Assembly: GCA_937872225.1 (NCBI GenBank)
Contig: CALMRZ010000083.1
Location: 1-34,829 of the forward strand
Origin: an uncultured Spirochaetota bacterium
Lineage (GTDB): Bacteria; Spirochaetota; UBA4802; UBA5550
Direction of reading: 5' to 3'
DNA length: 34,829 nt
The notes beneath the pieces are model-generated. The model ran no database searches. It had not been told where the DNA came from and worked only from the letters and a program-made list of their open reading frames with translations. Positions within the stretch are counted from its first letter, which is position 1, and every line of letters begins with the position of its first letter. Positions 1-34,829 of this stretch are shown piece after piece. The translations under genes were made by a program, and so were the position numbers.

Positions 1-739
1 CCCGCCACAGGGCTTCGTCATGGCCCAGCCAGCCCCGGAAACCCCAGCGACGCCGTCCCAACCCGGGTGCCGCATCCGCCGCGATGAGGGCCGCCTCGAT
101 CACCATGGTACCGGACCCGCACATCGGGTCAAGGAAGGACCCCCCTTCTGAGGCAATGGCCGGCCACCCCGCCTTGAGGAGCAGGGCCGCGGCGAGGTTT
201 TCCCTGATGGGCGCACTCCCCTTCTCAAGGCGGTAGCCCCGGGCATGGAGCCCGCTCCCGGAAAGGTCGATGCGCACATCAAGACCGCTCTTCGAGAGGT
301 GGCAGTTGACCAGGAAGCCGGGCTCCTTCGTATCGATCGACGGGCGCGTTCCCCGCCGCTCGCGGAGGCGGTCCACTACGGCGTCCTTCACCAGCTGCGC
401 TCCGTACATGGTGTTCTCGATGCCGGCGCCGGTGCCGCTGAAATCAACGGCCATGGTCGCCCCCGGAGCCGCCTGTTCCTCCCACGGCACCGACCTGACG
501 GCGTCATAAACATCGCGGCTTTTCTCCACCTTGCGCTCCGACAGGACAAGATAGATCCTGCTGGCGGTCCGCGACCAGAGGCACGCCTTCAAGCCGTCCG
601 CGAGGGCTCCGGTGAAATGGACCCCGCCCGCGGTGCCCCGGCACGTCGCTGCGCCCAGGCCCCGCAGTTCATCCTCGAGGATAGGTTCCACCCCCCGCGG
701 GGCAGATGCGAAAAATGCACAGGGTCGCAATCGGTTCAC
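1..739 (-). CDS. rlmL: 23S rRNA (guanine-N2)-methyltransferase RlmL, N-terminal part
   Basis: This gene is cut by the left window edge; about 246 N-terminal residues are present and the 3' part is missing. The family methylates G2445 of 23S rRNA. Reading the complementary strand from 739 gives the typical opening FFASAPRGVEPILEDEL, then a THUMP-type region (GGVHFTG near residue 45, VDFSGTG, YGAQLVKDAVVD), then DLSGSGLHARGYR, and the SAM-binding motif DPMCGSGT followed by IEAAL and RRWGFRGW. The order and spacing match E. coli RlmL closely. The start is a GTG whose last two bases share the TGA stop of the upstream response regulator (4-nt GTGA overlap), so translation is probably coupled. A TTG three codons in is an alternative start. 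Whether the C-terminal RlmK methyltransferase domain is fused cannot be seen. Confidence 0.93.
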   Translation of the reverse strand, partial: MNRLRPCAFFASAPRGVEPILEDELRGLGAATCRGTAGGVHFTGALADGLKACLWSRTASRIYLVLSERKVEKSRDVYDAVRSVPWEEQAAPGATMAVDFSGTGAGIENTMYGAQLVKDAVVDRLRERRGTRPSIDTKEPGFLVNCHLSKSGLDVRIDLSGSGLHARGYRLEKGSAPIRENLAAALLLKAGWPAIASEGGSFLDPMCGSGTMVIEAALIAADAAPGLGRRRWGFRGWLGHDEALWR

Positions 740-1368
740 TCGATAAGATTGTTGGAGATGACGTAATGGGTAAGTTCAGCGTTGTTCTTCATGTTCATCT
801 TTTCCAGTATGCGCTGACGGTAGGTGCTGATGGTCTTCACGCTCAGGAAGAGCTCCTTCGCGATCTCCGTGATGGTCTTGCCCGAGGCGATCATGCTCAT
901 GACCTGGAACTCGCGGTCAGTGAGGTATTCATGGGGGGGCTTGCTCCGCGAGTCTGCAACGCTGTCGGCGAGCTGCTCCGCCAGGGACGCGCTGATGTAC
1001 TTGCCGCCGGAGCACACCTTGCGGATCGCCTCCACGAGCCTGTCCGGCGCCGTCTCCTTGGTTATGTAACCGGAGGCGCCGGCCCTGATCGTCCGCACCG
1101 CGTACTGCTCTTCCGGGTGCATGGACAGCACCAGGACCGGGAGCGACGGGTGTTCCATCTTGAGCTGTTTCAGGATCTCCAGCCCGCTCCGCCCCGGCAT
1201 CTTCATATCGAGGAGTACCACGTCGTACCTGTTTTTCCTGAGCTTTTCCAGCAGTTCCTGCCCGTCGCCGGCCTCACCTTCCACTGAAAGCTCCGGATCG
1301 TCCGCGATGATCTGCTTCAGGCCTGCCCGGACGATCTCGTGGTCGTCGGCTATGATTATGCGCTTCAT
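736..1368 (-). CDS. NarL/LuxR-family response regulator
   Basis: This is a 210-residue DNA-binding response regulator. The receiver domain (about 1-120) has the acidic pair D8-D9, phospho-acceptor D54 in VVLLDMKMPG, T/S-region SMH near 82-84 and conserved K104 in GYITK. The C-terminal LuxR-type helix-turn-helix (about 148-205) starts LTDREFQVMSMIASG and includes EIAKELFLSVKTISTYRQRI. The fold and length match GacA/UvrY/RcsB-like regulators. Its ATG overlaps the stop of the upstream hybrid kinase by 4 nt and its own stop overlaps the GTG of rlmL, so it is the middle gene of a coupled operon. The adjacent HisKA_3 kinase is the obvious phosphodonor (inference). Target genes cannot be read from the sequence. 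Confidence 0.95.
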   Translation of the reverse strand: MKRIIIADDHEIVRAGLKQIIADDPELSVEGEAGDGQELLEKLRKNRYDVVLLDMKMPGRSGLEILKQLKMEHPSLPVLVLSMHPEEQYAVRTIRAGASGYITKETAPDRLVEAIRKVCSGGKYISASLAEQLADSVADSRSKPPHEYLTDREFQVMSMIASGKTITEIAKELFLSVKTISTYRQRILEKMNMKNNAELTHYVISNNLIE

Positions 1369-3179
1369 GAACCCCCTCCGAGCGGTATGTGGGCCGTCAC
1401 GACGGTTCCCCTGCCGGGTTCGCCCTCGATGGTGATGGTGCCGCCGCAGGATAGGGCCCGCTCCCTGATGCCGATAAGGCCGAGGGAACGGGCGCTGCTG
1501 GCCTCTTCGCCGGTGATCCCCCTTCCGTTGTCGCGTATGGTCAGCGTGAGGGCGTCCGCGTCAACGACCAGGTCGACGTCCACTGCCGTAGCATTAGCAT
1601 GACGTATGATATTTGTCAATGATTCCTGGACTATGCGGTAAATATTAATGGACACTTTTTCATCGAGCTCCGGCTCCTCGGACCCCGCCGAAACACGGCA
1701 GGCGACGCCGCTCCGCTTCTCGAACTCGCCGGCATACCACTCGATGGCGGCCAGAAGGCCGATGTCGTCCAGGAGGCCCGGCCGGAGCTCCCCGGATATC
1801 CTCCTGACGGTGTTGATGGTCGCGTCGATCATCGAGCCCATGGCCTCGGCGCGGGCCACCAGCTCGCCCTGCCCGTCCAGCCTGTTTTTGATCCAGGAGA
1901 GGTCGAGCTTCATCGCCGTGAGGGACTGGCCCAGTGCGTCGTGTATCTCCCGCGCGATGCCGGTCCTCTCCTCCTCGCGGAGCGTCTGCAGGTGCGTGGA
2001 CAGGCCGCGCAGCTCTTCGCGGGAACCGGCGAGCTCTTCGAAGGTCTTCTTCCGCTCGATGACGATGCACAACCGCTCGGCAATGGCCTCAAGGAGGTCC
2101 CGGTCTTCCTTCGTGAACACGTCTTCCTCGGCGCCGGCCGGTCTGGCGGCATGGAATACTTCAATAGACCCGGCCTCCTTCCCGAAAACAGAAAGTCGCG
2201 CGGCGAGGGACACGGTTCCCTGGACGATCCTGGGCGATTCGAAATCGCGGCCGCCGTACCTGATCCGGACCGAGACCAGACCGGGGTTCTGAAACGCGGC
2301 GGGCACGATCTCCGCGGTCTGCCGGAATATATCATCGAGGGGCGTATTGATGTTTCCGGATATGGTGGCAAGGCGGTAGAGGCAATTGAGCTCCTTTACC
2401 CGCTTGATCTTTTCATGGAACAGCACGTCACGAACCCGCTCCAGGCGCTTTTCCACGGTCACGTCCCGGATGATCCCCTGGCACAGGTAATCGTCTGCAT
2501 GACCCGGCACTATCCTCGTCAGCGTCAGCAGGCACTCCGATTCCGATCCGTCGCTCTTCCGGAGGCGGACCGAACGGTTCTCCACGCAATCACGCCCGTG
2601 GATATCGGCAAGGACCTGTTCCCCCTCGGACCGGAGGACAAACAGGTCCAGGATGGACATGCCCTTCAACCGTTCCATTTCGTACCCGGCAAGGACCTTC
2701 ATGGCCGGATTCACGTCCGTTACGGTACCGCTCGCGGAGGATATAAAAATGGCGTCGGGGGACTGCTCGAAGAGGGCCCGGTACTTTGTCTCGCTGTCCC
2801 TCAGACGGCGGTCGATCCAGTTGCGGTGCAGCGAAGTTTCAATGGTGGTGTAGAGTTCCCGTTCGTTGTAGGGCTTGACGATATAGCCGTACGGCTCGGT
2901 GATTTTCGCGCGGTTAAGCGACGACTCGTCCGACATGGCCGTGACGAAGATCACCGGCGCGTCACAGATGGAGCGGAGTTCCCAGGCGGTATCAATGCCG
3001 TCCATATCTCCCTGGAGCTTGATGTCCATGATGATGAGGTCCGGTTTCAGGAGCGGCACCTTTTCCAGGCATTCGCCGCCCGAAAGGGCCTCGCCGACCA
3101 CGCGGTACCCGAGCTTTTCAAGAACCGCTGCCAGGGCCATCGCTTCGACCGCCTCGTCCTCGACAATGAAGATTTTCAT
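1365..3179 (-). CDS. Hybrid sensor histidine kinase (REC-PAS-GAF-HisKA_3-HATPase)
   Basis: This is a 604-residue cytoplasmic-type sensor kinase with no membrane segments. Numbered from MKIFIVEDEA, the order is a receiver domain at 1-118 (D8/E9, phospho-acceptor D52 in IIMDIKL, K102 in YIVKP), a PAS domain at about 130-245 (ALFEQSPDAIFI), a GAF-like region at about 262-378, and a HisKA_3 dimerisation segment with phospho-acceptor H413 in AREIHDALGQ. The HATPase_c domain follows, with an N-box (RIVQESLTNIIRHA) and DNGRG at 550-554. An N-terminal receiver is unusual for a NarL-type partner and suggests input from another kinase. The start is placed at the canonical receiver opening, with GGAG just upstream. 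An in-frame ATG three codons earlier (3188) is equally possible, and upstream residues to 3254 look non-coding. The stop overlaps the response regulator start (ATGA). Confidence 0.93.
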   Translation of the reverse strand: MKIFIVEDEAVEAMALAAVLEKLGYRVVGEALSGGECLEKVPLLKPDLIIMDIKLQGDMDGIDTAWELRSICDAPVIFVTAMSDESSLNRAKITEPYGYIVKPYNERELYTTIETSLHRNWIDRRLRDSETKYRALFEQSPDAIFISSASGTVTDVNPAMKVLAGYEMERLKGMSILDLFVLRSEGEQVLADIHGRDCVENRSVRLRKSDGSESECLLTLTRIVPGHADDYLCQGIIRDVTVEKRLERVRDVLFHEKIKRVKELNCLYRLATISGNINTPLDDIFRQTAEIVPAAFQNPGLVSVRIRYGGRDFESPRIVQGTVSLAARLSVFGKEAGSIEVFHAARPAGAEEDVFTKEDRDLLEAIAERLCIVIERKKTFEELAGSREELRGLSTHLQTLREEERTGIAREIHDALGQSLTAMKLDLSWIKNRLDGQGELVARAEAMGSMIDATINTVRRISGELRPGLLDDIGLLAAIEWYAGEFEKRSGVACRVSAGSEEPELDEKVSINIYRIVQESLTNIIRHANATAVDVDLVVDADALTLTIRDNGRGITGEEASSARSLGLIGIRERALSCGGTITIEGEPGRGTVVTAHIPLGGGS

Positions 3180-3302
3180 CGGCTCCATTGTTAATCTATA
3201 CTGGGAATTCCGGAATCGGTCAATGAAAAAATCAGGAAATGCAGGCCATTGCAACCGTTTCGATTCAAACCTTTCTCAATTACATGATCAATCAGCCGAG
3301 GT

Positions 3303-3395
3303 AGCGTCAGAAAAAAGCCTCCGGGCCTGCGGGACTCGAACAAAAAAATGAAGACTCAGACAGTCCTCGGCCCTTCGGCTCTTTTTTCTGACGCT
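3303..3395. repeat. Long inverted repeat with tRNA T-arm-like core
   Basis: AGCGTCAGAAAAAAG at 3303-3317 is repeated as its exact reverse complement at 3381-3395. The pairing continues inward imperfectly (CCTCCGGGCC at 3318-3327 against GGCCCTTCGGCT at 3369-3380). On the plus strand the structure ends in TTTTT at 3395-3399. It sits between the 3' end of the HEXXH membrane gene and the 5' end of the sensor kinase gene and may terminate transcription. Inside it, the minus strand reads GTTCGAGTCCCGC, which resembles the T-loop and 3' half of a tRNA T-arm, but no 5' half of a T-stem is present, so it is not an intact tRNA. Confidence 0.6.
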
Positions 3396-3423
3396 TTTTC
3401 CGTGAGGCCAAGTATGTAAAAAT

Positions 3424-3786
3424 TCATGAAGCCTTAGTGCGGTAGTTGAGGAAGGAGAAAATCTTTCGGGATCTGAGGTAGTCCAGATCATACATCCGGT
3501 CAAAGGCCTCGCGCTCGAAGATGATATTGCGGTATGCGTCATGCCAGGAAAGGCCGCGCAATCGTCCGGCGATGAAGGACGCGGCGTACCACACGGCGAA
3601 CACGACCAGGAGAAGCTCGGCCTGCTGCCTGATATGTATTTTTTCATGGTTGAGGGTTACGGCTGACTCGGCCGTCCCGCGGATCTCTTTCCTGATTATG
3701 ATAAAGGGGAACAGGGTCAGTCCCGTTATATCGTGGAACCAAGGCACCAGGAGCCGTATGAGGCGCGTGCTGAAAATGACGATCAT
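3424..3786 (-). CDS. Small membrane protein with HEXXH motif
   Basis: This 120-residue hypothetical protein has a hydrophobic N-terminus (about 1-31, LLVPWFHDITGLTLFPFIII), then LNHEKIHIRQQ with a zincin-like H47-E-K-I-H51, a second hydrophobic segment (about 57-74, LLLVVFAVWYAASFI) and an acidic FEREAFDRMYD near 90-100 that could supply a third metal ligand. This resembles small HEXXH proteins of unknown function; protease activity is not established. The start is chosen at 3786, 2 nt after the stop of the upstream lipoprotein gene. In-frame upstream codons overlap the lipoprotein and are less likely. The Shine-Dalgarno is weak, consistent with coupling to the upstream gene. Confidence 0.7.
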   Translation of the reverse strand: MIVIFSTRLIRLLVPWFHDITGLTLFPFIIIRKEIRGTAESAVTLNHEKIHIRQQAELLLVVFAVWYAASFIAGRLRGLSWHDAYRNIIFEREAFDRMYDLDYLRSRKIFSFLNYRTKAS

Positions 3787-3788
3787 GA

Positions 3789-4175
3789 TTATTGCGGGTT
3801 CACCCGGGGGAATGACTCTCCGGTCGAGGGACATCCGGCGATCACAAGGAGCCGCAGCCTGTCCAGGGACCTGCACTCGTTCTTGCGGCATATGCCGTCG
3901 CTGTCGACATGGACATAGTTCTTCTTATAGCTTTCCAGGGACTGGTACAGCTCTATGCGCCTCTTGCGGTACTCGTTCATTTCCCTTTTTTTCTTGGCTC
4001 GGGCCTGGGTGCTCAGGTTGTACCACTTGGCGGTTGAAGGCTTCAGCTCGTCGTTTTCCTTCAGGCATTTTTCGGACAAATTTTCAATCCTGGACTGGCT
4101 CCACCTGCCGCCCAGCGTCGCGCAGGACGCCAGAACTATCATGGCAATCACGGCGGAAAGCATTACTCGTTTCAT
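3789..4175 (-). CDS. Putative lipoprotein, charged
   Basis: This 128-residue protein of unknown function has a short signal peptide with a lipobox, MIVLASC, giving lipidated C18. The mature part is highly charged (for example QARAKKKREMNEYRKRR) and likely helical, with four more cysteines positioned late (CLKEN, GICRKNECRSL). The ribosome-binding site AGAGG lies 8 nt before the ATG. It is followed after 2 nt by the HEXXH membrane protein, so the two are probably co-transcribed. No family is recognised. Confidence 0.75.
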   Translation of the reverse strand: MKRVMLSAVIAMIVLASCATLGGRWSQSRIENLSEKCLKENDELKPSTAKWYNLSTQARAKKKREMNEYRKRRIELYQSLESYKKNYVHVDSDGICRKNECRSLDRLRLLVIAGCPSTGESFPRVNPQ

Positions 4176-4554
4176 TACTTATTCCTCTCATTTTGAAGGA
4201 ATGTCACGGAGACGCGGCTTCAAAACCGCGCCCTCGATGGATTCCAGCATTGACATATAAATAAAACCTCTGCGGAGAGTTATCAGTCAATCTTTTTTTA
4301 GCGGTGCCATTTTCAACTCCGGCCATGGCCGGTGATTACACAATTCACCAGAAGAAGACCGGATATTTTGCATCATCACCGCGAATATCGCATACAACAC
4401 GGTCTAATTTCATCGTTAAATATTCACCCATGGAATCATAACAGACCGAATAACACACTGAACATCAAAACCCATCCGCACGGGCTTAACAGTTAACCTT
4501 ATGTTTTAGTTAAGCAACATGATCAATATTTTTTTAAAATATTTGCAAAAATAT

Positions 4555-4581
4555 TTGACGATCACAAAATTATTTTATAAT
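4555..4581 (+). promoter_or_regulatory. Promoter candidate for the 62-aa gene
   Basis: TTGACG (4555-4560) and a perfect TATAAT (4576-4581) are separated by 15 bp, slightly short of optimal. Transcription would start near 4588 and give a leader of about 178 nt before the ATG at 4766. The -35 lies in the second copy of an AAAATATTTG direct repeat. Confidence 0.5.
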
Positions 4582-4617
4582 TTCATAAGGTTTAACCAAA
4601 GATGGGGTACGAAAAAT

Positions 4618-4660
4618 TCTGGCCTCATGTGGGGCATGAGGCCAGACCGGGTTTCCCCGG
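4618..4660 (+). promoter_or_regulatory. Tandem stem-loops in the 5' leader
   Basis: A perfect 12-bp stem (TCTGGCCTCATG 4618-4629 with CATGAGGCCAGA 4635-4646) closes a TGGGG loop. It is followed at once by a 5-bp stem CCGGG/CCCGG (4647-4651, 4656-4660). No U-tract follows, so this is more likely a structured leader element than a classic terminator. It matches no riboswitch class I recognise. Confidence 0.55.
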
Positions 4661-4765
4661 AGATTGACATTAACATTATGTAACATCAGAAAGAATTTAC
4701 TAAACAAAACAATAAATGTCAATCAAACCCCCCAAATATTTCACGGTTTATATGGAGGTTTTGAT

Positions 4766-4954
4766 ATGAAAAGGGAAAAAGCATCAAACAAGGCCAACAA
4801 GATCGAACAGGAAATAGTCAGGAAGGAACGGCTGGCCAGGGACGCGAAAAACAAGGGAATGCATGCCGTATACAGCAATTACGTCATGGACATTTCCGTC
4901 CTTAAAGCCGAGCTCCAGAAACTGTCCACCGGCCCGTTGAAAACCGCCAACTAG
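4766..4954 (+). CDS. Small charged hypothetical protein (62 aa)
   Basis: This short protein opens MKREKASNKANKIEQEIV and is rich in Lys, Glu and Ala. The first two thirds are probably a helix or coiled coil, and there is no signal peptide. The start is fixed by a strong GGAGG (4754-4758) 7 nt before the ATG; in-frame codons further upstream lie in the leader and have no ribosome-binding site. It stands alone between a structured leader and a GC-rich hairpin, so it looks like a monocistronic, separately regulated gene. No family is recognised. Confidence 0.65.
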   Translation: MKREKASNKANKIEQEIVRKERLARDAKNKGMHAVYSNYVMDISVLKAELQKLSTGPLKTAN

Positions 4955-4972
4955 GCATTGCACGAAGCCATG

Positions 4973-5005
4973 AGGGCTGGACCCCGGTCCGGCCCTTCTG
5001 GTTTT
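4973..5005 (+). terminator. Hairpin terminator candidate after 62-aa gene
   Basis: AGGGCTGGAC (4973-4982) pairs with GTCCGGCCCT (4987-4996) through one G-T wobble and is followed by TCTGGTTTT. It lies 18 nt after the stop codon. The U-tract is interrupted, so efficiency is uncertain. Confidence 0.5.
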
Positions 5006-5016
5006 GCCGTCGGCCC

Positions 5017-5050
5017 CTGCGTCACGACAGCAGGTGCCATCATGACGCAG
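5017..5050 (-). terminator. Stem-loop between convergent genes
   Basis: CTGCGTCA (5017-5024) and TGACGCAG (5043-5050) form an 8-bp stem with an 18-nt loop, 16 nt beyond the stop of the Sir2 gene. There is no U-tract, so it is only a weak terminator candidate. Confidence 0.3.
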
Positions 5051-5066
5051 CTTCACACATCAATCC

Positions 5067-5909
5067 TTACATCGATTTCTTCATGGCATTCAGGATAGCG
5101 GGAAGCGCTTCCCCTGTCTTCATCGGGATATATATATCGGTGATATCGCTGAAGGCGTTTTCATTCGGATTGATGACAATGATATCGGCGAACCGCTTCT
5201 TTGCTTCAAAGGGGATCTCCGCCGCCGGGTACACGACTCCCGAAGTGCCCAGGACGAGCAGCATGTCGCAGCCGCGGGCCGCCGCGAAAGCATGGGGCAG
5301 TTCCTGCACCGCCTCGCCGAACATGACGACATCGGGCCTCATCAGGGAGCCGCAGGACCCGCACCGGGGCGCCAGTTCCATCACGGCCGGGAGCGTGAAC
5401 GCCGTGATAGCCGCCATCCTTGACTTGAGGGACGCCACAAAGGGCTTGCGGTCGACCACGACCTTCCTCCCGCACGAGACGCAGGCAAGGCGGAACATGT
5501 TGCCGTGGACCTCGATGACCGCTACGCTGCCGGCCTCCTGCTGAAGGTTGTCGATATTCTGCGTAATGATCTTCTTGAGGATCCCCATTTTCTCGAATTC
5601 GGCCAGGGCGCGGTGGCCGGGATTGAAGTCCGCCTTCTCGAACACCTCGAGCAGATCCATGAATACCGGGAGGATCCTGCCGGGGTTTTTAGTTAACACG
5701 GATATAATGCCCTCCGGGGTTCCCACCTCCATCGGATTTATACGGTCCCAGATTCCTCCCGGATCGCGGAACGTGGCTATGCCGCTTTCTTCCGAAACGC
5801 CGGAACCGCAGAAAGCAACGGCGTTCCGGGTATTCTTCAGCAGTTCTGCGGCTCTGGAAATTTCGTTCTGGTACTGGTCCATGGGGGGGGTTCTGCCGGT
5901 CACAATCAT
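5067..5909 (-). CDS. Sir2-family NAD-dependent protein deacylase
   Basis: This 280-residue sirtuin removes acyl groups from lysines using NAD+. The NAD-binding motif GSGVSEESGIATFRD (35-49) replaces the usual GAGISAESGIPTFR. TQNIDNLQQ (116-124) carries the conserved N118/D120, and the catalytic base is H135 in EVHGN. Four zinc-type cysteines are present (C143, C146, C183, C186), and LGTSGVVYPAAEIP and INPNE complete the Rossmann part. Two starts are possible: ATG at 5909 (used here) or ATG at 5882 (MDQYQNE). Neither has a good ribosome-binding site, and a run of eight C on the coding strand separates them. The gene is convergent with the 62-residue gene and divergent from the hydrolase. Substrate specificity cannot be inferred. 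Confidence 0.92.
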   Translation of the reverse strand: MIVTGRTPPMDQYQNEISRAAELLKNTRNAVAFCGSGVSEESGIATFRDPGGIWDRINPMEVGTPEGIISVLTKNPGRILPVFMDLLEVFEKADFNPGHRALAEFEKMGILKKIITQNIDNLQQEAGSVAVIEVHGNMFRLACVSCGRKVVVDRKPFVASLKSRMAAITAFTLPAVMELAPRCGSCGSLMRPDVVMFGEAVQELPHAFAAARGCDMLLVLGTSGVVYPAAEIPFEAKKRFADIIVINPNENAFSDITDIYIPMKTGEALPAILNAMKKSM

Positions 5910-6120
5910 GTCAAGCCATTCAAAATCTTCATTTCATACTATATCAGGCGTCTTCTTTTGCCTGTCAAATAATTATTAATTCTTTATTCAACCAACGCCT
6001 GTACCGTGCCGCCATAAACCCCGGACGGCAGCGACCCGTGGCAAGGAGAAAAAAGATTGACTTCGGCGATACCGCGTCCTTGTTAGTATATATTCTTCAA
6101 ACATCGTCAGGGGGAACGTC

Positions 6121-7047
6121 ATGCGCTTACTGAAGTACCTCGTTATCATCCTTGTTCTGATCATCCTCATCCCGCTCGGCTTTCTTTATATGGCCCCGGA
6201 AAAGGCCACCGGCCTCATCCACATGACGGGTCGCCTCATGGCCGGCGTCGAACGGCGCGAAATCAGGCTGCCCGACGGACTCCGGTACGTCTACCTGGAA
6301 GGCGGAACGGGCGAACCGCTGATGCTCCTCCACGGCTTCGGCGCCGACAAGGAAAATTTCACCCTTATCGCGCGCCACCTGACGCCGCGGTACCGGGTCA
6401 TCATACCCGACCATGTCGGCTTCGGCGAATCGTCACACCCGGCCGACGCCGACTACCGGACCGCCGCGCAGGCACGGCGCCTCCATGCCCTGGCCCAGGC
6501 CCTCGGGATCGGGGAACTTCACCTGGGTGGAAGCTCCATGGGGGGCCATATCGCCATGGCCTACGCGTCCCTCTATCCGAAAGAGGTTAAGAGCCTCTGG
6601 CTCCTTGACCCGGGCGGCGTGTGGTCCGCGCCGGAAAGCGAATTCAGAAAAATCGTCCGCGAAACGGGAAAGAACCCCCTTATGGCTAAAAACGAACAGG
6701 AATTTGCCGAAACGTTCAGGTTTGTGATGAACGATCCGCCGCCCATTCCCCGGCCGATGCTCGATGTGATGTCCCGTGAGCGCATCAGGAATTTTCCGCT
6801 GGAGCAGCGCATCTTCAAGGAGCTAACCGGCGATCCGATCGAAAAGCGCATAGCGGGATCATCGGTGCCTACCCTTATCGTGTTCGGAGAAAAGGACCGG
6901 GCCATCCATCCGGCCACCGCCGAAGTCCTGCACAGGCTCATGCCGAACTCAAGGGTCATCATGCTGCCCGGCATCGGCCACCTGCCCATGCTCGAGGCCC
7001 CGGCACGGTGCGCGAATGACTACCTGAAGTTCCGCGGGTCGCTGTAA
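6121..7047 (+). CDS. Membrane-anchored alpha/beta hydrolase
   Basis: This 308-residue protein has one N-terminal membrane segment (residues 5-24, YLVIILVLIILIPLGFLYM) and an alpha/beta-hydrolase domain. HGFGADKENF is the oxyanion-hole region, GGSSMGG holds nucleophile S139, FGEKDRA gives acid D259 and GIGHLP gives H287, so the triad is complete. It resembles lipase/esterase-like hydrolases; the substrate is unknown. AGGGGGA lies 6 nt before the ATG and fixes the start. It is divergent from the Sir2 gene and in the same direction as the dehydratase pair, though a 167-nt gap with a promoter candidate separates them. Confidence 0.9.
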   Translation: MRLLKYLVIILVLIILIPLGFLYMAPEKATGLIHMTGRLMAGVERREIRLPDGLRYVYLEGGTGEPLMLLHGFGADKENFTLIARHLTPRYRVIIPDHVGFGESSHPADADYRTAAQARRLHALAQALGIGELHLGGSSMGGHIAMAYASLYPKEVKSLWLLDPGGVWSAPESEFRKIVRETGKNPLMAKNEQEFAETFRFVMNDPPPIPRPMLDVMSRERIRNFPLEQRIFKELTGDPIEKRIAGSSVPTLIVFGEKDRAIHPATAEVLHRLMPNSRVIMLPGIGHLPMLEAPARCANDYLKFRGSL

Positions 7048-7078
7048 TGACGTCAGTACAGTGCAATAGCAATTCAAA

Positions 7079-7115
7079 TTGACATTGACTTGACAGTGAC
7101 GCTGATCGGTATATT
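7079..7115 (+). promoter_or_regulatory. Promoter candidate with overlapping -35 boxes
   Basis: Three overlapping TTGAC-type boxes occur (TTGACA 7079, TTGACT 7085, TTGACA 7090), followed by TATATT at 7110-7115. Spacings are 25, 19 and 14 bp, none ideal, so the exact pairing is uncertain. The region precedes the dehydratase gene pair by about 100 nt. Confidence 0.35.
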
Positions 7116-7214
7116 TTTCAGGTTATATCCGTACTTATTGGATACGCGTACGGCAACAACAACGCGCTTGTGAACACAAACCCCAGAAGGAGCGGCCACA
7201 GGACAGGATCACCT

Positions 7215-8246
7215 ATGAAAAAAATAGCGTATTTCGATTCATCCCACGACATGCCCGAAGAGATCATAATGGCGGCTGGGTTTGTCCCCTACAAGATCTT
7301 CGGGGACGTCCATAAATCCAATGCCCCGGCCGACCAGTACCTGCAGGCCTTCTTCTGCCCGGCGGCCCGGAGCTTCCTCACCGAGGCCCTCACCCGGTCG
7401 GCGGAATGGGAGGGAATCATCGTTGCCCAGGGCTGCAACGCCACCAACCGCCACTACGACGTGTGGAAGCGCCACGTGAGCACGCCGTTCCTCCACTGGT
7501 TCAACGGCCCCATCAAGGACGACGCCATGGCGCTTCGCTTCATGAAAACCGAGCTGTGGCGCCTCATCGATACACTCAACCGGCAGTTCAGAGTATCGAT
7601 AACCGATGACATGATAGCCGCCGCCATCCGGGAATCCAATGAGGTCAAAAAGCGGCTTCAGAGAGTATCCGCCCTGAGGAGCGAAAAGGACATCACCAAC
7701 CGCGAATACCTCACGGTGCTGATAAAAAGCATGACCCTGCCCAAGAAAGACGCCGTGGCCGCGATCGACGAACTTATACACAAAGCTGAAAAGGGCGGCC
7801 CCATCCCGAAAAACAATATCAAGGTCCTGCTGACCGGCTCAGATGTGACGTACCCGGAGCTCATGGACCAGATCGACGAGGCGGGTTTCAGGGTCGTCCG
7901 CGACGACCTCTCCGTCGGCGAGCGTTACTATACAACCCTGATCCCCGAGGACGGGAACCCCGTCGACGCCCTGGCCCGGTACTACCTCTCGGTTCCCAGG
8001 CCTGCAACGAAGGTGGGGATGAGGAAGAGGATCGAATACCTTGAGGGGGCCCTGGCCGATTCGGGCCTGGACACGGTCATATCCCAGAACATCAAGTTCT
8101 GCGAACCCTTCGCGTATGACTCCGTCATGGTGAACGGCGAATTGAAGGAGAGGGGTATACGCCTCCTCCACATCGAACGGGAATTCACGCCCGGTCCGGA
8201 CAACCAGCTCATGAACCGTCTTGCCGCATTCTCAGAGATGTTATAA
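7215..8246 (+). CDS. 2-hydroxyacyl-CoA dehydratase / benzoyl-CoA reductase family subunit (small)
   Basis: This 343-residue protein belongs to the HgdB/BcrC/FldC-type family, whose subunits carry a [4Fe-4S] cluster and act on CoA thioesters after ATP-driven electron transfer from a separate activator. Three cysteines have the expected layout: C48 in FFCPAARSF, C74 in AQGCNATNRHYDVW and C296 in IKFCEPFAYD. The start is ATG 7215, with AGGA 6 nt upstream; an in-frame GTG at 7170 has no good ribosome-binding site. The second subunit follows after 12 nt, so they form an operon. Sequence alone does not tell dehydratase from aryl-CoA reductase, and the activator ATPase is not in this window. Confidence 0.87.
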   Translation: MKKIAYFDSSHDMPEEIIMAAGFVPYKIFGDVHKSNAPADQYLQAFFCPAARSFLTEALTRSAEWEGIIVAQGCNATNRHYDVWKRHVSTPFLHWFNGPIKDDAMALRFMKTELWRLIDTLNRQFRVSITDDMIAAAIRESNEVKKRLQRVSALRSEKDITNREYLTVLIKSMTLPKKDAVAAIDELIHKAEKGGPIPKNNIKVLLTGSDVTYPELMDQIDEAGFRVVRDDLSVGERYYTTLIPEDGNPVDALARYYLSVPRPATKVGMRKRIEYLEGALADSGLDTVISQNIKFCEPFAYDSVMVNGELKERGIRLLHIEREFTPGPDNQLMNRLAAFSEML

Positions 8247-8258
8247 CAGGTGGACACC

Positions 8259-9548
8259 ATGAACCAGCAAACAACAGCGCCGGCTTCCCTGGAAGCCCCC
8301 CAGATCAGAATTGACACACTTCCCCACGCGAAAAGCCTCAAGTGGCCCATGGTATGGTACCTGCTGGTCGGCCAGCTTTACTCCATGCTCCCGTGGAAAA
8401 AGACCGCCTGGACCTGCGCCGGCTTCCCGGTGGAGCTCCTCTGGGGCTTCGACATCTTCCCCCTGCACCCGGAGAACATGGCGACCGTGGCGGCCGCCCA
8501 GAAGCAGTCCCAGCGGCTGATAGAACACGCCGAGGGAATGGGTTATTCCCGGGACCTCTGCTCCTACTGCAAGACCAACCTCGGCGCGGTGGACACCAAC
8601 ATCAAGACCACCCTGGGCGGCATCGCGAAGCCAGACATCATAACCTGCACCAACACGATCTGCGACACCCACTGGAAGTGGTTCCAGATCCAGGCGGAGA
8701 AGCTGAAGGTGCCGATATTCATCTTCGACTGCCCCAAGATCGTAAGCGGAACCGATGAGAGGACCATCGAGGGCTATATCAACTACATGGTGGAGCAGTT
8801 CTACGATTTCTTCGAATTCGTGAAGAAGCACACCGGCAAGGAGCTTAACATCGACCGCCTCAACCGGGCCTGCGAGGAATCGGAGCGCATGAGCGTTCTC
8901 TGGCGGGAGATCTACGAGTACCGCAAGTGCGTGCCCAGCCCCTACAGCTCGGCCGAGACTTCAGCGTCATTCTTTCCCCTGGTGGTCCTCCCCGGGAAAA
9001 AGGTCGGCATCAAGTTCTTCGAGAAGATAAAGGGCGACATCAGGAAGCGCGCCGAAAGCGGCCGGGGAACCCTTTCCGGCGGAGCCAAAGAGCGTTACCG
9101 CCTTCTGTTCGAGGGGATCCCCTTCTGGTACAAGATGCGCTTCATGTACGACCTGGCGAAGTACAGCGCCGTGGTGACCTACGAGCCCTACACCTTCTCC
9201 TTCGCGCCGCCGAAGCCGGTGGGCAAGGACTACACCGAAACGCTGCGGGAAGTGGCCCGCATCATGATGGACCTCCCCTATTCCTACAACCTTGAAAAGC
9301 GGATACAGTACTTCGAACAGGCCGTGAAGGACTTCAAGATAGACGGCGTGATACTCCACGAAAATCTCTCGTGCCGCCCGTCCAGCACCGGTATGATCGA
9401 CCTGAAGAACGCGATACAGGAGGACCTGGGGGTGCCGGTCCTCATCCTCCAGTGCGACATGAACGACCCTCGCGCCTACTCCGAGGCGCAGATGAAGACA
9501 CGGATCGAGAGCTTCATCGAAGTGATGGAGAAGAACCGGAAAGGATAA
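8259..9548 (+). CDS. 2-hydroxyacyl-CoA dehydratase / benzoyl-CoA reductase family subunit (large)
   Basis: This 429-residue partner subunit of the same superfamily (BcrB/HgdA-like) has hallmark cysteines at C101 and C104 (LCSYCKTNLG), C130 and C135 (ITCTNTICDTHWKWFQ), C158 (IFDCPK) and C372 (ENLSCRPSSTGM). Ten cysteines in total suggest iron-sulfur ligation. The start is ATG 8259, with AGGTGG 5 nt upstream; the GTG three codons earlier lies inside that ribosome-binding site. It probably forms a heterodimer with the preceding gene product. The substrate is unknown. The FATP-like acyl-CoA synthetase converging on it could supply CoA thioesters, but this is only a positional hint. Confidence 0.87.
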   Translation: MNQQTTAPASLEAPQIRIDTLPHAKSLKWPMVWYLLVGQLYSMLPWKKTAWTCAGFPVELLWGFDIFPLHPENMATVAAAQKQSQRLIEHAEGMGYSRDLCSYCKTNLGAVDTNIKTTLGGIAKPDIITCTNTICDTHWKWFQIQAEKLKVPIFIFDCPKIVSGTDERTIEGYINYMVEQFYDFFEFVKKHTGKELNIDRLNRACEESERMSVLWREIYEYRKCVPSPYSSAETSASFFPLVVLPGKKVGIKFFEKIKGDIRKRAESGRGTLSGGAKERYRLLFEGIPFWYKMRFMYDLAKYSAVVTYEPYTFSFAPPKPVGKDYTETLREVARIMMDLPYSYNLEKRIQYFEQAVKDFKIDGVILHENLSCRPSSTGMIDLKNAIQEDLGVPVLILQCDMNDPRAYSEAQMKTRIESFIEVMEKNRKG

Positions 9549-9564
9549 AACGGATATATCACCG

Positions 9565-9592
9565 GCCGGGGCCGCGTCGCATCGTCCCCGGC
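9565..9592 (+). terminator. Weak hairpin after dehydratase operon
   Basis: GCCGGGG (9565-9571) pairs with CCCCGGC (9586-9592) across a 14-nt loop, 17 nt after the stop codon. No U-tract follows. A further inverted repeat, ATGCCGGG/CCCGGCAT (9658-9665, 9683-9690), lies downstream. The rest of 9549-9842 shows nothing. Confidence 0.3.
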
Positions 9593-9842
9593 AAGGTTGA
9601 TCCTGTTCATCGCCAGGAGGCTTCGCGCCGCAAACCGTACCATTGATCGGGGTTTTTATGCCGGGCACGATCATGACATCCTCCCGGCATGATGTATCTC
9701 CGCAACAATGTTACTCGGCAAAGCTGGAAGTATCCCGGATAAAATCGCCTGGGCAGTCATACATGAGAAATGGCCCGGATTTTATTCGAGGCCAATGATA
9801 ACATCTACGGGCCAGGCCGCAAAAAGATGCACCGGTCTCCTG

Positions 9843-11681
9843 TCAGACCAGGAACGCCTCGCGTCCGTTCTTTATAAAGCCATCCTTGATTTCGAGAAAT
9901 TTTTCCCGTGTCATCCGACGATAGGTGCTGTCGCCCCGTTCCCGGAAATAGACCGTCATATCGGGATTTTTTTCGATGTTGAAATAGTCCTTTTTATAGG
10001 GCTTGACCATGATTTTCTGCGTATCGGTGACGGGGAAGCTGTCGATGATGCGGATGTAATCGGGCATCCACTTGGGGTCCATCCCGCCCTCCTTCTGCTG
10101 TCTCAACAGCCACGCATGGGCGTCTTCCGGATTAAAGGCGCAGTTCTTCTTGAGCTGGACGGTTACCATGACATGCTCGTCGGCCACGGCGCAGGGAGCG
10201 CCGTATGCGACGGCCATATCGACTCCGGGGATCCCCTGGGCGAAATGGAGCACATTCTCGGCGGAAAAGTTCTCTCCGTCCTTGCGGATCCAGTCGTCGG
10301 TGCGGCCGTTGAAGTAGAGGTACCGTTTGCCGTTGACGATGCGGACATGTCCCAGGTCGCCGGAGTGATACATGCCGTTGCGGAATTTCTGGCCGGTGGC
10401 CCCCTTGTTATCGAAGTAGCCGTCGAAACGGAGGTTGTCCGTGCCCACTTTCCGGCATATCTCGCCGACCGCCTCGTCATAGTTGGTCAGTTTACCGCTG
10501 GCGTCAACGATGCCCGGGACACACTCTTTTCCTTCTTCATTGAGAATCAGCACGTCCTTCGGCGCCATGCCGACGCTTTCTATCGGGTCTCCCGGTCTGT
10601 TCGCGGTAGTGATGACCGCCTCGGTGGAGCCGTATATCTCGAAAATGTGCTCCATGCCGAGATAGCGCTTCAGGTTCTTCCGGTCTATGATCGAAGCCCC
10701 GTTCCCGTAGGCGACGCGAAACCTGTTTCTCGGATCATTGGCCAGGGCCTTTTCTATGGCGTCGCCGCTGCCGTATTTCTTTTCAAGGGCATCGATGATA
10801 TAGTGCAGCGGCTGTCCCACATAGTTGAGAAACGTCACGCCGAACTCGAGCATGTCCTTCTCGAAGGCGCTGGCGCTGAACTTTCTCTTGAGCACGAAGC
10901 TTCCGCCGGCGATGAGCTGCGGCAGGATGCCGATATACCAGGCATTGGAATGAAAAAGGGGCATCGAGATGTAACCCCGGTCCTTCCTGGTGAGCTTCAC
11001 CGCACTCTGGACCACGAAGCCGGCCCCCACGAGCTTGATGTGGGTGCAGGGAACGCCCTTGGGCATTCCCGTTGTGCCGGACGTATAAATGACGATGACC
11101 GGGCTGAAGTTGTCCACACCGACCCGGTAACGCCCGGGCACCTTTTTGTCCGACCCGGCGATCGCCTTCGCCAGGCTCCGGTATCCCGTTTTTGCGGCTT
11201 CCTCTTCGGTGCCGGCGCAGAATATCTCCTTCTCGCCGATGACCGTAATCTCACGGACGACTTTCTTTATCTCATCGGCGGAATTCCCATTCACGACAAG
11301 GAAAGCTATTTTCGCCTGGTCTATCACTTTCGCCAGGGTTTCGCCCCGGAAGCCGGTGTTGATGGCGAAAAGGATCGAGTTGCTCAGTCCTGCCGCAAGG
11401 GAAGCGAACACGTATTCCGGCGTGTTCTCCATGTATATGCCCAGGGCCAGGCGGTCCTTCTTGCCCAGTTTTCCTGCATCGACCATCTTCTTCCTTTCTG
11501 ACAAAAAGAAATTAGCGTATATCTTCGCCTGCCTGTATGTCTCACCGTAGGTATATTCCCTGCCCTCGAAAATGAAAAGCACGCGGTTCCTCCGTATGAA
11601 CATTCCCGACAGGGTTAACTTCAGCATTGAACGGAAATTGACAAACCATAAAAAACGCCGGAGAAATGACTTAAGATTCAT
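9843..11681 (-). CDS. Long-chain acyl-CoA synthetase, FATP-like AMP-binding enzyme
   Basis: This 612-residue adenylate-forming ligase activates a carboxylic acid to its CoA thioester via an acyl-AMP. The P-loop-like motif IYTSGTTGMPKGVP lies near residues 197-210, EIYGSTEA near 345, the adenylate-binding YHSGDLG near 435 and the hinge region FNGRTDDWIRKDGENFSAENV near 457. A lysine-rich C-terminus (DTQKIMVKPYKKD, about 545-557) supplies the catalytic Lys. The motifs resemble the FATP/very-long-chain subfamily, and the basic hydrophobic N-terminus may attach to membrane. The start is ATG 11681, with AGAGG 6 nt upstream; another ATG five codons earlier lies within that ribosome-binding site. 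It converges on the dehydratase pair. Confidence 0.9.
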   Translation of the reverse strand: MNLKSFLRRFLWFVNFRSMLKLTLSGMFIRRNRVLFIFEGREYTYGETYRQAKIYANFFLSERKKMVDAGKLGKKDRLALGIYMENTPEYVFASLAAGLSNSILFAINTGFRGETLAKVIDQAKIAFLVVNGNSADEIKKVVREITVIGEKEIFCAGTEEEAAKTGYRSLAKAIAGSDKKVPGRYRVGVDNFSPVIVIYTSGTTGMPKGVPCTHIKLVGAGFVVQSAVKLTRKDRGYISMPLFHSNAWYIGILPQLIAGGSFVLKRKFSASAFEKDMLEFGVTFLNYVGQPLHYIIDALEKKYGSGDAIEKALANDPRNRFRVAYGNGASIIDRKNLKRYLGMEHIFEIYGSTEAVITTANRPGDPIESVGMAPKDVLILNEEGKECVPGIVDASGKLTNYDEAVGEICRKVGTDNLRFDGYFDNKGATGQKFRNGMYHSGDLGHVRIVNGKRYLYFNGRTDDWIRKDGENFSAENVLHFAQGIPGVDMAVAYGAPCAVADEHVMVTVQLKKNCAFNPEDAHAWLLRQQKEGGMDPKWMPDYIRIIDSFPVTDTQKIMVKPYKKDYFNIEKNPDMTVYFRERGDSTYRRMTREKFLEIKDGFIKNGREAFLV

Positions 11682-11783
11682 GCACCACCTCTTCATACCA
11701 GTCTATTGTATATGTTCCATGGATGTACAGCCCTCCTCGGAGACTCCCGACCATACATTCAATGCATGCATATAGAATCAATT

Positions 11784-11812
11784 ATTAAATATAAGAATAT
11801 AAATCTTATCAA
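11784..11812 (-). promoter_or_regulatory. Promoter candidate for acyl-CoA synthetase
   Basis: On the minus strand, TTGATA (11812-11807) and TTTAAT (11789-11784) are 17 bp apart in an AT-rich stretch about 100 nt before the start codon. Both boxes are partial matches. Confidence 0.35.
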
Positions 11813-11893
11813 AATCAATCTGAATTGGATTTGAGAGGGGGATTATTTAAAGATGTACGGTCGTCCTGGTTTGCAACCCAGGGCTACTGACTA

Positions 11894-11911
11894 CATGCCG
11901 GGCGCGGCATG
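11894..11911 (-). terminator. Hairpin downstream of membrane protein gene
   Basis: CATGCCG (11894-11900) pairs with CGGCATG (11905-11911) around a 4-nt loop, 16 nt past the stop of the 232-residue membrane protein gene. No U-tract is present, so the assignment is weak. Confidence 0.3.
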
Positions 11912-11926
11912 AGGAGGCGTGGCCAC

Positions 11927-12625
11927 CTACGGCGAAGCTGATTTAACAGGCGCAGGGGCTTCCGGCTTCAACTTTGTAAATGCCGCGGCATATACCAGCA
12001 TGGTGAGGGGAATTGCGACAAGAAGGCCCATGAAGAGCAGCAGGATCCCGGCTATAATAAACGACACATTGACCAGAGCCACCAGGAACAGGGTTCCGGC
12101 AAAGCCCTTCGTGAGCCGGGCGCTCTCCCGGAAGGCGTCCATTACCGTCATGCCGTCAATGATGAGATAGGTGACCATGGAGAAGCGGAGAACGGCAATA
12201 ACAAGCGCCACCAGCGACATGGCGGAAACAGCGATGGTAACGCGGGGAAACAGATTGGCGAAGCCGCCGTTGATTGCAAGATCGATGCCGAAGCCGATGA
12301 GGGGAGGGATGAAGGCCGCGACAACGACAAGCACCATGAGCCAGTAGGCGCCCAGAAAGCTCCCGAACTTGTCCTGGCTGAAGCCCTTGAACAGGTCCTC
12401 GATCTGTCCCTCCCCGCCGCGGGCCGATTTGAGCGCGAATATCGCAAGACCGGCCGACAGGATCGGCGTGACGACCAGTCCGACGGCCACATTGACGATG
12501 GGGATGACACCGCCGACCGAAGTGATCACCCCGTAAACGACAACGATCCCGATGGCAGTGCCGGCATTCTTCTTAAAAGCCTCCCAACCGGTGCTTACGC
12601 AGCCACTTACGTTTAATTGAGACAT
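11927..12625 (-). CDS. Multi-pass integral membrane protein
   Basis: This 232-residue protein has about five or six hydrophobic segments (near 22-45, 48-66, 93-115, 128-150 and 175-215) and conserved-looking glycines. It has cytoplasmic motifs of the kind GWEAFKKN at the N-terminus and DAFRESARLTKG before the last hydrophobic block. This pattern resembles widespread YciC/DUF975-like small membrane proteins, whose function is unclear. The start is fixed by a strong AGGAGGTG 5 nt before the ATG. It is divergent from the phosphoesterase gene. No function can be assigned. Confidence 0.8.
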   Translation of the reverse strand: MSQLNVSGCVSTGWEAFKKNAGTAIGIVVVYGVITSVGGVIPIVNVAVGLVVTPILSAGLAIFALKSARGGEGQIEDLFKGFSQDKFGSFLGAYWLMVLVVVAAFIPPLIGFGIDLAINGGFANLFPRVTIAVSAMSLVALVIAVLRFSMVTYLIIDGMTVMDAFRESARLTKGFAGTLFLVALVNVSFIIAGILLLFMGLLVAIPLTMLVYAAAFTKLKPEAPAPVKSASP

Positions 12626-12813
12626 CCCGGCACCTCCTCGCCCTTATTGCTTCACTATCATCATGCGTATAGTGTTTTGTAAACCAGTTTTTTGCACCGG
12701 GGCCCCCTCCTTCCCCCGGCACGGCATATGCCCCGCTCAGCATACCATTACCGTGAAAATTGGACAATCAGGAATGATTTTTATGAATTATTCATTTCAT
12801 CGCAAAAAAACAA

Positions 12814-12844
12814 TTGCCATATACTCAGCGGGGTGTATTATAAT
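12814..12844 (+). promoter_or_regulatory. Promoter candidate for phosphoesterase gene
   Basis: TTGCCA (12814-12819) is followed by TATTATAAT (12836-12844), giving a 16-bp spacing to TATTAT or 19 bp to TATAAT. The leader before the ATG at 12865 would be very short, with AGAAGG just upstream of the start. Confidence 0.45.
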
Positions 12845-12864
12845 AAAAAAAGAAGGTAACCGGC

Positions 12865-13953
12865 ATGAAGCTCTCCAACGCATTATCCAGGGCTGGCATC
12901 ACCATCACCCTCGCCGTTCTGGCCTTTATGGTCATCGTCCATGATTCAACATTTCAGCCCGCTCCCCGGCAGGGCGAAGGTTTCGTCTCCCCCCTTTCCG
13001 CCCCCAGACTGAAGCCCGGCCAGAAGATAAAGATACTCTCCTGGAACATTCAGTACATGGCCGGAAAGAACCGTGTCTTCTTTTACGATGTCCCCGACGG
13101 GAACGGCCCTGATGAGCGCCCGTCTTCGAAGGAAATCAAAACAACCCGCGGCGAAATCAAGAGGATCATCGACGCCGAAAATCCCGACATCATACTCATC
13201 CAGGAGATTGACGAAGGCTCGAAGAGAACGGATTATGAGAACCAGCTCGCGCTGCTTCTCGGAATGCTCCCGAAAGAATATTCATCATATTCCTCCGCTT
13301 TCTATCACAAAGCCGCCTTTCTCCCCCACCCGCGGATCAGGGGGAGCGTGGGCCTCAAGCTCGCGGTAATTTCAAAATACAGGATAACCGGGGCGGTCCG
13401 TCACCAGCTGCCGGTCATACCGGACAACCTCCTCGTCAAGCAGTTCAACTTCAAGCGGTGCGTGCTGGAGGTACGGATGCCCGTCGAGGGAAGGAAGGAC
13501 CTGGCGGTGTTCGACACGCACCTTGACGCCTTTGCCCAGGGATCTGACACCATGAAGAGGCAGGTGGAATTCGTCATGGACATCCTTGACCGTACCACGA
13601 AAGCGGGACACGACTGGGTGATAGGCGGCGACTTCAACCTGCTGCCGCCGGGAAAAGCATACGAGCGCCTTCCCGAGAGCCATCGCGTGTATTTTAACGA
13701 GAAGACCGAGCTGGCGCCCCTGATCATAAAGTACAGGTCGGTCCCCGGTCTCGCAGAACTCAACGGTCCCGACTACCGGAAGTGGTTCACCCATTATCCC
13801 AATGACCCTTCTATACAGGGACCTGACAGGACGATCGACTACCTGTTCTTTTCCGATGCCATGGAACTTCGCGGGCATTATGTCCGTCAGGCGGACACGC
13901 TGAAGATTTCAGATCACCTGCCCCTCGTGGCGGAAATCATTATACCATTATAA
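12865..13953 (+). CDS. Endonuclease/exonuclease/phosphatase-family hydrolase
   Basis: This 362-residue Mg-dependent phosphoesterase of the EEP superfamily (DNase I / sphingomyelinase / inositol phosphatase fold) has a hydrophobic segment at residues 10-26 that predicts membrane anchoring or export. The metal and catalytic motifs appear in order: ILSWNIQ (about 59), IILIQEID (E metal ligand, about 112), FDTHLDAF (about 216), GGDFNLLP (about 256), PDRTIDYLFFS (about 317) and SDHLPLVAEI (final His, about 350). The substrate could be nucleic acid, phospholipid or phosphosugar. AGAAGG lies 8 nt before the ATG. The gene converges on a tiny cysteine-rich gene 19 nt away. Confidence 0.9.
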   Translation: MKLSNALSRAGITITLAVLAFMVIVHDSTFQPAPRQGEGFVSPLSAPRLKPGQKIKILSWNIQYMAGKNRVFFYDVPDGNGPDERPSSKEIKTTRGEIKRIIDAENPDIILIQEIDEGSKRTDYENQLALLLGMLPKEYSSYSSAFYHKAAFLPHPRIRGSVGLKLAVISKYRITGAVRHQLPVIPDNLLVKQFNFKRCVLEVRMPVEGRKDLAVFDTHLDAFAQGSDTMKRQVEFVMDILDRTTKAGHDWVIGGDFNLLPPGKAYERLPESHRVYFNEKTELAPLIIKYRSVPGLAELNGPDYRKWFTHYPNDPSIQGPDRTIDYLFFSDAMELRGHYVRQADTLKISDHLPLVAEIIIPL

Positions 13954-13972
13954 TACCGTACATCGCGACGGA

Positions 13973-14176
13973 TCAACCGTTATCGGCCCTGCCGTCATCG
14001 CAGGGGTCCCCTGCGTCTTCATTCCTAACCATTTCCGCCTGGTCCGCGCTGGCGCAGTAGGGCAGCGGGTCTTCTTTCATCGCCCTGCCGCAGCATTCTG
14101 GCGGGACCTCCGCAGGCGCGGGATTCACGGACCTGCCGCACTCCATGCATCTATAGATAAAAGCTTCTTTGTCCAT
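13973..14176 (-). CDS. Small cysteine-rich putative zinc-ribbon protein (67 aa)
   Basis: The protein begins with a ribbon-like CxxC (C10, C13 in YRCMECGRS) and continues with C28-C29 (PPECCGRAM) and C41, then an acidic tail with C59. This is consistent with a small metal-binding, rubredoxin-like ribbon of unknown role. A very good ribosome-binding site (GGAGGTG, 5 nt before the ATG) supports the start. It lies just downstream of the tRNA terminator and converges with the phosphoesterase gene. Confidence 0.7.
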   Translation of the reverse strand: MDKEAFIYRCMECGRSVNPAPAEVPPECCGRAMKEDPLPYCASADQAEMVRNEDAGDPCDDGRADNG

Positions 14177-14254
14177 GCCGGCACCTCCGGAAAGATAGTA
14201 TATTAATATACAACATGAAAGCAGGGGGGAAAAGTTTTTCGCGGGAAATATGTG

Positions 14255-14277
14255 AAAACCCCCGGGATCTCCGGGGG
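14255..14277 (-). terminator. Rho-independent terminator of tRNA operon
   Basis: On the minus strand, CCCCCGG (14277-14271) and CCGGGGG (14265-14259) form a 7-bp GC stem with a 5-nt loop, followed by TTTT. It lies 7 nt after the end of tRNA-Arg. Confidence 0.8.
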
Positions 14278-14284
14278 CTCTATG

Positions 14285-14357
14285 CGCGCCAGGCTGGGAT
14301 CGAACCAGCGACCAACGGCTTAGAAGGCCGTTGCTCTATCCACTGAGCTACTGGCGC
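14285..14357 (-). tRNA. tRNA-Arg (anticodon TCT)
   Basis: The acceptor arms GCGCCAG (14357-14351) and CTGGCGC (14292-14286) pair perfectly. The D-arm TAGCTCAGTGGATAGAGC, the anticodon loop CTTCTAA with anticodon TCT, and the T-loop GGTTCGATCC are all present. The discriminator is G and CCA is not encoded. It decodes AGA/AGG. It lies 15 nt downstream of tRNA-Pro in the same transcript. Confidence 0.95.
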
Positions 14358-14372
14358 ATTGCGTTGCGGCTT

Positions 14373-14447
14373 TCGGGGTGAGAGGATTCGAACCTCCGAC
14401 TTCCTGCTCCCAAAGCAGGCGCTCTAACCGGGCTGAGCTACACCCCG
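14373..14447 (-). tRNA. tRNA-Pro (anticodon TGG)
   Basis: The acceptor arms CGGGGTG (14447-14441) and CACCCCG (14380-14374) pair. The D-arm TAGCTCAGCCCGGTTAGAGC, the anticodon loop TTTGGGA with anticodon TGG, and the T-loop GGTTCGAATCC are present. The C1-G72 first pair is typical of bacterial tRNA-Pro. The discriminator is A and CCA is not encoded. It is the first gene of a two-tRNA operon. Confidence 0.95.
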
Positions 14448-14541
14448 AGGGGAATCAAACTATAAACATAACACCACTGTGTCAATATTTTTTCCTGCCC
14501 CCCGGAGGGTCCGCCGGTTTCATCCCCGAGGGGTCGGAAGG

Positions 14542-16326
14542 CTACAGGTCCTTGGCGGCACGCTGCGATTTGCGCACGAAACTTTCGATCGCGTCGTGCA
14601 TGTTCTCGACCCTGGCGACGATGGACTTGGTGGAATCGGTGATCTGTATTATCTGGTGCGTATTGTGCTGCGAAAGCTCGTTGATGGAGCCCACGGTCTT
14701 CGATATCTCCTCTATTGCGAGCTTCTGCTCGTTCATGGCGTTGGTGATCTGTTCCGACCGCGTCTTGACCTTCTCCGCGTTCTCGTTGACCGTCTGGTTC
14801 GCCAGCGTCTGCCGGCTCATGTTCTGGGATATGACGGTAATCTTGGTCACGATCTTTTCTATGTCGCTGATGATGTAGTTGATCTTCTCAACGGCGGCGC
14901 CCACGTTCCGGTTCCCCTTGCCGATCTCGCTTTCGTTGGTCCTGATGAGGGCGTCGATGTTCTTGATGGACGACGCGGTCTGGTCGGCCAGCTTGGAAAT
15001 TTCGTCCGCCACGACGGCGAAGCCGCGGCCCGCGTCGCCTGCCCGGGCCGCCTCTATGGCCGCGTTCAGGCTCAGGAGGTTGATCTTGTCGGAGATGTCG
15101 TTTATGATCTGGATGATGCCGGTCATCTCCTGGGAGCTCCTGCTGATGTTGCCCATGCTCTCGTTCATCACGCTCAGCGACTGCTCGCCCGACTTTGCGT
15201 TCACCGAGATCTGGTCGATCATGACAAGGGCCTCTTCCACCAGGGAGTTCATGGCGACGATGATCTCCGAAAGCTCCTCCATGGTGTGCAGCAGAAGCTC
15301 CAGGTTCAGGAACTGTTCGTCCGCGATGCTCTTGACGCTGTCGACGCCCGCCGTGATCTCTTCTATGGAGGCAGTCACCTCCTCGGTAGCCGCGGCCTGC
15401 TCCTGGCTGTGCTGGGTGAAGTCCGATATGGTGGCCGAGAGGGACTCGATGTCCACCACCAGGGACCCCGACCCGGTGTCCAGCACTTCCCGGATGAACC
15501 TGTTCTGTTCAAGGTTCTTTTCCGCCTCGGCCGAGGCGTGGGCCTCCGCCCGCTCCACCTCGTGGGCCATGTCGAAGAATTTCCGGTACACGGCGCTCAT
15601 GCAGAAAACGATCATCGCGGTGATGCCGACGGTAAAACGGGAGTGGCTGCTCCAAGGGGTGAGGTCGTAATAGACGCGGGTGTAAACGAACATGATATCG
15701 ACAAAGGCCCCGTGAATCGCCACAATAAACCCGATGAACGGCAGCAGAACATAGGCGAAGCGCCGGTTGCGGGCCATCTCGAAGATAAAGCACCCGGTGC
15801 CGTAGAGTATCATGATCCCGATGAGGGCGTCCCTGACCTGGTACAGGGGCCCTTCAAGGCCGCGCCCGTAGTCTGCCTGGATCGTGTCCCACCCCGCCTT
15901 GTGGTTCGCCTGGGATATAAACAGGTCCGGCACGATGAAAGCCATGATGGTGATCAGCACCGCAAGTCCGAGGCCGGCATATCCCACGTAGCGGTTCACC
16001 TTTTTCCAACCCGGCGTGAGGTCCGTCAGGCCCTGCACGAAGTACGCAATGCCGAACATAAAATAGGCGCCCGAGAGCTGTTCGATCCGGTGGAACTGTC
16101 TTCCGATCGAAGCGTCCAGGCGCCACATGCCGACTGACAGGATCATGGCCTCGGAGAACACGAAGACGAACCCCAGGAAAAAGAGGGTCAACATGGCCAG
16201 GTGGAGCGCCTGTTTCGAACGAATATACATATATGTGAAGAGTAGCCATCCGAGGAAGAGGATGCCGGAACAGGCCATGGGTATGAACAGCTGGGACAGC
16301 TCGATGGTAACCTTGAATTCCGGCAT
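14542..16326 (-). CDS. Methyl-accepting chemotaxis protein with multi-pass membrane sensor
   Basis: This 594-residue chemoreceptor has an N-terminal 260 residues with about seven hydrophobic segments, instead of the usual two flanking a periplasmic domain. A long cytoplasmic coiled coil follows, with the MCP hairpin tip NLLSLNAAIEAARAGDAGRG and VADEISKLADQT near residues 412-448. No obvious HAMP domain is visible. The start is ATG 16326, which has GGAG 8 nt upstream; an in-frame ATG nine codons earlier has none. No CheA/CheW genes are nearby, so it presumably feeds a chemotaxis core encoded elsewhere. The ligand is unknown; it may sense membrane or redox state (inference). Confidence 0.92.
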   Translation of the reverse strand: MPEFKVTIELSQLFIPMACSGILFLGWLLFTYMYIRSKQALHLAMLTLFFLGFVFVFSEAMILSVGMWRLDASIGRQFHRIEQLSGAYFMFGIAYFVQGLTDLTPGWKKVNRYVGYAGLGLAVLITIMAFIVPDLFISQANHKAGWDTIQADYGRGLEGPLYQVRDALIGIMILYGTGCFIFEMARNRRFAYVLLPFIGFIVAIHGAFVDIMFVYTRVYYDLTPWSSHSRFTVGITAMIVFCMSAVYRKFFDMAHEVERAEAHASAEAEKNLEQNRFIREVLDTGSGSLVVDIESLSATISDFTQHSQEQAAATEEVTASIEEITAGVDSVKSIADEQFLNLELLLHTMEELSEIIVAMNSLVEEALVMIDQISVNAKSGEQSLSVMNESMGNISRSSQEMTGIIQIINDISDKINLLSLNAAIEAARAGDAGRGFAVVADEISKLADQTASSIKNIDALIRTNESEIGKGNRNVGAAVEKINYIISDIEKIVTKITVISQNMSRQTLANQTVNENAEKVKTRSEQITNAMNEQKLAIEEISKTVGSINELSQHNTHQIIQITDSTKSIVARVENMHDAIESFVRKSQRAAKDL

Positions 16327-16401
16327 AGCGACATCTCCATCCTGATATATCATTCGAGATGATTATCATAACCAATTTCAAAAAGTAAAGTAAAATTCCA
16401 T

Positions 16402-16428
16402 AAAAAGGGCCGGTTTCAGGCCGGCCCC
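16402..16428 (-). terminator. Rho-independent terminator after START-domain gene
   Basis: On the minus strand, GGGCCGG (16427-16421) and CCGGCCC (16413-16407) form a 7-bp GC stem with a 7-nt loop, followed by TTTTTA. It lies 28 nt past the stop of the START-like gene and before the chemoreceptor gene. Confidence 0.85.
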
Positions 16429-16455
16429 TTGTTGTCATGCTGTGGAATGCGCTGA

Positions 16456-17124
16456 TTACTTGCTGAATTTCGGTATCTGCAGCTTCATGTTCTGCAAGGT
16501 AACGAACGGCATCTTCACCACGGTCATGTTGACAAGACCCGACGGCAGGCTTCCGCCCGGATCAGCCAGGTTCTGGTAGGTGACTTTGGTCTGGTTTTTC
16601 CCGACCGCTTCGAACATCCACACGCCGACCATTTTAGGCATGCGCACGATCCCTTTCCGCGGAGGAACGGAATCAAGATTTATCCCCTGGAAGGTGCGGA
16701 CGATCTTGGTCGGGGTCCTGACGATATGGGTCTGGATCACGACGTCCCTGTTCGAAACGAGGGGCGCCGTAACGACATTGTACTGTATGGGGTTGACCGG
16801 GTCGTTCTTGACGACTTTCGATTCAATGGTGTCGCACATCCAGTTCACCTGGTTCGGGACATCGGAGATGATCTTGTCAATGACCGCCATCGGCGCATCC
16901 ATGACCGTCACGCCGAGGAACTCCTTGAAATCGATCCCGTCCACGTCGCGTACAAACACCTGTATGCCGTCTTTGTTCTTCTTCAGCACCCAGGGATGAT
17001 CTTTCTTTACTTCTGTCTTCTGAGCGTCTTTAGCCTTTTCTTCCTTCGCGGCGGCGTAAAATGGTATCACTGCGACGAGCGCGCATGCCGTTATGAAGGC
17101 CATCAGTTTATGCTGATACTTCAT
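16456..17124 (-). CDS. Exported START-domain-like protein (paralog 1)
   Basis: This 222-residue protein has a signal peptide (about 1-26, ending FYAAAKEE) and a START/polyketide-cyclase-like lipid-binding fold (inferred). Key stretches are WVLKKNKDGIQVFVRDVDG, FKEFLGVTVMDAP, VSNRDVVIQ, RTFQGINLDSVPPRKGIVRM and the family-like VGVWMFEAVGKNQTKVTYQN followed by DPGGSLPSGLVN. It is likely periplasmic and may bind a hydrophobic ligand. The ribosome-binding site AAGGAGGA lies 5 nt before the ATG. It is clearly related to the protein at 23583-24254 but not identical to it, so it is an older duplication. It has its own promoter (17265-17293) and terminator. Confidence 0.85.
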   Translation of the reverse strand: MKYQHKLMAFITACALVAVIPFYAAAKEEKAKDAQKTEVKKDHPWVLKKNKDGIQVFVRDVDGIDFKEFLGVTVMDAPMAVIDKIISDVPNQVNWMCDTIESKVVKNDPVNPIQYNVVTAPLVSNRDVVIQTHIVRTPTKIVRTFQGINLDSVPPRKGIVRMPKMVGVWMFEAVGKNQTKVTYQNLADPGGSLPSGLVNMTVVKMPFVTLQNMKLQIPKFSK

Positions 17125-17264
17125 TATCTTCCTCCTTTCTAAAATTTTTTTTATTTAGCACCCTCCGGCATACGCCGTGGGATGTTATACCCGCAATGAA
17201 CGGCAGGGACATCCGTCCGAAACCGTACGGTATTACCCTGATATGGTTTTTTATTATGTGAGAA

Positions 17265-17293
17265 AACATAATTTATAGTAAATATTATGTCAA
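17265..17293 (-). promoter_or_regulatory. Promoter of START-like gene (paralog 1)
   Basis: On the minus strand, a consensus TTGACA (17293-17288) is followed after 17 bp by TATGTT (17270-17265). Transcription would begin near 17258, giving a leader of about 134 nt. Confidence 0.6.
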
Positions 17294-17477
17294 AGTAAAA
17301 AAATTGATTGGTTTTCATCCAACCAAATTTTTTCAAATTTAAAAATTGGATAATCGTCCAAATTGCACATATTTTCATGGTATGTGTATAATGCCGTTGA
17401 ACCAACCCGGTGGGCATTGTATTGAACACATCGTCAGCATTCAATTACGCCTATACCCATCGCGGTTCCTTATCTTC

Positions 17478-17505
17478 TTGACTTTCCTGCAGGCCCATGT
17501 AATTT
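17478..17505 (+). promoter_or_regulatory. Promoter candidate for zinc-ribbon/DUF2231-like gene
   Basis: TTGACT (17478-17483) and TAATTT (17500-17505) are 16 bp apart, about 40 nt upstream of the start codon. The -10 match is partial. Confidence 0.35.
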
Positions 17506-17541
17506 CATACCGTTTGATACAAAACTCGGGGAGAACTGCCA

Positions 17542-18096
17542 ATGGAACAGCTCAGATGCAAGGCCTGCGGTTTTATTATCAATGAGAACAGACTGGGGGA
17601 CATCTGCCCGGCCTGCGGCGTGCCCCGGTCGGCTTTTGAACCGTATAAAGAGAATATCTCAAAAAAAAGAAAAACCATTCTGGGCCTGAACCTCCATCCC
17701 ATTGCGGTACACTTTCCCCAGGCTTTTGTCACGATAATACCTCCTTTCATTCTCCTGGGGGTTGCCGTCAATCCCGTGCTTGGGCATGACCTGCTCATCA
17801 CGGTCAAGATCGCGGCGATGCTCATGCCTTTCACCGTGGCGGCGGCCTTCATATGCGGACTAATCGACGGGAAGACACGGTTCAAACGCCTCACAACACC
17901 GTATCTGAAAAGAAAAATTTCCGCCGCATCCGTGCTGTTGGTCCTGTCCGCGGCCATGGCCGTGGTGGCCTACCTATACGGGACCGAATACCCCGGCAGG
18001 CTTATTCTCCTGCTGCTTTCCCTCGGGTGCATCGCCTGCGAAATCTTCCTGGCGGAAATCGGCAAAACCCTGATTAGCGCCAAACTGCCGGGATAA
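17542..18096 (+). CDS. Zinc ribbon fused to four-helix membrane protein (DUF2231-like)
   Basis: This 184-residue protein has an N-terminal rubredoxin-like ribbon, with C6 and C9 (LRCKACGF) and C22 and C25 (DICPACGVP), at residues 1-35. A basic linker leads to four hydrophobic segments (about 56-75, 83-106, 127-146 and 149-170). The first begins LNLHPIAVHFPQAF, a motif typical of DUF2231-type membrane proteins. The ribbon may bind iron or zinc and could pass electrons to a haem or other partner in the membrane, but this is inference. GGAG lies 8 nt before the ATG. It is followed 82 nt later by the antiporter in the same direction. Confidence 0.75.
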   Translation: MEQLRCKACGFIINENRLGDICPACGVPRSAFEPYKENISKKRKTILGLNLHPIAVHFPQAFVTIIPPFILLGVAVNPVLGHDLLITVKIAAMLMPFTVAAAFICGLIDGKTRFKRLTTPYLKRKISAASVLLVLSAAMAVVAYLYGTEYPGRLILLLLSLGCIACEIFLAEIGKTLISAKLPG

Positions 18097-18178
18097 CACG
18101 CCGTTTTTTATAGTTATTGTTTTTTATTATTGATTCATTGGCATTGATGGTCTATCTTTGCCGGGCGAGGAAAAGCAT

Positions 18179-19576
18179 ATGATTAAAAAAATCATCTCTG
18201 TCGTTACAAGTTCGTCGGTCCTGATTGTTGTATCCAGCATTGAACTGCTGGCCAAGGAACAGGCCGCCGCAGAAGCGGCGCAGGATATCTCGGTATTCTG
18301 GGTGCTCCCCTTTATCGGGATACTCCTCTGCATAGCCATCATCCCTCTCATCAACGCCCACTTCTGGGAAAGGAACCTCTGGTGGATATCCTTGGGTGTC
18401 TTCTGCGTCCCCATGGCGGTGATATTCACGGTTTTCATGGGCGAGAAGCTTCGGGAGCTCTCCATTGAAAAAGCCCTGGACTATGTGTCCTTCATAATAC
18501 TGCTGGCGTCGCTTTTCGTAATATCCGGGGGCATCCTCATAAAGGGAAGCCTTTCAGGGACGCCCAAGGTCAACACCATATTCATTCTCATCGGCAGCGT
18601 CATTGCCAGCTTCATAGGCACCACCGGGGCATCCATGCTCCTGGTGCGCCCACTGATCAGGGCCAACAAAGACCGGCTGAGAAAGGCCCATGTCATCATA
18701 TTCTTCATTTTTATTGTGAGCAATATCGGCGGCTCCCTCACCCCCCTGGGCGACCCGCCCCTGTTCCTGGGCTACCTCCAGGGCGTACCCTTTGAGTGGA
18801 CCTTCAGGCTGGCGCCGCAATGGGCGATAGCATGCCTGATTGTTCTTATAGTGTTCTTTTTCATGGACACCTATATGTACCGGAAGGAGCCGCCGGTGGC
18901 TTTCACGGGCAGCGGCATTGATACTGAACGTTTCGGCATCGACGGTAAAATAAACCTTATCCTGCTGGGCGGCGTTGTAGTGATCGTGTTCCTCCAGGGT
19001 CTGCTGGTCAAGCAGGTATCCTGGTGGCCCCGCTTCGGTTTCCAGGAAACCGGCATGGCCATCCTCCTCGGCGTATCGCTCCTCCTGACTCCGTACAAAA
19101 GCGACCTCCGGCAGCAGAACGGGTTCACCTTCGGCCCCATCAAGGAAGTAGCGCTTTTGTTCGCCGGCATTTTCGCAGCCATGATACCGGCCCTGTATAT
19201 ACTCGAGCACAAGGGCGCATCCCTGGGCATCACGCAGCCGTGGCAGTTCTTCTGGGCCACGGGAAGTCTCTCGTCATTCCTTGACAACGCGCCGACGTAC
19301 CTTACCTTCCTTTCCCTGGCAAAGGGTCTCAATCTTTCCAGGGACATCATCCTCAACGACGGCGGACATGTTTCCAATGCCGTGCTCACTGCCATATCCT
19401 GCGGCGCTGTTTTCATGGGTGCCAACAGCTATATCGGCAACGGCCCCAATTTCATGGTGAAATCGATTGCCGAGGAACAGGGAATAAAGATGCCCAGCTT
19501 CTTCGGCTACATGGCCTATTCGACGGCCATCCTGATTCCAACCTTCATCCTGATAACGTTTATTTTCTTTATCTAA
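18179..19576 (+). CDS. Ion transporter superfamily antiporter (sodium:proton antiporter-like)
   Basis: This 465-residue transporter has about 11-12 membrane segments. Signature stretches are IGTTGASMLLVRPLI, SNIGGSLTPLGDPPLFLGY, SSFLDNAPTYLTF and GANSYIGNGPNFMVK, the paired NxGxxxxPxGDPP and DNAPTY hairpins of the ion-transporter superfamily (CitMHS/ArsB/NhaD-like). It is best called a putative Na+/H+ antiporter, though a citrate or other anion substrate is not excluded. The start is ATG 18179, with GAGGA about 8 nt upstream; a TTG seven codons earlier is less likely. It ends at a strong terminator. Confidence 0.88.
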   Translation: MIKKIISVVTSSSVLIVVSSIELLAKEQAAAEAAQDISVFWVLPFIGILLCIAIIPLINAHFWERNLWWISLGVFCVPMAVIFTVFMGEKLRELSIEKALDYVSFIILLASLFVISGGILIKGSLSGTPKVNTIFILIGSVIASFIGTTGASMLLVRPLIRANKDRLRKAHVIIFFIFIVSNIGGSLTPLGDPPLFLGYLQGVPFEWTFRLAPQWAIACLIVLIVFFFMDTYMYRKEPPVAFTGSGIDTERFGIDGKINLILLGGVVVIVFLQGLLVKQVSWWPRFGFQETGMAILLGVSLLLTPYKSDLRQQNGFTFGPIKEVALLFAGIFAAMIPALYILEHKGASLGITQPWQFFWATGSLSSFLDNAPTYLTFLSLAKGLNLSRDIILNDGGHVSNAVLTAISCGAVFMGANSYIGNGPNFMVKSIAEEQGIKMPSFFGYMAYSTAILIPTFILITFIFFI

Positions 19577-19599
19577 AGGCTAATACGGTACAGGATAGC

Positions 19600-19630
19600 A
19601 AAGGCGCGGTCTCTTGGCCGCGCCTTTTTT
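19600..19630 (+). terminator. Strong rho-independent terminator
   Basis: AAAGGCGCGG (19600-19609) pairs with CCGCGCCTTT (19618-19627) around an 8-nt loop, and T continues to 19630 (six T in all). It ends the antiporter transcript. It also lies 14 nt past the convergent hsp20 stop and may act for both genes. Confidence 0.9.
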
Positions 19631-19643
19631 GCATGCGCTTTTG

Positions 19644-19946
19644 TTACGCCACTTTCACCTGGACGGCGTTTTCCATGAAATCCTTGTACGGCGCCTCTAT
19701 CCTGAGGAGGCCATTATGGTACTCAGCTTTCGTGTCAGCGGCCCGCACCGGGCAGCAGAGAGAAAGGGCCACGGTAAATTCCACGTCCTCCCGCGGGGCG
19801 TTTAAAGTGAAGCTGTCATCCAGCATACGGAGATCAATGTCCTTCTTGTCGACCCCCGGAATTGACAGTTCCAGGATCAGCGTTTTATTGTCTTCACTGT
19901 TATAGGTACACACATCGGGAGATACTTTTATTCTTTCCTTTTTCAT
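19644..19946 (-). CDS. Small heat shock protein, Hsp20/alpha-crystallin family
   Basis: This 100-residue minimal small heat-shock protein is an ATP-independent holdase chaperone. Alpha-crystallin landmarks are ILELSIPGVDKKDIDLRML (24-42), DSFTLNA, EFTVALSLCCPV and AEYHNGLLRIEAPY (74-87). The C-terminal VQVKVA resembles the I/V-x-I/V oligomerisation motif. It has almost no N-terminal arm, shorter than the usual 140-160 residues. The start is ATG 19946, with GAGGTG 5 nt upstream; in-frame codons to 19988 lie in the leader. It has a near-consensus vegetative promoter and no visible CIRCE or heat-shock sigma site. Confidence 0.85.
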   Translation of the reverse strand: MKKERIKVSPDVCTYNSEDNKTLILELSIPGVDKKDIDLRMLDDSFTLNAPREDVEFTVALSLCCPVRAADTKAEYHNGLLRIEAPYKDFMENAVQVKVA

Positions 19947-19998
19947 GTCAGCACCTCGCAATAATAAAGTTGTCCAATGGTCAGTCATTAATTACTGG

Positions 19999-20027
19999 AA
20001 TATACGCACGGCTGCCGGCAAAGTCAA
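19999..20027 (-). promoter_or_regulatory. Promoter of hsp20
   Basis: On the minus strand, TTGACT (20027-20022) is followed after exactly 17 bp by TATATT (20004-19999). The leader is about 46 nt. The same two hexamers with the same spacing occur at 22052-22080. Confidence 0.7.
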
Positions 20028-20126
20028 CTTTGATTTATAGTTTTTTAGTTTTTTCTAAATTTCTTTGATTCCGGGAACAACAGGGGATTAAAAACCGGTA
20101 TCACCGCGGGACAGGGGGATTGACCG

Positions 20127-21878
20127 TTAAGAGGAAGAACGCTTTATTACCACGACCGTGGCGTCGTCATCCCTCCGAAATTCCTCCAGGTCCGTCACAA
20201 TTTCCCGCAGGATGACCCCCGGCGCTTCCCGTCCGTTGCGCTCAAGATGACCGGCCAGGCGCTTCTGGCCGAACATGTCCATTTCAGGTGAGCGCTGATG
20301 CCGCACCGACTCCCGGCGCCAGGCCTGCACCACTCCGTCGGTATGGAGCAGCAGCACGTCGCCCGGCGCAAGGGCAAGGGTCTCCGAGCGCACCTGTCCG
20401 CGGATATCTTCATACATGCCGATCCACACGCCGTCCGTTTCGTGGACCGTGACCGTTCCCGCAGCGCAGTGATAGATCATCATGTCCTCGTGCAGGCCCG
20501 AAAACCGCAGCGTCCCGTCATGGCGCACCGCGATGGCCGTCAGCGTCATATACTTGTCCTCGGCGAATTTTTTCATGTTCGCGTGGAGGACCCCGTTTAT
20601 GGCCTCGATAAGCAGGTGGGGCTCGACGCCGGGGTTGTTCCTGAGAAGCGTCCGGATCGCCGTCTGCGCCATCATCATGACAAGGCCGGCAGGCACGCCG
20701 TGGCCGGATACGTCGCCGATGACCACCCAATCAATGCCGGGACAGTTGATGACGTCGTAGTAGTCTCCGCCGACCTGCGCGGCCGGCGCCATGTGCACCG
20801 CCACGTCGTAGCCCTGCATGTGCGGCGCCGCCGGAAGGAGGGAGGTCTGGATCTTCTTGGTGAGCTCCATTTCCCCCCAGAGTTCGTCCCGCGCTTCGGC
20901 AAGCTGTTCGTTTGTCGCCGTCAGCTCCTCCAGGGCCGCGTTGAGCTCTTCCGTGCGCTGTTCGACCTTCAGCTCCAGGTTGTCGGTCAGATCCTTGTTC
21001 TTCTTCACGTAGGACCGGAGGGCCTCCGCCAGGAAATTGACGTACTGGGCTATCATGCCGATCTCGTCCAGCGAGATCATTGACAGATGGACCCCGAAAT
21101 TGCCCACCCGCATGTTCTCCAGGGTGCGGATGGTAAGATTCATGCCGCGGAGGATATTGACCGTTGATTCATAGGCGGTGCTGATGATCGACAGAAGCGA
21201 AAGCCCCACGATGAAAAAAACGTGGGGCCTGGTGTTCTGGAAGTGAATCAGGCCGGCCTGTGAAAGGACGAAGAAATATCCCAGGATGACCGTCGGGATG
21301 ATGATGATCGAAATGAGGATCAGAAGGGTCCTGGTGAAAAGACTCACCTGCCGGTATGTCCCCGGCTGCATCATGACCACGCTCAGACGCTCATCCAGAA
21401 GGACACGGCCGAGAAAGTTCTCCGTGGTGAAGTAGAACAGGGTATAATTTGCCGGGACGACCAGCAGTACGGTGAGCAGGTATTCGATGTCGCCGAATAT
21501 GCCGGTCTTAAGGAAAACATATCCCGACGCTACGGTAAGGCCCAGTACCCACCGCATGATGATGATAACGCCTTCAAAGAGCGGGTAGTTCAGCAGTCCC
21601 CTCTTTATCTCACGCAATTTATCTTCCGACAGGGCGGCCGGTGACGGACGGTACAGGGCATGGAGCAGCGGCGCCAGACGCCATATCCGCATCGGCAGTC
21701 CGAACATGATCACAACGGGAACCGCCAGGAGGGCGCCGTGGACGATGATCATGACGTCCGGCCCACGGTGGGCGCCGCTCAGCACCACGAAGTAGACCGC
21801 GAGGGGCGTAATCATCAGGAATGCGTACGCTTCAAGCTTCAGCGTAAGCCGGGATATGATCGATACGGTTTGTGACAT
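20127..21878 (-). CDS. Membrane-bound SpoIIE/RsbU-type serine phosphatase
   Basis: This 583-residue PP2C-family phosphatase would act on an anti-sigma-factor antagonist or similar phosphoserine protein (family knowledge). The N-terminal 260 residues hold about six hydrophobic segments, followed by a HAMP-like region (MRVGNFGVHL, EIGMIAQYVNFLAEAL) and a coiled coil (NLELKVEQRTEELNAALEEL). The phosphatase domain has GGDYYDV (about 370), GDVSGHGVPAGLVMM (about 387), LLLHTDGVVQA (about 509) and RRDDDATVVVI (about 566), so the metal-binding aspartates are intact. The start is ATG 21878; an upstream TTG at 21917 is an alternative. No anti-sigma partner lies nearby. Confidence 0.92.
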   Translation of the reverse strand: MSQTVSIISRLTLKLEAYAFLMITPLAVYFVVLSGAHRGPDVMIIVHGALLAVPVVIMFGLPMRIWRLAPLLHALYRPSPAALSEDKLREIKRGLLNYPLFEGVIIIMRWVLGLTVASGYVFLKTGIFGDIEYLLTVLLVVPANYTLFYFTTENFLGRVLLDERLSVVMMQPGTYRQVSLFTRTLLILISIIIIPTVILGYFFVLSQAGLIHFQNTRPHVFFIVGLSLLSIISTAYESTVNILRGMNLTIRTLENMRVGNFGVHLSMISLDEIGMIAQYVNFLAEALRSYVKKNKDLTDNLELKVEQRTEELNAALEELTATNEQLAEARDELWGEMELTKKIQTSLLPAAPHMQGYDVAVHMAPAAQVGGDYYDVINCPGIDWVVIGDVSGHGVPAGLVMMMAQTAIRTLLRNNPGVEPHLLIEAINGVLHANMKKFAEDKYMTLTAIAVRHDGTLRFSGLHEDMMIYHCAAGTVTVHETDGVWIGMYEDIRGQVRSETLALAPGDVLLLHTDGVVQAWRRESVRHQRSPEMDMFGQKRLAGHLERNGREAPGVILREIVTDLEEFRRDDDATVVVIKRSSS

Positions 21879-22051
21879 AGGGTATCCCCAGCCGGATGCG
21901 GATACGGGCGCCGTCAATGCCCGTTTACCTTCAGTACGCGGATCTCGTGCGCCAAAACATTGAACTGATATACATGAAGACGCGGTAAGCGAAAATGCAA
22001 TTATTTTTTCCCGACACGGTGAAATTGTTCCGCCGAAACCGTCCCGCCGTC

Positions 22052-22080
22052 TTGACTTTGGTTTTTAACATCCCTATATT
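22052..22080 (+). promoter_or_regulatory. Promoter of FAD oxidoreductase gene
   Basis: TTGACT (22052-22057) is followed after 17 bp by TATATT (22075-22080), giving a leader of about 23 nt. It is identical in both boxes and in spacing to the hsp20 promoter. Confidence 0.7.
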
Positions 22081-22109
22081 GGAAACACAATCCAACCAGG
22101 AGGCGCGAG

Positions 22110-23438
22110 ATGGATTACCGCGAGAAAAGCTGGTGGCTCGAGACACTTTCCCGGAACCTCAAGGAAAACCCCTCTCTGGAATCATCGGAGAAAACCGACG
22201 TGGTCGTCATCGGCGGCGGATACACCGGACTTTCCACGGGTTATCACCTCAAGGCCATGAACCCAAACATGGACGTCTGCGTCCTGGAAAGCGAGATATG
22301 CGGCTACGGGGCCAGCGGCCGCAACGGCGGGTTCTCCATGACCCTCTTCGGCCTCACGAAGGGATTAACGAAATTCCGCTTCGGCGACGATAAGGCCCGG
22401 GACGCGCAGCTGTACCTGGAAGCGGCCGTCGACTACCTGGACGAATTCATCGCGAAAAACCGCCTCGACTGCGATTACGAACGAAGCGGGTACCTCCTCG
22501 TCGCCACGAGTCCGGCCCAGATCAAGCGGCTCGAGCATGACTTTGAAATCATGCACCGCTGGGGCATAACCGGCGTCGAGCGGTGGGAGCGGGACCGTCT
22601 CGCCGCGGAATTCAACACGGACTTCTACAAACTCGGCTGGTTCGAACCGCGATGCGCCATCCTCAACCCGGCAAAGCTGGCCCGGGAAATGAAGCGCGTC
22701 ACGGAAAAAAAAGGCGTGGTCATATACGAAAATTCCCCGGTGACCGCCTTCGAGAAAAAGGGAGACGGCAGGTTCCGCGTAACGACCGTCAACGGCGAAA
22801 TAGTTTCTGAATACCTGGTGCTGGCGACCAACGCGTATTCCATTTTGTTCCCCCAGCTGAAATCCCTGCAGACGCCCGCCTTCACCCATATCGTCCTCAC
22901 GGAACCCCTCAGCAGGCGGCAGCTGAAATCGATCGGCTGGAAATGCCGTGCCGGCGTGGAGGACGCCCGCGACTTCATTCACTACTATCGCCTCACGGCG
23001 GACAACCGCATTGCCATGGGAGGCGGCGACGTGTCCCTCACCTACGGCGCCGACTTCAACCATGACCGCAACGACCGGATATTCAGGATGCTGGAGGACC
23101 ACATCACCGAGGTATTTCCACAGCTGAAGGGCATCGGCATCACCCACCGGTGGGGGGGGCCGGTTTCCATAACCCTGGACATGGCCCCGGCCATCGGGTA
23201 TATCGGCCGCGACAAGAAGGCGATCTATTCACTCGGCTGCATGGGGCACGGCGTCTCCATGACCACCCTCAACGGAATGACCATCGCTGAAATGATCCTC
23301 AATAAAAAAACATCCAGGACCGGCCTCTTTTTCGTCGGACGCAGGACCATCCCCTGGCCGCCCGAGCCGTTCAAGTTCGGCCTGTCCCAGGCGGTGCGCG
23401 GCTACATGCTCCTTGAGGACAGGGTGAAATATAAATAA
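22110..23438 (+). CDS. FAD-dependent amine oxidoreductase (DAO family)
   Basis: This 442-residue flavoprotein of the D-amino-acid oxidase family resembles gamma-glutamylputrescine oxidoreductases (PuuB-like). The dinucleotide-binding motif VVVIGGGYTGLSTGYHL lies near residues 31-47, with E of CVLES closing the Rossmann fold. GYGASGRNGGF (about 70) is the family's flavin-contact loop, and the C-terminal MAPAIGYIGRD and YSLGCMGHGVSMT complete FAD binding. It probably oxidises a secondary amine or amino acid; the exact substrate is unknown. CAGGAGG lies 6 nt before the ATG. It is a single-gene unit with its own promoter and a palindrome after it. Confidence 0.88.
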   Translation: MDYREKSWWLETLSRNLKENPSLESSEKTDVVVIGGGYTGLSTGYHLKAMNPNMDVCVLESEICGYGASGRNGGFSMTLFGLTKGLTKFRFGDDKARDAQLYLEAAVDYLDEFIAKNRLDCDYERSGYLLVATSPAQIKRLEHDFEIMHRWGITGVERWERDRLAAEFNTDFYKLGWFEPRCAILNPAKLAREMKRVTEKKGVVIYENSPVTAFEKKGDGRFRVTTVNGEIVSEYLVLATNAYSILFPQLKSLQTPAFTHIVLTEPLSRRQLKSIGWKCRAGVEDARDFIHYYRLTADNRIAMGGGDVSLTYGADFNHDRNDRIFRMLEDHITEVFPQLKGIGITHRWGGPVSITLDMAPAIGYIGRDKKAIYSLGCMGHGVSMTTLNGMTIAEMILNKKTSRTGLFFVGRRTIPWPPEPFKFGLSQAVRGYMLLEDRVKYK

Positions 23439-23446
23439 TATTACGC

Positions 23447-23484
23447 TTCTGTTAGGGCCGGGTTTAAACCCGGCCCTAACAGAA
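23447..23484. terminator. Perfect 38-bp palindrome after oxidoreductase gene
   Basis: Positions 23447-23465 are the exact reverse complement of 23466-23484, with the centre in TTTAAA. In RNA this would form a stem of about 16 bp with a TTTAAA loop, 9 nt past the stop codon. No U-tract follows on either strand, so it may be an atypical terminator, an mRNA-end stabiliser or a protein-binding site. Confidence 0.7.
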
Positions 23485-23500
23485 CCACCAGGTATTTTCC

Positions 23501-23529
23501 TTTACAAAAAACAACACCCATTTTATAGT
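23501..23529 (+). promoter_or_regulatory. Promoter of START-like gene (paralog 2)
   Basis: TTTACA (23501-23506) is followed after 17 bp by TATAGT (23524-23529). The leader to the ATG is about 46 nt. Confidence 0.6.
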
Positions 23530-23582
23530 GCCTCTCTCAACAAAGCAACCACCAGCTCCAATCATACATTATCAGGGTCGCC

Positions 23583-24254
23583 ATGAAAAAGATCTGTTAT
23601 CAATCAGCAGCTGTTATTGTAACGCTCTCTTTATTCATAACCTCTGTTGCGCCGGCCCAGGAAAACAACTGGACGCTGAAAAAAAACAGGAAAGGGATAC
23701 AGGTGTACACGAGGGACGTCCCGGGATCGGACTTCAAGGAATTCAGGGCAACCATCGTGGTTGAAGCGACCATGGCCGGGGTCCTCAAGCTGATGGAAGA
23801 CATCAGGTCGTACCCCCTCTGGTTTCCCAAGCTGAAGGAGTCCCTACTCCTGAAAAAGATAAGCTCCACGGAGATGATCCTTTACCACTGGATGAAGGTG
23901 CCCTTCCCCGCCGATGACCGTGACTCGGTTTTCAAAGTCACCGCCCGGCGGGATGCCAGAACAAAAACCGTCACGCTGGGCCTATCCAGCCTGCCCGACT
24001 ACCTGCCCGAACGGAAGGGCATCATCCGCGTCAGGCAGATCTCGGGCAGCTGGACCTTCATCCCGGACAAAGACCGGGGAACCGTAACGGTGATCTACCA
24101 GATGCACAGCGATCCCGGCGGCAAACTTACGCCGCTGCTGGCCAATGCCGCCGTGGTCAATCGGCCCTTTACTGTCCTGAAAAACATGCGTGAAATGCTC
24201 AAAAAGCCGGAATACCGCGACGCGAAAGATTCCGAATTGCAGCTTTTCCGATAA
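23583..24254 (+). CDS. Exported START-domain-like protein (paralog 2)
   Basis: This 223-residue protein has a signal peptide (about 1-24, ending SVAPAQE) and the same core as the protein at 16456-17124: WTLKKNRKGIQVYTRDVPG, FKEFRATIVVEATM, the central RKGIIRVRQISGSWTFIP, and YQMHSDPGGKLTPLLAN. START-like folds bind lipids or other hydrophobic ligands in a central cavity. An aromatic cluster (YPLWFPKL) and YHWMKVPFPADDRDSVF match related eukaryotic START proteins better than paralog 1 does. CAGGG lies 5 nt before the ATG. It is likely periplasmic; its function is unknown. Confidence 0.85.
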   Translation: MKKICYQSAAVIVTLSLFITSVAPAQENNWTLKKNRKGIQVYTRDVPGSDFKEFRATIVVEATMAGVLKLMEDIRSYPLWFPKLKESLLLKKISSTEMILYHWMKVPFPADDRDSVFKVTARRDARTKTVTLGLSSLPDYLPERKGIIRVRQISGSWTFIPDKDRGTVTVIYQMHSDPGGKLTPLLANAAVVNRPFTVLKNMREMLKKPEYRDAKDSELQLFR

Positions 24255-24559
24255 CCCTCCGTCAAGAGGAGCCCGTCAGTCAATCCGGCGCACGAACATC
24301 TTTCCACTGTCACTTTTCCCATGACCTGCCGGTAATTTTTTTATTTTTATTATTTACAACCGCGGCATATTTCCTTATTTTATTAGCACCTTGCTGAATA
24401 CAGGTCATGTGCCCGGACATTACGGCGAATGCCTGTCATAAACACATATAACAGCGTAGGGCTAATTCTACCACTGGCTGACTGCGCCGACCTGACGGCC
24501 GGGCAGGGATAAATTTTTTGTCCAAACGTTTAATACTACATTGTTATATGGAGGCATGG
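24255..24559 (+). other. 305-nt intergenic region
   Basis: No gene is seen. A promoter candidate is TTTACA (24353-24358), 17 bp, TATTTT (24376-24381), which would give a leader of about 170 nt for the LolA-like gene. An in-frame TTG at 24518 could extend that gene but has no ribosome-binding site. Confidence 0.4.
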
Positions 24560-25405
24560 ATGCGATTTTTAAAAACTACGATCATAGCCGCATTGGTATT
24601 CGGGTGCGCGGTATCAGTCCTGGCTGAAACCGCTGAGGAAATGGGGACCCGCCTGATGAAAACGAACGACGACCAGCCGATATTCCAGAAGGTCAAGGGC
24701 GACGCTACCATTAAAATTTACGGGAGCACCGGCGACCTCAGGTTCCAGAAAAAGCTGGTCATGGCTTCATACACCGAATTTATCGGTACGGACAGGCAAA
24801 AGGAGAATTACATCAGCACGTTCCTTGAGCCGGCCGATGACGCCGGGAACTCATACATGATGTTCAACTATAAGTACGAGCCGGACATCAAGTATGTCTA
24901 CCTCAAGGGGATCAGAAAGGCGAAGAAAGTCACCGGCGCGGACAAACGTCTCAGTTTCTTCGGCAGCGATTTCTCAAACGGCGACATTGGTAAACCCGAC
25001 TTCACCGAGTGCACCTACAGGACCCTTGCCGACACTCGCATGACGTTTAAGGGAAAGGACTTCGACTGCTATGTCATCGAGAGTTTGCCGAAAAACGACC
25101 AGATCGTCAGGGACACCGGCTACGGCCGCAAGGTGACCTATCTTGAAAAGAAAACCCTGCTCACGCTGAAGATCGAATACTACGACGAAAACAAGATCAA
25201 GACGAAGGAGCTTTCCCTGCTGTCCTTCATAACACGCAACAACGTCAACGGGAAGAAGGTCTATTACACGACCGGCCTCGAAATGAAAAACGTCAAGCGC
25301 GGCACAAGGACCGAGCTGCTCTTCAGCAACATGCACTTTGAAGAAGAAGCCAACTTTACGCCCAACATTTTCACCGTTGAATACCTGACGAGGAAATGGT
25401 GGTAG
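24560..25405 (+). CDS. LolA-like outer-membrane lipoprotein-sorting protein
   Basis: This 281-residue exported protein has a signal peptide (1-22, ending SVLA-ET). Its mature domain resembles the LolA/LppX-like family linked to outer-membrane lipoprotein carriers (COG2834 type): ETAEEMGTRLMKTN, then STFLEPADDAGNSYMMFNY, VYLKGIRKAKKV, a central YRTLADTRMTFKGKDFDCYV, and TYLEKKTLLTLKIEYYDENK. Such proteins often accompany RND-type export systems, but none is seen here. The start is ATG 24560, with GGAGG 5 nt upstream. An ATG four codons earlier and a TTG at 24518 are less likely. The monohaem lipoprotein follows about 190 nt downstream. Confidence 0.83.
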   Translation: MRFLKTTIIAALVFGCAVSVLAETAEEMGTRLMKTNDDQPIFQKVKGDATIKIYGSTGDLRFQKKLVMASYTEFIGTDRQKENYISTFLEPADDAGNSYMMFNYKYEPDIKYVYLKGIRKAKKVTGADKRLSFFGSDFSNGDIGKPDFTECTYRTLADTRMTFKGKDFDCYVIESLPKNDQIVRDTGYGRKVTYLEKKTLLTLKIEYYDENKIKTKELSLLSFITRNNVNGKKVYYTTGLEMKNVKRGTRTELLFSNMHFEEEANFTPNIFTVEYLTRKWW

Positions 25406-25423
25406 GATCACGGGAAGGTAATC

Positions 25424-25539
25424 ATGTCTGACTGCATTCTCATCTTCGGCAAAAACGGCTGGTTTATTCCGGCGGCAAACGCCAGGAGCCGGTCATCGTC
25501 GAAAACGGGAAGGTGACCGTAGGCTACGGCGGGAGCTGA
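25424..25539 (+). pseudogene. Remnant of a Uxx-star glutaredoxin-like (seleno)protein gene
   Basis: A good ribosome-binding site (GGAAGG, 5 nt) precedes ATG 25424, which reads MSDCILIFGKNGW and then loses sense, stopping after 30 codons. In another frame, from about 25459 to TGA 25539, the sequence reads LVYSGGKRQEPVIVENGKV and ends TVGYGGS. The first piece looks like the beta-strand leading to the active-site (Cys/Sec)xx motif. The second looks like the C-terminal VPVIVE.GKVT.G.GG end of the Uxx-star family (from memory, no search). The middle, including the active site, is missing, so an internal out-of-frame deletion is inferred. Even without the family name, two frames of one short protein are joined here. 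Confidence 0.5.
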
Positions 25540-25592
25540 GGCGTCTGACCTCCGTGGCACACGGCAAAAAAATACACTCACGGGAGGCTGCT

Positions 25593-25880
25593 ATGCGAAC
25601 AAAGATCATCATGGTGTCGATTATTTCTGCGGCATTTCTCATAGGATGCCTGGCAAACCTTGAAAAATACCCCAGGGAAAAGTGCGCCGCTCTGCCGAAT
25701 GACAATGTCTTCAAGGCCATCCAGGACAACTGCATCAAGTGCCACCCCAAGGACTTTACCACGAAGCAGGATATCTGCGCCCGTAAGGCCATGATCATCG
25801 ATGCCGTACAAACAGGGAGGATGCCCAAAATGGGAAAGCTCTGGCCCTCCTATTTCAAGACCATTGTCGAGTGGAAATAA
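25593..25880 (+). CDS. Small monohaem c-type cytochrome-like lipoprotein
   Basis: This 95-residue protein has a lipoprotein signal (lipobox FLIGC, lipidated C19) and a single haem-attachment motif CIKCH at 47-51, with M77 or M80 (GRMPKMGKLW) as a possible distal ligand. C31 and C62 are extra cysteines. The arrangement fits a small membrane-tethered cytochrome c or a cytochrome-like domain near the outer or inner membrane. The start is ATG 25593, with GGGAGG 5 nt upstream; an in-frame ATG 13 codons earlier is not supported. The partner is unknown. Confidence 0.78.
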   Translation: MRTKIIMVSIISAAFLIGCLANLEKYPREKCAALPNDNVFKAIQDNCIKCHPKDFTTKQDICARKAMIIDAVQTGRMPKMGKLWPSYFKTIVEWK

Positions 25881-25921
25881 CGGGCTCACCCCGTTACGGC
25901 GAGGTCGCGCGACCTCGCCGT
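25879..25921. terminator. Two abutting hairpins between convergent genes
   Basis: AACGGG/CCCGTT (25879-25884, 25890-25895) overlaps the stop codon of the cytochrome-like gene. It is followed at once by a perfect 26-bp palindrome (25896-25921; left arm ACGGCGAGGTCGC) that touches the stop codon of the DUF763 gene. There is no U-tract on either side. It probably works as a bidirectional transcript end. Confidence 0.6.
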
Positions 25922-27256
25922 CACTTGAACAATGTCAGCTGCTCATCCCCGGGCTTTTCGACCTTATCGAAAACCGTGCGCCCGCCCTGCCGGCGTGATT
26001 CCCGCACCTCCTTTTCGATGACCCTCTCGAAATCGGCCGACGGATCGTGCCGTTCCTCTATGGCCTGCGCGGCCCGGGCAAGCCCTTTCAGTGCCAGCCG
26101 ACGGTCGTCGTGGCCCATCTTCGCTCGGTTCACCGCCTTCTTCAGCTGGTCAATCGTTTCGTCGTAAACCTTCAGCGGCACCGGGAACGGATTCCCGTCC
26201 TTGCCGCCATGGGCGAAACTGAACCGCGCCGGATCGTCAAATCGGGTCGGGGTGCCGTAAATGACCTCGCTCACCAGGGCAAGGGACTGCATGGTCCGCG
26301 GCCCAAGGCCCTCGAGGAGGAGGAGCCCCTCAAAATCAGCGAGGCCCCGGTCATAGGCAAGGGCGAGCACGCCGCCCAGTCTCTTCAGATTAACATCTTT
26401 TTCTGTCACGTCATGGCGGCGCGGCATGATTATGTTCCGTATCTCCTTCATCATGGCTCCCGGCTCCTCCCGGGCGATGGCCATGATGCCGTCCCTGGCC
26501 GTGTCGGCCTTCCGGTCCACCAGGTTCAGGATGCTCCCCCGGTTCCTGCCGTAACATGATTATGTTCCGTATCTCCTTCATCATGGCTCCCGGCTCCTCC
26601 CGGGCGATGGCCATGATGCCGTCCCTGGCCGTGTCGGCCTTCCGGTCCACCAGGTTCAGGATGCTCCCCCGGTTCCTGCCGTAAATCGAGGCATGGGGCT
26701 CTTCCACGAAGGAGCGGATCCGGGGTGAATGCCAGTGGTAGCGCCGCGCCAGGCCGGTGCCGTCATTGAGCCCCTGCTGTACCACGGCCCATTCCCCGTC
26801 GTCGGTCAGGATAAAGGTGTGGAGGTATATCTGGAACCCGTCCTGCACGGCTGTGCTGTCGATTTTGGCGCTGAGCCTGCTGCAGCGCACCAGGTAGTCG
26901 CCGTCCAGCCCCCTGGCGTCCGCCGCCTCTGTTATTTCCTCCGGCGTGCGGCGGGAGTGCTTTCCCCTGCCCCCGCATATGTGGATTCCCAGGTTCTTTG
27001 AAATCGGATTTATCGCCTGCTTGAGGGAGCCCATGACCGACGTGGTTATCCCGGAAGAATGCCAGTCCATGCCGAGGACCGCCCCGAAGGCCTGGAACCA
27101 GAAGGGGTCGCTGATACGCCGGAGCACCTCAGATGAGCCATATTCGGCGATGATAGTTTCAACAATCGCCCCGCCGAGCCTGGCCATCCTATCGTACAGC
27201 CATTGCGGCACGTGGCCGTAATGAAGCGGCAGGTCCGCATACCCTGATCGTTTCAT
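25921..27256 (-). pseudogene. DUF763 protein gene split by a 130-bp tandem duplication
   Basis: The gene begins MKRSGYADLPLHYGHVPQWL at ATG 27256 (GGAG 9 nt upstream) and reads through FGAVLGMDWHSSGITTSVMG, ICGGRGKHSRRTPEEI and YHWHSPRIRSFVEEPHASIY, all typical of the DUF763 family of unknown function. After MMKEIRNIIM the frame is lost, because 26425-26554 is repeated exactly at 26555-26684. The repeat is 130 bp, not a multiple of three. Deleting one copy leaves 1206 nt, an unbroken 401-residue frame ending GDEQLTLFK. As written, a 281-residue truncated product with an out-of-frame tail would be made. Either a recent mutation or an assembly artefact is possible. Confidence 0.88.
26425..26684. 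repeat. Perfect 130-bp direct tandem duplication
   Basis: Positions 26425-26554 and 26555-26684 are identical over 130 bases. The flanking bases differ (G at 26424 against A at 26554; A at 26685 against C at 26555), so the unit is exactly delimited. It lies within the DUF763 gene and causes its frameshift. Confidence 0.97.
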
Positions 27257-27275
27257 AACCTGAATCTCCGATATC

Positions 27276-27304
27276 ATAGTACCACGGCATTGAAAATTAT
27301 TCAA
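27276..27304 (-). promoter_or_regulatory. Promoter candidate for DUF763 gene
   Basis: On the minus strand, TTGAAT (27304-27299) is followed after 17 bp by TACTAT (27281-27276). The start site would be very close to the ATG at 27256, leaving a leader of only about 13 nt with GGAG inside it. Confidence 0.45.
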
Positions 27305-27377
27305 CTGTTTTTCTAAACATTTGTATAGTTGCGGCATTGCAGATAGATGACGGCACCCATGTCAGTACCATATCCTG

Positions 27378-27406
27378 TTGCTTTTTCTCATCCATATGCG
27401 TATATT
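27378..27406 (+). promoter_or_regulatory. Promoter candidate for pirin gene
   Basis: TTGCTT (27378-27383) is followed after 17 bp by TATATT (27401-27406), about 30 nt before the ATG at 27438. With the DUF763 promoter it forms a compact divergent promoter region. Confidence 0.5.
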
Positions 27407-27437
27407 TATCTAATTCCGAATTATGAAGGAGAATGAC

Positions 27438-28294
27438 ATGAAAGCATTTCGAAATATAGCGAGGATAATAAAGAGCAGGCCCACCATGGAGGGAGCCGGT
27501 GTCAGGCTCAACCGCGTTTTCGGCCATGACGAGGCGCCGCTCCTCGATCCGTTTTTGATGCTGGACGATTTTCATTCGGATAATCCGTCCGACTACCGGA
27601 AGGTTTCCCCCGGCACCCGCACCGCGGCATCGAGACCATGACCTACATGATCAGCGGATCGATGAAGCATGAAGACAGCCTTGGAAACAAGGGTGCGATA
27701 CACAGCGGCGACGCCCAATGGATGACAGCCGGCAGCGGGATCATCCATCCGGAGATGCCGGGCCAGGACCCGGGCCTCCTGTGGGGGCTCCAGCTGTGGG
27801 TGAATCTGCCGTCGAGGCTTAAAATGACCGATCCGCGGTACCGGGACATCACGTCAGGCACGGTTCCGGAAATTGCGGCAGGCGACGCGTCAGTGAAGGT
27901 AATTGCCGGCGAACTCGAAGGGGCAAAGGGACCCGCCCCTGATATTTCAGTGGACCCCACCTATTTCGACGTGGCAATTTTCGACGGCGGGAGGTTTGAA
28001 CTGCCCATGGCCCGCGGCCGGACGGCCTTTGCCTACGTCCTTGAAGGTAACGCCGTCGTCTGTGAGGGCGGATATCCCCTCGGCCCGGGGACGCTCGCCC
28101 TCTTTTCCGACGGTGAGGCGATACAGATCCGGGCTGGTAAACCATCCGCCAGGTTCATCCTGGTATCGGGAGAACCCATCGGCGAGCCGGTAGCCTGGCA
28201 GGGGCACATTGTCATGAACACGGAAGAGGAACTGTCGCGGGCCTTTAAGGAATACTACAACGGCACCTTTCTCAAGCACCGGATGAAGAAATGA
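27438..28294 (+). pseudogene. Pirin-family cupin gene with a single-base frameshift
   Basis: The start at 27438 has AAGGAG 6 nt upstream and gives VRLNRVFGHDEAPLLDPFLM and LDDFHSDNPSDYRK. The frame then fails at 27602-27611 (AGGTTTCCCCCGG). One extra base there would give FPRHPHRGIETMTYM, the metal-binding HPHRG region of pirins, and the downstream frame continues DSLGNKGAIHSGDAQWMTAG, SGIIHPEMPG and a second cupin domain to 28294. With one base restored the length is 858 nt, 285 codons plus stop, a normal pirin length. Pirins are iron-binding bicupins, some with quercetinase activity. A sequencing error is a real alternative to a true mutation. Confidence 0.87.
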
Positions 28295-28326
28295 TCGGTT
28301 CCCTGCGGCTGCTGATGGATGGCATC

Positions 28327-28662
28327 CTATTCAATGCGGTTCCAGGTTATCCTGGCGTACTTGTTTTTCATGACCAGGACTTTTCGGTCCAGCCTGGATA
28401 TTGTATATGAAAGATTGAACAACGAGAGCTTGAAAACCAGACTGTTCCCATCGAGGCGGTAGGTGCCCTTGATGGGCTTCATGTCCAGGTCCTTGATTTC
28501 AGCAGTCATGGTGCCGTCGCTTTTGATCACCACGGTCATGTTTTTTTCAAGGGTGGCCTTGCCGGCGTCCCATGTGCCCACCAGGTCCTTGCTGTAATCC
28601 CTGCTGCAGGCCGCGAAAGCCAGCGCAACCGTCAGAGCCGATACTACAATGCCATGTTTCAT
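28327..28662 (-). CDS. Small putative lipoprotein (lipocalin-like)
   Basis: This 111-residue protein has a signal peptide and lipobox FAAC (lipidated C19), then LVGTWDAGKATLEKNMTVVI, DGTMTAEIKDL, KGTYRLDGNSLVFKL and a tail ending RITWNRIE. The GTW motif followed by strand pairs resembles small lipocalin-like barrel proteins of unknown function. The start at ATG 28662 was chosen because it begins the signal peptide; in-frame upstream codons to 28713 read like leader. The ribosome-binding site is weak. It converges on the pirin gene. Confidence 0.7.
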   Translation of the reverse strand: MKHGIVVSALTVALAFAACSRDYSKDLVGTWDAGKATLEKNMTVVIKSDGTMTAEIKDLDMKPIKGTYRLDGNSLVFKLSLFNLSYTISRLDRKVLVMKNKYARITWNRIE

Positions 28663-28767
28663 GGATCTTCTATCCCCCTGCGGTGAGTATGGGAGGGCGG
28701 ATGGCGATGTCAATAGAAAAATATCGGTATCGGTTTGCTTCCGGGTTACACCCTGCCATTATAAAGG

Positions 28768-28890
28768 GCCGTCATCGCGGGCGGCGCGGAGCGTGCCTCC
28801 GCTTCGCTCCGCAAACGTTTGCTCCCTGAGCGAAGTCGAAGGGGGCTCCGTCATCCCGATAGAACCGGGATTCTTCGCGATGACGGTGCT
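28768..28890. repeat. Palindrome-rich intergenic repeat-like element
   Basis: This non-coding block holds GCGGAGCG/CGCTCCGC (28786-28793, 28805-28812), a GAGCGAAGTCGAAGG string (28828-28842), and CCGTCATC/GATGACGG (28848-28855, 28879-28886) with an inner TCCCG/CGGGA stem. The GAGCGAAGTCGAAGG string and GTCATCGCG-type arms resemble dispersed intergenic repeats seen in many proteobacterial and related genomes. Only one copy is in this window, so the repeat status is inferred. Confidence 0.45.
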
Positions 28891-28918
28891 ATCGGCTTTT
28901 CCAGGATTAATTCCCGTC

Positions 28919-30070
28919 CTACCGTTTTCCCACGACCAGGTTGTAAAGCCGGTCAAGACTGCCCACATACCCGAACTCGTTGTCGTACCAGAAATTAAGG
29001 TCAACCATGGTATACAGCCTGTCATCCCGTTTCGTGGTCCTCCGGTGCGTGAAGGGGGAATCGTAAATCGTGGAGTAGGTGCTCCCGATGATGTCCGAGC
29101 TCACCAACTGGCGTTCGGAGAACATCATGATGTCCGGGTTCCGCTCGCTGTACTTCTTGAATATCCCGTGGATATAGGTGTTGTCATATTCGCCGAGCAG
29201 GGAAATGTCCAGGATCACGATGGAGGCCGTGCTGGTGGGGACCCTGAGGGAGGACGCCTGTGACCCGATGCCGAGGGTCCGTATTTCCGGAATGACCTCG
29301 ATGACGGCATTGGCGGCGCCGGTCGTTGAGGGAATGATATTGTTCATGATACTCCTGGTCTTGCGGCAGTCCTTTTCCCCGTCCTTGGGCAGCACGTCCA
29401 GGACCTTCTGTGAGTTCGTGGCGGCGTGCACCGTTGTCAGGGCATAGGATATGAACTTCTCGCCGAAATGCTCGACCAGCGCCTTGATCGGGGGCGCGCA
29501 GCAGTTCGTGGTGCACGACGCGTTGGATATGATCCTGTGCACCGCCGGGTCGTACTTGTCGAAATTGACGCCGCCCACGACCGTGACGGCGTCATCGGGC
29601 ATCGAGGTTCCCTTGTTCTTGATCTTGAAGGGGGCCGTCAGTATGACCTTCTTCGCGTTGTTGAGGTGGCCCCGCAGGGAATTGTCCTCGCCGGACGTGG
29701 GGTCGGTCATCTTGCCGGTGGTATCAAAGACGACCTCCACCCCGTACCGCGACCAGGGAATGGCCCCGGGGGCGCGGAACTGTGACTCGTTCAGCCAAAC
29801 CAGCTTCTTGCCGTTCATGTATATGACGTCGTTCTTTATCTCGATGGCCTTTTCTTTCCGGAACCCGAACAGGAATCGCGCGTAGGGCCCGTAGGTGGAG
29901 TCGTAGCCAAGATACGTGACAAGGTCCTCGAGGCTCTTGCCGGTTTTTCGCCCGGTGGAAACCACGATTTCCTCAAGATCGCTTTTCGTGGACATGACCC
30001 AGACCAGAAGTTTCCCGATCCTGCCTATTCCATTTATTCCAACCGGTGATTTTGGTGATATGGTGCTCAT
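28919..30070 (-). CDS. gap: Glyceraldehyde-3-phosphate dehydrogenase, atypical
   Basis: This 383-residue enzyme of glycolysis/gluconeogenesis oxidises glyceraldehyde 3-phosphate to 1,3-bisphosphoglycerate with NAD(P)+. NAD-binding GINGIGRIGK lies at 11-20, catalytic C186 in SNASCTTNCCAP, H215 in TTVHAATNSQKVLD, then NIIPSTTGAANAV, SLRVPTSTASIVILD and WYDNEFGYV. It is about 50 residues longer than usual, mostly before the catalytic cysteine (for example FGFRKEKAIEIKN and PGAIPWSRYGVEVV), and its cofactor region reads VSTGRKTGKS where ordinary enzymes have an ND-type stretch. The start is ATG 30070, with AGGAG 7 nt upstream. It lies 75 nt downstream of the PPDK-like gene on the same strand, with a stem-loop between. 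Confidence 0.9.
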   Translation of the reverse strand: MSTISPKSPVGINGIGRIGKLLVWVMSTKSDLEEIVVSTGRKTGKSLEDLVTYLGYDSTYGPYARFLFGFRKEKAIEIKNDVIYMNGKKLVWLNESQFRAPGAIPWSRYGVEVVFDTTGKMTDPTSGEDNSLRGHLNNAKKVILTAPFKIKNKGTSMPDDAVTVVGGVNFDKYDPAVHRIISNASCTTNCCAPPIKALVEHFGEKFISYALTTVHAATNSQKVLDVLPKDGEKDCRKTRSIMNNIIPSTTGAANAVIEVIPEIRTLGIGSQASSLRVPTSTASIVILDISLLGEYDNTYIHGIFKKYSERNPDIMMFSERQLVSSDIIGSTYSTIYDSPFTHRRTTKRDDRLYTMVDLNFWYDNEFGYVGSLDRLYNLVVGKR

Positions 30071-30103
30071 GATCCTTCTCCTCAAAGATTATTATAATTA
30101 TAC

Positions 30104-30134
30104 GCTTTCCCGCCGCCTCAGGCGGCGGGAAAGC
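30104..30134 (-). terminator. 14-bp perfect stem-loop between PPDK-like and gap genes
   Basis: GCTTTCCCGCCGCC (30104-30117) pairs exactly with 30121-30134 around a 3-nt loop. On the minus strand it is followed by an A/T stretch with two TATAAT boxes (30102-30097, 30096-30091) rather than a U-tract. It may end the upstream message, or allow partial readthrough into gap. Confidence 0.6.
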
Positions 30135-30145
30135 AAAATAAATCC

Positions 30146-33100
30146 TCAGTTAACATCCGCCGGGATGCCATGCTTCCGGGTCCGATGATAGCCCATGTAA
30201 ACATTCCCCGTTGATCCGTCAATGGTAATAAAATCGCCCTCCCGAACCAGGACATGGCCGTCCTCCGCCGAAGCGTACTCGACAAAGGCCTGGTTGTTGT
30301 CCTCATCGATATGCATGATGGAAAAGTCGCTGACGCCGGACTTCTCCAGGCGACGCATCTGCAGCACGGCGTGGGACGTCATCCCGCCGATGCAGGTGAG
30401 GATCCCGTCCGATTTTTCCATCCCCACCACGTCCTCGGGATTCGTCTCGGGGCGGATAAGGATCAACCGGTCGCCGGGGAATTTCTTCCGCAACTCGTCT
30501 ATGCGGTCTATCATGAAGACCGCCCTCCCTGAAACGACGCCCCCGGACGCGGCAAGGCCCTGCCCCAGGTGGTACGGCTCAATGGCCTGGGGAGGCTCAA
30601 CCAGTTCCTCGACTTCGAAGATCTGGTTCACCATGCCGCGCACCTGGAGTATGTAGAGGATCCCGTTCTCAATGGTGAATTCTATCTGGAGGTCGTTTCC
30701 CCACTTGTCCCGTATGCGCTGTACCGCGCAGAAGAGCATGTTATACAGCTCGGGGAACTTCTCCTCCATGGAAGGCATGGAGGCAAATTTGCGGTACACC
30801 TTTTTCTGGTCTTCACTGATGGGGAAAACCCGGGCTATGCCGCTGACGATGTCATGGCCCTGCGAACGGGTCTTGTACTCGCCGAAAAGGTCGATCTTCT
30901 CGTTGCCATGGTAGCGGCTGTGCACGACCCCCGTTATGCTGTCGGGGGATGAATTTCCGAAGACCATGTTCTGGATTATGACCGCGGTGCCCCACTCGTC
31001 CGATATATTCACCAGTTCGCGGTACTTAACCGCCACCGGCGAGTTCCAGGACCGGAACACGGCGACGATCGAGTAGAGGAGCTGTTCGTAGGGGTCCTCC
31101 GGTATGTAGTGGCCCTGGTTTCTTATCTCGTCAAAGTACTGGACCGCCAGGTCGGCCATCTGGTCCCCGGTCATTTTCTCCTTCAGGTCCACGCCGACCC
31201 TCTCCTTGTAGTCATACATCAGCGTCTCGAAGACCTGGCGGCTCATGCCGTAATACGATATGGCAAGGTCCTGGAGGAAACGGCGGTAACAGTCGCAGGC
31301 AAACCACTGGTCGGAGCGGGCGTAGTAATTCAGCACCTCCCGGGTCATCCCGACGTTGGTGATGGTGTCCATGACGCCGGGCATGGAAAAGACCGCGCCG
31401 CTGCGCACCGAAAGAAGCTGGGGATTGCGCGCGTTGCCGAACCTGTTCCCGGTGAACTTGTCGATGTACCGCTTCAGGAGATAGATCATCTGCTGCCGCG
31501 ATTCGGTGTCGTTTATGATGGCGTCGCCCAGGCGCTTGTAGAGCTCCGACGAGAGGATGATGCCGGGGGGGGCGTTGACCCCTTCCATGTTGGCGATGAA
31601 CAGGAGGCCGTGGGCCTTGCTGCCGATTTCCCAGACCGGGGCGAAGCGCTCCTCTTCGCCGTGGGCCTCGGCGATCTTCTTGATGTCGTGGATCTGGGCG
31701 TAATGGTCCTCGTCGTAGGGGTCATAGGGATCGAAGGGGTCGCTCGGGTCGTCGAGGAGCCTGATGACCTCCCACACGCTGTTGCCGACGCCGGGACTGC
31801 GGTGGTGCTCGTTCAGGCACACGGCGTCGCCCGATTCGCCGATCATTGCGACCAGGCGGTCCTTGAGGGAGATGAGAAAATTGTCAAAGAGCTGCAGCAG
31901 CGGGGACTGCATGATCTGGCTTCGGACAAAGCGGTCGATGATGATGTCGGCGTTCTCGGCGTTCTCCCGGGGAATGTACTGGCGGGCTATGCGTTTAACG
32001 CCGATGTTGCGGATCGCCTCGCGGCACACGTACTTGAACGTCTCGTTGAACCGGTCCGATATCTCGCCGTGGATGAACAGGGTATGGGTAACGATGTCCC
32101 TGAGCTGGGAAAGCTTCAGGTTGGGGGTCTCCAGCAGGTTGTTATAGTTCAGCATCTCCTGGTTCGCCAGCCCGTCGATGACGAAAGTCTTGATGAAGAG
32201 CTTCAGCACCTTCTTGACGTCGCCGAGTGAAACCGGCCTGCCCGACGGGATGTCCATCTCCTCGATTATCTTCTCGAAGAACCTGACCCTGATCAGGTTC
32301 ATGTGGAAAAAGACCTTGAGTGTATCGAATTTCTTTTCCTTGTAGGAGCCGTACATTGACGGGATCCCGAAGGCAATGTGCCGCTTCAGGTCGATGGTGT
32401 CCAGGGGCTCGAAGACCTGGCTTGAGAGAAGTATCTCGTCCTTTAAAACCAGCTGTTCCCTGAGAAGGACGTCCAGGGCCGACAGCGTATCAGGGCCCTT
32501 GATGGCATCGAAGAAGCCCGCCGGCGGCTCGAAGAGGATCTCCCGCGCGTACTGCTCGAGCTTTTCGATGACGCGGATGTCGGTGAAATTGTACTTGTCG
32601 AAGAGGAGCCGGTACACGTGGAGGAAGGTGATGAACTTCTCCATGTTCACCTTCGATACGTCGCGGGTGCGCACCTCGTCGAACATCTTCCTAAAGTCAT
32701 CGTCGGATATCTCGTATATGAACTTCCATATTATTTTCTTGGATGAGTCCAGGGAAAACTTGTTCCTGATGAAATGGAGTATCTTCGTCATCTCTGTCGG
32801 GAGCCGCGTCTCGAAATAGAGGTTGAAATAATGCAGCGCCTGCTCCTTCTCACCGTCGGTGACCCCCTCGAAGGAGCGGCTGTTAACGAACCCCAAGAAT
32901 GCGTCCTCATCAACCGTGTCGAGGAAGTCCCAGAACTTCCGGTCCCCCATGTCGGGGAACTGCCTTAACGCCTCCTGGTATATTTTACGGGGCGCGTCCT
33001 CCACGTCGAGGTTGACCAGGCGGAAAAACTCATCCAGGTTATCATACACCTCCGGCGGCACCATGTTCTTGAGGAGCGTCTTCTTCCCCGTCATCCAGTA

Positions 33101-34651
33101 CTCCATGACGCGCTGGATCAGGTACACCGTCTGGCTGCTCGATTCCACGTGGACCTGCTTGCGTATAAAGTGGATCAGGTCGTCCATCCTGTGGTTGGTG
33201 TCGATCCGCTCCGTGAATGACCGGATGTCGCCCGTGGCGCCGATGTCATGATAGAAGGCGGGGAACACCGAGGCGAGGGATATGATCAGATAAAAGACGT
33301 CACGGTAGTTGCTGTTGAGGAGCTTCGAGATGTCGCGCTGGAACACGTCGGTGTCCTTGAGGAACACCCCGTAGAGCTTCAGGTTGACGATGAGGCTCGC
33401 CGAGAGCTTTTTCATCACCGGCGGGTTTATCTCGATGAGCTTCATCCAGGTGCGGATGTTCTCCAGGTGGCTCGAATTCACGATCACCGACCAGTCCGAG
33501 GCGATCCCCGATATCTCCGGGAAGCTGAACTTCGAGCGGACCAGTATGTCCTCGAAGAAATCGATGAGGCCGATATTGCCCGACTCAATGACCGAACGGC
33601 CGATGTTATAAATCGTCGAAAAGGCGCCGGTGTAGTTGCCGCCCCGCTCGATCTCGGAAAGCAGCACCGGCATGACCAGGTTGATGACTTTCTGGAGAAG
33701 GGTAAAGCGGCTGCTTTTCACCAGAACCGAGCAGAGCGAGGCCAGGGTGCGGGAGATGAAAAGCTGGAGGTGCCGGTCCTCGCCCTCGTTGGACTTGCGG
33801 ATGAGGAACTCGAATATGTTGATGATCGCCTCGTCCTCATCAATCTCGCCGCCCTCGATGGACCCCTTGGCGAGAATGCATATCCTTTCCCAGAGGCTGG
33901 TGTTGTGCTTGAAGTCGACGATGTCGTTCTTCCCGAGGAAAAGCTCCGACGGTTTTTCGGCCGCAAGGCGCTCGATCTCCTCGCAACGGTGGGTATAGGC
34001 GGCCATGGTGACGGCCCGCAGGAGATCGACGAGCCGGTCACGGCCGGCGATATTTTTCAGAACGCCGTAGAGCTCGAGAATGTCCGCCTCCTGGACGATA
34101 ATGGCCCGCTCCATGTACACCCGGTACTGCAGCGCCAGGAGCCGGGCCACCGACTTCACGGCCGGGCTGTCGCCTTCCCCGTTTCTGCACAGGAGACTTC
34201 CGAAGGTGAAAAAGCGGTCATGGATGTTCTCGAAGAAGAACTTTTCCTCCGTCAGTTCTATCAGCAGGGAGAGATAATCGTCCACGGAGGAATCAAAAAA
34301 CTCCCTGAGGGGGCCGAAGGATGCGTCCCCGCCGGTTGACTTGTTGAGAACGAAGATATACCGGTCGAAATAGGTGTCGCAGGCCCTGATCGCCGATACC
34401 TTTTTCCGTATCGTGGCCTCGCGGAGGTAATGATACACCACGGGCATGACGGTTTGCGCATAGGGCAGGATGTCGAACAGGTAATCGAAGAGGTAGCCCC
34501 GGAGGCCGGTGATGGCGTATTTCCAGTCGATATTGGGGTGGGTAAGCTCTGCGATGAGGTTACTGGTCTTCTGCACCGCTCCCACCATGTCCCGAACCGG
34601 CAGGAGAAGTTCTTTTACGCGTTCCCTCATGTTCTCATCGACAGCAATCAT
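30146..34651 (-). CDS. Giant PPDK-like ATP-grasp/phosphohistidine protein with novel N-terminus
   Basis: This 1501-residue protein has three parts. Residues 1-960 show no recognised domain and look mostly helical (for example FFENIHDRFFTFGSLLCR, EKFITFLHVYRLLFDKYNF), perhaps a HEAT-like scaffold. A D/P-rich hinge (DPSDPFDPYDPYDEDHY) follows at about 966-985. The C-terminal 500 residues match the front half of pyruvate phosphate dikinase: IGSKAHGLLFIANM, LLSVRSGAVFSMPGVMDTI (about 1076), the metal-binding LQIEFTIENG and LQVRG, the swivel start LAASGGVVSGRAVF, then RPETNPEDVVGMEKSDGILT and GGMTSHA with phospho-acceptor H1427. The PEP/pyruvate TIM barrel is absent; the protein ends at IDGSTGNVYMGYH. 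It should phosphorylate its own His from ATP, with an unknown acceptor. GGAG lies 5 nt before the ATG. Confidence 0.9.
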   Translation of the reverse strand: MIAVDENMRERVKELLLPVRDMVGAVQKTSNLIAELTHPNIDWKYAITGLRGYLFDYLFDILPYAQTVMPVVYHYLREATIRKKVSAIRACDTYFDRYIFVLNKSTGGDASFGPLREFFDSSVDDYLSLLIELTEEKFFFENIHDRFFTFGSLLCRNGEGDSPAVKSVARLLALQYRVYMERAIIVQEADILELYGVLKNIAGRDRLVDLLRAVTMAAYTHRCEEIERLAAEKPSELFLGKNDIVDFKHNTSLWERICILAKGSIEGGEIDEDEAIINIFEFLIRKSNEGEDRHLQLFISRTLASLCSVLVKSSRFTLLQKVINLVMPVLLSEIERGGNYTGAFSTIYNIGRSVIESGNIGLIDFFEDILVRSKFSFPEISGIASDWSVIVNSSHLENIRTWMKLIEINPPVMKKLSASLIVNLKLYGVFLKDTDVFQRDISKLLNSNYRDVFYLIISLASVFPAFYHDIGATGDIRSFTERIDTNHRMDDLIHFIRKQVHVESSSQTVYLIQRVMEYWMTGKKTLLKNMVPPEVYDNLDEFFRLVNLDVEDAPRKIYQEALRQFPDMGDRKFWDFLDTVDEDAFLGFVNSRSFEGVTDGEKEQALHYFNLYFETRLPTEMTKILHFIRNKFSLDSSKKIIWKFIYEISDDDFRKMFDEVRTRDVSKVNMEKFITFLHVYRLLFDKYNFTDIRVIEKLEQYAREILFEPPAGFFDAIKGPDTLSALDVLLREQLVLKDEILLSSQVFEPLDTIDLKRHIAFGIPSMYGSYKEKKFDTLKVFFHMNLIRVRFFEKIIEEMDIPSGRPVSLGDVKKVLKLFIKTFVIDGLANQEMLNYNNLLETPNLKLSQLRDIVTHTLFIHGEISDRFNETFKYVCREAIRNIGVKRIARQYIPRENAENADIIIDRFVRSQIMQSPLLQLFDNFLISLKDRLVAMIGESGDAVCLNEHHRSPGVGNSVWEVIRLLDDPSDPFDPYDPYDEDHYAQIHDIKKIAEAHGEEERFAPVWEIGSKAHGLLFIANMEGVNAPPGIILSSELYKRLGDAIINDTESRQQMIYLLKRYIDKFTGNRFGNARNPQLLSVRSGAVFSMPGVMDTITNVGMTREVLNYYARSDQWFACDCYRRFLQDLAISYYGMSRQVFETLMYDYKERVGVDLKEKMTGDQMADLAVQYFDEIRNQGHYIPEDPYEQLLYSIVAVFRSWNSPVAVKYRELVNISDEWGTAVIIQNMVFGNSSPDSITGVVHSRYHGNEKIDLFGEYKTRSQGHDIVSGIARVFPISEDQKKVYRKFASMPSMEEKFPELYNMLFCAVQRIRDKWGNDLQIEFTIENGILYILQVRGMVNQIFEVEELVEPPQAIEPYHLGQGLAASGGVVSGRAVFMIDRIDELRKKFPGDRLILIRPETNPEDVVGMEKSDGILTCIGGMTSHAVLQMRRLEKSGVSDFSIMHIDEDNNQAFVEYASAEDGHVLVREGDFITIDGSTGNVYMGYHRTRKHGIPADVN

Positions 34652-34706
34652 TCTGCTCCGACCAGTTTCTCAGTAGTTGCAGACGTGCATCGCACTGCTT
34701 AACCAC

Positions 34707-34733
34707 ACTATAGTCGCCGCTTGATACGTCCAA
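34707..34733 (-). promoter_or_regulatory. Promoter candidate for PPDK-like gene
   Basis: On the minus strand, TTGGAC (34733-34728) and TATAGT (34712-34707) are 15 bp apart, about 55 nt before the start codon. The spacing is short. The remaining sequence to 34829 is AT-rich and shows no gene. Confidence 0.4.
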
Positions 34734-34829
34734 TAATAATTACGGCAGATTCTATACATTAATAATATTAGCTATTTTCCGGGATGCGTCAATTGCCGGA
34801 TATTGCTATTTGGCGTTAACAAAAAATGA

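Follow-up and report, generated by a model that had tools for sequence, protein, structure and literature searches.

The window (the whole 34,829 bp stretch of DNA analysed here, from an uncultured spirochaete) contains a gene for a 1501-residue protein, referred to below as the dikinase, that retains the phosphate-donor half of pyruvate phosphate dikinase (PPDK), ends without the PEP/pyruvate barrel and carries a long N-terminal region predicted to be an alpha-solenoid. The gene immediately downstream encodes a divergent GAPDH paralogue, and the two genes are linked throughout the loci compared. We tentatively interpret the dikinase as a PPDK-derived two-site phosphotransferase in which the solenoid provides the acceptor site and the GAPDH-family protein is a dedicated partner. 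The architecture and the gene linkage are far more certain than this mechanism as a whole, which we would place somewhat short of an even chance.

The dikinase gene and its PPDK-like donor half

The dikinase gene occupies positions 30146–34651 (minus strand). Twenty full-length homologues, all from one Spirochaetota order, are 1452–1518 residues long (53–89% identity) and every one of them ends just past the swivelling His domain; the set was later enlarged by three further copies, full or partial. The gene evolves under purifying selection (whole-gene dN/dS 0.09–0.13), and the next gene downstream, encoding the GAPDH paralogue, follows after a gap of 60 bp. Because of this closely spaced downstream gene and the end point common to the 20 homologues, the dikinase is neither a frameshift product nor an assembly artefact. 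In a Pfam scan the only matches above the curated cut-offs are PPDK_N (residues 1059–1339) and the PEP-utilizers mobile (His) domain (residues 1396–1482), with PEP-utilizers_C (PF02896), the PEP/pyruvate barrel, absent. The single observation in favour of a truncated or decaying PPDK, or of an error of assembly or annotation, comes from genome G195, in which the gene (L051:8636–13212) consists of two overlapping open reading frames split near residue 426, which may be a real split or a sequencing error. Twenty homologues that agree in length and in where they end, strong purifying selection and invariant catalytic residues rule this reading out, leaving it a vanishingly small probability.

The PPDK-type ATP-grasp domain spans residues 1005–1345 (30617–31639, minus strand; PF01326, 67.4 bits) and the swivelling phosphohistidine domain residues 1361–1490 (30182–30571, minus strand; PF00391, 44.9 bits). 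The TIGR01828 model (pyruvate phosphate dikinase) scores 323.7 bits, below its curated cut-off of 843.45, whereas the PEP synthase NCBIfam model scores 46 bits only, and the dikinase is therefore related to PPDK and not to PEP synthase. In a predicted model of residues 305–1501, residues 984–1501 superpose on residues 2–523 of PPDK (1kbl) with a Z score of 34.2 over 427 residues, compared with Z scores of 19.3 against rifampin phosphotransferase (RPH) and 18.2 against PEP synthase. The match stops at PPDK residue 515–523, ahead of the barrel; the dikinase therefore holds the entire donor half of PPDK and ends before the PEP/pyruvate barrel.

The PPDK residues K22, R92, E323, Q335, R337, T453 and H455 correspond to K1012, R1083, E1324, Q1336, R1338, T1425 and H1427 of the dikinase, all of which are invariant among 22 full-length members. 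The catalytic His codon (H1427; 30371–30373, minus strand) lies within the phosphohistidine loop GGMTSHAVLQMRRLEKSGVSDF at residues 1423–1443, 17 of whose 21 residues are invariant in the family alignment. A preliminary description of this gene, made from the DNA letters, had held that the ATP-grasp and catalytic-His signatures are intact and that the protein stops after the His domain with no PEP barrel. Both statements are borne out: every motif that it quoted is present, no barrel domain is found, the structural match runs no further than PPDK residue 523, and the donor residues are invariant with the exception of the PPDK D321 position, which is Q in the window's own genus and E in the other members.

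The dikinase thus shares with PPDK (TIGR01828; 1kbl) the ATP-grasp and swivelling His domains, the donor-site residues and the GGMTSHA motif, but it lacks the C-terminal barrel, carries an N-terminal extension of ~1000 residues and differs in two details of the donor half. The segment after the catalytic His is a family-conserved HAVLQMRRLEKSGVSD, where PPDK has HAAVVARGMG and the genome's own PPDK has HAAVVARGMGKCCVSG, and it includes a V489 to Q replacement in 22/22 members. In addition, the genome's own PPDK has a linker between the ATP-grasp and His domains that exceeds the linker of the dikinase by ~30 residues. Both the altered segment and the shorter linker are compatible with a new acceptor geometry.

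The N-terminal region and its conserved blocks

The N-terminal region (residues 1–950; 31802–34651, minus strand) is of unassigned family. Residues 1–985 have no convincing match among Pfam, NCBIfam or PADLOC models and no PDB sequence match; hits to APG12 (E ~0.01–0.06, under the curated cut-off) were treated as chance. A variable linker of ~54 residues (residues 951–1004; 31640–31801, minus strand) with zero invariant columns separates this region from the ATP-grasp domain, and contains an acidic/proline-rich insertion in the window's genus. The preliminary description had called the N-terminus unknown and put it at 960 residues; no Pfam, NCBIfam or PDB family matches it, and the size is revised to ~950 residues plus the linker, with the PPDK-like part starting from residue ~1005.

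An AlphaFold2 model of the region built with 25 homologues is nearly all helix (mean pLDDT 77.8), and the fold is predicted to be an alpha-solenoid. The structural neighbours of the model (Foldseek, VIA-align) are generic solenoids only, e.g. importin and exportin, with a best Z score of 9.6; we regard such matches to a predicted model as uninformative, in that they name no family. No RIF-binding-type fold is among the structural matches listed for the model.

Two blocks of the N-terminal region are more strongly conserved than either catalytic domain. Core block 1 (residues 371–510; 33122–33541, minus strand) has 55% invariant columns and core block 2 (residues 741–800; 32252–32431, minus strand) has 52%, compared with 33% in the ATP-grasp domain and 41% in the His domain. 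Block 2 contains HIAFGIPSMYGSYKEKKFDTL at residues 758–778, the most conserved 21-mer in the entire dikinase (20/21 invariant), and block 1 has a dN/dS of 0.033–0.037, which is under the ATP-grasp value in all three within-genus pairs. This pattern is as expected were the acceptor site located there. The proposal that the acceptor site lies in the N-terminus, made in the preliminary description, gains indirect support, in that nowhere else in the dikinase is constraint as strong as in these blocks.

Several of the invariant loops (residues 378–392, 431–434, 464–474 and 754–769) coincide with low-pLDDT parts of the predicted model, and may form an acceptor or a docking site. Both blocks are candidate acceptor sites, and block 1 is also a candidate docking surface; solenoid folds usually bind proteins, so that the conservation could mark a surface to which a protein docks.

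The GAPDH paralogue and its linkage to the dikinase

The partner gene (28919–30085, minus strand; likely ATG start at 30070) encodes a protein with Gp_dh_N and Gp_dh_C domains and a TIGR01534 score of 295.6 bits, below the curated cut-off of 367.2. It resembles type I GAPDH (TIGR01534) in its fold domains, its catalytic Cys (SNASCTTNC) and His (TTVH.ATNSQ), its RVP arginine and its TTGAA motif. The Cys and His are invariant in the family alignment and dN/dS is 0.04–0.06; because the catalytic residues are kept and constraint is strong, the paralogue is probably a working dehydrogenase. It differs from type I GAPDH in having 38–42% identity to most canonical copies of the order, in its dedicated linkage to the dikinase, in several insertions and at two further sites. 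The first is the NAD-discriminating Asp32 region, which reads TGR; Asp32 of GAPDH hydrogen-bonds the 2′-hydroxyl of NAD (PMC3728087). In a Rossmann fold such a TGR suggests that the paralogue may use NADP(H), loss of D32 being no proof of it. The second is a D181 to S replacement in the substrate-phosphate site of GAPDH. This replacement and the conserved paralogue-specific insertions, which include a basic FTH.RT.KR stretch, suggest that the substrate may not be triose phosphate.

The preliminary description had pointed to homologues of equal architecture and their conserved neighbours as informative, and the comparison of loci yields both. The paralogue is the next gene downstream of the dikinase on the same strand in 21/21 loci, with intergenic gaps of -4 to 297 bp (first-start rule), and there is no third conserved neighbour, the other neighbour clusters extending to no more than six of the 21 loci (a count that leaves out clusters of antisense ORFs within the dikinase and paralogue genes). 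Among 46 genomes of the order, both genes are found in 24 and neither in 19, with the dikinase only in two and the paralogue only in one. The two dikinase-only copies run off contig ends, and the paralogue-only copy is on a 3.2-kb contig (L112, genome G158) whose remaining upstream sequence lacks the dikinase; this sequence is ~670 bp long and resembles that of genome G071 immediately before the start codon.

Profile searches of 393 Spirochaetota genomes reveal no dikinase relatives outside the order, and none are present in plasmids or viral contigs; the scan of other phyla was made solely with exact peptides of the window dikinase. Similarly, a comparison with 247 Spirochaetota genomes gives no relatives of the paralogue at E ≤ 1e-60 beyond the order.

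Gene linkage is evidence for shared function and not for a shared intermediate, and here it may reflect co-regulation instead. A physical complex of the two proteins, with the solenoid holding the paralogue and a labile acyl phosphate being channelled between both active sites, would be consistent with the linkage and co-occurrence of the two genes, with the predicted solenoid fold and with the paralogue-specific insertions, including the conserved basic stretch, although we consider it unlikely.

The window's genome also holds a canonical GAPDH, a PGK and PPDK-type genes. Nearly every genome of the order has a PGK, and barrel-bearing proteins occur in 46/46, including the 19 without the dikinase-paralogue pair. 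Because these canonical components are also present, the pair supplements central metabolism rather than replacing part of it, and its simple interpretation as a PGK replacement is ruled out by the near-universal presence of PGK. The distribution of barrel proteins also bears on the phosphorelay to a separate protein suggested in the preliminary description, should the H1427 phosphate pass to a protein with a PEP/pyruvate barrel, making a split dikinase. The genome does encode a second barrel-bearing PPDK-like protein of 868 residues near pgk (L111:677–3283; G000:C71), the N-terminus of which is missed by the PPDK_N model. However, barrel proteins occur in genomes with or without the dikinase, hence with no specific association, and none is linked to the dikinase locus, so that a relay of this type is very improbable.

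Several other genes of related families were observed. Copies of the second barrel protein (~860–910 residues) are found in most genomes of the order, and several adjoin pgk. Three more barrel-less PPDK_N proteins are encoded in the window's genome: a 913-residue protein with an RPH-like layout (L052:7452–10193), an 864-residue protein with PPDK_N only (L054:6092–8686) and a 787-residue protein with a partial PPDK_N and a His domain (L055:10840–13203). A divergent second PGK (L113–L119; ~435–470 residues where complete) is present in several genomes of the order that lack the pair, mostly close relatives of one another, and none of the five contexts viewed shows an adjacent GAPDH.

Elsewhere in the window two adjoining genes (7170–9548, plus strand) belong to the 2-hydroxyglutaryl-CoA dehydratase D-component family, with an AMP-binding enzyme nearby (9843–11696, minus strand). 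An FAD-dependent oxidoreductase and a LolA-like protein (22110–23438 and 24518–25405, plus strand) are located near two START-domain proteins (16456–17124 and 23583–24254).

Related phosphotransferases and a proposed mechanism

The literature found on the dikinase's architecture is restricted to VadK, RPH and HpeHI. VadK (Rv1127c) of Mycobacterium tuberculosis, a PPDK derivative that lacks the barrel, undergoes autophosphorylation on its His (PMC12636432) and binds methylcitrate-cycle enzymes (PMC12636432; EMBO Rep 2026, PMC13400623). VadK and the dikinase both have the PPDK ATP-grasp and His domains without the barrel, and VadK is described as PPDK-evolved (PMC12636432). However, VadK is ~50 kDa and has neither a solenoid nor any N-terminal extension, whereas the dikinase has 1501 residues and a predicted 950-residue solenoid; the described partners of VadK are methylcitrate-cycle enzymes, whereas the neighbour of the dikinase is a GAPDH paralogue.

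RPH (PMC4844700) and HpeHI (PMC12167813) illustrate that the PPDK superfamily swaps acceptor domains. RPH and HpeHI/PpsAB are small-molecule dikinases whose His swivel works by the same chemistry and serves an acceptor domain other than that for PEP (PMC4844700, PMC12167813), as is proposed here for the dikinase. The order of domains in RPH is ATP-grasp, acceptor and C-terminal His, but in the dikinase the His domain comes almost directly after the ATP-grasp and the acceptor candidate is N-terminal to it; the Z score of the dikinase model is also lower to RPH than to PPDK (19 vs 34). Because VadK has no barrel and RPH and HpeHI have other acceptor domains, barrel loss is, on these precedents, not new in itself. 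The preliminary description is revised in this respect; the strongest clue, and the new component, is the GAPDH paralogue, which lies beyond the gene that it had covered.

Because VadK is barrel-less, autophosphorylates and binds enzymes, the main rival to our interpretation is a VadK-like regulatory His kinase, in which H1427 would be autophosphorylated and the solenoid would be a scaffold for binding a target protein, either the GAPDH paralogue or some other enzyme, and for adjusting the activity of that target to the energy charge. Such a role would fit the VadK precedent and also the predicted alpha-solenoid, the top structural matches of which are the protein-binding importin and exportin at middling Z scores, and the fixed linkage of the dikinase to a single other protein gene. 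VadK, however, has no counterpart to the N-terminal extension, and the near-invariant glycine- and charge-rich loops are more like a ligand or active site than a protein-docking face. Signalling would also still require a phosphate acceptor, and the dikinase shows neither a receiver nor an HPt-like domain. We regard regulation of this kind as possible, though rather unlikely.

In the two-site phosphotransferase that we favor, ATP would phosphorylate H1427 as in PPDK, a step supported by the conserved donor sequence. The His domain would then swing back to an acceptor pocket putatively formed by the invariant solenoid loops (within residues 371–510 and 741–800). A carboxylate, which may already carry a phosphate, is the probable acceptor and would be turned into an acyl phosphate. 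The GAPDH paralogue would then reduce the acyl phosphate, NADPH being the probable reductant, to give an aldehyde. Alternatively, the pair may run in the opposite direction, making ATP from AMP as PPDK does. A carboxylate is favored because its activation and reduction via an acyl phosphate usually involves a kinase together with a GAPDH-fold dehydrogenase, e.g. PGK/GAPDH and aspartokinase/semialdehyde dehydrogenase. A more specific proposal is that the dikinase represents a new class, in which an alpha-solenoid acceptor domain receives phosphate via the phosphohistidine, a carboxylate becomes an acyl phosphate as ATP is converted to AMP, and the product is handed to the dedicated GAPDH-family reductase; in reverse, ATP would be formed from AMP (plus pyrophosphate if PPDK-like) during aldehyde oxidation. 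This fuller version is conceivable but doubtful.

PPDK-type His-swivel enzymes have repeatedly swapped the acceptor module, with pyruvate, rifampin, phenols and glucans as acceptors. The interpretation offered here, if true, would add a kind of acceptor domain that is undescribed in the superfamily and far larger than the known ones. It would also be the first case known to us of a GAPDH-type dehydrogenase paired with a dikinase of this sort, and the obligate pairing of dikinase and paralogue suggests a phosphate-transfer system of two enzymes that is as yet undescribed. The two genes, with a catalytic His in one product, a catalytic Cys in the other and two invariant blocks, make a testable two-protein system, and if the acyl-phosphate reading is true, the carboxylate kinase/dehydrogenase logic would have been reinvented with a dikinase as the kinase.
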